A DNA stretch of 64,000 bases, from the NCBI GenBank assembly GCA_900466945.1, contig UBNV01000001.1, positions 124,001 to 188,000 of the forward strand. Reading direction: 5' to 3'. A program made the position numbers and the translations under genes. The DNA is from Hyphomicrobiales bacterium (lineage in GTDB: Bacteria > Pseudomonadota > Alphaproteobacteria > Rhizobiales > Rhizobiaceae). The notes under the pieces are model-generated. The model worked only from the letters and a program-made list of their open reading frames with translations, made no database searches and was not told the DNA's origin. Of this stretch, positions 1-64,000 are shown piece after piece. Position 1 is the first letter of the stretch. The number at the start of each line of letters is the position of its first letter.

Positions 1-793
1 GAGCGTCTGGGCTTCGCCACCCTTGACCGGCTCGAACGTGACCTTGGCACCATCACCCGACTTGACCACACCGGTGACCTTGGCGCCGAGATTGAATTCC
101 ATGCCCTGCTTGGCAAGGATGCGCTGGAACTGCTTGGAGACTTCACCGTCCATGCCGCCGAGGATCGTGTCGAGATATTCTACCACGGTGACCTTTGTGC
201 CGAGGCGCGACCAGACCGAGCCGAGCTCGAGGCCGATGACGCCACCGCCAACGACGATCATCTTGGCCGGAACCTTGTCCAGCGCGATACCGCCGGTCGA
301 GGACACGATGACCTTTTCGTCGATTTCGACGGCCACACCCGGAATGCCTGCGACGTCGGAGCCGGTCGCGATGACGATGTTCTTGGTTTCGAGAACCTGG
401 ACTTCACCGGCGTCTTTTGTGACTTCAACCTTGCCGGCGCCGAGGATCTTGCCGGTGCCCTGGATGCCGTCGATCTTGTTCTTCTTGAACAGGAAAGCGA
501 CGCCCTCGACGTTCGACTTCACCGTCGCGTCCTTGTGGGCCATCATCTTCGGCAGGTTTAACGTCGGTGCGCCGACTTCGACACCGAGGTCCGCCATGCC
601 ATGGGCGGCATGGTGGAAGACTTCCGACGCGTGCAGCAGCGCCTTGGACGGAATGCAGCCGATGTTGAGGCAGGTGCCGCCATAAGTGGCGCGCTTCTCG
701 ACGACGGCAACCTTCAGGCCGAGTTGGGCCGCCTTGATGGCGCAGACATAGCCGCCGGGGCCGGAGCCGATAACGATGACATCATAAGACATG
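1..793 (-). CDS. lpdA: dihydrolipoyl dehydrogenase, N-terminal part (cut by window edge)
   Basis: E3 flavoprotein that reoxidises the dihydrolipoyl groups of 2-oxo acid dehydrogenase complexes using NAD+. The start MSYDVIVIGSGPGG carries the FAD-binding GxGxxG, followed by the redox disulfide motif GGTCLNIGCIPSK near residues 36-48. A second nucleotide-binding motif (VVGGGVIG, for NAD) lies about 175 residues in. Roughly 264 residues are visible and the C-terminal dimerisation domain lies beyond the left edge. It is the last visible gene of the leftward suc cluster, 24 bp after an SDR gene, so it is most likely the E3 of the 2-oxoglutarate dehydrogenase complex encoded by sucA and sucB. The start ATG at 793-791 gives the canonical N-terminus. 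Confidence 0.95.
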
Positions 794-817
794 GGAAGCT
801 TCCTTCGTTTTCGACGG

Positions 818-1576
818 TTACCGACCGCCGCTGACATTCAAGATGGCACCCGTCACATAGGATGCCTGAGGCGAGAGTAGATAAAGCACGCTGTCGGCTA
901 CTTCGTCGGCCGTTCCGGGCCTTTGCATCGGAACGATGGGCGCGAGGTCACGGGCACGGTTCGGAAGGCCGCCGGATGCATGGATTTCGGTGTCGATGAT
1001 GCCAGGCCTGACAGCATTGACCCGGATACCCTCGGTCGCGACTTCGCGGGACAAGCCCACGGTGAAGGTATCCACCGCAGCCTTGGCGGCAGCATAGTCG
1101 ACATATTGCGAGGCACTGCCGATCACGGCGGCCATGGACGAGATGTTGACGATCACGCCACCCTTGCCGCCATGTTTCGTCGACATGCGTTTCACCGCTT
1201 CCGTGGCACAGCGGATCTTGCCGATCACATTGACGGCGAACATGCGGTCGAGCCGCGCCCGATCGAATTCCTCGACCCGCGCCGTGACGTCGACGACGCC
1301 GGCATTGTTGACGAGACCAGAGAGCGGTCCCAGACGGTCAACGGCGGCAAAGATGGCGGCGATGCCCTTTTCATCGGCGGTGTCGCCCTGGACGATATCG
1401 GCGCGGGCACCAAGCGCGCGGCAGTCGGCTGCGACGGCCTCTGCTGCCTCTTTGTCCGAACGATAGTTGATGATGAGGTCGTAGCCCTGTGCTGCGGCCT
1501 TACGGCAGACGGCAGCGCCGATGCCGCGGCTACCGCCGGTGACGAGAAGAAGCGGACGGCCTGTCATGACGCGCAT
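818..1576 (-). CDS. SDR family oxidoreductase
   Basis: Short-chain dehydrogenase/reductase of 252 residues, a normal length for the classical family. Visible motifs are TGGSRGIG (NAD(P) binding, residues 14-21), NNAG, a catalytic Ser in NISSM and the YxxxK pair in YAAAKAA. The C-terminus YVTGAILNVSGGR is typical. The substrate cannot be read from sequence. Its 5' end overlaps the stop of the upstream secreted-protein gene by 13 bp, so the two are translationally coupled. An internal ATG three codons in (1567) is an alternative start that would still overlap. It sits between suc genes and lpdA but has no obvious TCA role. Confidence 0.9.
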   Translation of the reverse strand: MRVMTGRPLLLVTGGSRGIGAAVCRKAAAQGYDLIINYRSDKEAAEAVAADCRALGARADIVQGDTADEKGIAAIFAAVDRLGPLSGLVNNAGVVDVTARVEEFDRARLDRMFAVNVIGKIRCATEAVKRMSTKHGGKGGVIVNISSMAAVIGSASQYVDYAAAKAAVDTFTVGLSREVATEGIRVNAVRPGIIDTEIHASGGLPNRARDLAPIVPMQRPGTADEVADSVLYLLSPQASYVTGAILNVSGGR

Positions 1577-2058
1577 CCCTTGAACTCGAAGACATCCCAG
1601 GGGCCGCTCTCCATGTCCTTGCCGACGACTGACGCTAGGACAGCCGGGCCGAAGCCGGGCAGGAGAATGGCATCGGGAGCACCGGCACCCTCCGGCGGCA
1701 GAAGATCGACATGGCCGTTTGCGGTGTCGACACCGTAGACGATGCCTTTCCAGACGGTGCAGGCCGCGAGATCCGCACCGGTGACGTCGCCCTCAGGGCA
1801 ATTGTTCATCAGCATGCCGACAGGCCGCTCGATCTCCGGGTCGTAGAGAACGTGCCCGTCGAGTTTGAATTTTCCGATTTGCGCGGTGAAGCCATGGGTG
1901 ACGGGCGTGTTTTCACCACTCGCGGCAGCAAAGACAAGTTCGATCCCGGTTTCGGCTTCGCGAAAGGTGGCCTTTTCAATCAGGCAATCGGCGGCCGAAG
2001 CTGCATGAGAAAGCGCAAGCGCGGCAAGAAGAACGGCTACTCCTGACGACGCGCCCAT
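1564..2058 (-). CDS. conserved secreted protein of unknown function
   Basis: A 164-residue protein with a clear signal peptide (hydrophobic stretch around residues 7-18, then HAASAADC, with probable cleavage after ASA). The mature part is small and acidic, with four cysteines (ADC, NNC, AAC, KGC) that could form disulfides in the periplasm. I do not recognise a family. It lies 8 bp downstream of the MAPEG gene and overlaps the SDR gene that follows, inside the suc-lpdA operon. A periplasmic role is inferred only from the signal peptide. Confidence 0.75.
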   Translation of the reverse strand: MGASSGVAVLLAALALSHAASAADCLIEKATFREAETGIELVFAAASGENTPVTHGFTAQIGKFKLDGHVLYDPEIERPVGMLMNNCPEGDVTGADLAACTVWKGIVYGVDTANGHVDLLPPEGAGAPDAILLPGFGPAVLASVVGKDMESGPWDVFEFKGCAS

Positions 2059-2066
2059 GCCTCACC

Positions 2067-2480
2067 TCAAAACGCCAGTGCGAGGAACATGAGGCCGAGT
2101 CCGGCCGTGGCGCCAGTCCAGACAAGCGAGCGGATATATGGAATGCCTGCAAGGTACAGCGGATAATATACGATGCGCCCGATGAACCAGACGATCGCGC
2201 CGGTCAGACCGAGACCCGAAGTCTCGCCTGTCAACAACAGACCCGCTGTAAGCGCAATGAAGGCCGGATAGGTCTCGCGGAAGTTCGAGGACGCCCGGGC
2301 AGCACGGCCGGCGAGTTTGCTCGCCGGCTGCTTGTCGTCGTCACGCGGACCGGCATTCCACTCCGTGCCCAACTCCCTGGTGGCGAGCATGCCCTGCGAC
2401 AGGACATGCGCAACCAGCAGCACCACGCTCCAGGCAAGAAGCAGGACGAGCGGAGAGGCGGAAGCGGATACCGGCTCCAT
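2067..2480 (-). CDS. MAPEG family membrane protein
   Basis: A 137-residue integral membrane protein with about four hydrophobic segments. The pattern LATRELGTEWNAGPRD, then RAxRASxNFxETYPAF and a C-terminal GRxxYYPLYLAGIPYIRSLVW, matches the MAPEG superfamily (membrane-associated proteins in eicosanoid and glutathione metabolism). RASSNFRE resembles the conserved RAxxNxxE core of the family. Bacterial members are mostly uncharacterised, some with glutathione transferase or peroxidase activity. It starts 12 bp after sucB and belongs to the same operon. Confidence 0.88.
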   Translation of the reverse strand: MEPVSASASPLVLLLAWSVVLLVAHVLSQGMLATRELGTEWNAGPRDDDKQPASKLAGRAARASSNFRETYPAFIALTAGLLLTGETSGLGLTGAIVWFIGRIVYYPLYLAGIPYIRSLVWTGATAGLGLMFLALAF

Positions 2481-2492
2481 CGTGAGGTCTCC

Positions 2493-3728
<1,236 letters not shown>

Positions 3729-3785
3729 GATCTCAATTCCGTTGGTCAGAGAAGGTTACGGTCTGCGAGAGAAAGACTGGGCGGA

Positions 3786-6782
3786 TCAACCGCCCAGGGC
3801 ATCCTCGAGGAAGGCTTCGAGCTGGGCGAGGTGCTTCGACATCAGGCCGGTCGCCGGCGAGGCGGCAGCCGGACGGCCGGTATAGCGCACCCGCTGGTAT
3901 TTGGCATCGATATGGGCGAGCACCCATTCCAGATACGGATCGATGAACGACCAGGCGCCCATGTTCTTCGGCTCTTCCTGGCACCAGACCATTTCCGCAT
4001 TGCGGAAGCGCGAGAGCTCGTTGATGAGCGCCTTGGCCGGGAACGGATAGAGCTGTTCGATGCGCAGCAGGTAGATGTCATCGATGCCGCGCTTTTCGCG
4101 CTCTTCGAGAAGGTCGTAGTAGACCTTGCCCGAGCACATGACGACGCGACGGATCTTCGCATCCTTCTGCAGCTTGATCGGACCGTCCTTGATGACCTCG
4201 GCATCGTCCCACAGAAGACGGTGGAACGAGCTTTCGCCTGCCATTTCGGCCAGGCTCGAGGTCGCACGCTTGTGGCGCAGCAGGGACTTCGGCGTCATCA
4301 TGATCAGCGGCTTGCGGAAGTCGCGCTTCATCTGCCGACGCAGGATGTGGAAGTAGTTGGACGGCGTCGTGCAATAGGCGACCTGCATATTGTCTTCGGC
4401 GCACATTTGCAGCCAGCGCTCGAGGCGGGCGGAAGAGTGTTCCGGACCCTGGCCCTCATAGCCATGCGGCAGAAGGCAGACGAGGCCTGACATGCGCAGC
4501 CACTTGCGTTCGCCCGACGAGATGAACTGGTCGAAGACCACCTGCGCACCGTTGGCGAAGTCGCCGAACTGGGCTTCCCAGAGCGTCAGCGCATTCGGGC
4601 GGGCCAGCGAATAGCCATATTCGAAGCCGAGCACGGCCTCTTCCGAAAGCATCGAGTTGATGACTTCGTAGCGCGCCTGGTTCGGGGCGAGATTGGCGAG
4701 CGGAATGTAGCGTTCTTCGGTTTCCTGATCGTATAGAACCGAGTGACGCTGCGAGAAGGTGCCGCGTTCGCAATCCTGGCCGGAGAGACGGATCTTGTGG
4801 CCATCAATTGCCAGCGAACCGAAAGCGAGCGCTTCGCCCATGGCCCAGTCGATACCTTCGCCGGTCTCGATCATCTGCGCACGGTTTTCCATGAAGCGCT
4901 GGATCGTGCGGTGTGCCTTGAAGCCCTCGGGGATCGTCGACAGCTTGCGGCCGATCTCCTTGAGCTGCTTCATCGGCACGGCGGTCTTGCCGCGACGCTG
5001 CTCGTCGGCGTTGTCGGCGGTCCGCAGACCCGACCATACGCCGTCCAGCCAATCGGCCTTGTTCGGCTTGTAGCTCTGGCCAGCCTCGAATTCCTGCTCG
5101 AGATGCGCGCGCCAGTCCGCCTTCATCTTCTCGAATTCGCCTTCCGAGATCAGGCCTTCCGCGATCAGACGTTCGCCGTAGATGTTGACCACCGTCTTGT
5201 GAGCACGGATTTCCTTGTACATCTTCGGCTGGGTGAAGCTCGGCTCGTCGCCTTCGTTGTGACCGAAGCGACGGTAGCAGAACATGTCGATGACGACAGG
5301 CTTGTGGAACTTCATCCGGTATTCGGTCGCGACCTTGGCCGCATAGACGACGGCTTCCGGATCGTCACCATTGACGTGGAAGATCGGCGCTTCGATCATC
5401 TTCGCAACGTCGGACGGATAGGGCGACGAACGCGAGAAGGCCGGATTGGTGGTGAAGCCGATCTGGTTGTTGATGATGACATGCATCGTGCCGGCCACGC
5501 GGTGACCGCGCAGACCCGACAGACCCAGAATTTCTGCCACCACGCCCTGGCCGGCGAAGGCAGCGTCACCATGCAGCAGAAGCGGCAGCACCTTGGCGCG
5601 CTCCTTGAGCGGAATGATGTCGCCTTCCCAGGTCTTGGCAAGCTGGTCCTGCTTCGCACGGGCCTTGCCCATGACGACAGGGTTGACGATTTCGAGGTGC
5701 GAAGGATTGGCCGTCAGCGACAGGTGAACCTTGTTGCCATCGAACTCACGGTCCGATGAGGCGCCGAGGTGATACTTCACGTCGCCAGAGCCTTCGACTT
5801 CGTCGGGCTTGAACGAACCGCCCTTGAACTCGTGGAACACAGCACGGTGCGGCTTCGCCATGACATTGGTCAAGACGTTCAGGCGGCCACGATGAGCCAT
5901 GCCGAGAACGACCTGCTCGAGACCTTCCTGGCCGCCACGCTTGATGATCTGTTCCAGAGCCGGGATGAGAGACTCACCGCCGTCGAGGCCGAAACGCTTG
6001 GTGCCCTTGTACTTGACGTCGATGAACTGCTCGAAGCCTTCGGCCTCGATCAGCTTCTGCAGAATGGCCTTCTTGCCGTTCGGCGTGAATTCGACGCCCT
6101 TGCCGGGACCTTCGATACGCTCCTGGATCCAGGCCTTTTCTTCAGGATTGGAGATGTGCATGAACTCGACGCCGAGCGTCGAGCAATAGGTGCGCTGCAG
6201 GATGTCGAGCATCTGCGGGATCGTGGCGTATTCCAGACCCAGCACGTTGTCGATGAAGATCTTGCGGCTATAGTCGGCTTCGGTGAAGCCGTAGGCTGCC
6301 GGCGACAACTCGTTGTAGTCGTCAACAGGTGCGGCAATGCCGAGCGGATCGAGATTGGCATGCAGGTGACCACGCATGCGGTACGCACGGATCATCATGA
6401 TGGCGCGAACCGAATCGCGCGTCGCCTGAAGGACTTCGGCTTCGGAAGGGGCCTTGCCTGTCGATGCGGCGGTCGCTTCGACCTTGGCCTGAACCTTCTT
6501 TTCGATGACCTTCTCGACCACGCCCCAGTTGCCGTCGAGCGCATTCACCAGATCGCCGCCTTCGGCGATCGGCCAGTTCTTGCGCTGCCATGATGCGCCT
6601 TTAGCCGCCTTCATCACATCGGTCGGATTGTCGGCCAGCGCCTTGAAGAAGGCCCGCCATTCATCGGACACCGACGAGGGATCTTCCTCGTAGCGCGCAT
6701 AAAGCTGTTCGATATAGGCCGCATTCGATCCGTCGAGGAAGGACGTGATCAGAAACTGCTCGTTGGCTTCTTGCCTACCCAT
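3786..6782 (-). CDS. sucA: 2-oxoglutarate dehydrogenase E1
   Basis: Thiamine-diphosphate-dependent decarboxylase that converts 2-oxoglutarate and transfers a succinyl group to the E2 lipoyl arm. The 998-residue length is typical for alphaproteobacteria. The N-terminus has the E1-specific FLDGSNAAYIEQLYARYEED segment. Active-site signatures follow: MAHRGRLNVL, the diphosphate/metal motif GDAAFAGQGVV, INNQIGFTT and CYRRFGHNEGDEPSFTQP. The C-terminal transketolase-like half is complete through YTGRPAAASPATG. It is followed by sucB and preceded at 160 bp by sucD, so it may have its own promoter in that gap. Confidence 0.97.
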   Translation of the reverse strand: MGRQEANEQFLITSFLDGSNAAYIEQLYARYEEDPSSVSDEWRAFFKALADNPTDVMKAAKGASWQRKNWPIAEGGDLVNALDGNWGVVEKVIEKKVQAKVEATAASTGKAPSEAEVLQATRDSVRAIMMIRAYRMRGHLHANLDPLGIAAPVDDYNELSPAAYGFTEADYSRKIFIDNVLGLEYATIPQMLDILQRTYCSTLGVEFMHISNPEEKAWIQERIEGPGKGVEFTPNGKKAILQKLIEAEGFEQFIDVKYKGTKRFGLDGGESLIPALEQIIKRGGQEGLEQVVLGMAHRGRLNVLTNVMAKPHRAVFHEFKGGSFKPDEVEGSGDVKYHLGASSDREFDGNKVHLSLTANPSHLEIVNPVVMGKARAKQDQLAKTWEGDIIPLKERAKVLPLLLHGDAAFAGQGVVAEILGLSGLRGHRVAGTMHVIINNQIGFTTNPAFSRSSPYPSDVAKMIEAPIFHVNGDDPEAVVYAAKVATEYRMKFHKPVVIDMFCYRRFGHNEGDEPSFTQPKMYKEIRAHKTVVNIYGERLIAEGLISEGEFEKMKADWRAHLEQEFEAGQSYKPNKADWLDGVWSGLRTADNADEQRRGKTAVPMKQLKEIGRKLSTIPEGFKAHRTIQRFMENRAQMIETGEGIDWAMGEALAFGSLAIDGHKIRLSGQDCERGTFSQRHSVLYDQETEERYIPLANLAPNQARYEVINSMLSEEAVLGFEYGYSLARPNALTLWEAQFGDFANGAQVVFDQFISSGERKWLRMSGLVCLLPHGYEGQGPEHSSARLERWLQMCAEDNMQVAYCTTPSNYFHILRRQMKRDFRKPLIMMTPKSLLRHKRATSSLAEMAGESSFHRLLWDDAEVIKDGPIKLQKDAKIRRVVMCSGKVYYDLLEEREKRGIDDIYLLRIEQLYPFPAKALINELSRFRNAEMVWCQEEPKNMGAWSFIDPYLEWVLAHIDAKYQRVRYTGRPAAASPATGLMSKHLAQLEAFLEDALGG

Positions 6783-6941
6783 GGTGTTTCGCGAGCGTCT
6801 CGGCTCGCCTCCCGACTTGAATTGATGGCCGGATGCCCGGCCTGCCGCTCACGATCGCAGATGCGAATCGTCTCAAATATGCGAAGTCCAGGCGAAGGCT
6901 TGGCGGACCAATCCTTCGCCTGGCTTGATTTTCGTCAGGTC

Positions 6942-7844
6942 TCAGCCCTTGAGGACTTCGACCAGGGTCTTGCCGAGGCGTGCCGGCGAAGGCGAAACCT
7001 TAATGCCGGCAGCTTCCATGGCTTCGATCTTCGATTCTGCGTCGCCCTTGCCGCCGGAAACGACAGCGCCAGCGTGACCCATGGTGCGGCCCTTCGGCGC
7101 CGTACGGCCAGCGATGAAGCCGGCCATCGGCTTCTTGCGGCCCTTCTTGGCTTCGTCGATCAGGAACTGGGCTGCATCTTCTTCAGCCGAACCGCCGATT
7201 TCGCCGATCATGATGATCGAGGTCGTGGCCGGATCGGCCAGGAACATCTCGAGCACGTCGATGAACTCGGTACCCTTGACTGGGTCACCACCGATACCGA
7301 CAGCCGTCGTCTGGCCGAGGCCTTCGTTCGAGGTCTGAAACACTGCTTCGTATGTAAGTGTTCCCGAGCGCGAGACAATGCCGACCGAACCCTTGCGGAA
7401 GATCGAGCCCGGCATGATGCCGATCTTGCATTCTTCCGGTGTCAGGATGCCCGGGCAGTTCGGGCCGAGCAGGCGGGACTTGGACTTGTCGAGACGGGCC
7501 TTGACCCGCACCATGTCCATGACCGGGATACCCTCGGTGATACAGGTGATAAACGGGATTTCGGCATCGATCGCCTCGATGATAGCGTCCGCAGCCCCTG
7601 CCGGCGGAACGTAGATCACGGATGCATCGGCACCGGTCTTTTCCTTGGCTTCGGCAACGGTTGCGAAGATCGGCAGGCTTTCACCCTTGGAACCGGTCCA
7701 GTTCTCGCCACCCTTCTTCGGATGGATACCGCCGACCATCTGCGTGCCATAATAGGCAAGCGCCTGCTCGGTGTGGAAGGTGCCGGTCTTACCGGTCAGG
7801 CCCTGGACGAGGACCTTAGTGTTCTTGTTTACAAGAATAGACAT
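6942..7844 (-). CDS. sucD: succinyl-CoA ligase, alpha subunit
   Basis: Alpha subunit of succinyl-CoA synthetase (succinyl-CoA + NDP + Pi to succinate + NTP + CoA). The N-terminal CoA-binding Rossmann fold has [15 protein letters not shown]. The phosphorylated active-site His257 sits in [12 protein letters not shown] near the C-terminus. Length 300 is standard. It begins 16 bp after sucC, so the two subunits are co-translated in the order sucC-sucD. Confidence 0.97.
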
Positions 7845-7860
7845 CAGTTAGGTCCCTCAA

Positions 7861-9054
<1,194 letters not shown>

Positions 9055-9099
9055 CGTTGTGTCCCTGTCTTGGGCCGCCCTGTTCGGGCCGAGAGGCTG

Positions 9100-10224
<1,125 letters not shown>

Positions 10225-11400
10225 TTAAGTCACAGCTTCGTCATGTTTGTCACGCTTCGACTGGTGCAGTTCGAGATAATCTGCGCTGCGCATCTCGAAA
10301 AGGCGTGAAACTGTGCGATCGAATTCGAAGCCTTCGGTACCCTTTTTCTCGGTCAAGAGGGACTCGGGCATGGCCACGGCCGACGCAAACAATCGAACGC
10401 TGGCATCGTAGAGCGAGTCGATCAGAATGATGAAGCGTTTCGTCTCGTTGCGCTTCTCCGGTCCGAGATGCGGAATGTTCTCGACGAAGACGACATCGAA
10501 ACGTTTGGCGATGGCGAGATAGTCGGACGCGCCCAGTGGCTTCTCGCAGAGATCGCGGAAGGCAAAACGGGCGCAGCGCCCGGCCGCACGAGGGATGTCG
10601 ATCGTTCGGCCCTTCATCTGGATCGACGCGGGAGCCTCTGGAGTACCCTTGGTCACACGCTGCCAGGCGATATCCATCATCTTCGGCGCATCATCGAGCG
10701 GCGCGATATAGACCGGCAATCCCTCCATTTTCTCAAGACGATAATCTGTCGGCGAATCCAGCGTCGATACATGCACGTTCTTCTTGAGAAGATCGACAAA
10801 GGGCAGGAAAAGGCCACGATTGAGACCATCGCGATACAGATTGTCCGGCTCGACATTCGAGGTCGCCACCAGCGTGCAGCCACGCGCGAAAAGCTCGGTG
10901 AAAAGCCGCGCAAGGAGCATCGCATCGGCGATGTCGGTTACCGTGAACTCGTCGAAGCACAAAAGTTGCGCTTCATCGCGAAGGGCCGCTGCCACCGGAG
11001 GCACAGGATCCGCCTCTTTCGTTTCCCCGGCCTTCAGTTTCTGCCGATGGGCATGAATGCGCGAATGCACGTCCGCCATGAACTCGTGAAAATGGGCGCG
11101 GCGCTTCTTCTCGACGGGGGCAAGCCTGAAGAACAGGTCCATCAGCATGGTCTTGCCACGACCGACGCTGCCATGAATGTAAAGCCCCCTGATCGGGATC
11201 TCCGGCTTGCGCCGCTGGGCAAACATCCAGCCAAGTGCGCTCTTCTTCGCAGCCGGCTTGCGCGCCTTGAATTCCGTCAGGATGCGATCGAGCTTTTCCG
11301 CGACGTCGAACTGGTATCGGTCGGGCTGCAGTGTCCCCGCCTCCGTCATGGCGCGCAGTTGCTCAGCGACGCTCAAGCCGTAGTCAGGAACTGGCTGCAT
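10225..11400 (-). CDS. zapE: cell division protein ZapE / AFG1-like ATPase
   Basis: AAA-type ATPase of the AFG1/LACE1 family, 391 residues. Walker A is GSVGRGKTMLMD and the family-diagnostic Walker B is LCFDEFTVTDIADAM; later motifs include ATSNVEPDNLY and RFDVVFVENIPHLG. In E. coli ZapE binds FtsZ and acts late in division; the mitochondrial homologue takes part in turnover of respiratory-chain proteins. Its position between sdh and mdh-suc is typical for Rhizobiales and fits a link to respiratory metabolism, which is inference. Confidence 0.93.
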   Translation of the reverse strand: MQPVPDYGLSVAEQLRAMTEAGTLQPDRYQFDVAEKLDRILTEFKARKPAAKKSALGWMFAQRRKPEIPIRGLYIHGSVGRGKTMLMDLFFRLAPVEKKRRAHFHEFMADVHSRIHAHRQKLKAGETKEADPVPPVAAALRDEAQLLCFDEFTVTDIADAMLLARLFTELFARGCTLVATSNVEPDNLYRDGLNRGLFLPFVDLLKKNVHVSTLDSPTDYRLEKMEGLPVYIAPLDDAPKMMDIAWQRVTKGTPEAPASIQMKGRTIDIPRAAGRCARFAFRDLCEKPLGASDYLAIAKRFDVVFVENIPHLGPEKRNETKRFIILIDSLYDASVRLFASAVAMPESLLTEKKGTEGFEFDRTVSRLFEMRSADYLELHQSKRDKHDEAVT

Positions 11401-11460
11401 GGGGTGATGTCCCGCCGGGAGGGTGGCCCGGACGGGGCCACCGCTGGGATGAGAAATGGA

Positions 11461-11991
11461 TCAGCGGCTCAGGCTGACCGGCTGACCGGATGCGGTGCTG
11501 CCGTCGAAACGGGCATCCGCGGTCTTGTAGACGCTGCCGATGGTATTGCCATTGCGATCCTTGAGCACAACCTGCTTGCCGGACACTTCCCACGAGCCCA
11601 TGGCTGTGAGTTCGCCGGCGCAACCGCGCGTGCCGCCACGCGAGCCGCTACCGAGATTGGTGAGCGTGAGGAACATGTCGCAGCTGGACCCGGCACTCTG
11701 GACGCGCCAATTACCGACCATGGATTCCTTTGTGACGTCGAGGGCAGTCGCAGGCGCGCCCGCAGCCGGGTCGAGGGCAGCCGTCGTGGTTGCGGGTGCT
11801 GCAGGAAACTGAGCGGAGCCTGCAGCACCCGGAGGCGGCAACTGGCCCGACTGGACGGAAGGCACGGGCTGCGCCTGCAGCGGGGGAAGCGCACTGTTGG
11901 CGGCATTCATGCCGCTATAGGAGGTACGCTGGCAACCCGCGAGCGCCAGAAGGATGGCTGCTCCGGTGACTGCATGGCTGAATTTCATCAC
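11461..11991 (-). CDS. Omp19-like outer-membrane lipoprotein, AprI/Inh protease-inhibitor family
   Basis: A 176-residue lipoprotein: the signal peptide ends in the lipobox LALAGC with Cys20 as lipidation site. A Pro/Ala/Gln-rich linker (about 30-85) follows, then an Inh-type beta-barrel domain ([39 protein letters not shown]) ending [16 protein letters not shown]. The domain order and C-terminus match Brucella Omp19 (ending QAVTLSR), which inhibits host proteases. Two cysteines in the domain probably form the Inh disulfide. The gene is monocistronic between zapE and sdhB. In a non-pathogen the target proteases are unknown. Confidence 0.85.
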
Positions 11992-12120
11992 TATACTCCC
12001 GCTCTCGCGACCTGCGCCGCAACCTGCCGTACAACTGGGTTACAAATATGTTACGCGAATATGGTTAATCAAGTTCCATATCGCGTCGGATCCATAGCCG
12101 GCACTATACGGATAAATTAA

Positions 12121-12148
12121 GGCCGCCCGAAACGGTTCCCGGGCGGCC
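12121..12148 (-). terminator. rho-independent terminator after sdhB
   Basis: Perfect 9-bp stem GGCCGCCCG/CGGGCGGCC with a 10-nt loop, 24 bp past the sdhB stop. On the minus strand it is followed by TTAATTTAT, a moderate U-rich tail. It closes the sdhCDAB operon. Confidence 0.75.
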
Positions 12149-12171
12149 TCTCGAAGTTTTGACAATGTCGC

Positions 12172-12951
12172 TCAGGCGCGGCGCTCGACCATCATCTTCT
12201 TGATCTCGGCGATCGCCTTGGCCGGGTTCAGGCCCTTCGGGCAGGCCTGAGCGCAGTTCATGATCGTGTGGCAACGATAGAGCCGGAACGGATCCTCGAG
12301 ATTGTCGAGGCGTTCGCCCGTCGCTTCGTCTCTCGAATCGATCAGCCAGCGATAGGCCTGCAGCAGGACGGCCGGACCGAGATAACGGTCGCCGTTCCAC
12401 CAGTAGCTGGGACAGGATGTCGAGCAGCAGGCGCACAGGATGCACTCATAGAGACCATCGAGCTTCTGGCGGTCTTCGTGGCTCTGCTTCCATTCCTTGG
12501 CAGGCGGCGGCGAAACGGTCTTGAGCCAGGGCTCGATCGACCGATGCTGCGCATAGAAATTGGTCAGATCCGGCACGAGGTCCTTCACGACCGGAAGATG
12601 CGGCAGGGGATAGACCTTCACCGTGCCGTTTACCTCGTCCATGCCTTTGGTGCAGGCCAGCGTATTGGTGCCGTCGATGTTCATCGCGCAGGATCCGCAA
12701 ATGCCTTCGCGGCAGGACCGGCGCAGCGTCAGCGTCGGGTCGATATTGTTCTTGATGTACAAGAGACCATCGAGAACCATCGGACCGCAGTCGTCGACAT
12801 CGATGTAGAAGGTATCGATGCGCGGGTTCGCGCCATCGTCAGGGCTCCAGCGATAGACCCGGTATTCCCGAACATTCTTGGCACCGGCCGGCTTCGGCCA
12901 GACTTTGCCTTCGGTGACCTGAGAGTTTTTGGGAAGAGCAAGTTCAACCAT
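12172..12951 (-). CDS. sdhB: succinate dehydrogenase iron-sulfur subunit
   Basis: Electron-transfer subunit of complex II, 259 residues. The [2Fe-2S] ligands are Cys80, Cys85, Cys88 and Cys100 in CREGICGSC...TLAC. The C-terminal half has [16 protein letters not shown] and [17 protein letters not shown], giving the [4Fe-4S] and [3Fe-4S] clusters. It passes electrons from SdhA FAD to ubiquinone at SdhCD. It is the last gene of sdhCDAB, 17 bp after sdhA, followed by a terminator. Confidence 0.97.
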
Positions 12952-12968
12952 GTCCTATACCTCTCAAA

Positions 12969-14813
12969 TCAATAAACACGAGCCTTAGGCGCGATCTTGT
13001 AGGGATCGATGCCTTCGGCAATGAGTTCCGTGTGGACAGGACGGTAGTCGAGCTTCACGTCGCCAGCCTCGTTGACCCAGGCAAGCGTATGCTTGCGCCA
13101 GTTGACGTCGTCGCGACCGGAGAAAGGACCGTCGACATAGTCTTCGCGGGCGTGGCTGCCACGGCTTTCCTTGCGCGCTTCCGCGCCATAGACCGTGGTG
13201 ATGGCGTTGGCCATCAAGTTGTGCAGTTCGAGCGTCTCGACGAGATCCGAATTCCAGATCATCGAACGGTCGGTGACCTTCACATCCGGCAGTTCCTTCC
13301 AGATCGCCGACAGGCGACGGCAACCGCTTTCAAGCGATTCCTGAGTGCGGAACACAGCTGCGTCGTCCTGCATGGCCCGCTGCATCTTGTCGCGCAACAC
13401 CGCCGTCGGTGTCTGGCCGGATGCGTGGCGCGTATTGTCGAAGCGCTCCATGATCTTGTCGCAGGCCGCGACGTTCAGATGCGGGATCGGCGACGTACGG
13501 TCGATGACTTCAGCAGCCCGGATCGCGGCTGCGCGACCGAAGACGACGAGGTCGATCAGTGAGTTGGAACCGAGACGGTTCGCGCCATGCACCGAGGCGC
13601 AACCGGCTTCACCAACGGCCATCAGGCCGGGGATAATGCGTTCCGGATTGCTGGAATCGGCGTTCAGCACTTCGCCCCAGTAATTCGTCGGAATGCCGCC
13701 CATGTTGTAGTGAACGGTCGGCAGAACCGGGATCGGCTCGCGCGTCACATCGACGCCGGCGAAAATCTTGGCGCTCTCGGAAATGCCCGGCAGACGCTCG
13801 TGCAGGACGGCCGGATCGAGGTGATCGAGATGCAGGAAGATGTGGTCCTTGTTCTTGCCGACGCCGCGGCCTTCACGGATTTCCATCGTCATGCAGCGCG
13901 AAACGACGTCACGCGAGGCGAGGTCCTTGGCCGATGGCGCATAGCGCTCCATGAAGCGCTCACCTTCGGAGTTGACCAGGTAACCGCCTTCGCCGCGCGC
14001 ACCTTCGGTGATCAGACAGCCGGCGCCGTAGATACCGGTCGGGTGGAACTGGACGAATTCCATATCCTGCAGCGGAAGACCCGCGCGGGCGACCATCCCG
14101 CCGCCGTCGCCGGTGCAGGTGTGCGCAGATGTTGCCGAGAAATAGGCGCGGCCATAACCACCCGTCGCCAGAACGACCATCTTGGCCGAGAAGCGATGGA
14201 TCGTGCCGTCGTCGAGGTTCCAGGCAACGACGCCGGTGCAGCGACTGCCATCGTCAGACATGATTAGGTCGAGCGCGAAATACTCGATGAAGAATTCCGC
14301 ATTGTTACGCAGCGACTGGCCATAGAGCGTGTGCAGGATCGCGTGGCCGGTACGGTCGGCAGCAGCACAGGTACGCTGTACCGGCGGGCCTTCGCCGTAA
14401 TTCTGCATGTGACCGCCGAACGGGCGCTGATAGATCTTGCCTTCCTCGTTACGCGAGAACGGCACGCCGTAATGCTCGAGCTCATAGACCGCCTTCGGCG
14501 CTTCCATGGCGAGATACTGCATGGCGTCGACGTCGCCGAGCCAGTCGGAACCCTTGACGGTGTCATAGAGATGCCACTGCCAGCAGTCCGGCGTCATGTT
14601 GTTCAGCGAGGCGGCGATACCGCCCTGCGCCGCGACCGTGTGGCTACGGGTCGGGAAAACCTTCGTGATGCAAGCTGTCTTGAAGCCCTGTTCGGCCATG
14701 CCGAGCGTCGCGCGCAGGCCGGCGCCACCGGCACCGACGACCACGACGTCGTAGGAATGGTCAACATAGGTGTAGGCCTTGCCGGTCTGGGCGAAGTTAT
14801 GAATGGTTGCCAT
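12969..14813 (-). CDS. sdhA: succinate dehydrogenase flavoprotein subunit
   Basis: Catalytic subunit of complex II that oxidises succinate to fumarate. FAD-binding [15 protein letters not shown] lies at residues 24-38; [12 protein letters not shown] contains His58, the covalent FAD attachment residue. [19 protein letters not shown] and the active-site region [10 protein letters not shown] follow. The 614-residue length is normal. It lies 6 bp after sdhD. Confidence 0.97.
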
Positions 14814-14819
14814 GTTGAT

Positions 14820-15200
14820 TTACCCTACGAATGCGATCTTCAAGATGGCGAAAAGACAGAGGCCACCGATCAGGATCGCGAAGAACGTGTTCAGCATCAG
14901 AAGCAGGAGCTTAGTGATCTCGGTGTGGACATAGTCCTCGATGATCACCTGCATGCCGAGCTTCATATGGATCAGGGCCGAGAGCACGACCAGAGCCATG
15001 ACGACGGCAACGAGCGGGTGCGACAATGCGCCAACCACTTCCGCATAGGGCGCGCCGTTGTACATGACGAGGAAGCCGATGAAGAAGAGAATCAGGGGTA
15101 TGTTGGCGACGGCCGTGACGCGCTGACGCCAGAAGTGCTCGGTGCCTTCCTTGGCCGAGCCGAGACCGCGGACCTTGCCGAGCGGAGTGCGCATATCCAT
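14820..15200 (-). CDS. sdhD: succinate dehydrogenase membrane anchor subunit
   Basis: A 126-residue membrane anchor with three hydrophobic helices (about residues 32-48, 60-78 and 98-122). [19 protein letters not shown] holds the conserved His/Asp-Tyr region near heme b and the quinone site. A longer frame continues upstream through sdhC, but the ATG at 15200 gives the family-typical N-terminus [19 protein letters not shown] and leaves an 11-bp gap to sdhC. Together with SdhC it binds heme and ubiquinone. Confidence 0.94.
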
Positions 15201-15211
15201 GGAATGGTGCC

Positions 15212-15607
15212 TCAGGTGCGAATGATGTAGGCGACGATCCAGACGAGGAGCGTCAGGACGACGGATGCGATGATGTTCGCCTTGGCGAGTTTCGTCGAAA
15301 AATGCTTGTCGAAGCCGTAGCCGACATCCCACATCAGGTGGCGAAGGCCGCCGAGCATGTGGTGGATCAGGGCCCAGGTATAGCCGAGCAGGATCAGGCG
15401 ACCGATGATCGTCCCCATGAACCAGTTGACCCACTCGAAGTAGTCGGCACCCGTGGAAGCTGCCACCAACCACCATGCAACGAGTATTGTGCCGAAATAG
15501 AGCGCCGCACCGGTGATGCGGTGCACGATCGACATGATCATCGTGGGAATGGGCTTGTAGATTTGCAGATGCGGCGACAGGGGCCGGCTTTTTGTCACAT
15601 TCGCCAT
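15212..15607 (-). CDS. sdhC: succinate dehydrogenase cytochrome b556 subunit
   Basis: A 131-residue membrane subunit with three helices. The family signatures [12 protein letters not shown] (residues 8-19) and [12 protein letters not shown] are present, and the heme-ligand His lies in the [15 protein letters not shown] segment. It is the first gene of the sdhCDAB operon; the 288-bp gap to its right must hold the operon promoter. Confidence 0.96.
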
Positions 15608-15656
15608 CTAAACCTCGCGGCGTCTCGATGCGGTCCGACCATACGGACATGCTGTT

Positions 15657-15689
15657 TGCAATGCGTCATAACGTTTGTGGTGCATTGCA
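15657..15689. promoter_or_regulatory. inverted repeat upstream of sdhC, candidate operator
   Basis: TGCAATGC at 15657-15664 and GCATTGCA at 15682-15689 form a perfect 8-bp inverted repeat with a 17-bp spacer, 50-80 bp upstream of the sdhC ATG in the gap 15608-15895. The 25-bp centre spacing (about 2.4 helical turns) suits a protein dimer. No regulator can be named from the sequence. Confidence 0.35.
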
Positions 15690-15859
15690 TCAGGGCGACG
15701 TTTAATCCTCGAACTCCCCGACGACAAGCACATTCGCTTGACGATTTCAATTTAATCGATTCGCGTGAATAGAACTTTAGCGTCACGCAGGACGATCTCA
15801 CGCGATACGAAAAAAGCGTGGAGATGGATGACTTTAGCAACCTTATGCGGCATGCTGCG

Positions 15860-15874
15860 TTAACGATTTGTTAA
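15860..15874. promoter_or_regulatory. CtrA-type box upstream of the His-rich secreted protein gene
   Basis: Exact TTAA-N7-TTAA with spacer CGATTTG, in the extended form TTAAC-N6-TTAACC, 21 bp upstream of the ATG at 15896. This is the full binding motif of the cell-cycle response regulator CtrA in Caulobacter and Sinorhizobium. Its closeness to the start codon would place it over the promoter or the transcription start, so activation or repression are both possible. Confidence 0.5.
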
Positions 15875-15895
15875 CCACGTTCCGGAGCCTGACCC

Positions 15896-16255
15896 ATGCT
15901 AAAGTATCGTGCCGCGTTCTTAGCCTTGACTGTCGCGCTCGTGTTATCCGTCGGGTCCGTCGAAGCTGGTGAACGTCACGGCCGCCATCAGGGCCATCAT
16001 CACGGACGCGGCGAAGCGATCGTCGGCAGCAACGGACTGCCCTCTGTGATCCCCGGGATTGGCACCTTCGCCGGCAGCATCTCCGGTCTGCGGATCAAGG
16101 GTAACGGCGTCTTCTTCGCCATCGACCGCGACGTCAGACCGAAAGTCGTGTCCTATCGCGCGCCGAAGGCGAAGATCATTGAAATTTCAGAGGAAAATCA
16201 CGAGGATTCCTGCTCTTTCGAGGCCGGGGTCTGCGTCATCCGACCGAAAAACTAG
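15896..16255 (+). CDS. small His-rich secreted protein, unknown function
   Basis: A 119-residue protein with a signal peptide (MLKYRAAFLALTVALVLSVG, probable cleavage after VEA). A histidine cluster GERHGRHQGHHHGRGEA directly follows, which suggests metal binding at the mature N-terminus. The rest contains GLPSVIPGIGTFAGSISGLRIKGNG and two C-terminal cysteines eight residues apart (CSFEAGVC), possibly a disulfide. No family is recognised. It is a single gene behind a CtrA-type box, and its TAG stop shares the 4-bp CTAG with the stop of the convergent methyltransferase gene. Confidence 0.75.
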   Translation: MLKYRAAFLALTVALVLSVGSVEAGERHGRHQGHHHGRGEAIVGSNGLPSVIPGIGTFAGSISGLRIKGNGVFFAIDRDVRPKVVSYRAPKAKIIEISEENHEDSCSFEAGVCVIRPKN

Positions 16256-16929
16256 AGGAATTTCCAGACGGTCGTCTTCTTCACTTCGCTGTCCTCCAGC
16301 ACCCTCGTGACCGGCACCTCATAGGTAGCGAGCGCTTCCAGTTGCTCGGCAGGCCGATAGCTTCGCCCCGGATCGCCCACCAGAACGAGGCACCCGTCTT
16401 TTGCGACTGCGGTGAACCAGGCGACGAGGGAACGTGCGAAGTCGCTTTCGTAGAAGACATCGCCAGCCAGGACGACGTCGACATCCACCGAGCGACCGAT
16501 GAGATCGTCATTGGTGAAATCCACGGACACGCCATTCAGGGCGGCATTCCGTCGCACTGCAGTTTTGGCCCATGGGTCAATGTCTGCGGCAACGACATCA
16601 GCAGCGCCCGCCATCGCAGCGGCGATCGCGACCATGCCAGACCCGCTGGCGAAATCGAGAACCCGCTTTCCTCGCACCGTCTCCGGATGGTCGAGGACGT
16701 AACGTGCGAGCCCTTGGCCCCCTGCCCAGGCAAAGGCCCAGAACGGCGGCGGCAGACCGATTGCCTCCAGGTCCTCCTCCGTCTTCAGCCAGAGATCATG
16801 CACTTCGCTCGCCAGATGGAGCCGGATCTCCGGCACATGCGGCGGTGAAAGCACGCTGGTATTTTCGAGGATGAAACGATCGGGGTCGGTGTTCACGGGC
16901 AGATCAGACGGGCGGATTGTCGAGGCCAC
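16252..16929 (-). CDS. class I SAM-dependent methyltransferase (ETFB lysine methyltransferase-like)
   Basis: A 225-residue methyltransferase. Motif I is RVLDFASGSGMVAIAAA with the acidic end of beta-2 in VVAADIDPWA; motif II/post-II is DVVLAGDVFYESD. The layout and the PPFWAFAWAGGQGLARY segment match the COG3897 group, which includes the electron-transfer-flavoprotein beta lysine methyltransferases of mitochondria and Agrobacterium. That specific assignment is probable but not proven. It overlaps the downstream end of the EVE gene by 26 bp, so coupling is likely. Confidence 0.8.
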   Translation of the reverse strand: MASTIRPSDLPVNTDPDRFILENTSVLSPPHVPEIRLHLASEVHDLWLKTEEDLEAIGLPPPFWAFAWAGGQGLARYVLDHPETVRGKRVLDFASGSGMVAIAAAMAGAADVVAADIDPWAKTAVRRNAALNGVSVDFTNDDLIGRSVDVDVVLAGDVFYESDFARSLVAWFTAVAKDGCLVLVGDPGRSYRPAEQLEALATYEVPVTRVLEDSEVKKTTVWKFL

Positions 16930-17335
16930 CCATGCGGCAGACCTCGAAATATTCGTCTTCCGTGACCGGCTGAACCGAGAGCCGCATGGAGGTGACGAGC
17001 GCCATTTTCGCGAGCTTGTCGTTCGCCTTCACGTCCTTGAGGCTAACAGGCTTCGGCATGTCGCAGACCGCGCGGATGTCGACGCAGTCCCAGCGCGCGT
17101 CACCTTCGGCGGTCGAATCCGGATGCGACAGCGCGCAGACCTCGACGATGCCGACCACTTCCAGCCCCTCGTTCGAGTGATAGAAGAAGCCCTTGTCGCC
17201 GATCTTCATCGCCCGCATGTTATTGCGCGCCAGGTAATTGCGCACCCCGGTCCATTCTTCGCCGACGGCACCCTTGGCCTTCTGCATTTCCCAGGACCAC
17301 TTGAAGGGTTCGGACTTGTAAAGCCAGAATGCCAT
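16904..17335 (-). CDS. EVE domain-containing protein
   Basis: A 143-residue stand-alone EVE (PUA-like) domain. The start MAFWLYKSEPFKWSW and the following EEWTGVRNYLARNNMRAMKIGDKGFFYHSN are diagnostic. EVE domains are proposed to bind modified bases in DNA or RNA. The frame extends 43 codons further up, but the ATG at 17335 gives the conserved N-terminus and leaves 4 bp after the YciI gene. Substrate base unknown. Confidence 0.92.
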   Translation of the reverse strand: MAFWLYKSEPFKWSWEMQKAKGAVGEEWTGVRNYLARNNMRAMKIGDKGFFYHSNEGLEVVGIVEVCALSHPDSTAEGDARWDCVDIRAVCDMPKPVSLKDVKANDKLAKMALVTSMRLSVQPVTEDEYFEVCRMGGLDNPPV

Positions 17336-17339
17336 CGTC

Positions 17340-17633
17340 TCATGCCTCGGGATTGTTGAAGACCCAGTTATAGGGCTTGATCTCGACGGTCTCGAACAGC
17401 CCGGCCTTGGCGTAGGGGTCCTGTGCTGCCAGCGCCTTGGCAGCCTCGATATCATCGGCGGCAATCAGCAGCATGGAGCCGCAGGGCTTGCCGTCGGCAT
17501 CGAGAAACGGACCTGCGATCTTCAGTTGGCCGGCGGCATTGAGCCCGTTCAGCCACTCGACATGCGGCGGACGTGTTTCCATCCGAAGGTTCAGGTGGCC
17601 TGGCTTGTCGGCGCAGATGACGGCAAACAGCAT
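17340..17633 (-). CDS. YciI family protein
   Basis: A 97-residue YciI-like protein (ferredoxin-like dimeric alpha/beta barrel): MLFAVICADKPGH at the N-terminus, then RPPHVEWLNGL, GPFLDADGKPCGSMLLI and ALAAQDPYAKAGLF. The DPYAKAGLF end is the most conserved part. Its biochemical role is not established for most members. The start at 17633 is preferred over one five codons upstream because it gives the family N-terminus. It lies in a gene string tsaD-gpsA-yciI-EVE-methyltransferase, all leftward. Confidence 0.92.
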   Translation of the reverse strand: MLFAVICADKPGHLNLRMETRPPHVEWLNGLNAAGQLKIAGPFLDADGKPCGSMLLIAADDIEAAKALAAQDPYAKAGLFETVEIKPYNWVFNNPEA

Positions 17634-17655
17634 CTTGTCTCTCCTCAAGGGTCTC

Positions 17656-18645
17656 TTATTCGGTGGTGATCGGTCGCGACATCAGTTGGGTGATCGCGGT
17701 CGGGATGTCCAGCCTGCCGTCGATGATCGCGGCAACGGCTTCCGTGATCGGCATCTCGATCCCATGTCCTTCGGCGAGGCGGGCAGCGACCGCAGCCGCA
17801 AAAGCGCCTTCGACGAGCGAACCTTGCTGGGCAGCGATCGGCTCGCCTTTGCCCAGCGCAATGCCGAATCGCAGATTGCGCGACTGATGGCTGGTCGCCG
17901 TCAGAACGAGGTCGCCGAGGCCCGACAGGCCCCGCACCGTATCGCCTCGCCCGCCCATCGCATCGACAAGCCGCGACATTTCCGCAAGCCCGCGCGCGAT
18001 CAGTGCAGCACGCGCCGAATCACCAAGCCCCATGCCCTCGACGATGCCGCAAGCAATGGCGAGTACGTTCTTCAAGGCACCCCCGAGCTGAACGCCGATC
18101 CGGTCATCGGAGGCGTAAAGTCGGAAGGTCTGGCCGGAAATCGCCTTGGCGAGCTGTTCGGCGAGAGGCAGGTCTGCAGCCGCGATTGCCATCGCCGTCG
18201 GCAACCCCTTGGCGATATCCGCCGCAAAGCCCGGACCGGAAAGCATGGCGATTGGATGGCCGGGCAGTGCCGCTTCCAGAACGTCTGTCAGAAGGCGGGA
18301 TGTCTGCTTCTCGATACCCTTGGCGCAGATGACGACGGGTACACCCGGCTTCAGATGTGGCCCATAGGCTTGGGCCGCCGCGATCTGCGCCTGGGACGGC
18401 ATGGCGAAGAGCACGATGTCGGCCTCACGCAGATCCTCTGCAAGGGCGGAAAAGGACAGCGACGCGGGCAATTGAATGCCCGGCAGTGCAGTCTCATGCA
18501 TTCGGCTCGCGGCGAGATCCGCCATGACAGAGGCGTCGCGACCAATCAGGACGGCTTGCGCCCTGCCCGTCTGCGCCACCACGGCCGCAAGCGCCGTACC
18601 GAAGGCGCCCGCGCCGATAACGGCGATACGCTGCATCCTGCTCAT
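17656..18645 (-). CDS. gpsA: glycerol-3-phosphate dehydrogenase [NAD(P)+]
   Basis: Makes sn-glycerol 3-phosphate from dihydroxyacetone phosphate for phospholipid synthesis. N-terminal [10 protein letters not shown] (residues 11-20) binds the nucleotide; [28 protein letters not shown] and [19 protein letters not shown] (catalytic Lys in LKN) are family signatures. Length 329 is normal. The start codon overlaps the tsaD stop by 4 bp (ATGA), indicating translational coupling. Confidence 0.96.
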
Positions 18646-19736
18646 GCCTTGGCTCCCCGCTTGCCGTAAGCGAGCAAGGCCTTGGCATCCTGGTCGAGCG
18701 GCCAGCGCGACCGGGGTGCGACGGTCAGATCATCCGAGGGCATCTCGAGCGCCATGCGCTCAAGGCCAGCCCAGGCGATCATCACGGCATTGTCTGTGCA
18801 CAGATGATGCGGCGGCGCCACGAAGCGGAAGCGATGCTCGATGCACAGCATATCCAATGTCTGCCGCACTTCCTTGTTCGCCGCGACGCCCCCAGCCACC
18901 ACCAGCGCCGGATCGGCAACAGCGGGAAACGTCTCCTTGAACCGTTGAAGACCACGGCCGATGCGATCCTTCAGCGTGCGTGAGATCGCATACTGGAAGG
19001 AGGCGCAGATGTCGGCGATGTCCTGTTCCGTGACCGGGGCGATGCCCTCGGCTGCCTGGCGCACGGCGGTTTTGAGGCCGGAAAAGGAAAAGTCGAGACG
19101 CGCCTCGCCGACCAGCGGCCGGGGAAAGGCAAAACGCTTCGGATCCCCCTTGGCAGCCGCCCGCTCGACGGCGGGACCACCAGGATAGGGCAGACCAAGC
19201 AGCTTCGCGGTCTTGTCGAAGGCCTCGCCCAGCGCATCGTCGATCGTCGTGCCCCAGCGCTCGTATTCGCCGACGCCCTTGACCAGAACCAACTGGGTGT
19301 GGCCGCCGGAAACGAGCAACATGAGATAGGGGAAGGCAACGCCATCGGTGAGGCGGGCCGTCAGAGCATGACCTTCGAGGTGATTGACGGCGTAAAGCGG
19401 CTTGCCCGTCGCTCGCGCGATCGCCTTGCCGGTCATCAGTCCGACCAGCAATCCGCCGATCAGCCCAGGACCGGAGGTGGCAGCGATGGCATCGACCTCG
19501 GCCAGCGTGATCCCGGCCCGGGTCAGCGCCTCCTCGATCAGCGTGTCGAGCGCATCGACATGGGCGCGCGCTGCGATTTCCGGCACTACGCCGCCATAGG
19601 CGCTGTGCTCGTCGAGCTGGCTCAACACGACATCCGCCTCGGTGACGGCAGATCCGTCGGGCAGTCGCGTGACGACGGCCGCCGCCGTCTCGTCACAGCT
19701 CGTTTCGATGCCGAGGATGCGCAGTTTGGAAGTCAT
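18642..19736 (-). CDS. tsaD: tRNA N6-adenosine threonylcarbamoyltransferase
   Basis: Universal enzyme (Kae1/Gcp/YgjD) that transfers threonylcarbamoyl to A37 of ANN-decoding tRNAs. [16 protein letters not shown] at the N-terminus, the metal site HLEGHALTA and the ASKHA loop [11 protein letters not shown] are all visible. Length 364 is typical. It is divergent from hemC across a 73-bp gap and coupled to gpsA downstream. The tsaD-gpsA pairing next to hemC is common in Rhizobiales. Confidence 0.97.
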
Positions 19737-19809
19737 GGAACCTGTTCATTGATTGCGGTCACCGAGAAACCGGTCTACGAAACCTGTCGGTAACAACGGA
19801 CAAGTTCGG

Positions 19810-20739
19810 ATGCAAACAAAACCTTTCCGCATCGGCACGCGGGGCAGCCCGCTCGCTCTCGCTCAGGCTTCCGAGACACGGGCGCGCCTCATGGTGGCGC
19901 ACGGACTGCCGGAAGACATGTTCGAGATTGTGGTGCTCTCCACCAAGGGCGACCGGATTACCGACCGGGCATTGTCCGAGATCGGCGGCAAGGGCTTGTT
20001 CACCGAGGAGCTTGAAGAGCAACTTCTCGCGGGCGACCTCGACTTCGCCGTACACTCCTCCAAGGACATGCCGACCAAGCTCCCGGAGGGTCTCTTCCTT
20101 TCCGCCTTCCTGCCGCGCGAGGATGTTCGCGACGCGGTCGTAGGACGCACCGCGCCCACGCTGAAGGAGCTGCCACACGGCGCGACCGTGGGCTCCTCCT
20201 CGCTTAGACGTCAGGCCCTCATCCGCCGCATCCGCCCTGACATCAATGTCATCACCTTCCGCGGCCTGGTCGACACCCGCCTGCGCAAGCTTGCCGATGG
20301 CGAAGTGGATGCGACGCTGCTCGCCTATGCCGGCCTCCGCCGTCTCGGCAAGCCCGAGATCCCGACCGAATTGCTCGACCCCAGCGAGTTCCCGCCTGCA
20401 CCGGCCCAAGGCGCGATCTGCATCGAGAGCCGCATCGGCGACACCAGGGTCAACGACCTGCTTGAAGCCATCAATCACCACGACACGTTCGACGCCGTCA
20501 GCTGCGAACGCGCCTTCCTGGGCGCGCTCGACGGGTCTTGCCGCACGCCGATCGCGGGCCTCGCGACGGTGGAGGGCGACGCGATCCGCTTTGCCGGCAT
20601 GATCCTCACCCCCGATGGAAGCCGCTGGCACGATGTGGAGATCGAAGGAAGCCGGACGGAAGCCGCAATACTCGGCGCGAGGGCCGGCGGCACGGTTCGA
20701 ACCAAGGCCGGCAGTGACTTCTTCGACAGCTGGAGTTGA
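19810..20739 (+). CDS. hemC: hydroxymethylbilane synthase (porphobilinogen deaminase)
   Basis: Polymerises four porphobilinogens to hydroxymethylbilane in heme and cobalamin synthesis. [14 protein letters not shown] starts the protein; [11 protein letters not shown] and the cofactor-binding Cys244 in [10 protein letters not shown] (dipyrromethane attachment) are present. The 309-residue length from the ATG at 19810 is normal; an upstream extension of 19 codons has no family support. It is immediately followed by hemD. Confidence 0.96.
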
Positions 20740-20741
20740 AC

Positions 20742-21461
20742 ATGCGCGTTCTGGTGACGCGCCCGGAGCCGGCATCGGCCAGGACCGCCGCCGAGCTTGA
20801 CCGCCTTGGTCACGAGCCTGTGCTCCTACCCCTCATGCAGGCGGTCCACCAGACTCAGTCATTGTTGAGCGCGCTCCTTCCGGGCACAGCTGCACTCGCC
20901 GTCACCAGTGCCGAAGCGATACGTGCACTGCGGGCATTGCCGGAAGAACGAAGACAAGTCTTCCTCGCCCTGCCTCTTTTCGCCGTCGGCCAGGCCACTG
21001 CCCGGGCAGCGCGCGAAGCGGGATTCGAGGACGTTTCAGTCGCGGATGGTGATGGCAGGTCCCTGGCGAAATTGCTCGTGGCAAGAACGGAAGAGAATCC
21101 GGCGTCACCGATCCTGTACCTCACTGGCACGCCACGCTCCCCGGACTTCGAGGCAGCGCTGGTCAATGCTGGACGCTCCATCGACATTCGGGAATGTTAC
21201 CACATGCAGCCGGTCACGCTTGAAGACGAGCAGATCGCCCGGCGGCTGACCCCAATGCCTGACGTGATTTTGGTCTATTCGTCAGAGACGGCAAGGCGTC
21301 TTGGCGAGATCCGGGCGAAGTTGCATGCGGATTTGGACTGGCAGAACACACGCTTTCTTTGTCTCAGCCAGAAGATCGCAGACGCCCTTCCTGCAGAATT
21401 TCGGCACATGAGCCGGTGGCCGATGGAACCTCGCGAGGATCTGCTCCTTCTTCTGCTTTGA
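20742..21461 (+). CDS. hemD: uroporphyrinogen-III synthase
   Basis: Cyclises hydroxymethylbilane to uroporphyrinogen III with inversion of ring D. HemD proteins are poorly conserved, but MRVLVTRPEPASARTAAELDRLGHEP is a typical start, and LAVTSAEAIRAL, FAVGQATARAAREAGF and VILVYSSETARRL fit the two-domain fold. Length 239 is usual. The ATG at 20742 follows the hemC stop by 2 bp; a TTG six bases earlier is less likely. Position right after hemC supports the call. Confidence 0.9.
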   Translation: MRVLVTRPEPASARTAAELDRLGHEPVLLPLMQAVHQTQSLLSALLPGTAALAVTSAEAIRALRALPEERRQVFLALPLFAVGQATARAAREAGFEDVSVADGDGRSLAKLLVARTEENPASPILYLTGTPRSPDFEAALVNAGRSIDIRECYHMQPVTLEDEQIARRLTPMPDVILVYSSETARRLGEIRAKLHADLDWQNTRFLCLSQKIADALPAEFRHMSRWPMEPREDLLLLLL

Positions 21462-21551
21462 TGCAGTGCCGCGTGAAATGGAACCTCAGGCCTTTCCTTC
21501 GCCACGAGGACTGACTAGGTTTAACCCCACGCGCGAAATGAAGAGGTTGCC

Positions 21552-22817
21552 ATGGTTTCCGGAAAGCCACCCCGTCGATCGAAAGCCCCCGATGAACCGG
21601 TGACGATCGACCTGACTGCCAAGGAAACCGACGTGGTCAACGAGACGGTTGGGACGGAAGCGCCGCAATCAGACACTTCTGTTTCACCACCCGTGGCGGA
21701 CCAGACAGTGACGAGCACGTCAGACGCGAGCGAGCCCTTGGCCGATACCCCTGATCCGTGGACACCAAAGCCGGACGAAGTGGAAACGCCCACCCCAGCT
21801 GAAGAGGCTCCGCCTTCATTTGACAACACGACGGCCGAGACGACAGCATCCGCACAGCCGCCCCGTCAGACGCCTGCCACGTCGACACTGGTGGCATCCG
21901 GCATTGTTGGTGGCCTCGTGGCCCTCGCACTGGCTGGCAGCATGCAATATGCCGGCATCGTGCCGGGTCTGGGCCCGGAGCAGACAGCTCAGGCTCCCGC
22001 AGTCGACACGGCGGAAATCGAGGCGCTGAAGGCCGAAGTCACCCGACTTGCGGCACAGCCCGCGCCCGCCGCCGCTGATCCGGCTCTCGCCGAGCGCCTC
22101 GCAGCACTGGAAGCCAGTGTCGCCGAGGCTGGTTCCGCACCGACAGCAGACGCGGCAGCTGTCGAGGCCCTGAAGACGCAGCTCGTCGCCGCCGAGCAGG
22201 CGATCGAGTCCTTGCGCAGTGAAATCGTCAGCAACAAGCAGGCACTGGACCAGAGCGCGACCCGGTTGACAGAAGCCGAGCGCAAGCTGGAAGAACCACG
22301 CAGCGATATCGAGATGGCCCGTGCTATCGCTCTTGCCGGCCTCAAGACCGCCATCGACCGAGGCGGCCCGTTCCTGTCTGAGCTCGACGCCCTGAAGAGC
22401 GTGTCTCCCGAAGACCCGGCCATCGCGTCCCTGACACCTTTGGCTAGCATCGGCATCCCGTCCCGCTCGGATCTCGCACGGGAATTCGGCCAGGTCGCGG
22501 ACGTCATTCTGGCCGCGATCAATCAACCGTTAGCCGGCGAAGGATGGACGGACCGTCTTCTGTCGAGCGCCCGCTCGCTGGTCAAGGTGCGGCCTGTCGG
22601 CAATGTCGAGGGTGAGACCCCGGAGGCGATCGTCGCCCGCGTCGAGAACAAGCTCCAAAATGGCGACCTCAAGGGTGCTGCGCTCGAATGGGAATTGTTG
22701 CCCGGGGCCGGCAAGGAGGCATCGTCCGACTTCGCGACCAAGCTGAAGAACAGGATCGAGGCCGAGGAGAGCATTGCCGCTGCCCTCTCTCAGACCGTGG
22801 CCGGAAACGGGGGCTGA
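21552..22817 (+). CDS. Mic60/mitofilin-like inner-membrane protein
   Basis: A 421-residue protein: an acidic, Thr/Pro-rich cytoplasmic N-terminus (1-112), one transmembrane helix (about 115-138), a long Ala/Glu-rich coiled coil (about 148-255) and a conserved C-terminal domain with GGPFLSELDAL, VRPVGNVEGETPEAIVAR and ENKLQNGDLKGAALEWELLPG. This is the architecture of alphaproteobacterial Mic60, the ancestor of mitochondrial MICOS Mic60, which shapes intracytoplasmic membranes and usually lies between hemD and hemY as here. It is 90 bp after hemD and 3 bp before hemY. It may contact outer-membrane proteins and bend the inner membrane. Confidence 0.87.
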   Translation: MVSGKPPRRSKAPDEPVTIDLTAKETDVVNETVGTEAPQSDTSVSPPVADQTVTSTSDASEPLADTPDPWTPKPDEVETPTPAEEAPPSFDNTTAETTASAQPPRQTPATSTLVASGIVGGLVALALAGSMQYAGIVPGLGPEQTAQAPAVDTAEIEALKAEVTRLAAQPAPAAADPALAERLAALEASVAEAGSAPTADAAAVEALKTQLVAAEQAIESLRSEIVSNKQALDQSATRLTEAERKLEEPRSDIEMARAIALAGLKTAIDRGGPFLSELDALKSVSPEDPAIASLTPLASIGIPSRSDLAREFGQVADVILAAINQPLAGEGWTDRLLSSARSLVKVRPVGNVEGETPEAIVARVENKLQNGDLKGAALEWELLPGAGKEASSDFATKLKNRIEAEESIAAALSQTVAGNGG

Positions 22818-22820
22818 CGC

Positions 22821-24473
22821 ATGACGACGATTTTCAAGATCCTTTTCTTCTTCGCCTTCATCCTTGCGCTGGGCTTCGGCTTTTCCTGGATCGCCGATCG
22901 TCCGGGTGACATCTGGCTCGAATGGGAGGGCCAGCGGTATCAGACGGACCTCATCGTCGCCGTCACCGCTCTGGTGGCGATCGTCGCCGTCGTCATGCTG
23001 CTTTGGTGGCTGCTCCGCACGCTCTGGACTTCGCCCCATTCGGTCCGCCGCTTCTTCCGCGCACGCAAGAGAGACCGGGGCTATCAGGCATTGTCGACCG
23101 GCCTGATCGCCGCTGGTGCCGGCAATGCCATCTTGGCCCGCAAGATGAGCGCCCGGGCTCGTGGCCTCATTCGCTCCGACCAGGAACCGCTGATCCGGGT
23201 TCTCGACGCTCAGGCGGCCCTGATCGAGGGACGCCACGACGAGGCGCGCCGCCTCTTCCAGCAAATGTCGGAGGATCCGGAAACGCGCGAACTCGGCCTG
23301 CGTGGCCTCTATGTCGAGGCGAACCGTCTGGGCGCGCACGAGGCGGCCCGGCAATATGCCGAGACCGCGGCCGAAGCCGCCCCTTACCTGCCCTGGGCAG
23401 CCAAGGCGACGCTGGAATATCGCTGTCGTGCCGGCCATTGGGACGATGCGATCCGTTTGCTTGACCAGCAGAAGATCGCTCATGTGCTCGAGCGGCATGA
23501 AGCCGAGCGTCTGAAGGCCGTTCTGCTGACGGCGAAAGCCGAAGACCAGCTGGAGGCAGAACCTGCAGCCGCCCGCGACAGCGCCCTGAAAGCGCTGAAG
23601 CTCGCCAAGGATCTGGTCCCGGCAGCGATCGTCGCCGCCAAGGCCTATATCCGCGAGGACAATCTGCGCAAGGCATCCAGCACGCTCGAGCAGGTTTGGA
23701 AGATCGAGCCGCATCCGGAAATCGCCCGCGCCTATGTCCGGGCACGCATTGGCGACAGCGCGGTCGACCGCCTCAAGAAGGCCGAGAAACTGGAGGCCTT
23801 GAAGCCCAACAACTACGAAAGCCTGCTGGCCGTCGCGGAAGCGGCGCTCGGCGCGCAGGACTTCAAAAAGGCCCGCGCCAAAGCCGAGGCTGCGGCACGC
23901 ATCGCCTCACGCGAACGGGTCTATCTGTTGCTTGCGGACATCGAGGAAGCCGAAACGGGTGATCAGGGCCGAATCCGCCACTGGATGGGCCAGGCGCTTA
24001 AGGCGCCGCGCGATCCGGCATGGGTCGCCGATGGTCATGTTTCCGAACGCTGGATGCCGATCTCGCCTGTGACAGGTCGCCTGGACGCCTTCGAGTGGAA
24101 GACGCCTTTCGACCAATTGGCCGGACCGATCGAAGAGGGCAGCCTTTCCGAAGGAGAGAAGGCGCTGGCAGCCCTTCCCCCGGTCGCGAGGACCGAGATG
24201 CCACCAGTGCCCGAGCCAGTGATCGACACTCCATCGCCGCAGGTGGTGGAGGCCGACAGCATTGTCATCGAGGCTGATGCACCGGCACAGTCGAACACGC
24301 AAACCAAGCCCGCCAAGCCGGATACACCCACCACCGTAACCACGAAGGAGCGCGCGCCCGCCACGGACGCGGTGGTCGTCGAACCCTTTTTCGGGCGCCC
24401 GCCCGACGATCCCGGGGTCAAGGACCCCGCGCTCGCTTCGCCCGAACCCAAGACCCGCTTGAAACTCTTCTGA
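22821..24473 (+). CDS. heme biosynthesis HemY-N-type TPR protein
   Basis: A 550-residue inner-membrane protein of the HemY N-terminal-domain family (the proteobacterial protein, not protoporphyrinogen oxidase). Two transmembrane helices lie at residues 4-25 and about 42-68, followed by a helical TPR-like region (about 85-420) and a low-complexity Pro/Thr/Ala-rich tail ending in a short conserved FFGRPPDDPGVKD...RLKLF segment. The exact function is unresolved; it lies in heme operons and may organise late heme synthesis or envelope complexes. It follows mic60 by 3 bp. Confidence 0.92.
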   Translation: MTTIFKILFFFAFILALGFGFSWIADRPGDIWLEWEGQRYQTDLIVAVTALVAIVAVVMLLWWLLRTLWTSPHSVRRFFRARKRDRGYQALSTGLIAAGAGNAILARKMSARARGLIRSDQEPLIRVLDAQAALIEGRHDEARRLFQQMSEDPETRELGLRGLYVEANRLGAHEAARQYAETAAEAAPYLPWAAKATLEYRCRAGHWDDAIRLLDQQKIAHVLERHEAERLKAVLLTAKAEDQLEAEPAAARDSALKALKLAKDLVPAAIVAAKAYIREDNLRKASSTLEQVWKIEPHPEIARAYVRARIGDSAVDRLKKAEKLEALKPNNYESLLAVAEAALGAQDFKKARAKAEAAARIASRERVYLLLADIEEAETGDQGRIRHWMGQALKAPRDPAWVADGHVSERWMPISPVTGRLDAFEWKTPFDQLAGPIEEGSLSEGEKALAALPPVARTEMPPVPEPVIDTPSPQVVEADSIVIEADAPAQSNTQTKPAKPDTPTTVTTKERAPATDAVVVEPFFGRPPDDPGVKDPALASPEPKTRLKLF

Positions 24474-24483
24474 CAGGACCCGC

Positions 24484-24963
24484 ATGCTCGACCGCTTGCA
24501 AGCCTTCTTCCAATCCGTGATGCAGGACCGCCCAAAGGCGGTCTTTGCGCCCGATGATCCCCGCATCGCAGTAGCGGCGCTGTGCCTTCAGGTCATGGAG
24601 GCTGACGGTGTCGTTCGCGACGCGGAACGATTGAAGCTCCGCGAGATCCTGAAGGAACAGTATGAACTAGACGATGCAGCACTCGACGCGCTGATCGCGG
24701 CAGGGCAGGATGCGGAGAACCAGGCGGTCGACTATTACCGCTTCACCACCGAACTGAAGCGGCAACTGGACGAGGCACAGCGCCAGCAACTTGTTGGCCT
24801 GCTCTGGGACATCGTCTATGCCGACGGTACACGAAGCGAGATGGAAGACCATGCCATCTGGCGGGTTGCCGACCTGCTCGGTGTCTCCGGTCGCGAACGG
24901 ATCGTTCAGCGGCAGGAGGCAGCTGATCGCGCAGGCCTCGGAGCGATCGACGATGCCACCTGA
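24484..24963 (+). CDS. TerB family tellurite resistance protein (COG4103-like)
   Basis: A 159-residue helical protein with two TerB-like repeats rich in acidic residues: CLQVMEADGVVRDAERLKLREIL and IVYADGTRSEMEDHAIWRVADLLG. The ADGxxxxxE pattern is the TerB/DjlA metal-binding-type motif. The tellurite label is inherited from the family name; the real role here is unknown. It lies 10 bp after hemY and its 3' end overlaps the amidotransferase start by 11 bp, so it belongs to the hem transcription unit. Confidence 0.88.
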   Translation: MLDRLQAFFQSVMQDRPKAVFAPDDPRIAVAALCLQVMEADGVVRDAERLKLREILKEQYELDDAALDALIAAGQDAENQAVDYYRFTTELKRQLDEAQRQQLVGLLWDIVYADGTRSEMEDHAIWRVADLLGVSGRERIVQRQEAADRAGLGAIDDAT

Positions 24964-25687
24964 CGAACGATCGCATCCGCGCGGTCGCCAGCAACCCGTC
25001 CTTATCGTTTTGCATCAGGAACGCTCCAGTCCGGGTCGCGTCGGGCAGATGCTGGAAGAGAAGGGCTATCCGCTCGACATTCGGCGCCCCGTCCTCGGCC
25101 AGGAATTGCCGAAGACGCTGAAGCACCATGCCGGCGCCGTCGTCTTCGGCGGTCCGATGAGTGCGAACGATCCGGATGACTACATCAAGACTGAAATCAA
25201 CTGGCTCGACGTGCCGCTGAAGGAAAACAAGCCCTTCCTCGGCATCTGCCTTGGCGCCCAGATGCTGGTCCGCCACCTCGGCGGCAAGGTCGAGGCCGAC
25301 CGGCAAGAGCGCACGGAGATCGGCTGGTATCCGATCAATCCGACCGAACATGGTCGCCTCCTGATGCACTGGCCAAAAATGGTCTACCACTTCCACCGCG
25401 AGGGCTTCAGCCTGCCGCATGGCGCCAAATTGCTGGCGACTGGCGATATTTATCCCAATCAGGCCTTCCGCTATGGCGACAACGCCTGGGCGGTTCAATT
25501 CCATGCGGAACTGACCCGCGCCATGATGCATCGCTGGGTCGTCCATGGCGCCCATCGTTTCGTGCTGCCGAATGCTCAGCAGGGGCGTGAGCATTTGGAA
25601 GGGCGCATGATCTTCGACGCGCCGCTACGGGCCTGGCTTTCGAACTTTCTCGACCTGATATTCAGGCCCGGTCAGCGCGGCTCCTGA
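24953..25687 (+). CDS. class I glutamine amidotransferase (GMP synthase-like)
   Basis: A 244-residue stand-alone GATase1 domain. The nucleophile is Cys99 in FLGICLGAQML, and the His-Glu pair lies in AVQFHAELT. VVFGGPMSANDPDDYI forms the oxyanion-side loop. No synthetase domain is fused, so the ammonia acceptor is unknown; related proteins include gamma-glutamyl hydrolases of amine catabolism. The ATG at 24953 overlaps the TerB gene, and the 3' end overlaps the convergent MFS gene by 16 bp. Confidence 0.9.
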   Translation: MPPDERSHPRGRQQPVLIVLHQERSSPGRVGQMLEEKGYPLDIRRPVLGQELPKTLKHHAGAVVFGGPMSANDPDDYIKTEINWLDVPLKENKPFLGICLGAQMLVRHLGGKVEADRQERTEIGWYPINPTEHGRLLMHWPKMVYHFHREGFSLPHGAKLLATGDIYPNQAFRYGDNAWAVQFHAELTRAMMHRWVVHGAHRFVLPNAQQGREHLEGRMIFDAPLRAWLSNFLDLIFRPGQRGS

Positions 25688-26919
25688 CGCTCCGGCGCCT
25701 CGAGATTGTCGATCTTGCGCAATTGCGGGAAGCCGAGCGCCCAGACAACCGCAACCGCCAGCGTGCCGAATCCACCGAGCACGACGGCAGGCACCGGCCC
25801 GATGAAATGCGCCATGGTGCCTGCCCGGAACTCGCCGAGTTCATTCGAAGCGCCGACGAATACCATGTTGACAGCGTTGACCCGGCCGCGCACCTCATCA
25901 GGCGTCCAGAGCGCAATCAGCGTCTCGCGCACATAGACCGACGCCATGTCGGCGGCGCCCATGAGCATCAACGCGAAAATTGACAGCCAGGCCGTCTCGG
26001 AGAAGCCGAAGAGGATCGTTCCGACTCCGAAGAGGGCCACACCGACGAACATGAAGGTCCCGGCATTGTGGCGGATCGGAAAGCTGGCAAGCGCGATCGC
26101 GACGATGATCGCCCCTATACCAGGTGCAGCGCGCAGAAGACCGAGCCCCCAGGGGCCGAGATCGAGAATGTCGCGCGCGAAAACCGGCATCAGCGCGACG
26201 GCACCGCCGAGCAGCACCGCGAAGAGATCGAGCGAGATCGCCCCCAGAACCACCTTTTCCCCGAAGATGAACCGGAAGCCGGCAAACAGCGTGTTCAGGC
26301 TAACGGCCTTTTCCGATTTCCGCTGCGGCGGACGCTTCACCAGAAAGACGAGGATTGCGGCCGCGAAAAAGAAGCCGAACGATACGGAATAGGCGACAAC
26401 CGGGCTTGCCCCGTAGAGCAGTCCGCCGGCGACCGGCCCGACGATCGACGCCGTCTGCCAGGAGGAGGAGTTCCACGCAACGGCGTTCGACAGATCCTTT
26501 TGCGGCACGAGATTGGGCGCGAGCGACTGAACCGCAGGCGCAGCAAAAGCGCGCTCAATGCCGAAGATCACCAGGATGGCGAAGACGATCGTCGGCTCGA
26601 AGGCATCGGCGATCGTCAGAGCCAGAAGGGCGCCCGCACAGAGGGAGCTGACAATCATACAGATCGAAACGATGGCACGGCGGTTGTAGCGGTCGGCAAC
26701 GGAGCCGGTCACCAGGATCAGCAGAAGCGACGGCAGGAATTGCACCAGACCGATCAGGCCGAGGTAAAAGACATTGCCCGTATCGTCATACATCTGCCAG
26801 CCGACCGAGACGCTGAGGATCTGGGTCGCGAAAGCGCCAAGGAAGCGGGCAAAGAAGAAGCGGGTGTAGGAAGAATGCCGGAACGCCGCAAAACGATCGT
26901 CGGCCGAGGACGGGTGCAT
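25672..26919 (-). CDS. MFS transporter, EntS-like
   Basis: A 415-residue major facilitator with about 12 hydrophobic helices. The segment ARFLGAFATQILSVSVGWQMYD and the loop motif GSVADRYNRRAIV (family motif A) place it among EntS/enterobactin-exporter-like or macrolide-efflux-like MFS proteins. Substrate is not readable from sequence. It stands alone, divergent from yggT across 124 bp and convergent with the amidotransferase. Confidence 0.88.
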   Translation of the reverse strand: MHPSSADDRFAAFRHSSYTRFFFARFLGAFATQILSVSVGWQMYDDTGNVFYLGLIGLVQFLPSLLLILVTGSVADRYNRRAIVSICMIVSSLCAGALLALTIADAFEPTIVFAILVIFGIERAFAAPAVQSLAPNLVPQKDLSNAVAWNSSSWQTASIVGPVAGGLLYGASPVVAYSVSFGFFFAAAILVFLVKRPPQRKSEKAVSLNTLFAGFRFIFGEKVVLGAISLDLFAVLLGGAVALMPVFARDILDLGPWGLGLLRAAPGIGAIIVAIALASFPIRHNAGTFMFVGVALFGVGTILFGFSETAWLSIFALMLMGAADMASVYVRETLIALWTPDEVRGRVNAVNMVFVGASNELGEFRAGTMAHFIGPVPAVVLGGFGTLAVAVVWALGFPQLRKIDNLEAPERQEPR

Positions 26920-27043
26920 CGAAAAGACCTTAAGCTGCGGGAAGGCCCGCCGTTAAACATGAATCGGATTGCGTGGGCCCCATCCACTTGTCCGTTAAGT
27001 CGCCAATGTCTACATCTCTGTCAACCGAGAAATGGAGACCTGA

Positions 27044-27334
27044 ATGTACGCGCTGTTTCAGACGATCGACCTTGCCCTGAGTATCTTCACCTGGATTCTG
27101 ATCGGCAGTGCGATCTTCTCCTGGCTCTATGCCTTCAACGTGATCAATTCCAGCAATCGCTTTGTCGCGACGCTCGGCCAGTTCTTCCACAACGTGACGG
27201 AACCGGTCCTGCGTCCAATCCGACGCTTCATGCCGGATCTCGGCGGCATCGACATCTCGCCGATCGTCGTCCTGTTGATCATCTTCTTCCTGCGTTCCTT
27301 CCTCTGGAACAGCATTTTCCCGCTGGTGGCGTGA
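27044..27334 (+). CDS. YggT family membrane protein
   Basis: A 96-residue protein with two hydrophobic segments and the family signature between them: [41 protein letters not shown]. YggT proteins act in envelope organisation or osmotic tolerance and, in plastids, cytochrome assembly. Pairing with a DUF167 gene is conserved across proteobacteria. Its TGA overlaps the GTG start of that gene. Confidence 0.93.
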
Positions 27335-27645
27335 TCAGTCCCTGCCGTCTTGGCAATGATCATGTTCTGCTCGCCGTCCGGCTGACACCGAATGGCGGGC
27401 GCGACGCATTCGATGGGTTGGAGGTCACAGCCGACGGTTTGGCGTATCTGAAGGCGCGCGTGACCGCTGTGCCCGAGAAGGACAAGGCCAACAAGGCGCT
27501 AGTTGTGCTGCTGTCGAAGAGGCTCAAGGCTCCGAAGACCGCCATTTCGGTCCTTTCGGGTGACACTGCCAGACAAAAAATCCTCCGGATCGAAGGCGAC
27601 CCGGAGGATTTGAAATCGAGGATAGACGCGCTCGCGTCTGCCTGA
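27331..27645 (+). CDS. DUF167 family protein (YggU)
   Basis: A 104-residue DUF167/YggU domain: [14 protein letters not shown], then [26 protein letters not shown] and [19 protein letters not shown], the usual pattern. A GTG start at 27331 overlaps the yggT stop (GTGA), giving the correct family length; no ATG serves. The last codons contain the rho-independent terminator of the convergent ppa gene, so the C-terminal residues are shaped by two functions. Molecular role unknown. Confidence 0.9.
27575..27611 (-). terminator. ppa terminator embedded in the DUF167 gene
   Basis: Perfect 11-bp inverted repeat AAATCCTCCGG (27578-27588) and CCGGAGGATTT (27601-27611) with a 12-nt loop. On the minus strand the stem is followed by a run of six T (27575-27580), 37 bp past the ppa stop. 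It lies wholly within the coding region of the opposite-strand DUF167 gene. Confidence 0.88.
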
Positions 27646-27647
27646 TC

Positions 27648-28184
27648 TTACTTGCCTTCGTCCTTGGCGCGCTGGATCGATTCCAGGATGATCTGCTTGG
27701 CGGCATCGACATTCATCCAGTCGCCGATCTTCACCCACTTGCCGGGCTCCAGATCCTTGTAGTGCTCGAAGAAGTGCTGGATCTGCTTGAGCGTGATTTC
27801 CGGCAGGTCCGTATAGTTGGCGATCTTGTCGTAGCGACGCGTCAGCTTCGGTACCGGAACGGCGAGGATCTTCTCGTCCATACCGCCATCGTCTTCCATC
27901 ATCATCACGCCGATCGGGCGAACATTGATGACGCAGCCCGGAACGAGCGGGCGCGTGTTGCAGATCAGAACGTCGAGCGGGTCGCCGTCCTTGCAGAGCG
28001 TGTGCGGCACGAAGCCGTAATTGCCCGGATAAGTCATCGGGGTATAGAGGAAGCGGTCGACGACCAGCGTGCCGGCGTCCTTGTCCATCTCATACTTGAT
28101 CGGCTGGCCGCCGACAGGAACTTCGACGATGACGTTGATGTCTTCCGGCGGGTTCTTGCCGATGGCAATTGCATCAATACGCAT
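27648..28184 (-). CDS. ppa: inorganic pyrophosphatase
   Basis: Type I soluble pyrophosphatase of 178 residues. The metal and pyrophosphate site is seen in [27 protein letters not shown] and the signature DGDPLDVLI. It drives biosynthesis by hydrolysing PPi in the cytoplasm. Monocistronic, divergent from a secreted-protein gene and ended by the terminator in the DUF167 gene. Confidence 0.97.
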
Positions 28185-28292
28185 ATTATTGGACCCCGTA
28201 GAGTGTTGAATTCCTGCGCTACCTAATGCGAATTATGGCGCAATGCAACACGGCTTTGGGCGAAGCCGCTCCGCCCGCGAGGAGACAAGACC

Positions 28293-28919
28293 ATGCATGC
28301 CACCACCCCTTTGCCGATCGCGGTGCTGTTTGCCGCAAACATGCTCGTCGCGACAGCAGTCCAGGCCAACGACAGCGCCTATACCGATCTCGACCTGGAT
28401 AACTGCCAAACGATTGAAGCCGATGGGATGGGCGCCAGTCTGCTGTGCAAGGGCCTCAAGGGCCTGTCGGTTCACTTTAAGGAGGGTGACCTGCGCCAAA
28501 GCGTGCTCTTTGGTCCCGTTGACCGTGAACTGCGAGACGGCGCTTTCGAGAGTTTCAGCGCCTTCAACCGGGTCAACGACAAGATCGAGTGGCGGCGGGA
28601 TGCGTCCGGCAAGCCCTTTGCGGCAATCCTGCGCTGGTTCATCGAAAACTCTGGTCCGGATGGCTCACCGAGCCCGGAAAGCACGGGCCAGGTTCTGGTC
28701 ATATCCCGCGTCGCGACCCCTGATTATCCGGGCTCATGCTTTGTCGGCATGGTCGATGCGAAGGCCAATGCCAATGCGAACCTCCTGGCCCGTCAGGTGG
28801 CCGACCAGGTTACGACCGGGTTCGATTGCGGGATGGAGGCACCGGCCTGGTACGGCGCGCGTGGCCAACTTACCAGCGACAGGACGTTCAGCTGGCCCGA
28901 AGGATATGTGGTGGAATAG
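28293..28919 (+). CDS. conserved secreted protein of unknown function
   Basis: A 208-residue protein with a signal peptide (hydrophobic residues 8-22, cleavage probably after VQA). Four cysteines in the mature chain (DNC, LLC, GSC, FDC) could pair in the periplasm. The pattern CQTIEADGMGASLLCKGLKG...LRQSVLFG looks like a rhizobial family without known function. Single gene between ppa and a convergent GNAT gene, 13 bp between the stops. Confidence 0.75.
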   Translation: MHATTPLPIAVLFAANMLVATAVQANDSAYTDLDLDNCQTIEADGMGASLLCKGLKGLSVHFKEGDLRQSVLFGPVDRELRDGAFESFSAFNRVNDKIEWRRDASGKPFAAILRWFIENSGPDGSPSPESTGQVLVISRVATPDYPGSCFVGMVDAKANANANLLARQVADQVTTGFDCGMEAPAWYGARGQLTSDRTFSWPEGYVVE

Positions 28920-28932
28920 ACCCCGCGCGCTG

Positions 28933-29439
28933 TCAGTTCCAGATGAAGCCGAGCTTCTTCAGATGCACATCGTCGAAGTCTTCCATGCCTTCGACGGCAT
29001 CCACGCCGCCATTCGAGCGGAAGAAATTGGCAGCAATCTCGCTGTCCTCGAGGCACCAGACGACCATGCCGTTGCAGCCGAGCGATTTCAGCGTGCGCTT
29101 CGCCTCATGGAACAGCTGATAGCCGAGGCCGATGCCCTGATATTCGGGCCTGAGGTAAATCTCGTAGATCTCGCCTTCATGAGGCAAGGCGCGGGCGCGG
29201 TTATAGCCCACTGAGGCATAGCCTGCGACCGTGCCGGCCACCTCGGCAAGCAGGATGGTGGCGGGACCACGCGTCGCCTTGCGCCACCAGCTTTCGCCGC
29301 GACGCTCAATCATCCGGGTCAGGGCACGATAGGGAATGATGCCAGAATAGGCGTGTGTCCAGGCATTGCGGTGAGCGTCAGCGATCGCTGCGGCATCACC
29401 GGGACCTGCCAAGCGCATGTCGATCGACAACGTCTTCAT
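28933..29439 (-). CDS. GNAT family N-acetyltransferase
   Basis: An acetyltransferase of about 168 residues. Motif A, which binds acetyl-CoA, is LRPEYQGIGLGYQLF; the N-terminal part has DAHRNAWTHAYSGIIP and GYASVGY. The substrate is unknown. The start is uncertain: the ATG at 29439 gives MKTLSIDMRLAGPGDA, a typical GNAT opening, while an ATG at 29493 or a GTG at 29502 would add about 20 residues with no family character. A CtrA-type box lies upstream at 29512-29526. Confidence 0.85.
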   Translation of the reverse strand: MKTLSIDMRLAGPGDAAAIADAHRNAWTHAYSGIIPYRALTRMIERRGESWWRKATRGPATILLAEVAGTVAGYASVGYNRARALPHEGEIYEIYLRPEYQGIGLGYQLFHEAKRTLKSLGCNGMVVWCLEDSEIAANFFRSNGGVDAVEGMEDFDDVHLKKLGFIWN

Positions 29440-29511
29440 AACGTAAACCACCCTGGCGCGCCCGGCACTGGAGCGCGGAGCCTGAACCTGCATCGGTCCC
29501 ACGGTGAAAAT

Positions 29512-29526
29512 TTAACGCTTTTTTAA
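29512..29526. promoter_or_regulatory. CtrA-type box upstream of the GNAT gene
   Basis: Exact TTAA-N7-TTAA with spacer CGCTTTT, 72 bp upstream of the chosen GNAT start and 38 bp from the typA terminator. Matches the consensus full site of CtrA. If the longer GNAT reading is right, the box lies only 9 bp ahead of the start codon, which would argue for the shorter start. Confidence 0.42.
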
Positions 29527-29560
29527 CTCTGCCCGCAAGGCAGGAGGAACAAGTTCAACA

Positions 29561-29591
29561 AACAAAACCCCGGCCTTGCAGACCGGGGTTT
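29561..29591 (-). terminator. typA terminator
   Basis: Stem AAACCCCGG (29565-29573) with CCGGGGTTT (29583-29591) and a 9-nt loop; on the minus strand it is followed by TTTTGTTTGTT. It lies 32 bp past the typA stop. Confidence 0.85.
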
Positions 29592-29623
29592 CAAAACGAG
29601 ACAAGTTTTCAGAGACTTGCGCC

Positions 29624-31444
29624 TCAGATGGCAGCCTTGGCCTTGTCCATGCGCTTGCGGTCGTTCGCATCCAGGAACATCTTGCGCAGGCGGATCGACT
29701 TCGGTGTCACTTCCATCAGCTCGTCGTCCTGGATCCAGGACAGCGCGCGGTCGAGCGTCATGCGGATCGGCGGGGTCAGCTTCACGGCTTCGTCCTTGCC
29801 GGCCGAACGAATGTTGGTCAGCTGCTTGCCCTTGAGGACGTTGACCTCGAGGTCGTTGTCACGGGTGTGGATGCCGATGATCATGCCGGCATAGACCTTC
29901 TCGCCTGGCTCGATGATCATCGGGCCGCGATCTTCCAGGTTGAACATCGCATAGGCGACGGCTTCACCGGACTGGTTGGACAGGAGAACGCCGTTGACGC
30001 GACCGGTGATCGCACCCTTGTAGGGCTGATAGTCGTGGAACAGGCGGTTCATGATCGCCGTACCGCGCGTGTCGGTCAGCAGTTCCGACTGGTAGCCGAT
30101 GAGGCCGCGGGTCGGCGCGTAGAAGCGCAGACGAACGCGGCTACCGCCGGACGGACGCAGCTCGACCATCTCGGCCTTGCGCTCGGACATCTTCTGAACG
30201 ACGACGCCGGAATGCTCTTCATCGACGTCGATGACGACTTCTTCGATCGGCTCCAGCGTGGTGCCGCTTTCGTCCTTGTGCATGACGACGCGCGGACGCG
30301 ACACAGCCAGCTCGAAACCTTCGCGACGCATGGTCTCGATCAGAACGGCCAGCTGCAATTCGCCACGACCGGAGACAAAGAACGAGTCCTTGCCGTCAGA
30401 CTCTTCGATCTTCAGCGCGACATTGCCTTCGGCTTCCTTGAACAGACGGTCGCGGATGACACGGCTCGTGACCTTGTCACCTTCAGTGCCGGCCAGCGGG
30501 CTGTCGTTGACGAGGAAGGACATGGTGACCGTCGGCGGATCGATCGGCTGGGCGGTCATGGCTTCGGTGACGGACGGATCGCAGAACGTGTCGGCAACGG
30601 TGCCCTTGGAGAGACCGGCGATGGCAACGATGTCACCTGCATGGGCTTCTTCAATCGGCTGGCGCTCGATGCCGCGGAACGCGAGGATCTTGGAGATACG
30701 ACCGGTTTCGACAGTCTTGCCGTCCTGAGCCAGAACCTTGACGGCCTGGTTCGGCTTGATCGAGCCGGAAGCGATGCGGCCCGTGATGATGCGGCCAAGG
30801 AAGGGGTTGGCTTCCAGAAGCGTGCCGATCATGCGGAACGGGCCTTCTTCAACCTTGGGCTCCGGAACGTGTTCCAGAACGAGGTCGAGAAGCGGGGCCA
30901 GGCCTTGATCCTTCGGGCCTTCCGGGTTGACGTTCATCCAGCCATCGCGGCCAGAGCCGTAGAGGATCGGGAAGTCGAGCTGATCGTCGGTCGCGTCGAG
31001 GTTGGCAAAAAGGTCGAAGACTTCGTTGATGACTTCTTCGTGCCGGCCGTCCGGACGGTCGATCTTGTTGATCGCAACGATCGGGCGAAGACCGACCTTC
31101 AACGCCTTGCCGACGACGAACTTGGTCTGCGGCATCGGGCCTTCGGAGGAGTCGACCAGAACGATCGCGCCGTCCACCATCGAGAGGATACGCTCGACTT
31201 CGCCACCGAAGTCGGCGTGACCGGGGGTGTCAACGATGTTGATGCGGTGACCCTTCCACTCGATGGAGGTCGCCTTGGCCAGGATCGTGATGCCACGTTC
31301 CTTTTCGAGATCGTTCGAATCCATCATGCGCTCGGCGGTGCGCTGGTTCTCACGGAATGAACCCGACTGCTTCAGAAGCTCGTCCACAAGGGTCGTTTTT
31401 CCATGGTCGACGTGCGCGATAATCGCGATGTTGCGCATTTTCAT
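29624..31444 (-). CDS. typA: ribosome-associated GTPase TypA/BipA
   Basis: Translational GTPase of 606 residues. G-domain motifs are [10 protein letters not shown] (G1), [12 protein letters not shown] (G3) and NKIDRPD (G4); EF-G-like domains and the BipA-specific C-terminal domain ([19 protein letters not shown]) follow. It acts in 50S assembly and stress or cold adaptation. Start [15 protein letters not shown] is canonical. Monocistronic, with a strong terminator downstream. Confidence 0.97.
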
Positions 31445-31601
31445 GTTTGTGATCTCTGATAGCTGGGGCGCAATACGGGAGAGAGGCGCCGATTTACTTT
31501 GGCGCGCTCATAGCTTGTTTTTTGCATTTGCGAAAGGGGGAAACGCCCGATGCGCCGGCGATGGTTACCGCCAGCGTCGGTTTTGCTCGGTCCTGCGTGC
31601 C

Positions 31602-33665
31602 TTAAGCCGCAAGCCCTTTCTTCTTCAGCATAGCCTCCGGGCTCGGCATCTTGCCACGGAAGGCCTTGTAGGCATCTTCCGGATCGACCGATCCACCAGA
31701 GGCATAGATATGGGTCTTGAGCTTCTGCGCCATCTGCGGATCGAAGGGATTGCCGGTTTCCTCGAAGGCAGCGAAGGCGTCGGCATCCAGGACTTCGGAC
31801 CACATGTAGGAGTAGTATCCGGCCGAATAACCGTCACCGGAGAACACATGCTGAAAATGCGGCGTCGCATGGCGCATGACGATCGAGGCCGGCATGCCGA
31901 TCTTCGCCAGCACCTCGGCCTGCACAGCGATCGGGTCCTCGACAGGCCCTTGCGTATGGAAGGCCATATCGACCAGCGCAGACGAGGTGAACTCCACCGT
32001 ATTGAAGCCGGCATTGAAGGTGCGCGCTGCCAGTACCTTGTCGAGCAGGGCCTGCGGCATGGGCTCACCCGTCTGGTAGTGGACCGCGTAGGTCTTCAGG
32101 ATCTCGGGCACGGTCAGCCAGTGCTCGTAAAGCTGCGAGGGCAGTTCGACGAAGTCGCGCGAAACGCCCGTGCCGGATACCGAGGGGTAGGTGACATCAG
32201 ACAGCATGCCATGCGCGGCATGACCAAATTCATGGAAAAGCGTCCGTGCGTCGTCGAGCGACAGCAGCGCCGGCTTGCCCGGCTCCGGCTTTGCGAAATT
32301 GCAGACATTGTAGATGATCGGCAACTCGCCCTTGCGACCGTTCTTCAAGGTGAGCTGGTGCTGCGCCTGGAAACTGCTCATCCAGGCGCCCGAGCGCTTG
32401 GACGGCCTTGCGAAATAGTCGCCAAGGAAGAGAGCAACCAATGCATCGTTTCGGTCACGGATCTCGAAGACCCGCACATCCGGATGATAGCCGACCACGT
32501 TTGTGAGCGGCACCGCACGGATGCCGAAGATGCGGCCGGCAACGTCGAAGCAGGCCTCGATGATCTTCTCGAGCTGCAGATAGGGTTTCAGCTCGGCTTC
32601 CGAGAAGTTGAACTTCTGCGCACGCAGCTTCTCCGCATAGTGACGCCAGTCCCAGGGCGCGACCTCGTGGTTCTTGCCCTCGTCGGCGATCAAGGTGGCG
32701 AGTTCAGCCTCTTCGGCCCGCGCCTGGGAAACGGCCTTTTCCCACACCTGCATCAGCAGACCATTTACGGCCTCGGGTGTCTTCGCCATCGTATTGTCGA
32801 GCTTGTAGGAAGCGAAGTCCTTGTAGCCGAGCAGCTTCGCCTTTTCCGCCCGAAGTGCGAGCGTCTCCTTGACGATCTCCCGATTGTCGGTCTCGCCGCC
32901 ATTGATGCCGCGCGAGGTCCAGGCCTTGAAGGCAATCTCCCGCAGCTCACGGCGTTCGGAGAAGGTGAGGAATGGCTCGATGATTGATCGGGAGAGCGTG
33001 ACCACGTGGCTATGGCCCTTGCCATTGGCGGCAGCGGCTGATGCCATCGCATCGCGCAGGAAGGCCGGAATGCCGGCGAGATCATCATCGCCTGACAGCG
33101 GCAAGATCCAGGAGGATTCGTCAGCAAGCACGTTCTGTCCGAACTTGGCGCCGAGGCTCGCCAAACGCTCATTGATCGTGGCCAGCCGCTCCTGCTCTGC
33201 CTTTGGCAGCTTCGCACCTGCCTTAACGAACCCTTTCCAGTGCCGCTCCAGCACACGCGTCTCCTCGAGCGTCAGCCCGAGCTCGGCCCTCCGGGTCCAG
33301 AGATCGTCGATACGAGCGAAGAGTGCCGCATTCATGCCGATCTTCGAATAGTGGCGGGACATCTTCGGCGCGATTTCGCGCTCCAGCGCCTGAATGCCCG
33401 GATTGGTATGGGCACCGGCACGGTTCCAGAACAGCGCAGACACGCGCGACAGCGCATCACCCGCCAGCTCCAGTGCCACGATGGTGTTGGCAAAGGTCGC
33501 GGACTCCGCATTGCCGGCAATCGCATCGATCTCGGTATCGTGCTCATTCAAGGCTGCCTCGAATGCCGGCGCATAATCGTCGTCACTAACCCTCTCGAAT
33601 TGCGGCAGACCATGCGGACCATTCCAGTCGATGACAGCGGGATTGAACAGGGGCGACTCAGTCAT
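31602..33665 (-). CDS. M3 family zinc metallopeptidase (oligopeptidase A / Dcp-like)
   Basis: A 687-residue cytoplasmic oligopeptidase. The zinc motif is LFHEFGHAAHGML (HExxH), with a downstream helix SRDFVELPSQLYEHWL that carries the third ligand Glu. FNPAVIDWNGPHGLPQFERV at the N-terminus and FSGDGYSAGYYSYMWSEVLD near the C-terminus are typical of the peptidyl-dipeptidase Dcp/OpdA group. It degrades short peptides, including cleaved signal peptides. Single gene, divergent from an orphan conserved gene. Confidence 0.94.
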   Translation of the reverse strand: MTESPLFNPAVIDWNGPHGLPQFERVSDDDYAPAFEAALNEHDTEIDAIAGNAESATFANTIVALELAGDALSRVSALFWNRAGAHTNPGIQALEREIAPKMSRHYSKIGMNAALFARIDDLWTRRAELGLTLEETRVLERHWKGFVKAGAKLPKAEQERLATINERLASLGAKFGQNVLADESSWILPLSGDDDLAGIPAFLRDAMASAAAANGKGHSHVVTLSRSIIEPFLTFSERRELREIAFKAWTSRGINGGETDNREIVKETLALRAEKAKLLGYKDFASYKLDNTMAKTPEAVNGLLMQVWEKAVSQARAEEAELATLIADEGKNHEVAPWDWRHYAEKLRAQKFNFSEAELKPYLQLEKIIEACFDVAGRIFGIRAVPLTNVVGYHPDVRVFEIRDRNDALVALFLGDYFARPSKRSGAWMSSFQAQHQLTLKNGRKGELPIIYNVCNFAKPEPGKPALLSLDDARTLFHEFGHAAHGMLSDVTYPSVSGTGVSRDFVELPSQLYEHWLTVPEILKTYAVHYQTGEPMPQALLDKVLAARTFNAGFNTVEFTSSALVDMAFHTQGPVEDPIAVQAEVLAKIGMPASIVMRHATPHFQHVFSGDGYSAGYYSYMWSEVLDADAFAAFEETGNPFDPQMAQKLKTHIYASGGSVDPEDAYKAFRGKMPSPEAMLKKKGLAA

Positions 33666-33857
33666 TCAAAAACCTCCTTCGGCGCCGCGGTAAGGGCGGC
33701 GGCGCACTGATTTGCCGCATGCTATCCCGGCCGAATGAAGACACGCACGCAAAAATCAGTGAAAAAGAACAGATTTTTTCCTGCCCCTCATTCCCATGTC
33801 ATTGACGTAAATTCGAATAGGCCCATAGATCGATGGATCCTATGAAAGGACAGGTCC

Positions 33858-34292
33858 ATGGCCATGGAAATCTTTCCGATTCAGCCGGTCGGCGTCTCCT
33901 CGCTCCGCGTCAAAGAAAGCAATCCGCAACCAGACGTACGTCTCTCCGACCTCGAGCCGAAGAAGCTCGTAGGCCGCGACACGGACGTCTTCGAAGAGGC
34001 GCTGTCCGTCTTCGCCAGCATGACGCCGCGGCGCATGCGCGAGATCGCAAGCGAGAGCTTCCAGCGCGACGAGATCGACGAAAACACCTATCGCGAATTG
34101 TCGACCGAACTGCCCTTGCAAATGGTCGATCGCAACGGAAACGTCACGGATCTTTCAACGCTGACGGACGATTCCCACTTCGACTACGCCGAATATTACA
34201 GAACCCAGCAATCGCTGGCCGAGATGATCGGTGACATGGACGTGGCGGATTCCTATTCGAAGGTCCTCGACTTCTTCACGCGCAACACCTGA
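33858..34292 (+). CDS. conserved protein of unknown function
   Basis: A 144-residue soluble, acidic protein without signal peptide or membrane segment. MAMEIFPIQPVGVSSLRVKE is an unusual start; the middle FEEALSVFASMTPRRMREIASESF is helical and the end SLAEMIGDMDVADSYSKVLDFFTR amphipathic. I recognise no family. A purine-rich site (AAAGGACAGG) lies just upstream. It is divergent from the M3 peptidase across 192 bp, and the MFS gene follows after 119 bp. Confidence 0.72.
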   Translation: MAMEIFPIQPVGVSSLRVKESNPQPDVRLSDLEPKKLVGRDTDVFEEALSVFASMTPRRMREIASESFQRDEIDENTYRELSTELPLQMVDRNGNVTDLSTLTDDSHFDYAEYYRTQQSLAEMIGDMDVADSYSKVLDFFTRNT

Positions 34293-34411
34293 TCGTCCGA
34301 TCGTCCCGACTTCTCGTGACGCGGGACTCGATCCCGACACGCATTCGCTCTAAGTGCACAGAGGCGCTGGCAGAGGTGCTGCGCCAACCGCAATATACTG
34401 AGCGAGTTTTC

Positions 34412-35602
34412 ATGACCCAAATGCGCATGAGCGAGCGCCGCACCACGTTTCTCGGTGCCTTCCTGACCACGCTCGGCCCCATATCCATGGCGATCTATAC
34501 GCCGGCAATGCCTGAACTCGTGCGCGCCTTCGGCACGACGGACGCCGCAATCAAGCTCAGTCTCTCGATGTTTTTCGCAGGCTTCGCCCTCGCACAGCTG
34601 GTCGCCGGGCCGCTTGCCGATGCGCTCGGACGGAAAAAGGCAACGCTGATCTTTCTGGCGATCTATCTGGCCGGCTCGCTTCTCGCCTTCGTGGCGCCGA
34701 GCGTCGAATTCATCCTAGCTGCACGCCTTGTGCAGGGCATCGGTGCATCCGTCGGCGTCGTCGTCGGACGCGCCATCGTCCGCGACCTCTACACAGGCGC
34801 CGATGCCTCCCGCATTCTCAATACGATCGGCATCTTCCTCGCTGTCGGCCCGGCCATGGGGCCAACGCTCGGCGGTCTGACCCTCGCCGCCTTCGGCTGG
34901 AATGCTGTGTTCCTACTCATGGTCGCCTTCGGCCTGATGGCCATGGCCTTCACGCTCTTTCTGCTCCGGGAAACGATCATTCCGGACTTGGGGCGCCTGA
35001 GGCCCGGCCAGCTATGGCGCAACTATCTCGAAGTCGCCGGCAATGCCCGCTTCATCGCCGCCTCCCTGGTGCTCAGTGGCACGATCGGCGCCCTCTACGC
35101 CCAGTCGACCATGCTCCCCTTTGTCCTGATCAACGAGGTCGGCCTGACACCCACCCAGTTTGGCCTGGGCATGTTGATGCAATCAGGCGCCTATCTGACG
35201 GGATCACTCACGCTGAAAGTCGTCTCTCGCAGGATCTCAGGTCTCACTGCGTCGAGGCTCGGCATCGCACTCTGCGGCACGGGTGCCATCGCAATGGCAT
35301 TGTCTGTCGCCTTCGTGCCCCCATTCTTCCTGTCGGTCATGGGACCGGTGGCGGTCTGCACCTTCGGGCTCGCTTTCTTGAGCCCTCATGTCGTGACGAT
35401 GAGCATGGCCCCCTTTCCGCATATTGCGGGGTCGGCCTCTGCACTGACAGGCTTCCTGCAGATGAGTGCAGGCTTCGCAGGCGGGGTCGCGGCAGCCTCG
35501 ATCGGCGATCCGCTCACCGCCTTCGGCATTATCATTCCCTTCATGGAGCTGAGCGCTGTCGCCGGCTTCTTCTGGCTGCGACACCTCGAACGCCGCGCAT
35601 GA
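34412..35602 (+). CDS. Bcr/CflA family multidrug efflux MFS transporter
   Basis: About 396 residues with 12 hydrophobic helices. The N-terminal loop GPLADALGRKKATLIFLAIY is motif A; RLVQGIGASVGVVVGRAIVRDLY is the Bcr/CflA version of motif B, and FLAVGPAMGPTLGG matches antiporter motif C. The start ATG at 34412 (MTQMRMSERRTTFLGAFL) has a GAGCGAG ribosome site; the frame continues 32 codons upstream without family support. The substrate may be bicyclomycin, sulfonamide or another drug. Confidence 0.9.
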   Translation: MTQMRMSERRTTFLGAFLTTLGPISMAIYTPAMPELVRAFGTTDAAIKLSLSMFFAGFALAQLVAGPLADALGRKKATLIFLAIYLAGSLLAFVAPSVEFILAARLVQGIGASVGVVVGRAIVRDLYTGADASRILNTIGIFLAVGPAMGPTLGGLTLAAFGWNAVFLLMVAFGLMAMAFTLFLLRETIIPDLGRLRPGQLWRNYLEVAGNARFIAASLVLSGTIGALYAQSTMLPFVLINEVGLTPTQFGLGMLMQSGAYLTGSLTLKVVSRRISGLTASRLGIALCGTGAIAMALSVAFVPPFFLSVMGPVAVCTFGLAFLSPHVVTMSMAPFPHIAGSASALTGFLQMSAGFAGGVAAASIGDPLTAFGIIIPFMELSAVAGFFWLRHLERRA

Positions 35603-35606
35603 AAAA

Positions 35607-35632
35607 GCCCGCCGACCTGGAGGACGGCGGGC
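35607..35632 (-). terminator. argG terminator
   Basis: Stem GCCCGCCG (35607-35614) with CGGCGGGC (35625-35632); on the minus strand followed by five T. It lies 22 bp past the argG stop and 4 bp after the convergent MFS stop, so it may also slow transcripts from the left. Confidence 0.85.
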
Positions 35633-35654
35633 AATCTTGCATGACGATGCTGGA

Positions 35655-36878
35655 TTACTTGGCGAGATTGCGCTTGGCGAGCGTGCGCAGGCGCAGCGCG
35701 TTCAGCTTGATGAAGCCGGCTGCATCCTTCTGGTCGTAGGCGCCCTGGTCATCTTCGAAGGTGACCAGCTGGTCGGAATAGAGCGACTTCGACGACTCGC
35801 GGCCGATGACCATGACATTGCCCTTGTAGAGCTTCAGCGTCACTTCGCCTTCGACATGCTCCTGGCTCTTGTCGATGAGAGCCTGCAGCATCTCGCGCTC
35901 CGGTGAGAACCAGAAGCCGTAATAGATCAGCTCTGCGTAACGCGGCATGATCTCGTCCTTCAGGTGGGCTGCACCACGGTCGAGCGTGATCGATTCGATT
36001 GCACGGTGTGCCGAAAGCAGGATCGTTCCACCGGGGGTCTCGTAGACGCCACGCGACTTCATGCCGACGAAGCGGTTCTCGACGAGGTCGAGACGGCCGA
36101 TGCCGTTGTCGCGTCCATAGGTGTTGAGTTCGGCAAGCAGCGTGGCCGGGCTCATGCGAACGCCGTTGATCGAGGCGGCATCACCCTTTTCGAAGCCAAT
36201 CTTGATGATGGTGGCCTTGTCCGGAGCGGCTTCCGGAGAAATCGTGCGCATGTGCACGTATTCCGGGGCCTCGACGGAAGGATCTTCGAGAACCTTGCCC
36301 TCGGACGAGGAGTGCAGGAGGTTGGCGTCAACCGAGAACGGCGCTTCGCCCTTCTTGTCCTTGGCAACCGGAATCTGGTTCTGCTCGGCGAAGGCCAAGA
36401 GATCGGTGCGGCTCTTGAAGGCCCAGTCTCGCCAAGGGGCGATGATCTTGATATCGGGGTTCAGTGCATAGGCCGAAAGTTCGAAGCGAACCTGGTCATT
36501 GCCCTTGCCGGTCGCGCCATGAGCGATGGCGTCGGCGCCGGTCTTCTTGGCGATATCGATCAGGTGCTTGGAGATCAGCGGACGGGCGATCGAGGTGCCG
36601 AGCAGATAGACGCCTTCATAGACGGCATTGGCGCGGAACATTGGGAAGACGAAATCGCGGACGAATTCTTCGCGCACGTCCTCGATGAAGATCTCCTTGA
36701 TGCCGAGCATCTCGGCCTTCTTGCGGGCCGGCTCGAGCTCTTCACCCTGGCCGAGGTCGGCCGTGAAGGTCACGACTTCTGCACCGAGTTCGGTCTGAAG
36801 CCATTTCAGGATGATCGAGGTGTCGAGACCGCCGGAATAGGCGAGGACGACTTTTTTCACGTCTTTGGGGAGTGCCAT
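35655..36878 (-). CDS. argG: argininosuccinate synthase
   Basis: Joins citrulline and aspartate with ATP in arginine synthesis. The ATP P-loop [15 protein letters not shown] lies at residues 12-26, followed by [26 protein letters not shown] and [21 protein letters not shown]-type segments are conserved. The ATG at 36878 gives [17 protein letters not shown] and 407 residues, the family norm; 11 upstream codons are excluded. Monocistronic. Confidence 0.97.
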
Positions 36879-37116
36879 GTCGATGTTCCGTCTGGAAGGA
36901 GCGAGGCTCAAACCCCGCCTGGATCAAGAATGGCGGCACTTTTAGCGAGATTCCGCCGGTACGCAAGGGCATCGACCGGCCGAGGTGGCGGCCAAGATCG
37001 GTTGGGTCCGATGACCGGGCAAGCCGGGAACCGATTTGCCGTCATGTTGACGAAGCCGAAGACGGGTACCATATCGCCATCTCTGCCAAAGCCATTGACC
37101 TGGAAGGAATTTGCCC

Positions 37117-37980
37117 ATGATGACCCCACATCCAGCACTCGTGAAAGGTCATGTCGCCGTCATCACCGGCGCCGCCTCGGGCATCGGCCTCGCAACTGCC
37201 AAGGCCTTTGCTGTCATGGGTCTCTGCGTCGTCCTGGTTGACCTCGAAGGCGACCAACTGGCCGCGGCAGCCCTGGAAGTTGCAGCACTTTCCGCAAGTG
37301 GTGACACCGATGTCGTTGCGATTGGCACTGACGTCTCGAAGCTGGATGAACTAGAAGCGCTGGAGCGCGCCGTCATCCAGCGGTTTGGACGCGTGCATGT
37401 GCTGATGAACAATGCCGGCATCCAGCCGGGCAGCGCCCACTTCGGGCCGCAGGCGAACTGGGAGAATGTACTCGGCGTCAACCTGATGGCCGTCATCAAT
37501 GGCACCCGCACCTTCGGCCCGGGCATGGTCGCCCACAAGGACGCGGCCCTCATCATCAACACGGGATCAAAGCAGGGCATTACGACGCCCCCGGGTGATC
37601 CGGCCTACAATGTCTCGAAGGCAGGGGTGAAGGCTTTCACCGAAGCGCTTCAGCACGAGCTGCGCAACACGCCGGACTGCAATGTCACGGCTCACCTGCT
37701 GATCCCCGGCTTCGTCTTCACGGGCCTGACGGCGAATGGCCGTACCGAGAAACCGGCGGGCGCATGGACACCAGAGGAAACGGTCGAGTTCATGCTGGAA
37801 AGCCTTGTCAGAGGCGACTTCTACATCCTCTGCCCGGACAATGATGTGAACCGCGCCCTGGATGAAAAACGCATCGCCTGGGCCGCCGGCGACATCATCG
37901 AAAACCGCCCGCCGCTCTCACGATGGCATCCGGATTATGCCGACGCCTTCAAGACCTACCTGTCGATCCCCAGAGGCTGA
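37117..37980 (+). CDS. SDR family oxidoreductase
   Basis: A 287-residue classical SDR. TGAASGIGLATAKAF binds NAD(P); NNAGIQPG, the Ser in INTGSKQG and YNVSKAGVKAF (YxxxK) complete the active site. The C-terminus ENRPPLSRWHPDYADAFKTYL is longer than in simple reductases. Substrate unknown. The ATG at 37117 follows GGAAGGA by about 8 bp; a TTG two codons earlier is less likely. A GC-rich hairpin at 38015-38033 (CACCCGC/GCGGGTG) downstream lacks a T tail. Confidence 0.9.
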   Translation: MMTPHPALVKGHVAVITGAASGIGLATAKAFAVMGLCVVLVDLEGDQLAAAALEVAALSASGDTDVVAIGTDVSKLDELEALERAVIQRFGRVHVLMNNAGIQPGSAHFGPQANWENVLGVNLMAVINGTRTFGPGMVAHKDAALIINTGSKQGITTPPGDPAYNVSKAGVKAFTEALQHELRNTPDCNVTAHLLIPGFVFTGLTANGRTEKPAGAWTPEETVEFMLESLVRGDFYILCPDNDVNRALDEKRIAWAAGDIIENRPPLSRWHPDYADAFKTYLSIPRG

Positions 37981-38054
37981 TTGGCAAGGTCGATGAAGGC
38001 CGTTATGGATTGATCACCCGCAGGTCGCGGGTGCTTCATCATGCGGTGACATCA

Positions 38055-38696
38055 ATGGATTTTATCCCGAGCCTTCCCGTCTTTCTCGCCTTCAGCCTGG
38101 CACTTCTTCTTCTGGCCATCACTCCTGGCCCGGACATGACACTCTGGATCAGCCGCTCGCTCCGCGATGGTCGCGCGATCGGCCTGATGACGCTCGCCGG
38201 AACCAGCTTCGGCATCTCAATCCACACGCTGCTGGTCGCCTTCGGCATTTCGGCGCTCATCGTCGCCTCGCCGACGGCATTCATGCTGCTGAAGACAGGC
38301 GGAGCCGCCTATCTGCTGTGGCTGGCGTTGCAGGCGGTCCGCCACGGCTCGAATTTCGTCATCAAGGCGGATGGTGATGCGGTCGTCTCAAAGAAGGGCG
38401 CCTTCCTGAACGGGCTCTGGGTCAATCTCTTGAACCCAAAGGTCATCATCTTCTTCATGACCTTCCTGCCGCAATTCGTCACCGCGACCGATCCGAACGT
38501 CACTGGCAAGCTGATCTTCCTCGGCATGTGGTCAATCATCCTGTCGCTGCCGATCGGTGTCGGCATCGTCTACGGGGCGGATTTCATGTCGAGCTGGCTG
38601 CAGGCGAACCGCAAGGTTCTGCGCGGCATCGATTACACCTTTGCCGGCGTCTTCTCGATCTTCGCGGTGAAGATCTTCATGACGCAGGCCAAGTAA
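38055..38696 (+). CDS. LysE/RhtB family amino-acid exporter
   Basis: A 213-residue inner-membrane protein with five to six hydrophobic helices. The signature AITPGPDMTLWISRSLRDGR (residues about 18-38) and NPKVIIFFMTFLPQFV are diagnostic of RhtB-type exporters (homoserine, threonine or related). The frame reads 44 codons further upstream into the SDR gene; the ATG at 38055 gives the family N-terminus MDFIPSLPVFLAF. A second LysE member lies at 62395. Confidence 0.92.
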   Translation: MDFIPSLPVFLAFSLALLLLAITPGPDMTLWISRSLRDGRAIGLMTLAGTSFGISIHTLLVAFGISALIVASPTAFMLLKTGGAAYLLWLALQAVRHGSNFVIKADGDAVVSKKGAFLNGLWVNLLNPKVIIFFMTFLPQFVTATDPNVTGKLIFLGMWSIILSLPIGVGIVYGADFMSSWLQANRKVLRGIDYTFAGVFSIFAVKIFMTQAK

Positions 38697-38729
38697 GGTC
38701 GAAGGCGGGACAGCCGTCCCGCCGGAACA

Positions 38730-39968
38730 TCAATCGTCGTCTTCGCCGTGATTGGCGATCATCATCGCCTCAAACGCCAGACGCTCGGTCTTGCGCATGC
38801 GCTCGGATTCCGACTTCAGCTGACCGCAAGCGGCCAGGATATCGCGGCCACGCGGTGTGCGGATCGGCGAGGCAAAGCCGGCCTGGTTGATGAAGTCGGC
38901 GAACTTCTCGATCTGCGCCCAGTCGGAGCACTGGTAGTTGGTACCCGGCCACGGATTGAACGGGATCAGGTTGATCTTCGCCGGCACGCCCTTGAGCAAC
39001 TGGATCAGACCCTTGGCATCCTCAAGGCTGTCGTTGACGTCCTTCAGCATCACATACTCGAAAGTGATGCGCCGGGCATTCGAGAGACCCGGATAGTTAC
39101 GACAGGCTTCGATCAGCTCCTTCAGCGGATACTTCTTGTTGATCGGCACCAGCATGTCGCGGAGTTCATCACGGACGGCGTGCAGCGAGATCGCCAGCAT
39201 CACGCCGATCTCTTCGCCGGTCCGGTAGATCTCAGGCACCACGCCCGAGGTCGACAGCGTCACGCGCCGCTTCGACAGCGAAAGGCCGTCGCCATCGGTG
39301 GCGATCAGCAGCGCCTTCTTCACTTCCTCGAAATTGTAGAGCGGCTCACCCATGCCCATCATCACGATGTTGGTGATCTTGCGATCGCTCGACGGCATCA
39401 TGGTGCCGACAGGGATCTCACGGTCCGGGAAATCACCCAGCCGGTCGCGCGCCAAGAGCAGCTGCGAAAGGATTTCCTCGGCCGTCAGATTGCGCACCAG
39501 CTTCTGCGTGCCGGTATGGCAGAAGGAACAGGTGAGCGTGCAGCCGACCTGGCTCGAGATGCAGAGCGTGCCGCGACCCTCTTCCGGAATATAGACGCTT
39601 TCGACCTCGACCGGACGACCCGCGCCACGCGGCGGGAAGCGCAGCAGCCATTTGCGGGTGCCATCGTTCGACACCTGCTCTTCGACGATCTCGGGACGCG
39701 CGATGGTGAAATGCGTCTTCAGCATTTCCCGCATGTCCTTGGAGACATTCGCCATGTGATCGAAGTCGGAAATGCCGCGCACATAGAGCCAGTTCCAGAT
39801 CTGCGCCACGCGCATCTTGATCTGCTTTTCCGGCACGCCCTTGCCACGCAGGGCCTCACCCAGCTCCTCGCGGTCGAGGCCGAGCAGGCTCGGCTTCTCG
39901 GCGAAAGCGGTGGGGCGAACCGGAGCCGCAGTCTGGCTACGCTCGGGAAGCGTCACTGAAACTGTCAT
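38730..39968 (-). CDS. rlmN: dual-specificity 23S rRNA/tRNA methyltransferase (radical SAM)
   Basis: Methylates C2 of A2503 in 23S rRNA and A37 in some tRNAs. The radical-SAM cluster is Cys143-x3-Cys147-x2-Cys150 in [27 protein letters not shown] is the SAM-binding GEP motif, and a C-terminal Cys in DILAACGQL corresponds to the resolving Cys. At 412 residues it is slightly long because of a 20-residue N-terminal extension usual in rhizobia. Confidence 0.96.
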
Positions 39969-40153
39969 CGTCTGAACCTCTGGACCATATGGAGAAGCAT
40001 GCTCGGATCGAGCGCGTCCCGGCTGGCAGGTATGAATTCATGGATCATGGCGGACAGGGGATCGAGCCCATGCCCTAATTTGCAGCGGCCAATAGCAGCT
40101 TTTTTGGCTTCCGTCACCCCGACCAGCTGCGCGGCGGCCATGCACAAATGAAA

Positions 40154-40178
40154 GGGGCCGGCAGATGCTGCCGGCCCC
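40154..40178 (-). terminator. terminator after the IalB-like gene
   Basis: Perfect 11-bp stem GGGGCCGGCAG/CTGCCGGCCCC with loop ATG, followed on the minus strand by TTTCATTTG. It lies 27 bp past the stop at 40205. Confidence 0.82.
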
Positions 40179-40204
40179 TCGCACAAAATTCAGGCGTTCT
40201 GGCC

Positions 40205-40708
40205 TTAATTGCAGTTCTGGATTTTCTGCAGAGCAGCCGAGATGCCGGAAAGCGAGTAGCTGTAGCTGGTGGCCGTGCCACGAGCCGATGTGGCCGTGAC
40301 GGTCATCGACGAGCCACCCTTCATCGCAGCGACGAGTGCCGGCTCTTCAGCTGCGTTCTCGACCCAGGCCGAAGTATCCTTGACGAACAAGACGAAATTC
40401 TTGTTGTCGATTTTCACATTGACCTTGGAGTCGCCCTTCATCGGGTAACCCATCATGGCCTGCGGCTCATACGAGATGTTCTGGCCGGGACGCTGCGACA
40501 CGACGAAGAAGATATCTCCGTGATTGACGCTAGCCGGTTCCTTGGCGGTCGGAACGGACAGCACGTAGCAAACGGTGCCGCCATTCGACTTGTAGGAATA
40601 GGCACCCCAGGCCTTGAACTGCTCGATCCGCGTGGGCGATTGCGCGTTGGCGAGCCCGCTGCTCGCCAGGAGGATTGCCAGTGCGGTTACGCTACTTCTT
40701 ACGAACAT
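40205..40708 (-). CDS. invasion-associated locus B (IalB) family protein
   Basis: A 167-residue secreted protein: signal peptide MFVRSSVTALAILLASSG, cleavage after NAQ. The mature part follows the IalB family pattern (WGAYSYKSNGGTVCYVLS, FFVVSQRPGQNISYEPQAMMGYP, VDNKNF-like segment, DTSAWVENAAEEPALVAAMKGG). IalB was named from Bartonella invasion of erythrocytes, but the family is broad in Rhizobiales, where its function is unknown. Start at 40708 is chosen for the signal peptide; 20 upstream codons are excluded. Confidence 0.87.
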   Translation of the reverse strand: MFVRSSVTALAILLASSGLANAQSPTRIEQFKAWGAYSYKSNGGTVCYVLSVPTAKEPASVNHGDIFFVVSQRPGQNISYEPQAMMGYPMKGDSKVNVKIDNKNFVLFVKDTSAWVENAAEEPALVAAMKGGSSMTVTATSARGTATSYSYSLSGISAALQKIQNCN

Positions 40709-40972
40709 GTCTTCCTGCCGGTTGTTTCCATCCATCACCCGACCATGCGGCCGGGCGCTCATCGTCAAAACCTGTGTTCAGTTTGACTTAATTTACCTTA
40801 CCAAACGATGAACGGCGCACGCCTTGTTGTCATATTTGGCGTCAACGATCTGTCTGGCACCCCGAAATCCGGCAAAAAACGGCTTTCGGACCTCGATCCT
40901 GCTGACGATGTAGAAGGAAAGAAAAAGGCAAGAGTTGGGCTGCCTTGGACACCAAGGCGGTCCCGTGACCAT

Positions 40973-41353
40973 TCAAGTCGGCCGGACATCGTCCGCGAGG
41001 GCTTTATCGGCCTCCTCGTAGTGACGATCCTTGATATGCCTGTTGATCAGGGCGATTGCTGTTGTCAGCACCGCGATGTCGTCCGTGAAGCCGACAACCG
41101 CGAGAATGTCAGGCACGACATCAATCGGCAGAACGAAATAACCCAGGGCCGCCAGCAGGATACCCCTGACGCGGAACGGGGTTTCGCGGTCCGTCGCGCA
41201 GTAATAGGCAGCCACCAGATCCCGCGAGAAAGGAATCTGCCGGGCAGCCTTCTTGAAGGTCGGCCAGAAACGGCTGCGTACCTTCGCTTCCTGCTTTTCC
41301 TGCGTCTTCTCGTCGCCCGGAAGCAGGATCTCACCGATCTTCACATCATCCAT
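40973..41353 (-). CDS. YkvA family protein (DUF1232)
   Basis: A 126-residue protein with the DUF1232 core ILLAALGYFVLPIDVVPDILAVVGFTDDIAVL, a short hydrophobic hairpin with conserved Pro and Asp residues. The charged N-terminus and C-terminus flank it. Function is unknown. Start ATG at 41353 (MDDVKIGEILLPG) is preferred to one 11 codons upstream. The gap to the IalB-like gene (40709-40972) carries only an imperfect CCGAAA hairpin near 40859-40890. Confidence 0.9.
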   Translation of the reverse strand: MDDVKIGEILLPGDEKTQEKQEAKVRSRFWPTFKKAARQIPFSRDLVAAYYCATDRETPFRVRGILLAALGYFVLPIDVVPDILAVVGFTDDIAVLTTAIALINRHIKDRHYEEADKALADDVRPT

Positions 41354-41428
41354 AGCCCATCGATCCTTTCGTTCGGACCCGATCAATCATATGTGAATGC
41401 CGGCCCACGAATTCAATTGCCGCGCGTG

Positions 41429-41731
41429 TCAACCGTTTCGGGTCGCGGCCAGATCCATGAGAACGGCGAGCTTGAAGTCCAGTTCCGTCACGCCGCCGGC
41501 AGAATGCGTCGTCAGCGTCACATCTACCTTCTTGTAGACGTTGAACCATTCCGGGTGATGATCGAGCTTTTCAGCCGCAAGCGCGCATTCGGCCATGAAG
41601 CCGAAGGCCTGGCGGAAGTCGCGAAAGACATAGTGCTTTTCGATGGCAGCACCGTCGCGCCCGCCCACCCAGCCATGCATCTCGCCCAGCCGTGCCGCAA
41701 TGGACGCGGCATCCAGTTTTTCGTATTTCAT
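41429..41731 (-). CDS. phhB: 4a-hydroxytetrahydrobiopterin dehydratase
   Basis: Pterin-4a-carbinolamine dehydratase of 100 residues that regenerates quinonoid dihydrobiopterin after aromatic amino-acid hydroxylation. The active-site region [20 protein letters not shown] with the His-His pair and [15 protein letters not shown] are diagnostic. No phenylalanine hydroxylase gene is in the window. Divergent from the phosphatase gene across 37 bp. Confidence 0.95.
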
Positions 41732-41768
41732 CTGCCATCACTCCTCGTTAGCCTTGGAAGATCAACCA

Positions 41769-42227
41769 ATGCCGGCACTTTCAATTCTCTTCGTCTGCCT
41801 GGGCAATATCTGCCGCTCGCCCCTGGCGGAAGGAATCTATCGCCACCTGACCGAGGCTGCCAACGAAAAGCCTGTGATTGCCTCCGCCGGGATCGGTGGC
41901 TGGCATGTCGGCAACCCGCCCGACCGGCGATCGATCAAGGTGGGAGCCGCGAATGGGATCGACATCTCGCGCCAGCGCGCGCGGCAGGTCAGCCCGGCGG
42001 ACTTCTTCGACTTCGATCTGGTGGTCGCAATGGACAAGAGCAATCTGGCGAGACTGCAAACGCTCATGCCGCTGTCCGCCAAGGCCCGCTTGCATCTGTT
42101 CTCAGAGCTGGCCTTCGGCACCCTTCAGGATGTGCCCGATCCGTATCACGGTGATCTAGCCGACTTCGAAACCGTCTACAGCATGCTCTTTTCAGGCTGC
42201 AGCGCAGTCGTCGCGAAATTCGAGTAG
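41769..42227 (+). CDS. low-molecular-weight protein-tyrosine phosphatase
   Basis: A 152-residue LMW-PTP. The catalytic loop CLGNICRS contains Cys10 and Arg16 (CX5R), and the general acid lies in VPDPYHGD near residue 122. Such enzymes control exopolysaccharide kinases or other phosphotyrosine targets, but no partner kinase is nearby. The start MPALSILFVCLGNIC is canonical. Its last 52 bp overlap the convergent thpR gene, an unusually long overlap. Confidence 0.94.
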   Translation: MPALSILFVCLGNICRSPLAEGIYRHLTEAANEKPVIASAGIGGWHVGNPPDRRSIKVGAANGIDISRQRARQVSPADFFDFDLVVAMDKSNLARLQTLMPLSAKARLHLFSELAFGTLQDVPDPYHGDLADFETVYSMLFSGCSAVVAKFE

Positions 42228-42769
42228 CCGGCCGTCTCGCGGAGCGGAAAGACCTCTTCGGTGAGATAAGGCCCGCCGCCGACCGAGTCCCTGGAAGAGA
42301 GCAGGACGAAGCGTCCGATCCGGAACGGCATGGTATGGAAGTCACCCCGTCCACCAAGATAGTGCACGACATCCTCCACTCGCGAAGCCTTCAGCCTGGC
42401 GAGCGTCACATGCGGGGTGAACTTGCGTGGGTCCGGCGGGAGACCGATCCGCTGGCAGATCCGCTCGATCTCGCCCTGCAACGCATGGAGCTCCGGTACC
42501 GGTGAAACGCCGGCCCAGATGGAATGTGGCTTTTTGGATCCGAAGGAGCCGATGCCGTTCAGCGTCAGGGAAAATTCGGGCCGATCGATGCGATCGAGCC
42601 TATCGACGACCTCGTCTGCCGTCCTGCCGTCCACGTCGCCGATAAAGCGCAAGGTAATGTGGTAGTTATCCACATCGATCCAGCGCGCTCCGGGAAGGCC
42701 ACCGCGCAGCAATGAGAGACTCATGGCGGCGCTGCGGGGAATTTCGAGGGCAGTGAACAATCTCGGCAT
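42176..42769 (-). CDS. thpR: RNA 2',3'-cyclic phosphodiesterase
   Basis: A 2H phosphoesterase of 197 residues with both catalytic HxT motifs: NYHITLRFIG and FTPHVTLARLK. It opens 2',3'-cyclic phosphate RNA ends (also named 2'-5' RNA ligase). The start MPRLFTALEIP at 42769 is typical. The C-terminal about 17 residues (from around SNFATTALQP) are encoded in the overlap with the phosphatase gene and probably extend past the conserved fold. Confidence 0.93.
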   Translation of the reverse strand: MPRLFTALEIPRSAAMSLSLLRGGLPGARWIDVDNYHITLRFIGDVDGRTADEVVDRLDRIDRPEFSLTLNGIGSFGSKKPHSIWAGVSPVPELHALQGEIERICQRIGLPPDPRKFTPHVTLARLKASRVEDVVHYLGGRGDFHTMPFRIGRFVLLSSRDSVGGGPYLTEEVFPLRETAGYSNFATTALQPEKSML

Positions 42770-42835
42770 GGAGCGCTCCCCGAATCTTTTGCAGGTGCTC
42801 ACAGCGAATCATGCAATGACATCAGGCGCAAGCGT

Positions 42836-43483
42836 TTAATTCGACTGACCCTTGATGCCCGCCACCCAAGATTCGGCGAGAGGCAACATGCGCTCGGCCA
42901 TCACTTTGAGCCCCTCGGTGTTGGGATGCATGCCATCGTCGAGCAAAAGACTACGTTCGGTGATTACGCCGTCGAGCACGAAGGGATAGAGCGGCAGATC
43001 GTGTTTTTCGGCGAGGCGTGGATAGATCGCGTTGAACTTCTGACCGTAATCGTCGCCCATGTTGGGCGGAGCCAACATTCCGACGAAGAATATTGGAATA
43101 TTGCGTTCTTTCAATCGCATGATGATCTGTTCGAGGTTCTTTTCGGTCTGCTCCGGTGCAATTCCGCGCAAGGCGTCATTGGCTCCCAGTTCGAGGATCA
43201 CGCCATCGGTACCCTCAGGCACCGACCAGTCGACGCGGGACAATCCGCCCGATGTGGTGTCACCCGAAACGCCTGCGTTGCTGATGACGACGTCATGGCC
43301 TTTGGCCACCAGTTGGCGCTGAAGTTGCGCCGGCAGCGCATCCTCCTGAGGCAACTGATAGCCTGCCATAAGGCTGTCGCCGAAGCCGACGAGTCGCAGA
43401 GGTTCGGCCGCTGCCATCTTGGGCCCGGCCAATGCGGCGATCAGGATCACGGCGAAATGAAGGAGCGCAGCTTTAAATGTCAT
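42836..43483 (-). CDS. tesA: SGNH/GDSL arylesterase, TesA-like
   Basis: A 215-residue secreted esterase with signal peptide (residues 1-25). SGNH blocks are visible: GFGDSLMAGYQL (nucleophile Ser), the Gly in NAGVSGDTTSGG, GANDALRG, and DGMHPN with the catalytic Asp/His. The family covers acyl-CoA thioesterase I/protease I/arylesterase. It is divergent from an ABC ATPase-permease pair, exactly as tesA-ybbA-ybbP in E. coli, which points to a shared envelope or lipid role. Confidence 0.93.
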   Translation of the reverse strand: MTFKAALLHFAVILIAALAGPKMAAAEPLRLVGFGDSLMAGYQLPQEDALPAQLQRQLVAKGHDVVISNAGVSGDTTSGGLSRVDWSVPEGTDGVILELGANDALRGIAPEQTEKNLEQIIMRLKERNIPIFFVGMLAPPNMGDDYGQKFNAIYPRLAEKHDLPLYPFVLDGVITERSLLLDDGMHPNTEGLKVMAERMLPLAESWVAGIKGQSN

Positions 43484-43557
43484 GGTGCCTTCCCTAGATT
43501 GGCAGCAATGCCGCAGTGCGGCGAAGCTTTGTGTCGTCAGATATAGGATGGTCGGGT

Positions 43558-44271
43558 GTGAGAAACAGCATCATCGAACTGAAAAGCGCCGATCTCACCC
43601 TGGGCAATGCCGCAGCCTCCGTTCACGTTCTGAAGAGCATCGACCTTTCCATCGCGGAAGGCGAGGCGGTGGGGATCGTCGGGCCGTCCGGCTCGGGCAA
43701 GTCGACGCTGCTGATGGTGCTGGCAGGTCTCGAACGCCTCGACAGCGGTGAAATCCATGTCCGCAACACACGGCTTCACACGCTGAGTGAAGACCGTCTT
43801 GCCGACTTCCGGGGCAAGAACATCGGCATCGTCTTCCAGTCCTTCCATCTGATCGCCAACATGACGGCCCTCGAGAACGTCGCCGTTCCGCTTGAGCTCG
43901 CCAATGTGAAGGGCGCATTCGACATCGCGCGCAAGGAACTGGAAGCCGTCGGCCTGGGAGAACGTCTCAGCCACTACCCCGGCCAGTTGTCTGGAGGTGA
44001 GCAGCAGCGCGTCGCGATCGCCCGAGCGCTCGCCCCATCCCCGGCCGTTCTGATCGCCGATGAACCGACCGGCAATCTCGACACCGAAACTGGCCGGCAG
44101 ATCGCCGATCTCCTGTTCAGCAAGCAAAGCGAACGCGCCATGACGCTGATTCTGGTCACCCACGACCCGTCACTCGCTGCTCGCTGCACGCGCCAGATCC
44201 GAGTGGCTTCCGGCCAGATTGCGGGCGACAGCCGAAACGAGCACACCCGTCTCGCTTCGGTGTCCGCATGA
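43558..44271 (+). CDS. ybbA: ABC transporter ATP-binding protein, YbbA/LolD-like
   Basis: About 237 residues, a lone ATPase subunit. Walker A is [12 protein letters not shown], the signature [15 protein letters not shown] and Walker [13 protein letters not shown]. The start is uncertain: a GTG at 43558 ([14 protein letters not shown]) with AGGA 10 bp upstream fits the family length best; an in-frame GTG at 43516 would add 14 residues. The 3' end overlaps the permease start by 4 bp (ATGA). MacB/LolD-type systems act in mechanotransmission or lipoprotein and lipid handling. Confidence 0.92.
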
Positions 44272-46814
44272 CATCGTTCGGTACACGCTTCTCCGTTGCC
44301 TTCCGCATTGCGCTGCGCGAATTGCGCGGCGGGCTGAAGGGCTTCTACATCTTCCTCGCCTGCATCGCGCTCGGCACGGGCGCGATTGCTGCGGTCAACT
44401 CCGTTTCGACGGCCATCACCGATGCCATATCCTCGGAAGGGCGCACGCTGCTGGCCGGTGATGTCCGGTTCGAACTCGACAACCGTGAGGCGACACCAGA
44501 AGAACGGGCGTTCCTTGAACGCTTCGGCGAGGTCTCGGTGACCACCAACCTCCGCTCGATGGCACGCCTGGCCGACGGTTCCGACCAGTCACTGGTGGAG
44601 ATAAAGGCGGTCGATGAGGCCTATCCTCTTTATGGCCGTCTCGTAGCAGAACCCGATCAGCCGCTCGGCGAACTTCTGGCTTCCAACGACGGAGCCCATG
44701 GGGCAGTCGTCGCCCCGCTCCTTCTCGACCGCATGAACATCAAGGTCGGTGACGAATTGCTGGTCGGCAATGCCCGCTTTCGGATCAACGGTACCATTGT
44801 CACGGAGCCCGACTCGATCTCCGATGGCTTCGGCTTCGCACCGCGTTTCCTGACAAGCCGAGAGGGGCTGCTTTCAAGCGGCCTCGTAGCGACCGGCAGC
44901 CTCATCGAACACGCTTACAAGATCCGCTACGCCACGCCGGCGCCCACAGCTGAGGCGATCCGCGCGCAGGCCCAGGCGGAGTTTCCGACGGCCGGCTGGT
45001 CCATTCGCGGCAGCGACCGTGCAGCCCCTGCCCTCACCGAGAACGTCGAACGCTTTTCACAATTCCTGACGCTCGTCGGCCTCACGGCACTGGTGGTCGG
45101 CGGCGTGGGCGTCGCCAATGCGGTCCGCGCCTTTCTCGATTCCAAGCGGACGGTGATCGCGACGCTTAAATGTGTCGGCGCACCAGCCTCCGTCGTGGTG
45201 ATGGTCTACCTGATCCAGATCACGCTGGTCGCATCGATCGGCATCCTGGCCGGTCTCGCACTCGGCGTGATCGCTCCGCCGATCGTGGCAAACTATCTTT
45301 CGGGTATCTTGCCGATCTCGGCCGAGGCGACGCTTTATCCCCGGGCCCTGCTTCTCGCCGCCGTATTCGGCATGCTGGTCACCTTCGCCTTTGCCATCCT
45401 GCCGCTCGGATATGCGAGGAAAGTTCCGGCCACAGCACTCTTCCGCGAACAGGGCTTCGAAGCGGCCGGGTTGCCGTCCTGGCCCTATCTGCTCGCTATG
45501 GCCCTCGCCCTCGGCGCGCTGGCAGCGCTGGCCATCTTCACATCGGAACAGCAGCGGATCGCGACGATCTTCCTGGCAGCCATGGCGGCCGGCTTCGTGC
45601 TGCTCCGGGTGGTCGCCATGGGGATCGCCTGGCTTGCCAAGCGCAGTCCGCGCATTCACTCGGCAGCGCTCAGGCTTGCCGTGGGCAATATTCATCGTCC
45701 TGGTGCTCTGACGCCCGCGGTCACCTTGTCGCTGGGGCTTGGCCTCAGCCTGCTCGTGGCACTGGCGCTGATCGACGGAAACCTGCGTCGTGAACTGACC
45801 GGAAACCTGCCGGAACGGGCTCCGAACTTCTTCTTCGTCGACATTCAAAGCGCCGAGATCGACGGCTTCCGCACCCTCGTTGACGGCATGGCGCCGGCGG
45901 GCAAGCTGATCGAAGTGCCGATGTTGCGTGGACGTATCGTCGAACTCAACGGCACGGATGTCGCCAAGGTCGAAGTGCCACCGGCGGGACGCTGGGTGCT
46001 GCGCGGCGACCGGGGGCTGACTTATGCGCGCAACGTCCCAGAAAACAGCACCGTTACCGAGGGCGAGTGGTGGGCGGATGGCTACACCGGCGAACCGCTC
46101 GTTTCCTTCGCCGAGCAGGAAGGCCGCGAACTGGGCCTGAAGATCGGCGATACCGTCACGATTAACGTGCTCGGCCGCAACATCACGGCGAAGATCGCCA
46201 ATTTCCGCACCGTCGAATGGGAAAGCCTGTCGATGAACTTCGTCATGGTCTTCTCGCCCAACACCTTTGCCGGCGCTCCCCATGCCTGGCTCGCAACCCT
46301 GATTGATCAGGATGCGACGGCAGCCCAGGAGGCATCGATCCTGCGCTCGGTCACCCAGCAATTCCCGACCATTACCACCGTCCGCGTAAAGGATGCGCTC
46401 GACATCGTCGATCGTCTCGTCGGGCAGCTGGCAACCGCCATCCGTGCGGCAGCGGCCATCGCGCTGATCGCCTCCGTGCTTGTCCTCTCGGGCGCGCTGG
46501 CGGCTGGCAACCGGGCCCGCACGCATGATGCCGTCATTTTGAAGACGCTCGGGGCCACGCGAGCGATGCTGATCCGCGCCTTCACCTATGAATACATGCT
46601 GCTCGGTGCGGCAACGGCAGTCTTTGCCCTGATCGCCGGCGGTGGCATTGCCTGGTTCGTGCTGACCCAGATCATGAACCTGCCGTCGAACTTCCTGCCG
46701 GACGTCGCCCTGATGACGCTCGTCATCGCATTGGTCGTGACGATCGGCATTGGTCTCGCCGGGACTTGGCGCATTCTGGGCCAGAAAGCAGCGCCCGTCC
46801 TGCGGGAGCTCTGA
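44268..46814 (+). CDS. ybbP: ABC transporter permease with two FtsX domains, YbbP-like
   Basis: An 848-residue permease with about ten helices: one near residues 22-45, clusters at about 265-385, 405-490 and 725-835. Two FtsX/MacB-core repeats surround a large periplasmic domain (about 490-720), the YbbP architecture. VGGVGVANAVRAFLDSKRT-VIATLKCVGA and HDAVILKTLGATRAML are the two coupling-helix regions. Partner of the ATPase just upstream and probably of the divergent esterase. Confidence 0.93.
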   Translation: MTSFGTRFSVAFRIALRELRGGLKGFYIFLACIALGTGAIAAVNSVSTAITDAISSEGRTLLAGDVRFELDNREATPEERAFLERFGEVSVTTNLRSMARLADGSDQSLVEIKAVDEAYPLYGRLVAEPDQPLGELLASNDGAHGAVVAPLLLDRMNIKVGDELLVGNARFRINGTIVTEPDSISDGFGFAPRFLTSREGLLSSGLVATGSLIEHAYKIRYATPAPTAEAIRAQAQAEFPTAGWSIRGSDRAAPALTENVERFSQFLTLVGLTALVVGGVGVANAVRAFLDSKRTVIATLKCVGAPASVVVMVYLIQITLVASIGILAGLALGVIAPPIVANYLSGILPISAEATLYPRALLLAAVFGMLVTFAFAILPLGYARKVPATALFREQGFEAAGLPSWPYLLAMALALGALAALAIFTSEQQRIATIFLAAMAAGFVLLRVVAMGIAWLAKRSPRIHSAALRLAVGNIHRPGALTPAVTLSLGLGLSLLVALALIDGNLRRELTGNLPERAPNFFFVDIQSAEIDGFRTLVDGMAPAGKLIEVPMLRGRIVELNGTDVAKVEVPPAGRWVLRGDRGLTYARNVPENSTVTEGEWWADGYTGEPLVSFAEQEGRELGLKIGDTVTINVLGRNITAKIANFRTVEWESLSMNFVMVFSPNTFAGAPHAWLATLIDQDATAAQEASILRSVTQQFPTITTVRVKDALDIVDRLVGQLATAIRAAAAIALIASVLVLSGALAAGNRARTHDAVILKTLGATRAMLIRAFTYEYMLLGAATAVFALIAGGGIAWFVLTQIMNLPSNFLPDVALMTLVIALVVTIGIGLAGTWRILGQKAAPVLREL

Positions 46815-46891
46815 CGGACAGGGGCGGGCTCCAGTGCCGTCCGCCCAGCATTACGGCAATTTAAGCTTGCGGCCCTTGTCGATGACACGGG

Positions 46892-46943
46892 AACCCCTCA
46901 TATTGAAGCCACGCATGCTGGGCTTCGCAGCGGTGCGGGGGTC
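46892..46943 (+). ncRNA. candidate ybhL-type structured leader RNA
   Basis: In the 177-bp gap upstream of the BI-1/YbhL gene an outer helix ACCCC (46893-46897) pairs with GGGGT (46938-46942) and encloses the hairpin GAAGCC (46905-46910)/GGCTTC (46921-46926). Rhizobiales carry a known conserved ybhL RNA motif in front of this very gene family; position and a structured GC-rich fold agree with it. I cannot verify the conserved loop bases without a covariance search. Confidence 0.5.
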
Positions 46944-46991
46944 TTTTTCGAGGCTCTACCGTCCAACATCGAAGCTTTGAGAGAGGAAAAC

Positions 46992-47729
46992 ATGTCCGAA
47001 CTTCGCAACTATCAGAGCCGCACGGGTCATACCCAGTCGGCCACGATGATCGACGAAGGTCTGCGCGCCTATATGCTGAAGGTCTACAACCTGATGGCAC
47101 TGGGCCTCGCCATCACCGGTATCGCAGCCTTCGCCACCTTTCAGATGGCCGTCTCGAATGGCGAGCTGACAGCCTTCGGCCAGGCAATCTTCCTGAGCCC
47201 GCTGAAGTGGGTCGTCATCCTGGCGCCGGTCGCCATGGTGTTCTTCCTGAGCTTTCGCATTAACAAGATGAGCGTCGCAGCCGCGCAAACGACCTTCTGG
47301 GTCTATGCCGCGATGATGGGTCTGTCGCTCTCGTCGATCTTTTTGATCTACACGGGCGCAAGCATCGTGCAGACCTTCTTCGTGACCGCCGCCTCGTTCG
47401 GTGCCCTGTCGCTTTACGGCTACACCACCAAGCGTGATCTGTCGGCCATGGGCTCGTTCCTGATGATGGGTCTTTTCGGCTTGATCATCGCTTCGCTGGT
47501 CAACCTGTTCATGGCGTCTTCGGCGCTCGACTTCGCGATCTCGGTGATCGGTGTCCTGATCTTTGCAGGTCTGACCGCCTATGACACACAGTCGATCAAG
47601 GAGTCCTACCACGAGAGCCATTCGAGCGAGATGGCCGGCCGCAACGCCATCATGGGCGCGCTGCGTCTCTATCTCGACTTCATCAACCTCTTCCTGTTCC
47701 TGCTGCGTTTCCTTGGAAACCGCGAGTAG
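46992..47729 (+). CDS. Bax inhibitor-1/YccA (YbhL) family membrane protein
   Basis: A 245-residue protein with seven hydrophobic helices. Signatures are YMLKVYNLMALGLAITGIAAF at the N-terminus, LYGYTTKRDLSAMGSFLMMGLFG and the C-terminal FAGLTAYDTQSIK with conserved Asp residues of the BI-1 pH/calcium channel. The ATG at 46992 follows GAGAGG. Bacterial homologues interact with FtsH and influence envelope stress. Single gene with a structured leader and a strong terminator. Confidence 0.93.
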   Translation: MSELRNYQSRTGHTQSATMIDEGLRAYMLKVYNLMALGLAITGIAAFATFQMAVSNGELTAFGQAIFLSPLKWVVILAPVAMVFFLSFRINKMSVAAAQTTFWVYAAMMGLSLSSIFLIYTGASIVQTFFVTAASFGALSLYGYTTKRDLSAMGSFLMMGLFGLIIASLVNLFMASSALDFAISVIGVLIFAGLTAYDTQSIKESYHESHSSEMAGRNAIMGALRLYLDFINLFLFLLRFLGNRE

Positions 47730-47751
47730 TCGACAGAACAAGGCTTCTGGG

Positions 47752-47776
47752 AAACCCCGCTTCGGCGGGGTTTTTT
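47752..47776 (+). terminator. terminator of the BI-1 gene
   Basis: Stem AAACCCCGC (47752-47760), tetraloop TTCG, GCGGGGTTT (47765-47773) and continuing T run to 47776, 22 bp past the stop. Confidence 0.92.
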
Positions 47777-47810
47777 GACCGCTCCGCGGCCCAGGTCTGC
47801 GGCAGACACA

Positions 47811-47842
47811 AAAAAACCTCCGGCTCTTGCCGGAGGTTTTTT
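47811..47842 (-). terminator. carD terminator (bidirectional)
   Basis: 14-bp perfect stem AAAAAACCTCCGGC/GCCGGAGGTTTTTT with loop TCTT. T runs lie on both sides, so it can end carD from the right and readthrough from the BI-1 gene on the left. It starts 28 bp past the carD stop. Confidence 0.9.
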
Positions 47843-47869
47843 CATGACCACGCAACGGTAGAAAGCGGC

Positions 47870-48442
47870 TTACGCGGCTTCTTCCTGGGTATCGTCTTCT
47901 TCGATCGTCTTGCCGCGCTTGGGACCCTTGGCGAGGTTGACCTCGACAAGGCGAACGGCTTCCGTTTCGGACATCTTGTTCACGGCAGCGATTTCACGAG
48001 CCATGCGATCAAGCGCGGCTTCGTAGAGCTGACGCTCCGAATAGGACTGCTCGGGCTGGTTCTCGGCGCGATAGAGGTCGCGAACGACTTCTGCGATGGA
48101 GATCAGGTCACCGGAATTGATCTTGGCATCATATTCCTGGGCGCGGCGCGACCACATGGTACGTTTCACGCGAGCCTTGCCCTGCACGACCTTGAGCGCG
48201 CGATCGACGAAATCGGTCTCGGACAGCTTGCGCATCCCGATGCTCACGGCCTTGGCGACCGGAACCTTCAGGCGCATCTTGTCCTTCTCGAAATCGATCA
48301 CGAAAAGCTCGAGTTTCATGCCGGCGACTTCTTGCTCATCGATGGCGGTGATGGTACCCACGCCATGAGCGGGGTATACGATCGACTCACCGGTCTTGAA
48401 GCCGTGGCGCGCCGAGGAATTCTTCTTCTGCTGGGTCGTCAT
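47870..48442 (-). CDS. carD: CarD family transcriptional regulator
   Basis: A 190-residue CdnL/CarD protein: the RNA polymerase-interacting Tudor-like domain (GFKTGESIVYPAHGVGTI, LELFVIDFEKDKMRLKVPV; about 12-75) and a helical DNA-binding domain (MWSRRAQEYDAKINSGD, YSERQLYEAALDRMAREIAAV). It binds RNAP beta and stabilises open complexes at many promoters, notably rRNA. The ATG at 48442 has AGGGAG about 10 bp upstream; 57 in-frame upstream codons are leader. Acidic C-terminal tail. Confidence 0.94.
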   Translation of the reverse strand: MTTQQKKNSSARHGFKTGESIVYPAHGVGTITAIDEQEVAGMKLELFVIDFEKDKMRLKVPVAKAVSIGMRKLSETDFVDRALKVVQGKARVKRTMWSRRAQEYDAKINSGDLISIAEVVRDLYRAENQPEQSYSERQLYEAALDRMAREIAAVNKMSETEAVRLVEVNLAKGPKRGKTIEEDDTQEEAA

Positions 48443-48824
48443 TCTATTCAAATACTCCCTGTTTTGCTCCCGGCGAGATGCCGGCGCCGGGTCGGTCAGG
48501 CCCGGATGAGACGACAAGACTGCGAAACTTGTCATCCTGGTCCGTTCCGCCACGCAGTTAAACTTCACCTGGTCGCGACAGAGACACGACACGAGCGGTG
48601 TCGCCGATGTCACAGAAATCGCGCGTTGGTGAAGTTGCTTTCGTGATGGTTCAGGGCATAGCTATGCCGCAAAGTGGAACAGTTCCAAGAGGCTATCACA
48701 AAAAGACGAGGAAATCAATATTTTAGTGCAGTGCGCCACAATCGTGACGCACCCAATGGCAAATCCGGCGCCAAGTGATGGATTTTTGGGCGGGAATCGA
48801 CCGCCCTTAAGCGAAGATCGGCAA
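48443..48824. other. 382-bp intergenic region carD-fdxA with three palindromes
   Basis: No gene seen. It should hold the carD promoter and the end of the fdxA transcript. Three palindromes stand out: GGCATAGCTATGCC (48655-48668, perfect 14 bp), TGGAACAGTTCCA (48675-48687, perfect about a central A) and GTGCGcCACaatcGTGaCGCAC (48731-48752, one mismatch per arm). A GGGCGG/CCGCCC hairpin at 48788-48806, 19 bp past the fdxA stop, may help end fdxA but has no T tail. On the carD strand TTGATT-N17-TAGCCT (within about 48690-48720) is a possible but weak promoter. Confidence 0.6.
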
Positions 48825-49163
48825 TCAGTCGCCGGAACCCGGCTTCTCGGAAAAGAACTGATCGAATTTGCCGTCGACGCCGTCCATCTCCTTGGCCTCC
48901 GGCATCGGATCCTTCTTCACCGTGATGTTTGGCCAGATCTTTGCATAATCAGCATTGATTTTCAGCCACTTGTCGAGGCCCGGCTCGGTATCTGGCTTGA
49001 TTGCTTCCGCAGGACATTCCGGCTCGCACACGCCGCAGTCGATGCATTCATCCGGATGGATGACGAGGAAGTTTTCGCCCTCATAGAAGCAATCGACGGG
49101 GCAGACCTCGACACAGTCGGTATATTTGCAGCGAATGCAGTTGTCAGTGACGATATAGGTCAT
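48825..49163 (-). CDS. fdxA: 7Fe (3Fe-4S/4Fe-4S) ferredoxin
   Basis: A 112-residue seven-iron ferredoxin of the FdxA type. Nine cysteines (9, 12, 17, 21, 25, 40, 43, 46, 50) form C-x2-C-x4-C-x3-C and C-x2-C-x2-C-x3-C patterns in [16 protein letters not shown] and [12 protein letters not shown]. The extra Cys and the C-terminal extension (about 60-112) are usual. Electron partner unknown. Start MTYIVTDNC at 49163 is canonical. It lies 192 bp after the S4 gene, in the conserved helicase-S4-fdxA-carD order. Confidence 0.95.
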
Positions 49164-49355
49164 GCGGCACTCCAGGATGGCGTTCTCGAACGGCAGGTAA
49201 CGAACGAGCACTGGTTATTCCGTCAGGGCTGACGCCCCTCTCGGAAGGCTCGCGCCCCGCCGGAAAAATTCTGTCGGACGGCATGTGAGCTAAAGCGGAA
49301 TCCCTGCCAAGGCAAGGATAAACGCCCTCAATTCCGGCACCTTTGTAGAAATTTT

Positions 49356-49766
49356 CTAATCCGCCGACCAATCCGGCTCGCCACGCAGATCATCGAGCGC
49401 GCGGCGCTCCTTCTTCGTCGGCCTGCCTGCTCCGGGAGCCCGAACACCGGGCTCGGATGGGCTGAAGGGCTTCTTCTCGGCCGGCGGCGTGAGATCCTTG
49501 TAGAGAAGCTTTGCTTCCTCGTAAGGGCCGCGCCTCTCGCCAGGCAGCTTGACGACGAGAACGAGATCGCGCTCGGGCATGGATATCTCCAGCTTGTCAC
49601 CAGGCTTGACCTGATGGCTCACCTGGCGAACCTTCTGCCCGTTGACACTGACATGACCGGCCGCCACGCGCTCTTGCGCGAGGCTGCGTGATTTTGCCAC
49701 ACGGGCGAAGAACAACCACTTGTCGATGCGCTGGCGCGAACCGCTTGGTGACTGCCTCTCGTCCAT
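49356..49766 (-). CDS. S4 domain RNA-binding protein (Hsp15-like)
   Basis: A 136-residue protein with an S4 domain: RIDKWLFFARVAKSRSLAQERV, GHVSVNGQKVRQVSHQVKPGDKLEI (about 13-60), then a basic, Pro-rich tail. It resembles Hsp15, which binds stalled 50S subunits with nascent tRNA. The start codon overlaps the helicase stop by one base (TAATG), so translation is coupled. Confidence 0.92.
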   Translation of the reverse strand: MDERQSPSGSRQRIDKWLFFARVAKSRSLAQERVAAGHVSVNGQKVRQVSHQVKPGDKLEISMPERDLVLVVKLPGERRGPYEEAKLLYKDLTPPAEKKPFSPSEPGVRAPGAGRPTKKERRALDDLRGEPDWSAD

Positions 49767-52700
49767 TATTTCTTCAGCTGCTCCTTGAGAGCCGCGAGCT
49801 TGGCGAACGGCGAATCCGGATCAATGGGCTTTTCCTTACGAGGCGGCTTTGCCTCGAAGCGTGCCGGCTGCGACTTGTTGTTGTCGCGTTCCGGCCGAGG
49901 ACCGCGGTCCTTGCGGTCACCACGATCCTGGCGATCACCCTTACCGGCAAACTTGCCCCGATTGTCGTCTCGACGCTCACCGCGATTGTCGGAACGGCGA
50001 TCGTCACGACGGCCTTCGCCGCGCTTCTCGCCAGCAGCCTCGCCGCCTTCGCGTGGCGCCGGGTTGCGCTGGCCCTGCGGACGGCGATCGCCACCCGGAC
50101 GACCGGTGCCACGCTGGTTGTCGCTGCGACCACCCGGACGCCAAAGAAGAACGGGCTTCGGCTCGACCGGCTCGGCCGACTGCTCTTCGGTAGCGGCAGG
50201 CTCAGCCGCTTCAGCGGCAACCGCTACAGCAGGCTCTTCGGTCACAGCAGCTGGTGCCTCGCCTTCGGCGGACGCCTCGGCGGATTGATCGGCATCATCG
50301 ACAGCGTCGTCGCTCTTGTCGGCAACCGCCGGAGCCTCAGCCGCGGCGGAACCGGCCTGGGCGCCGAGGAAGGCCGCGGCCTCTTCAGCAGAGACGCTGT
50401 CTGCGCGATAGCCGAGACCCTTCAGGATCTCCTCCATGTCGTCAGGTGTAGCACCCAGAATGGAAAGCATCGCGGTCGTCGTTGTGAATCGGCGGCCGTC
50501 ATAGGCGCCGTCAGGACGTGCAGGCGAACCGGGCTTCCACTGCAAAAGTGGACGAATGAGATCCGCGAGACGCTCGAGGATATCGATGCGCACGGCGCGC
50601 TTGCCGAGGAAGCGGAAGCCGGCGAGCTTGTAGAACATGCGCTCGAAGCTCGGATCGGTGACGACAGACGTACGGCCAGCGGCCAGCACTGGAATGAGGT
50701 CACCATAACCCGCCTTGTCGAGACCGTCATTCTTCAACGCCCAGAGCAGCGTGATCAGCTCGGCCGGAGCCGGCTTCAACAGGGCGGGCATGAAGATGTG
50801 GTAGGCGCCGAAGCGCACGCCATACCGACGCATCGAGGCGCGACCATCCTGGTCGAGTGTCTTGACGTCATCGGCCACGTCGCGACGGAAGAGCACGCCG
50901 AGATTTTCGACGAGCTGGAAGGCGAGGCCCTTGGCCAGGCCCTGCAGGTCCTCGGCGCGCGAGAGGTCGTCGAGCGGCTTCAGCACGGTAGAAATATGGT
51001 GATTGACGAAGCGCTCGATGCGGGCGGCGACGTGGTCGCGCGCAATACCGGTCAGCTGTTCGTCGGCCAACAGGATCACACGCGGATGCAGGATGTGGTC
51101 CGTGCCGATGAGGCGCGCCACCGGATCGCCCAGCCAACGCACGAGACCGTCGGACCCGATGGCGAGATCGTTGTTGCCGGACGCATGAAGCCGCGCGGCG
51201 CGCGCTTCGAATTCCAGCGCCAGCGCCTTGTAGGCGGCAGCCTGGACAGCCTTGGCATCCGAACCTTCCATGCCGGAAATCGGCGTGAACCGGAAACCGG
51301 AGAGTTGTCCCATGGCATGGCCTTCCACGAAGACATCGCCGTTCACACTGATTTCAGCTTCCAACATCGCATTCTCTCTCAAGCGCTTCATGAGCACAGA
51401 TGTCCTGCGATCAACAAAGCGTTTCGTCAACCGTTCATGTAACGCATCGGACAATCGGTCTTCGATTTCCCGCGTCTTTTCTTGCCAGTGTGTCGGATCG
51501 GCAAGCCAGCCGGGCCGGTTCGACACATAGGTCCACGTCCTGATCTGGGCGATCCGCGCCGACAGCGTATCGATCTCGCCATCTGTCCGATCTGCCCGGC
51601 GCACCTGTTCACCGAGGAAATCCTCGTTCACGGTGCCCCGCCTGACCAGATCAAAGTACAGGCTCTGAATCAGATCCGCATGCTGTGCAGGCGTAATGCG
51701 CCGATAGTCGGGCAGCGCGCAGGCCTCCCAGAGTTTTTCGACGCGATCGGGCCGGTCCGTGATGTCGGATATCTCGGGATAGCGCGACAAATATTCCAAT
51801 GCCTGCTGGTCTGTCGCCGGCAGGGCGCGGGTCAGTCCTTCGACGCGAGGCACCGCATCGAGACTCCGCTGCAGGCCGGCAATCGACGAAAAATCGAATC
51901 TTTCCGTCCGCCACTGCAAAACCTTGACCTGATCGAACTGATGCGTCTCCAGCCGCTCTACCAGTTCATCGTCGAACGGATCGACGCGACCCGTCACGCC
52001 GAACGTGCCGTCCTTGATGTGGCGGCCCGCACGACCTGCGATCTGCCCGAGCTCGCCGGGATTGAGGTTGCGGAACTGATAGCCGTCGAATTTGCGATCC
52101 TGGGCGAAGGCGACGTGATCGACATCGAGGTTGAGGCCCATGCCGATCGCGTCGGTCGCGACGAGATATTCGACGTCGCCTTCCTGATAGAGCCCGACCT
52201 GCGCATTGCGGGTCCGCGGGCTGAGCGCTCCGAGAACCACGGCCGCACCGCCGCGCTGGCGGCGGATCAGTTCGGCAATCGCATAGACTTCGTCGGCGGA
52301 GAAGGCGACGATGGCAGTCCGTTGCGGCAGCCGGGTAATCTTCTTCTGGCCGGCGTAGAAGAGCTGGGAGAGGCGCGGCCGCTCCACGATGGTGATTCCC
52401 GGCAACAGCTGGATCAGGATCGACTTCATCGTCGCCGAGCCGAGCAGCAGCGTTTCCTCACGGCCCCTCAGATGCAGCAGGCGATCGGTGAAGATGTGGC
52501 CACGCTCGAGATCGCCGGCCAGCTGGATTTCATCGATCGCGACGAAAGCAACCTTCGTCTCACGCGGCATGGCCTCGACGGTACAGACGGAGAAGCGGGC
52601 GTTCGGTGGGCTGATTTTCTCTTCGCCTGTGACCAGGGCGACGTTTTGCGCGCCGACGCGCTCGACAACGCGCGTGTAGACCTCGCGGGCAAGCAGTCTC

Positions 52701-52816
52701 AGCGGCAATCCGATGATGCCGGACCCGTGCGCGACCATGCGTTCGATCGCAAAATGGGTCTTGCCGGTATTGGTTGGCCCCAGCACAGCACTCACGCCGC
52801 GGCCACTCAGGATCAT
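49766..52816 (-). CDS. Suv3-type DEAD/DExH RNA helicase with disordered basic tail
   Basis: A superfamily 2 helicase of about 1016 residues. Walker A GPTNTGKT is at 13-20 and the box II variant DEIQ at 95-98, the signature of SUPV3L1/Suv3, the mitochondrial degradosome helicase; LLLGSATM (box III) and QIAGRAGRH (box VI) follow. The middle has the Suv3-type helical region. From about 790 the chain becomes Ala/Glu-rich and then an Arg/Gly/Asp-rich disordered tail (about 880-1000), ending DPDSPFAKLAALKEQLKK. Likely an RNA-processing role. The ATG at 52816 is chosen; a TTG at 52930 would add 38 residues. Coupled to the S4 gene. Confidence 0.9.
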   Translation of the reverse strand: MILSGRGVSAVLGPTNTGKTHFAIERMVAHGSGIIGLPLRLLAREVYTRVVERVGAQNVALVTGEEKISPPNARFSVCTVEAMPRETKVAFVAIDEIQLAGDLERGHIFTDRLLHLRGREETLLLGSATMKSILIQLLPGITIVERPRLSQLFYAGQKKITRLPQRTAIVAFSADEVYAIAELIRRQRGGAAVVLGALSPRTRNAQVGLYQEGDVEYLVATDAIGMGLNLDVDHVAFAQDRKFDGYQFRNLNPGELGQIAGRAGRHIKDGTFGVTGRVDPFDDELVERLETHQFDQVKVLQWRTERFDFSSIAGLQRSLDAVPRVEGLTRALPATDQQALEYLSRYPEISDITDRPDRVEKLWEACALPDYRRITPAQHADLIQSLYFDLVRRGTVNEDFLGEQVRRADRTDGEIDTLSARIAQIRTWTYVSNRPGWLADPTHWQEKTREIEDRLSDALHERLTKRFVDRRTSVLMKRLRENAMLEAEISVNGDVFVEGHAMGQLSGFRFTPISGMEGSDAKAVQAAAYKALALEFEARAARLHASGNNDLAIGSDGLVRWLGDPVARLIGTDHILHPRVILLADEQLTGIARDHVAARIERFVNHHISTVLKPLDDLSRAEDLQGLAKGLAFQLVENLGVLFRRDVADDVKTLDQDGRASMRRYGVRFGAYHIFMPALLKPAPAELITLLWALKNDGLDKAGYGDLIPVLAAGRTSVVTDPSFERMFYKLAGFRFLGKRAVRIDILERLADLIRPLLQWKPGSPARPDGAYDGRRFTTTTAMLSILGATPDDMEEILKGLGYRADSVSAEEAAAFLGAQAGSAAAEAPAVADKSDDAVDDADQSAEASAEGEAPAAVTEEPAVAVAAEAAEPAATEEQSAEPVEPKPVLLWRPGGRSDNQRGTGRPGGDRRPQGQRNPAPREGGEAAGEKRGEGRRDDRRSDNRGERRDDNRGKFAGKGDRQDRGDRKDRGPRPERDNNKSQPARFEAKPPRKEKPIDPDSPFAKLAALKEQLKK

Positions 52817-53191
52817 GGGTTGCGTATTCAAAGACCGCTCCGCTTGTCGGGACCGCGCGTCGTCCGCTTTCCGGCGCCCTTGGCCAACAGATGGAGACGA
52901 ACGGGGGCAAAGGCAAGCCGCTTGTCGCAATCACCCCAGAAATACGCACAAACCCTTGATCAGAATCAGTTTTTGGATTCGGGAACACTCTGGGAACGAA
53001 TCAGCGACGAATCGACGACTCTTCCGGATTCAGGCTTTGTTCACGGCTACATGTCGATGAATCATGTTCTTCTACCTACCATATCCTGAATCGGCAGATC
53101 CACTTAATTGACGCCCAAGCGGCCAGAACAGCCATTGGATCGATGGAACATTCGTCGGGCGGCATACGTTGCTTCGGCCGAGGTGCCCGCC
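52817..53191. promoter_or_regulatory. divergent regulatory region with a GANTC cluster
   Basis: This 375-bp gap between helicase and hydrolase has eight GANTC sites in 130 bp (first bases 52963, 52976, 52998, 53009, 53017, 53027, 53059, 53088), against about 0.5 expected by chance. GANTC is the target of the cell-cycle methyltransferase CcrM in alphaproteobacteria; methylation and GcrA act on such promoters. It must contain the helicase and hydrolase promoters. Part of it (52993-53052) recurs at 54739-54798. Confidence 0.6.
52993..53052 (+). repeat. non-coding direct repeat, copy 1
   Basis: About 60 bp that match copy 2 in the same orientation. The first 22 bp (GGAACGAATC..CGACGAATCG) agree at 20 positions; TTTGTTCAC-GCTA-AT at +43 agrees at 15 of 17. 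The middle differs by small gaps but keeps TCTTCC. Both copies bear two GAATC sites 11 bp apart. Confidence 0.6.
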
Positions 53192-54208
53192 ATGACGCTT
53201 AAATCTCCACCACCGGACTGGATTGGAACGACGGATGCCGGACAGGACTTTGTTCTGATCCACGGCATGGTCATGGCTCCTTCCTTCTGGCAGGCATACG
53301 CGCCGGAAATTGTCCGTCATGGGCGTTCGGCGGCTTATCCGCTCCCCGGACACCACCCGTGGATGCTCGATGCACCGGGTCAGCTTATCACGCCCCGAGA
53401 AGTGGCAGATGCCTATGCGGCAGCGATCCGTCGCGACTTTGGCGGCCGTCCCGTCAACCTGATCGGACACTCGACCGGCGGCTTTGTCTCCCTGCTTTTT
53501 GCGCTCCACTATCCGGAATTGGTAAGATCGATCACGCTGATCGGTGCCTTCGCCTGCGGACGGTTCGAAGGACAGGAGCGGCTGCCCGCGCGACTGCTGC
53601 GGGTACCGCGCGTCGGCGCATTCCTGTTCACCCAGTTCTTCAGACGATGGATTGCGACTCAGGAGCAGTTCCGCTGGGGATCGATCGAATGCGTGTATGA
53701 CAAGGGGTGCCCGTGGCAGGACGACCGCGCGGTCGAGGCCCTGGAAGAAGTGCGCCTCGACCTGTTGCGCGCGCGTCCGGAAGACATTGCCGCCTGCATC
53801 CGCTTCATGTCCGCAACAACGCTGGTCAAGGATCTGCCGCGCATCAAGGCTCCAGTGATGAACCTCGTCGGCGCCAATGACGCGATCGTGCCGCCTGCCC
53901 ATCAGCTTCGCGTTTCGAAATTACTGCCGCAGGCACAGACCGTGATCCTGCGCAATTGCGGCCACCTTCCTATGGTCGAGCATCAAGCCCGCACCGATCA
54001 GGCGATCTCCGCGTTTCTCTATGGTCTCTCAATGACGCCCGTCTCGTCGGCCCCGATCACACGTGTCGCGCGGCGCACCTCGGCTGTTGCCGGCCTGCAT
54101 CGGCTGCTCGGCGGCCTGGCATCGCCGATGGAACAAACGTCCAGCCATCGCGTTCAACCGGCACAAGACTGGAATTTCCACCACGGCTTAGGAGAGGGCC
54201 CCCAATGA
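53192..54208 (+). CDS. alpha/beta hydrolase
   Basis: A 338-residue alpha/beta-hydrolase fold enzyme. FVLIHGMVMAPSFWQ is the oxyanion-hole HG region; the nucleophile Ser lies in IGHSTGGFVSLLF, the acid in VGANDAIVPP and the His in RNCGHLPMVEHQ. A C-terminal tail of about 50 residues (after SAFLYGLSM) is unstructured and not typical of the family. Substrate unknown. The ATG at 53192 is chosen; 28 codons upstream lack homology. It overlaps the DUF3309 gene by 4 bp (ATGA). Confidence 0.87.
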   Translation: MTLKSPPPDWIGTTDAGQDFVLIHGMVMAPSFWQAYAPEIVRHGRSAAYPLPGHHPWMLDAPGQLITPREVADAYAAAIRRDFGGRPVNLIGHSTGGFVSLLFALHYPELVRSITLIGAFACGRFEGQERLPARLLRVPRVGAFLFTQFFRRWIATQEQFRWGSIECVYDKGCPWQDDRAVEALEEVRLDLLRARPEDIAACIRFMSATTLVKDLPRIKAPVMNLVGANDAIVPPAHQLRVSKLLPQAQTVILRNCGHLPMVEHQARTDQAISAFLYGLSMTPVSSAPITRVARRTSAVAGLHRLLGGLASPMEQTSSHRVQPAQDWNFHHGLGEGPQ

Positions 54209-54357
54209 GTACCATTCTCATCGTCATTCTAATTCTGCTGCTGATCGGCGCACTGCCGAACTGGGGTCATAGCCGCAGCTGGGGCTACGGCCCGTCGGGA
54301 GGCTTGGGCCTCGTACTTCTCATCCTCATCATCCTGATGTTGATGGGCCGCATTTGA
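54205..54357 (+). CDS. DUF3309 family small membrane protein
   Basis: A 50-residue protein with two hydrophobic helices (residues 3-17 and 33-48) around NWGHSRSWGYGPSGGLG, the DUF3309 core. Function unknown; widespread in Rhizobiales. Its ATG overlaps the hydrolase stop, so the two are coupled. Confidence 0.88.
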   Translation: MSTILIVILILLLIGALPNWGHSRSWGYGPSGGLGLVLLILIILMLMGRI

Positions 54358-54399
54358 CCTGAAGTGAAAATCTAACTCGACGTGAAAAGGTATAAGACG

Positions 54400-54657
54400 A
54401 TGATGAAAAAGACCCTTCTGGCAATCGCATTGATCGCTCCGCTCGCATCCTGCACGGCCACCGAACGTGGCGCCGGTATCGGTGCCGCCTCCGGTGCAGT
54501 CATCGGTGGTGTTGCTACCGGCAATGTCCGCGGCGCAGCCGTCGGTGCAGCAGTCGGCGGCGTCGCTGGCGCACTGATCGGCAACTCGCAGGAACGTTCC
54601 GGCTACTGCGTTTACCGCGATCGCTACGGCCGCACCTACGAAGCACGCTGCCGCTAA
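54400..54657 (+). CDS. glycine-zipper lipoprotein
   Basis: An 85-residue lipoprotein. The signal peptide ends in the lipobox PLASC (Cys18). Glycine-zipper repeats follow (GAGIGAASGAVIGGV, GAAVGAAVGGVAGALIG), and a C-terminal pair of cysteines lies in GYCVYRDRYGRTYEARC. Glycine-zipper lipoproteins insert into or stiffen the outer membrane. It lies 42 bp after DUF3309 and ends with a strong terminator. ATG at 54400 or 54403. Confidence 0.87.
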   Translation: MMKKTLLAIALIAPLASCTATERGAGIGAASGAVIGGVATGNVRGAAVGAAVGGVAGALIGNSQERSGYCVYRDRYGRTYEARCR

Positions 54658-54670
54658 TAGGCATTTCTGC

Positions 54671-54707
54671 AAAAAAAGCCGCCGAACCCCGGGTTCGGCG
54701 GCTTTTT
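54671..54707 (+). terminator. terminator of the glycine-zipper gene
   Basis: Stem GCCGCCGAACC (54678-54688) with GGTTCGGCGGC (54692-54702), then five T; a run of seven A on the left makes it bidirectional. It begins 13 bp past the stop. Confidence 0.93.
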
Positions 54708-54997
54708 CGTGCGCTGAATTAACTTCTCGATCAAATCCGGAACGAATCGACGACGAATCGCGGACTGAGCAGTCTTCCCGGTTTGTTCACCGCTAGATAT
54801 TGTTGAATAACAATTGGTTAACCATAGAGCGCGGTGGATATTAAGAATTTCCCAGCAGAAAAAGACGGTAATTCTTAACGGCCTAGCCGATCTTCCATCA
54901 GAGATCTTAAACGCTACGCAGTGTCGAAATCCTTCCCGCCCTAGAAACGCAAGAGGCTGGCACTAGGCCGGCCCCGATGCGAAGCACTGACGGTTGC
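54708..54997. other. non-coding region between the glycine-zipper terminator and phbB
   Basis: No gene found; with the terminator the gap is 340 bp. It carries copy 2 of the 60-bp repeat (54739-54798), the CtrA half-site-like TTAACCAT within a GGTTAACC palindrome (about 54797-54805), and a perfect 9-bp inverted repeat TTAAGAATT (54841-54849)/AATTCTTAA (54870-54878) with 20-bp spacer. It is more AT-rich than its neighbours. A small RNA gene or binding region is possible. Confidence 0.5.
54739..54798 (+). repeat. non-coding direct repeat, copy 2
   Basis: Same-orientation copy of 52993-53052, starting GGAACGAATCGACGACGAAT and continuing to TTTGTTCACCGCTAGAT at the same +43 offset as in copy 1. 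The two copies bracket the hydrolase-DUF3309-glycine-zipper cassette, 1.75 kb apart. Confidence 0.6.
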
Positions 54998-55723
54998 TCA
55001 GACGAAGAACTGGCCACCGTTTGCTGAAATCGTCGATCCCGTAATGAAACCGGCCTCATCCGATGCGAGGAAGACGACGCAGCGGGCGATTTCTTCCGGT
55101 TCGCCAAGCCTGCCGACCGGGATCTGTGGGATGATGCGCTCGTTGAGCACCTTCTCAGGGATCGCGCGCACCATTTCCGTGCCGATATAACCGGGGCAAA
55201 TGGCATTGACTGTGATGCCCTTGGCAGCGCCTTCCTGCGCCAGCGCCTTGGTGAAGCCGAGGTCACCCGCCTTGGCGGCAGAGTAGTTGGCCTGACCCAT
55301 CTGACCCTTCTGGCCATTGATCGACGAAATGTTAATCACGCGCCCAAAACTACGGTCGCGCATGCCGGTCCAGACCGGATGGGTCATGTTGAAGAGGCCG
55401 GTGAGATTGGTGTTGATGACCTCGTTCCACTGGTCCGGCTTCATCTTGTGGAACATGGCGTCCCGCGTGATGCCGGCATTGTTGACCAGCACTTCGACCG
55501 GGCCGAGGGCAGCCTCGACGGCGGCGATCCCGTCAACGCAAGCCTGATAGTTGGAGACATCCCATTTGAAGACCGGAATGCCGGTCTCCGCCTCGAAAGC
55601 CTTTGCCTTTTCCTCGTTTCCGGCGAAGTTTGCTGCCACCGTGTAGCCGGAATTCTTCAGAGCGATCGAAATCGCAGCGCCAATGCCGCGCGTACCGCCG
55701 GTTACCAAAGCCACTCTGCTCAT
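54998..55723 (-). CDS. phbB: acetoacetyl-CoA reductase
   Basis: NADPH-dependent reductase that makes (R)-3-hydroxybutyryl-CoA for polyhydroxybutyrate. A 241-residue SDR: TGGTRGIGAAISIALKNSG, NNAGITRDAMFHKM, Ser in NISSINGQKGQMGQ and YSAAKAG. The QKGQxGQxNYSAAKAG stretch is specific for PhaB/PhbB. It lies 150 bp after phbA in the same direction; a hairpin TCCCGG/CCGGGA (55805-55823) and a duplicated GGTTCCCGTC (55750, 55775) lie in that gap. Confidence 0.96.
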   Translation of the reverse strand: MSRVALVTGGTRGIGAAISIALKNSGYTVAANFAGNEEKAKAFEAETGIPVFKWDVSNYQACVDGIAAVEAALGPVEVLVNNAGITRDAMFHKMKPDQWNEVINTNLTGLFNMTHPVWTGMRDRSFGRVINISSINGQKGQMGQANYSAAKAGDLGFTKALAQEGAAKGITVNAICPGYIGTEMVRAIPEKVLNERIIPQIPVGRLGEPEEIARCVVFLASDEAGFITGSTISANGGQFFV

Positions 55724-55873
55724 GCTGTCCTCCCCGTTTTTTCTGTATGGGTTCCCGTCTGGATCAACCGCTGCGGTTCCCGTCGCAACGGCATGACTTC
55801 GCCATCCCGGCTTCAGACCGGGACAGAGCTTTATGATGTCAATAATGAGCGGGTGCCATCCTGGCTGCCCGGA

Positions 55874-57055
55874 TCAGAAGGCCTCGAGGCACATGGCAAC
55901 GCCCATGCCGCCGCCGATGCAGAGCGTGGCGAGACCCTTCTTGGCGCCGCGACGCTTCATTTCGAACAGAAGCGTGTTGAGGATGCGCGCACCAGACGCG
56001 CCGACCGGATGGCCGATGGCAATCGCGCCACCATTGACGTTGACGATCGACGTATCCCAGCCGAGGTCCTTGTTGACGGCGCAGGCTTGCGCCGCGAAGG
56101 CCTCGTTGGCTTCGACGAGATCGAGATCGGAGATCTTCCAGCCGGCCTTTTCGAGCGCCTTGCGCGAGGCCGGGATCGGGCCGGTGCCCATGATCTTCGG
56201 GTCGACGCCGGCCGTTGCCCAGGAAACGACGCGGGCGAGCGGTGCGATACCACGACGCGAGGCTTCCGCTTCTGTCATCAGGAGTGCTGCGGCAGCGCCG
56301 TCGTTGATACCGGATGCATTGCCGGCGGTGACCGTGCCTTCCTTGTCGAAGGCCGGCTTCAGCTTCTGCATGCTTTCGAGCGTCGCACCGATACGGATGT
56401 ATTCGTCCTGGTCGACGGTGACGTCACCCTTGCGACCCGGCACGATGACCGGCACGATCTCGTCCCTGAAGCGGCCGGCGGCCTGAGCGGCCTCCGCCTT
56501 GTTCTGAGACGCGACCGCGAATGCATCCTGCTCGTCGCGTGTGAGCTGCCACTGGCGAGCGACATTTTCTGCCGTCGTGCCCATGTGATAGCCGTAAAAG
56601 GCGTCGGTCAGGCCGTCCTTGATCATGGTGTCGACCATCTTCAGGTCGCCCATCTTGGTGCCGTTGCGCAGATGCGCACAATGCGGCGCCATGGACATGG
56701 ATTCCTGGCCGCCGGCAATGATGATCTTCGCATCACCGGTTGCGATTTGCTGCATGCCGATGGCGACGGCACGCAGGCCCGAACCGCAGAGCTGGTTGAG
56801 GCCCCACGCTGTTGCTTCCTGCGGAATTCCGGCCTTCATGGCGGCCTGACGAGCCGGGTTCTGACCCTGGCCTGCAGTCAGGATCTGGCCGAGAATGACT
56901 TCGTCGACTTCCGCCGCCTCGACGCCAGCGCGCTCCAGCACGGCCTTGATGGCGATTGCGCCGAGATCATGCGCCGCGACGGACGCCAAGGCCCCGTTGA
57001 AGGATCCGACCGGGGTTCTGGCAGCGCTCGCGATGACGATGGACGGGGTGCTCAT
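55874..57055 (-). CDS. phbA: acetyl-CoA acetyltransferase (beta-ketothiolase)
   Basis: Condenses two acetyl-CoA to acetoacetyl-CoA, the first PHB step. A 393-residue thiolase: nucleophile Cys90 in [30 protein letters not shown] with the active His, and the second Cys in [11 protein letters not shown]. The ATG at 57055 gives [19 protein letters not shown]; 20 upstream codons are excluded. Divergent from the regulator phaR across 224 bp. Confidence 0.97.
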
Positions 57056-57279
57056 GGACGTCTCCTCGGGTTTTATGATTGAGAAGAAACTGACAAAGAC
57101 TGTCGTCGGTGTCAAACAGGATAAAACCTGCGGTCTCGTTCTTTGGTTGCGCTTGCCTGTCTTTCGTCAAATGCCGATCCTGCATCGCACAAAGAGATTG
57201 TCACCGGACTGAATTTGCGCTTACACTCCTCCCCGGGAAGAGCAAAAACAATCAGAAAACGACGGGTTAGGAGACCGAA

Positions 57280-57858
57280 ATGGCAAAAGCCGATGGCGAA
57301 ATCGTTATCAAGAAATACGCCAATCGACGCCTCTACAACACCGGCACGAGCACCTATGTGACCCTTGAGGACTTGGCCAAAATGGTCAAGAAAGGGGAGG
57401 ATTTCCTGGTGCAGGATGCCAAGTCCGGTGACGATATCACGCATTCAGTTCTGACCCAGATCATCTTCGAACAGGAATCCAAGACCGGCAACACGCTGCT
57501 GCCGATCTCGTTCCTGCGACAGCTCATCAGCTACTACGGCGACCAGATGCAGATGGTCGTTCCAAGTTTTCTTGAGCATTCGATGAAGGCCTTCACCGAG
57601 CAGCAGACCCAGATGCGCGAGCAGATGACCAAGGCCTTCGGCGACCATCCGCTGTCGAAGAACCTGCAGATGCCGATACAACTGATGGAAGAGCAGGTGA
57701 AGCGCAACACCGAGATGTTCCAGCAGGCGATGCAGATGTTCTCGCCCTTCCTCGGCGGCCAGCAGCCGGCCAAGGAAACGAAGAAGGCGGAAGCCAAGGA
57801 TATCGACGAACTGAAGGAACAGTTGCGCTCCCTGCAGAATAAGCTCGACAACCTCTGA
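57280..57858 (+). CDS. phaR: polyhydroxyalkanoate synthesis repressor PhaR (AniA)
   Basis: A 192-residue regulator. The N-terminal PHB/PHA DNA-binding domain (IVIKKYANRRLYNTGTSTYV, LEDLAKMVKKGEDFLVQDAK) and the accumulation-regulator domain (HSVLTQIIFEQE...LLPISFLRQLISYYG) are complete; a coiled-coil end (IDELKEQLRSLQNKLDNL) is typical. It senses PHB and represses phasin and related genes; in rhizobia AniA influences carbon flow and EPS. Opposite orientation to phbAB suggests it may act on the shared 224-bp gap. Confidence 0.96.
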   Translation: MAKADGEIVIKKYANRRLYNTGTSTYVTLEDLAKMVKKGEDFLVQDAKSGDDITHSVLTQIIFEQESKTGNTLLPISFLRQLISYYGDQMQMVVPSFLEHSMKAFTEQQTQMREQMTKAFGDHPLSKNLQMPIQLMEEQVKRNTEMFQQAMQMFSPFLGGQQPAKETKKAEAKDIDELKEQLRSLQNKLDNL

Positions 57859-57865
57859 ATGGATG

Positions 57866-57888
57866 AAGGCCCCGCAAGGGGCCTTTTT
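57866..57888 (+). terminator. phaR terminator
   Basis: Stem AAGGCCCC/GGGGCCTT with loop GCAA, then T run to 57888, starting 8 bp past the phaR stop. Confidence 0.92.
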
Positions 57889-57898
57889 GATGGGAAAC

Positions 57899-58294
57899 TC
57901 AGAGCCCGATCGACACATCCCGGCCTGCAGCCCTGTTCGAGATCGTAAAGCCTGCGACGACATCGATGAAGGCGATCACCATCACGCTGAAGAAGAGCTG
58001 TGTGGCCGCATCGCGCACGAGCAGAAATTCCACAAGGAACCCGACAAAGACCAGCATCGACAGCATGTGGTTCATAAGTGAACCACGGCTACTGAGCGTC
58101 GATTTCAGCATCTCGAAAAACAGGCATATGAGGGCGGCGAGGATCACGAGATCCCCCAGCGTCATCGTCCACACGGCCCCGGACAGCATCGGAACGGTCA
58201 TGATCACACCGGAAAAGGCGGTGATCCCGCTACCGAGCATGACGGCATTGTAGAAGATGAAGGGGACGATCATCAGTGGCACGGCAATCAGCAT
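57899..58294 (-). CDS. conserved inner-membrane protein
   Basis: A 131-residue protein with four hydrophobic helices (about 2-22, 38-62, 78-92 and 100-115). No catalytic motif is seen; MNHMLSMLVFVGFLVEFLLV with RDAATQLFFSVMVIAFIDVVAGF resembles small rhizobial membrane proteins of unknown function. Single gene, convergent with phaR. Confidence 0.75.
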   Translation of the reverse strand: MLIAVPLMIVPFIFYNAVMLGSGITAFSGVIMTVPMLSGAVWTMTLGDLVILAALICLFFEMLKSTLSSRGSLMNHMLSMLVFVGFLVEFLLVRDAATQLFFSVMVIAFIDVVAGFTISNRAAGRDVSIGL

Positions 58295-58378
58295 GCGGGA
58301 TCCTTCCTGGTGTTGCGAACCCGCCTGGCAAGGCGGCGACCGCCGCGCGATTTAACTATGCCTAATGACAAATGAAAA

Positions 58379-58398
58379 GGCCGGCGCAAGCGCCGGCC
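58379..58398 (-). terminator. rpmF terminator
   Basis: Stem GGCCGGCGC/GCGCCGGCC with a minimal loop; minus-strand tail TTTTCATTTG. It starts 30 bp past the rpmF stop. Confidence 0.8.
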
Positions 58399-58427
58399 CT
58401 TCGAAACATCAAGTCAAGGCGCAGAAG

Positions 58428-58613
58428 TTATGCGCTTTCCTTCGGCGTCAGAACCTGGCGGCCGCGATACATACCGGTCTTCAGATCGATATGGTGCGGA
58501 CGGCGCAGTTCGCCGGAGTTCTTGTCTTCGACATAGGTCGATGCCTTCAGCGCGTCAGCAGAGCGGCGCATACCGCGCTTGGACGGGCTTGTTTTTCTTT
58601 TTGGTACAGCCAT
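58428..58613 (-). CDS. rpmF: 50S ribosomal protein L32
   Basis: A 61-residue ribosomal protein: [20 protein letters not shown] start, then [20 protein letters not shown]. This is the zinc-free form; the Cys residues of the zinc-ribbon version are absent, as is usual in alphaproteobacteria. Single gene with its own terminator. The 157-bp gap to the right should hold its promoter. Confidence 0.97.
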
Positions 58614-58770
58614 TTTCGTTACTCCACGTGACGGGCAAGACGGATTTATGCGGCCTCGATGAGGCCGGACAGAACCCGTCTCGAACTCGGAATTTGGCGG
58701 GCTTATACATGCCCGAAGTGGGTTTGACCAGTCCCTAGGTCACCTTTTTTCGAATCCGGCACAAGGCCGA

Positions 58771-59418
58771 TCAGGCCTCGTCCTCGGGCACGATCCAGGG
58801 TTCGGCCAGCGCCGCCTCTTCCCAGGCCCGCCAAGCCGGATGCGCATGCATCGCATCCATATAGGCGATCGTCTCGGCATTGCGAACCAGATCATAGGCG
58901 CGGAAGCGATTGACGACCGGTGCGAACATGGCGTCGGCCGCGGAGAATGCACCAAACAGGAAGGGACCACCGGAGCGTTGAAGCATCTCGCGCCAGATCG
59001 CTTCGATGCGAGCAACATCGGCCATCACGCCCTCGGGCAGCGCGATCGCCCTGACCGGCCGGCGCAGGTTCATCGGGCAGGCACCACGCAGAGCCCGAAA
59101 GCCGGACAGCATTTCCATGGATATGGAGCGCGCCAGCGAACGGCTCTCGCGGTCGGCAGGCCAAAGCCCGGCATCGGGATAAAGCTCGGCGACATATTCG
59201 ATGATGGCAAGCGATTCCCAAACCCGCACCGTGCCGTGGTGCAACACCGGCACACGCCCGGTCGGCGACAATTCCCGAAAGCGCGGATGCGTAGCGCCCG
59301 GCCCGAACGGGATCAGTTCCTCGCGAAAGGGAATTCCGGCAGCAGTCATTGCGATCCAGGGCCGGAATGACCAGGAGGAATAGTTCTTGTTGGCGATGTA
59401 GAGGGTCAGTCCGTCCAT
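58771..59418 (-). CDS. glutathione S-transferase family protein
   Basis: A 215-residue GST: N-terminal thioredoxin fold with LYIANKNYSSWSFRPWIAM (active Ser/Tyr region), the glutathione-binding VPVLHHG and ESLAIIEYVAEL, and a helical C-terminal domain with FSAADAMFAPVVNRF. Substrate unknown. The ATG at 59418 gives MDGLTLYIANKNYSSWS; 25 upstream codons that overlap the mtgA 3' end are excluded. Confidence 0.93.
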   Translation of the reverse strand: MDGLTLYIANKNYSSWSFRPWIAMTAAGIPFREELIPFGPGATHPRFRELSPTGRVPVLHHGTVRVWESLAIIEYVAELYPDAGLWPADRESRSLARSISMEMLSGFRALRGACPMNLRRPVRAIALPEGVMADVARIEAIWREMLQRSGGPFLFGAFSAADAMFAPVVNRFRAYDLVRNAETIAYMDAMHAHPAWRAWEEAALAEPWIVPEDEA

Positions 59419-59489
59419 GATGCTCTCCGATCGATTGAAGCACACCCTAGACGCATCAACCGCTCTTCGACCAACGAAAGCTCCTGATC

Positions 59490-60230
59490 TCAATCATAAA
59501 GACAGGTGATGTAATCCCCAGACGCGCGGGCCCGACGGTCCACGACGTTGGCCAGGCGCTTGAGACCGGGCCCCGGCTTGCTCGCCACGCGGTCAATCGG
59601 ATTGGGCAAGGAGACGGCCAGAAGCGCCGCCTGCTGACGGCTGAGCTTTGCGGCAGACGTCTTAAAGTGATACCGCGCGGCAGCCTCGATCCCATAGATA
59701 CCAGGACCCCACTCCGCGACATTGAGATAGATCTCCATCATCCGTTGCTTGGGCCAGACGGCATCAGCCGCCATGGCGAGCGGCAGCTCCAGGCCCTTGC
59801 GGACAAAGGAACGCCCGTTCCAGAGGAAAAGGTTCTTCGCCGTCTGCATCGGGATGGTGCTCGCGCCCCGCGTTGCCTCCCCGGCCATGGCATCGTCGAT
59901 GACCGACTGCAGCTGGTTCCAATCGACGCCGCCATGAGCGCAGAACTGCCCATCCTCGGACATCATGACGGCGCGCACGACATTCGGGGAGATATCCTCG
60001 AAATCGACCCAGCGGCGATCATAGCCCTGAAAGGTAGCAAGATCCGCCAGCATCAGCGTGGACACCGGCCGGATAAAGTCGACGCGATAGACGAGGATCA
60101 GAAGATAAGGCCCAACGAGCAACAGAAGCAGGGCAATCAGCACGGCCCGGATGATCCGGGGCCGCCGCCTCCGCTCCGCCGCCGGCGCAATCTGCTCGTC
60201 TTGCTCCAATGCCTCGACTTCCAGTGTCAA
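59490..60230 (-). CDS. mtgA: monofunctional peptidoglycan glycosyltransferase
   Basis: GT51 enzyme that polymerises lipid II in the periplasm without a transpeptidase domain. A 246-residue protein: one N-terminal membrane anchor (about 28-50), then [14 protein letters not shown] (catalytic Glu), [32 protein letters not shown] and [11 protein letters not shown], the canonical motifs. Divergent from ispA across 136 bp. Confidence 0.96.
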
Positions 60231-60366
60231 TGAGGTGGGTCCATGATCGATGATGCCCCCTCTTAGCGGCCCCGTGACGAAATGACCAGACGCGCCACGG
60301 CCCGCAGGCCTTCTTCGGCGTCAATTTCCCGTTGCCTGACAGGGGGCCGCGTGCCAAATAGCCCGC

Positions 60367-61281
60367 ATGACCAAGAGCGCCGATGCCTTTGAACAAAGCT
60401 TGTCCGCCTATGCCGAGATCGTCGCGGCAAGGCTCGCAACCCTGTTGGACGGGACCCCGCGCACAGCGGAGATCGCGCGTCCTGGCCAACTGATCGAGGC
60501 CATGCATTACGGCGCACTGAACGGCGGAAAACGCCTGCGCCCCTATCTCGTGATGCAGGCGACGCGCCTTTTCGACGGAAGCGACGAGGCGGCTCTTCAG
60601 GTCGGTTGCGCGCTCGAATGCCTGCACAGCTACTCGCTGGTCCATGACGACCTACCGGCTATGGACGACGACGACCTGCGCCGTGGCAAGCCGACGGTCC
60701 ACAAGCAATACGACGAGGCAACCGCGATCCTGGCCGGTGATGGCCTGCTGACCTATGCCTTCGATATCATCGCGTCGCCGGAAACACCCCTGCCCGATGC
60801 CGCCAAGGTGGCGCTTGTGCTGGAGCTTTCACGCGCAGCCGGGATCGGCGGCATGGCCGGTGGCCAGATGCTCGATCTTGCAGCAGACAAAGACCAGCCA
60901 GATGAAGCAGGCATCGTCACGCTCCAGGCGATGAAGACCGGCGCACTTCTGCGCTTCGCTTGCGAGGCCGGTGCGATCATCGCAGGCCGCTCCTCTGAGG
61001 ACCGCGATCGCCTGCGCCGCTTCGGCGAAATCATTGGGCGCGCCTTCCAGGTGGCCGACGATCTCCTAGATATAACCTCGGACGCCGCGACCCTCGGCAA
61101 AGCGACCGGCAAGGACGCGGCCAAAGGCAAGGCGACCCTCGTTGGCCTCAAGGGCACCGACTGGGCACGCGCAGAACTCGACCGACTGGTCACTGAAGCC
61201 AATGCGCTGCTCGATCCCTACGGCGCCAAGGCCGAGCCGCTGAAGGAAGCCGCCCACTTCATCGCCTACAGGAAGAAATAG
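60367..61281 (+). CDS. ispA: farnesyl diphosphate synthase / polyprenyl synthetase
   Basis: Condenses IPP with DMAPP and GPP to farnesyl diphosphate. A 304-residue protein with GGKRLRPYL (IPP binding), the first aspartate-rich motif DDLPAMD (94-100) with the two-residue insert typical of bacterial short-chain enzymes, and the second motif in VADDLLDIT. Product length (C15 or C20) cannot be fixed by reading. The hisC gene follows 1 bp later. Confidence 0.94.
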   Translation: MTKSADAFEQSLSAYAEIVAARLATLLDGTPRTAEIARPGQLIEAMHYGALNGGKRLRPYLVMQATRLFDGSDEAALQVGCALECLHSYSLVHDDLPAMDDDDLRRGKPTVHKQYDEATAILAGDGLLTYAFDIIASPETPLPDAAKVALVLELSRAAGIGGMAGGQMLDLAADKDQPDEAGIVTLQAMKTGALLRFACEAGAIIAGRSSEDRDRLRRFGEIIGRAFQVADDLLDITSDAATLGKATGKDAAKGKATLVGLKGTDWARAELDRLVTEANALLDPYGAKAEPLKEAAHFIAYRKK

Positions 61282-61282
61282 T

Positions 61283-62338
61283 ATGAGCCGTTTCTGGTCG
61301 TCTGCCGTCCACGCGCTGGAGCCCTATGTCGCGGGTGAACAGCCCAAAATCCCAGGCCTGGTGAAGCTCAACACCAATGAGAGCCCCTACGGCCCCTCGC
61401 AGCGCGTGCTGGACGCGATCGCAGCTGCCTCCGGTGAACGACTGCGCCTCTACCCCGACCCGGCCTCCACGGACCTGCGCAAGGCGATTGCGAAGCGCTA
61501 CGGCCTGACGATGGACGAGGTTTTTGTCGGCAACGGCTCGGACGAAGTCCTGGCCTTCACCTTCGCTGCCTTGCTCAAGCACGACGCCCCCCTGCTCTAC
61601 CCTGACATCACCTACAGCTTCTACAAGACCTATGCCCGGCTCTTCGAGGTTAAGGTCGAGGAGATTGCGCTGGACGATGGCCTGCAGGTCCGCATCGACG
61701 ATTACGACCGCCCCTGCGGCGCCATTATCCTGGCCAATCCGAATGCGCCGACCGGCATCGCGCTGCCGCTCGCAGAGATCGAGAAGCTCGTCGCCGCCCA
61801 TCCGGATCAGGTCGTGGTGATCGACGAGGCCTATGTCGATTTCGGCGCGGAGACCGCAGCCTCGCTGGTCCCGCGCTATGAGAACCTGCTGGTCGTCCAG
61901 ACCTTCTCCAAGTCACGCTCGCTGGCAGGCCTGCGCGTCGGCTTTGCGCTCGGTCAGAGGCCGCTGATCGAGGCGCTGGAGCGGATGAAGGACAGCTTCA
62001 ACTCCTATCCCGTCGACATGCTGGCCCAGGCAGCGGCAACCGCCGCGATCGAGGACGAAGCCTGGTTCGACGACGCATGCGGCAAGATCATCGCCAATCG
62101 CGAGATGGTCACGGATGCGTTGAAGGCCCGCGGCTTCGAGGTCCTGCCCTCGTCGACCAACTTCGTCTTTGCGCGCCACCCGGCCCATCAGGGTGCAGAT
62201 CTTCAGAAGGGCCTGCGCGAGCGCGCCGTCCTCGTCCGGCACTTCAACAAGCCGCGCATCTCCGATTTCCTTCGCGTGACCATCGGCACGACAGAGGAAT
62301 GCCATCAGTTTCTGAAGGCGATCGATCAAATCATCTGA
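61283..62338 (+). CDS. hisC: histidinol-phosphate aminotransferase
   Basis: A 351-residue class I/II aminotransferase for the seventh step of histidine synthesis. LNTNESPYGPSQ is the HisC N-terminal motif; ANPNAPTG binds PLP, with Asp181 and Tyr184 in IDEAYVDFG and the PLP lysine Lys210 in TFSKSRSLAGLRVG. Some homologues serve aromatic amino acids, which cannot be excluded. Tightly linked to ispA (1-bp gap). Confidence 0.92.
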   Translation: MSRFWSSAVHALEPYVAGEQPKIPGLVKLNTNESPYGPSQRVLDAIAAASGERLRLYPDPASTDLRKAIAKRYGLTMDEVFVGNGSDEVLAFTFAALLKHDAPLLYPDITYSFYKTYARLFEVKVEEIALDDGLQVRIDDYDRPCGAIILANPNAPTGIALPLAEIEKLVAAHPDQVVVIDEAYVDFGAETAASLVPRYENLLVVQTFSKSRSLAGLRVGFALGQRPLIEALERMKDSFNSYPVDMLAQAAATAAIEDEAWFDDACGKIIANREMVTDALKARGFEVLPSSTNFVFARHPAHQGADLQKGLRERAVLVRHFNKPRISDFLRVTIGTTEECHQFLKAIDQII

Positions 62339-62394
62339 CGTGTGGAACTGACGGATAGCGGCTAGTCTCCGGCTCCTGTTGCAAGCGCCGGAGC

Positions 62395-63033
62395 ATGTCC
62401 TTGACTGAAATCCTTCAACAATGGCCGCAAGTCGCGGCAGCATACCTCGTCTATCTCGTCGCGGTCTTGAGCCCCGGCCCTGCCACGATGGCAATCGCCT
62501 CCGCCTCGCTCGGACAGGGTCGCCGCCATGGCATGACAATCGCAGCCGGCATCTTCTGCGGCTCGATGACCTGGGCGATCGCGGCATCCCTCGGCCTGGC
62601 CGCCATCCTCTCCCAATATGCGCAGGCGCTGGTGCTGATGCGGATCCTGGCTGGTCTTTATCTGCTCTATCTCGCCTGGCGTGCCTTCCGCTCAGCCGCG
62701 AGCGCCATCGACCCAATGAGCGTCACCAAGGCCACTTACAGCCTGAAGCGCACCTTTCTCATGGGCTATGCGATCCACGTAACGAACCCCAAGGCGATCT
62801 TCGCCTGGCTTGCCATCATTTCGCTGGGGCTACCCGCCGGAGCAACGCCGCTTGCGGTCGCCATAATCGTCTGCGGCTGCCTCGCGACGGGGTTCACGGT
62901 CTTCATGGGCTATGCGTTACTTTTTTCGACCCCGGGTGCACTCAGGATCTATCGTGCAGCACGCCGATACATTGACGGAACACTGGCCGTCCTGTTCGCC
63001 GCAGCGGGCATCAAGATGCTCACCTTCCGCTGA
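62395..63033 (+). CDS. LysE family exporter
   Basis: A 212-residue LysE/RhtB transporter with six hydrophobic helices: LSPGPATMAIASASLGQGRRHGM (family motif), LRILAGLYLLYLAWRAF-like helix and HVTNPKAIFAWLAIISLG. Substrate amino acid unknown. It is the second LysE member in the window; the two share only family-level features. Start at 62395 is a TTG or the first in-frame start after GCATG; the N-terminus MSLTEILQQW fits. Confidence 0.9.
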   Translation: MSLTEILQQWPQVAAAYLVYLVAVLSPGPATMAIASASLGQGRRHGMTIAAGIFCGSMTWAIAASLGLAAILSQYAQALVLMRILAGLYLLYLAWRAFRSAASAIDPMSVTKATYSLKRTFLMGYAIHVTNPKAIFAWLAIISLGLPAGATPLAVAIIVCGCLATGFTVFMGYALLFSTPGALRIYRAARRYIDGTLAVLFAAAGIKMLTFR

Positions 63034-63042
63034 AAAGAAAAA

Positions 63043-63064
63043 GGCGCCGCACGGATGCGGCGCC
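63043..63064 (-). terminator. terminator of the OmpA lipoprotein gene
   Basis: Stem GGCGCCGCA/TGCGGCGCC with loop CGGA; minus-strand tail TTTTTCTTTTC. It also lies 9 bp past the convergent LysE stop. Confidence 0.9.
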
Positions 63065-63088
63065 TCTGATCCTTGAAATGGACAGAGC

Positions 63089-63754
63089 TCAGCCCTGGGT
63101 GAGCGGCGAGATCTGGATTTCCACGCGGCGGTTCTGCGCGCGGCCATCCGGGGTGGCGTTCGAAGCAACCGGCTGGTTCGGGCCAAAGCCGACGGCGGAC
63201 ACACGCCGCGGGTCGACGCCCTGGCTGTTGAGGTAACCGGCGACGGACATCGCACGGCGCTCGGACAGAGCCTGATTGTAGCCCTGGCTGCCGGTCGAAT
63301 CGGTGTGACCGTTGATGTCGATCAGCGTGCGGTCGAACTTGCGCAGCACGATCGCGACCGAGTTCAGCGTCGGATAGAACTGCGGCATGACCGCATCCTG
63401 ATCCGTGTTGAAGGTGATGTTGGACGGCATGTTCAGGATGATGCGGTCGCCGACGCGGGTGACCGAAATGCCGGTGCCCTCAAGCTGCGCGCGCAGCTCC
63501 GATTCCTGCTGGTCCATGTAGTTGCCGATAGCGCCGCCCGCGAGTGCGCCCACACCGGCACCAATGAGTGCAGCATTGCGCCGTCCGACCGGAGAACCAC
63601 CGACGGCAAGACCTCCGAGCGCACCGACGGCCGCACCGAGCGCAGCACCGCCCGCTGTGTTGGAAACTTTCTGCTGACCCGTATAGGGATCGGTCGTGGT
63701 GCAGGCACTCAGATAGGTCGCGCAAAGCGCGAGAATGGCGATCTTCTTGATCAT
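63089..63754 (-). CDS. OmpA family lipoprotein with glycine zipper
   Basis: A 221-residue outer-membrane lipoprotein: lipobox YLSAC (Cys18), a glycine-zipper region (GGAALGAAVGALGGLAVGG, GAGVGALAGGAIG), then an OmpA C-terminal peptidoglycan-binding domain with NITFNTDQDAV, INGHTDSTGSQGYNQALSERRA and GFGPNQPVASN. NGHTDSTG and the ALSERRA arm bind diaminopimelate. Related to E. coli YiaD. Single gene with strong terminator. Confidence 0.94.
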   Translation of the reverse strand: MIKKIAILALCATYLSACTTTDPYTGQQKVSNTAGGAALGAAVGALGGLAVGGSPVGRRNAALIGAGVGALAGGAIGNYMDQQESELRAQLEGTGISVTRVGDRIILNMPSNITFNTDQDAVMPQFYPTLNSVAIVLRKFDRTLIDINGHTDSTGSQGYNQALSERRAMSVAGYLNSQGVDPRRVSAVGFGPNQPVASNATPDGRAQNRRVEIQISPLTQG

Positions 63755-63829
63755 GCTCGGTGTCCCTCCAGGATTCGGCTAATCATCCGTCAACCGTGAA
63801 ATTGCGGCAAGAAAAAGTTGCGCGCAGTC

Positions 63830-64000
63830 TCACTCCGCAGCCGACTTTTGTCCGTAGCGCTTCTCGATATAATCCGCCACCAGCGCCTCGAAATCGGCTG
63901 CGATATTGGGACCACGCAGCGTCATCGCCTTCTGTCCGTCGATGAAGATCGGCGCGGCCGGATTTTCGCCTGTGCCCGGAAGCGAGATGCCGATATCGGC
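63830..64000 (-). CDS. ispG: 4-hydroxy-3-methylbut-2-enyl-diphosphate synthase, C-terminal end (cut by window edge)
   Basis: The last 56 residues of a leftward gene, [20 protein letters not shown] then [18 protein letters not shown] and [11 protein letters not shown], match the C-terminus of IspG/GcpE, the [4Fe-4S] enzyme of the MEP isoprenoid pathway. The TGA is at 63832-63830. The remainder lies beyond the right edge. No terminator is obvious between it and the OmpA gene. Confidence 0.87.

Follow-up and report, generated by a model that had tools for sequence, protein, structure and literature searches.

A conserved composite element of GANTC, LexA-like, and NrdR-type sites upstream of a Suv3/MgpS-type helicase gene

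Introduction

Why are eight GANTC sites, the target of CcrM methylation, crowded into 130 bp of DNA just upstream of a helicase gene? The locus lies in a 64,000-nucleotide stretch of a Rhizobiaceae genome (the window, to which all coordinates refer), and the original prediction had read it as a promoter under CcrM/GcrA cell-cycle control or a replication-linked site, flanked by a helicase operon and a hydrolase cassette. According to passages of a study of Ensifer, intergenic DNA has about double the GANTC frequency of coding DNA, and GANTC alone is not diagnostic of CcrM control there (PMC8725594). Our comparisons of related sequences indicate that a noncoding element of about 110 bp underlies the cluster.

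Results

The cluster and the gene that it precedes are as follows.

49766–52816, minus strand: Suv3/MgpS-type DEXQ helicase, at the head of the block helicase-S4-fdxA-carD (open reading frame list, domain matches)
52963–53092, no strand: cluster of eight GANTC sites (site count and rank in the genome sample)

A recount confirmed the eight sites, at 52963, 52976, 52998, 53009, 53017, 53027, 53059, and 53088. GANTC is avoided overall in the window, which holds 88 sites against a mean of 377 in dinucleotide shuffles, about four-fold fewer. In a sample of the same genome (391,186 bp, made up of the window and 20 further stretches, 7.8% of 5.04 Mb), GANTC occurs at 1.20 per kb, so that 0.16 sites are expected per 130 bp rather than the roughly 0.5 first estimated. 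The best nonoverlapping 130-bp intervals of this sample comprise one with eight sites (the cluster), nine with three, 47 with two, and 336 with one; outside the cluster, the maximum is thus three. The Poisson probability of at least eight sites is about 8e-12 per interval, or 2e-9 if the intergenic density is doubled. The cluster is a strong outlier, and equal clusters are absent from the rest of the sampled 391 kb.

Helicase homology in relatives begins at the ATG at 52816 (minus strand), and the hydrolase on the other side starts at 53108 or 53192 (plus strand); we therefore take the stretch with the cluster as intergenic. Longer mechanical reading frames that cross it have no support. The neighbors are those expected, a Suv3-type DEXQ helicase and an S4 protein on one side and an alpha/beta hydrolase on the other. 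We presume that the small S4 protein, the second gene of the helicase block, is perhaps like heat-shock protein 15. The Sinorhizobium meliloti gene SMc03877 (mgpS), called an RNA helicase in the part of the literature consulted (PMC4941405), is taken as the putative counterpart of the window helicase.

Homology searches located the helicase in 79 of 80 genomes (counting the source genome) and in 80 named loci. These collections overlap, as L001 and L002 are the source genome and some of L001–L031 and L145–L164 are identical to named loci. At least three of four GANTC sites recur upstream of the helicase at a fixed spacing of 10-8-11 bp in 95 of 111 loci; the remaining 16 comprise four without GANTC within 600 bp, three with one or two sites, and nine with four or more. 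In 91 distinct segments chosen for at least three of the four sites at this spacing, a choice that biases percentages upward, the GANTC bases of GAGTC, YGATTCG, and YGATTCG are 96–100% conserved. Across 26 loci, not all independent, the ungapped pairwise identity is 0.61–0.90 inside the element and 0.26–0.41 around it, and conservation ends sharply at the element borders. These comparisons of the homologous gap indicate that the cluster belongs to DNA under selection.

The conserved object carries more than GANTC sites. Its copy nearest to the helicase contains the following features.

52983–53090, minus strand: near copy of the composite element, oriented toward the helicase (fixed spacing; match to model R1 at 52982–53049, E 4e-18)
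53075–53090, minus strand: NrdR-type box A, the weaker box, 31 bp from box B and overlapping the GANTC at 53088 (55 of 74 near copies match 5–6 of 6 skeleton positions at offset -46)
53044–53059, minus strand: NrdR-type box B, skeleton C.A.AT.T.G (53 of 74 near copies match exactly at offset -15)
53028–53042, minus strand: left LexA-like arm GAAC-N7-GAAT, one mismatch to GAAC-N7-GAAC, overlapping the GANTC at 53027 (motif from passages of PMC7987155 and PMC3323433)
53008–53014, minus strand: Y-GATTC-G site 1, the GcrA-preferred form of a CcrM site (passages of PMC7987155)
52997–53003, minus strand: Y-GATTC-G site 2, 11 bp from site 1 (sequence, near-copy comparison)
52983–52997, minus strand: right arm, a full LexA/SOS box GTTC-N7-GTTC (70 of 74 near copies)

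Read toward the helicase, the order is box A, box B, GAAC-N7-GAA(T/A/C), two Y-GATTC-G sites 11 bp apart, and GTTC-N7-GTTC, so that the two Y-GATTC-G sites sit between inverted LexA-like arms. Motif counts in what follows refer to 157 units (74 near copies, assigned by position, and 83 others) picked by a consensus score of at least 26 of 39, and are conditional on that choice.

Of the 74 near copies, 55 have box A at a distance of 31 bp from box B, compared with only 10 of 83 other copies, and at any other offset the NrdR skeleton occurs in at most 7 of 74 near copies. NrdR has a known consensus, and its two boxes lie about three helical turns apart. The upstream region of the genome's own nrdJ gene carries the same C.A.AT.T.G skeleton with a 5-of-6 partner 31 bp away. 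The element itself is not at a reductase gene, the only PF02867 match of the genome being on contig C17. In the organism studied in PMC4409342, passages of which were consulted, each reductase promoter has two NrdR boxes. As a separate observation, the nrdJ upstream region (L142) has, besides the 31-bp pair, a third box, CAAGATATAG, near an exact DnaA-box sequence, TTATCCACA.

The consulted passages of PMC7987155 and PMC3323433 give GTTC-N7-GTTC as the LexA motif of Alphaproteobacteria, and the genome's own lexA carries a site of this type, GTTCCATTTGTGTTC, just before its start. The full motif is present in 70 of 74 near copies and in 8 of 83 others, and is thus mainly a near-copy feature. 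For GcrA activation, the extended motif quoted is YGAKTCG (PMC7987155, in part). A pair of YGAKTCK sites is carried by 67 of the 74 near copies and 63 of the 83 others, the units having been selected on a consensus that contains them; with the same caveat, all 157 units have at least one Y-GA(G/T)TC-(G/T) and 130 have two, and such sites are also found in distant genomes. Across the 91 near segments chosen by spacing, sites 1 and 2 are 97–100% conserved per base and their flanking Y is always a C or T, and site 2 is weaker in the other copies (84–100%). Binding of NrdR, LexA, and GcrA to the element is predicted throughout from such site likenesses.

Model R1, built from sequence only (69 positions, 34 of 40 alignment rows), matched two places in the source genome at E ≤ 10, 52982–53049 and 54732–54794, both in the window, with 150 of 1764 first-look candidates scored. 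The second match marks a far copy, listed here with a neighboring inverted repeat.

54729–54836, minus strand: second (far) copy of the element (model R1 match, consensus, alignment)
54729–54743, minus strand: its right arm, GTTC-N7-GATC (sequence)
54743–54749 and 54754–54760, minus strand: its Y-GATTC-G sites (sequence)
54774–54788, minus strand: its left arm (sequence)
about 54790–54805, minus strand: its NrdR-type box (skeleton scan)
54818–54825, minus strand: TTAACCAT (sequence)
54671–54708, no strand: terminator-like inverted repeat with A and T runs at both sides, where the Gly-zipper gene ends, with the far copy about 20 bp away (read by eye)

Flanked by the 3′ ends of the Gly-zipper gene and of phbB, the far copy is close to the terminator-like hairpin. 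It is as well conserved as the near copy, with ungapped pairwise identities of 0.71–0.92 inside and 0.29–0.55 around it in the same 26 loci, not all independent, and a promoter reading leaves this unexplained. Between the two copies (53108–54657) lie the hydrolase, a 50-residue frame, and the Gly-zipper protein. This stretch varies among relatives, since the distance from first to last copy is about 1.7 kb in 16 of the 26 loci and about 0.9–1.2 kb in the other 10.

Of 81 sources, 77 yielded a total of 157 element units. A locus has one to four of them, every unit points to the helicase, and units in tandem are often 200–290 bp apart. Sinorhizobium meliloti 4H41 (L072) is among the strains with a near copy. 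In genome G030, a contig of its own carries the far copy, again with the Gly-zipper gene and phbB on its two sides. In G035 (L226), a third copy, the far one, has stayed beside the phbB 3′ end through a rearrangement and is now about 10 kb from the helicase. A true exception to the single-locus rule is the array in G073, where three units 250–300 bp apart, matching 25–30 of 39 consensus positions, lie on a contig other than that of the helicase (L225 5637–6188, contig C3), with neither helicase nor phb genes in the 11.5 kb around. Three weak matches (G142:C4, G036:C12, and G010:C3) contain no unit by consensus and look like chance. The matches examined away from the helicase were those in these six genomes; additional matches above E 0.03 occur in G023, G028, G051, G071, G078, and others.

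Two further motifs are enriched in 134 nonredundant units. TTAACCAT, which we take to be a CtrA half site, occurs 31 times against 0.7 in shuffles, 20 times at one fixed offset, and the fixed-offset form is present in many far copies. DnaA-box-like sites number 25 against 4.5 in shuffles, at least 5 of the 25 being by-products of the NrdR box.

The helicase has a promoter-like sequence of its own.

52889–52917, minus strand: helicase promoter-like pair CTTGCC-N17-CCATCT (pattern in 96 of 111 loci)

The pattern CTT(G/T)(C/T)N-N17-N(C/T)ATNT, which resembles the rhizobial heat-shock sigma consensus, occurs at most 220 bp from the helicase start in 96 of 111 loci and in 0.5% of shuffles. The pair stands between the element and the helicase ATG, 66 bp nearer the gene than the element, and the LexA box of the window therefore does not overlap it. 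It is kept in five loci that lost the near copy (L021, L034, L057, L066, and L068) and absent in L078 and L106. Inside the element, no promoter hexamers were recognized, and inspection by eye in both directions for promoters of other sigma factors gave nothing convincing; a sigma-70 scan of 52700–53300 found no site. With its own promoter-like pair nearer the gene, the helicase would be acted on by the element from a position of about -100 to -210, which is not the usual placement of LexA or NrdR sites. The separate pair and the lack of hexamers together leave three options for the element: it works from a distance, it serves a different transcript, or it has no promoter role.

Beyond the close relatives, model R1 matched 19 of 289 genomes of the class at E ≤ 0.01, the source genome included, and in 15 of the 18 others the match is within 5 kb upstream of the same helicase. 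In L132, element and helicase are 4.7 kb apart, with several genes between them, one MerR-like and others metal-efflux-like by eye. In G133 (L131), the element is kept at about 6 kb from fdxA and carD, but the search of its single contig (1.73 Mb, 93% complete) detected no helicase. The short matches in G137 and G361 are chance-like. A position weight matrix scan of 40 further helicase upstream regions gave five hits at p < 0.01, four of them with convincing sequence, and no convincing element in the other 36; the 40 were chosen roughly by similarity from 98 other helicase-bearing genomes, leaving aside those covered above and G226, G236, and G241. Weaker forms of the element occur upstream of the same helicase in other orders. 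The element is thus distributed across several orders yet often absent. GcrA (PF07750) is encoded in 18 of the 19 genomes with a match, compared to 179 of 289 overall (P 0.001, uncorrected for kinship), and the one match genome without it is G137.

Across the class, the gene on the far side of the element is variously an acyl-CoA dehydrogenase, HAD-type, GST-like, monooxygenase-like, or mutase-like gene (named by eye). Control of the divergent gene by the element was rejected because that gene varies across the class. As the far-side gene changes while the helicase stays, the proposed tie to the hydrolase is not indicated.

Finally, we located the element relative to replication landmarks. The oriC of S. 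meliloti adjoins hemE. In nine of ten genomes with few contigs, the locus lies 51–233 kb from hemE, and the tenth (G014) gave no distance. The chromosomal origin itself was rejected as an identity of the element, given this separation from hemE and the presence of DnaA-box-like sites in a minority of copies.

Discussion

The CcrM promoter first proposed appears to be part of the answer only. In its favor, two of the eight sites have the Y-GATTC-G form and GcrA accompanies the element in nearly all genomes with a match. Against it, the sites at 52963, 52976, and 53059 are variable and that at 53088 is only about 70% conserved per base; the conserved object also includes LexA-like and NrdR-type sites and is duplicated within the window, and a conserved promoter-like pair that belongs to the helicase itself stands between element and ATG. 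The object as a whole is a composite of NrdR-type, LexA-type, and GcrA-type sites that goes with the mgpS helicase locus.

We favor, with a probability of roughly 45%, the reading that this element is a composite operator, with mgpS as its primary target, that would respond to dNTP state, DNA damage, and CcrM methylation. The tandem NrdR boxes would report the dNTP/ATP state, and DNA damage would be reported by the pair of LexA arms, of which the one facing the helicase is a full SOS box. The two Y-GATTC-G sites would report CcrM methylation, and hence passage of the replication fork, via GcrA. Between fork passage and remethylation, or at low dNTPs or DNA damage, occupancy of the element would change, and this change would presumably raise transcription in front of the helicase, the probable main target. 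Extra tandem copies would be amplified copies of the same binding platform, selected in their own right.

This operator reading is supported by the fixed spacing (95 of 111 loci), the sharp conservation, the association with the helicase (15 of 18 genomes), and the variable far-side gene. Further support comes from the NrdR-type 31-bp pair as at nrdJ, a full LexA box that is largely specific to near copies, the co-occurrence with GcrA (18 of 19), and the absence of compensatory change within the element. It is weakened by the separate helicase promoter-like pair and the lack of hexamers inside the element, by the far copy lying between 3′ ends in the window and G030 and the copy beside the phbB 3′ end in G035, by the element without helicase in G133 and the array elsewhere in G073, and by the 36 of 40 further genomes without a convincing element and the 16 of 111 loci that fail the spacing.

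Published GcrA and CcrM results fit a tie to repair genes, as far as the consulted passages extend. In Brucella abortus, GcrA peaks lie at lexA, uvrA, mutL, and ogt, with a GANTC enrichment of 4.4- to 4.7-fold, and lexA induction is independent of GcrA (PMC6813329). In Agrobacterium tumefaciens, CcrM depletion raises SOS-type genes (PMC11514494).

A possible alternative, one that we nevertheless hold to be doubtful, is a DNA-level replication-control or titration locus near the origin, independent of mgpS transcription, in the manner of the datA and DARS loci of Escherichia coli, binding-site loci that collect replication regulators. The tandem arrays of one to four copies in a single orientation would suit such a locus, as would the far copy that is as conserved as the near one though away from gene starts, the enrichment of TTAACCAT and DnaA-box-like sites over shuffles, and the distance to hemE in nine of ten genomes. 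The element kept without helicase in G133 and the array elsewhere in G073 point the same way; the G073 array makes the operator reading slightly weaker and both this alternative and the checkpoint-site reading described below slightly stronger. However, other orders have single copies upstream of the same helicase, with any other neighbor, near-origin gene blocks may stay near the origin regardless, and DnaA-box-like sites are found in a minority of copies.

It is unlikely, in our estimate, that the element is a widespread cis-acting replication-checkpoint site, mostly a near-origin tandem array that would act at the DNA level beyond a promoter role for mgpS. Its units would combine NrdR sensing of dNTPs, LexA sensing of damage, and CcrM/GcrA sensing of fork passage, with CtrA added in many far copies. 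If true, such a site would be an alphaproteobacterial counterpart of datA and DARS with inputs not known there.

The GANTC sites could instead be passengers of LexA or NrdR motifs, with CcrM methylation having no role, which we consider quite improbable. LexA boxes easily overlap GANTC (passages of PMC7987155), and here the site at 53027 overlaps an arm, that at 53088 overlaps box A, and three of the eight sites are variable. However, Y-GATTC-G sites 1 and 2 lie between the arms and have the near-invariant bases noted above for the selected near segments.

Even less probable is that each copy serves as promoter of a short noncoding RNA, which would make the array a family of small RNA genes. 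A transcript of a far copy could fold by pairing of its inverted arms, and in the window and some relatives a terminator-like hairpin follows closely on the far copy. Against this, one pair in that hairpin has a compensatory change and the element has none, the sequence beside the copies is poorly conserved (ungapped), and near copies break the pairing of the arms while keeping the DNA sites. No Rfam family reached its gathering score in 52500–53500 or 54500–55100; nine near-matches, all below gathering scores, fall on the terminator-like hairpin. A structured RNA element was likewise rejected, there being neither compensatory changes nor conserved transcript-like sequence, and inspection of the alignments by eye revealed no small conserved protein beside the copies. 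A chance cluster or functionless low-complexity DNA is contradicted by the rank, the Poisson estimate, and the conservation, with no point found in its favor, and can be set aside.

Comparison with Known Systems

Control by NrdR, LexA, and CcrM/GcrA is usually discussed regulon by regulon, and this element combines their sites in one fixed arrangement. Provided that these sites are bound, the element would be a single place that reads dNTP supply, damage, and fork passage together, in several orders, and the Suv3/MgpS helicase would gain a replication-stress context. A search of mostly open-access articles, excluding preprints, returned no description of such an element, and no target resembling it appeared in the NrdR literature searched.

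The putative composite operator that we favor resembles parts of several known systems. Like the GcrA/CcrM promoters of Caulobacterales, it has Y-GATTC-G in noncoding DNA upstream of a gene in a genome that encodes GcrA; unlike them, it has four GANTC sites at fixed spacing, interlocked with LexA-like and NrdR-type sites, lies at least 66 bp upstream of the helicase pair, and occurs in tandem copies, with binding that is putative. It shares with alphaproteobacterial SOS operators a full GTTC-N7-GTTC on the helicase side in 70 of 74 near copies, but has a second, inverted, imperfect arm, and the exact box recurs in 8 of 83 other copies. As in NrdR-controlled reductase promoters, two boxes stand 31 bp apart, an arrangement also seen at the genome's own nrdJ, although the reductase gene is on another contig. 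With datA and DARS, which it differs from in having DnaA-box-like sites in a minority of copies only, the element shares the form of a short intergenic cluster of regulator sites, a likeness that holds for the far copies away from gene starts.
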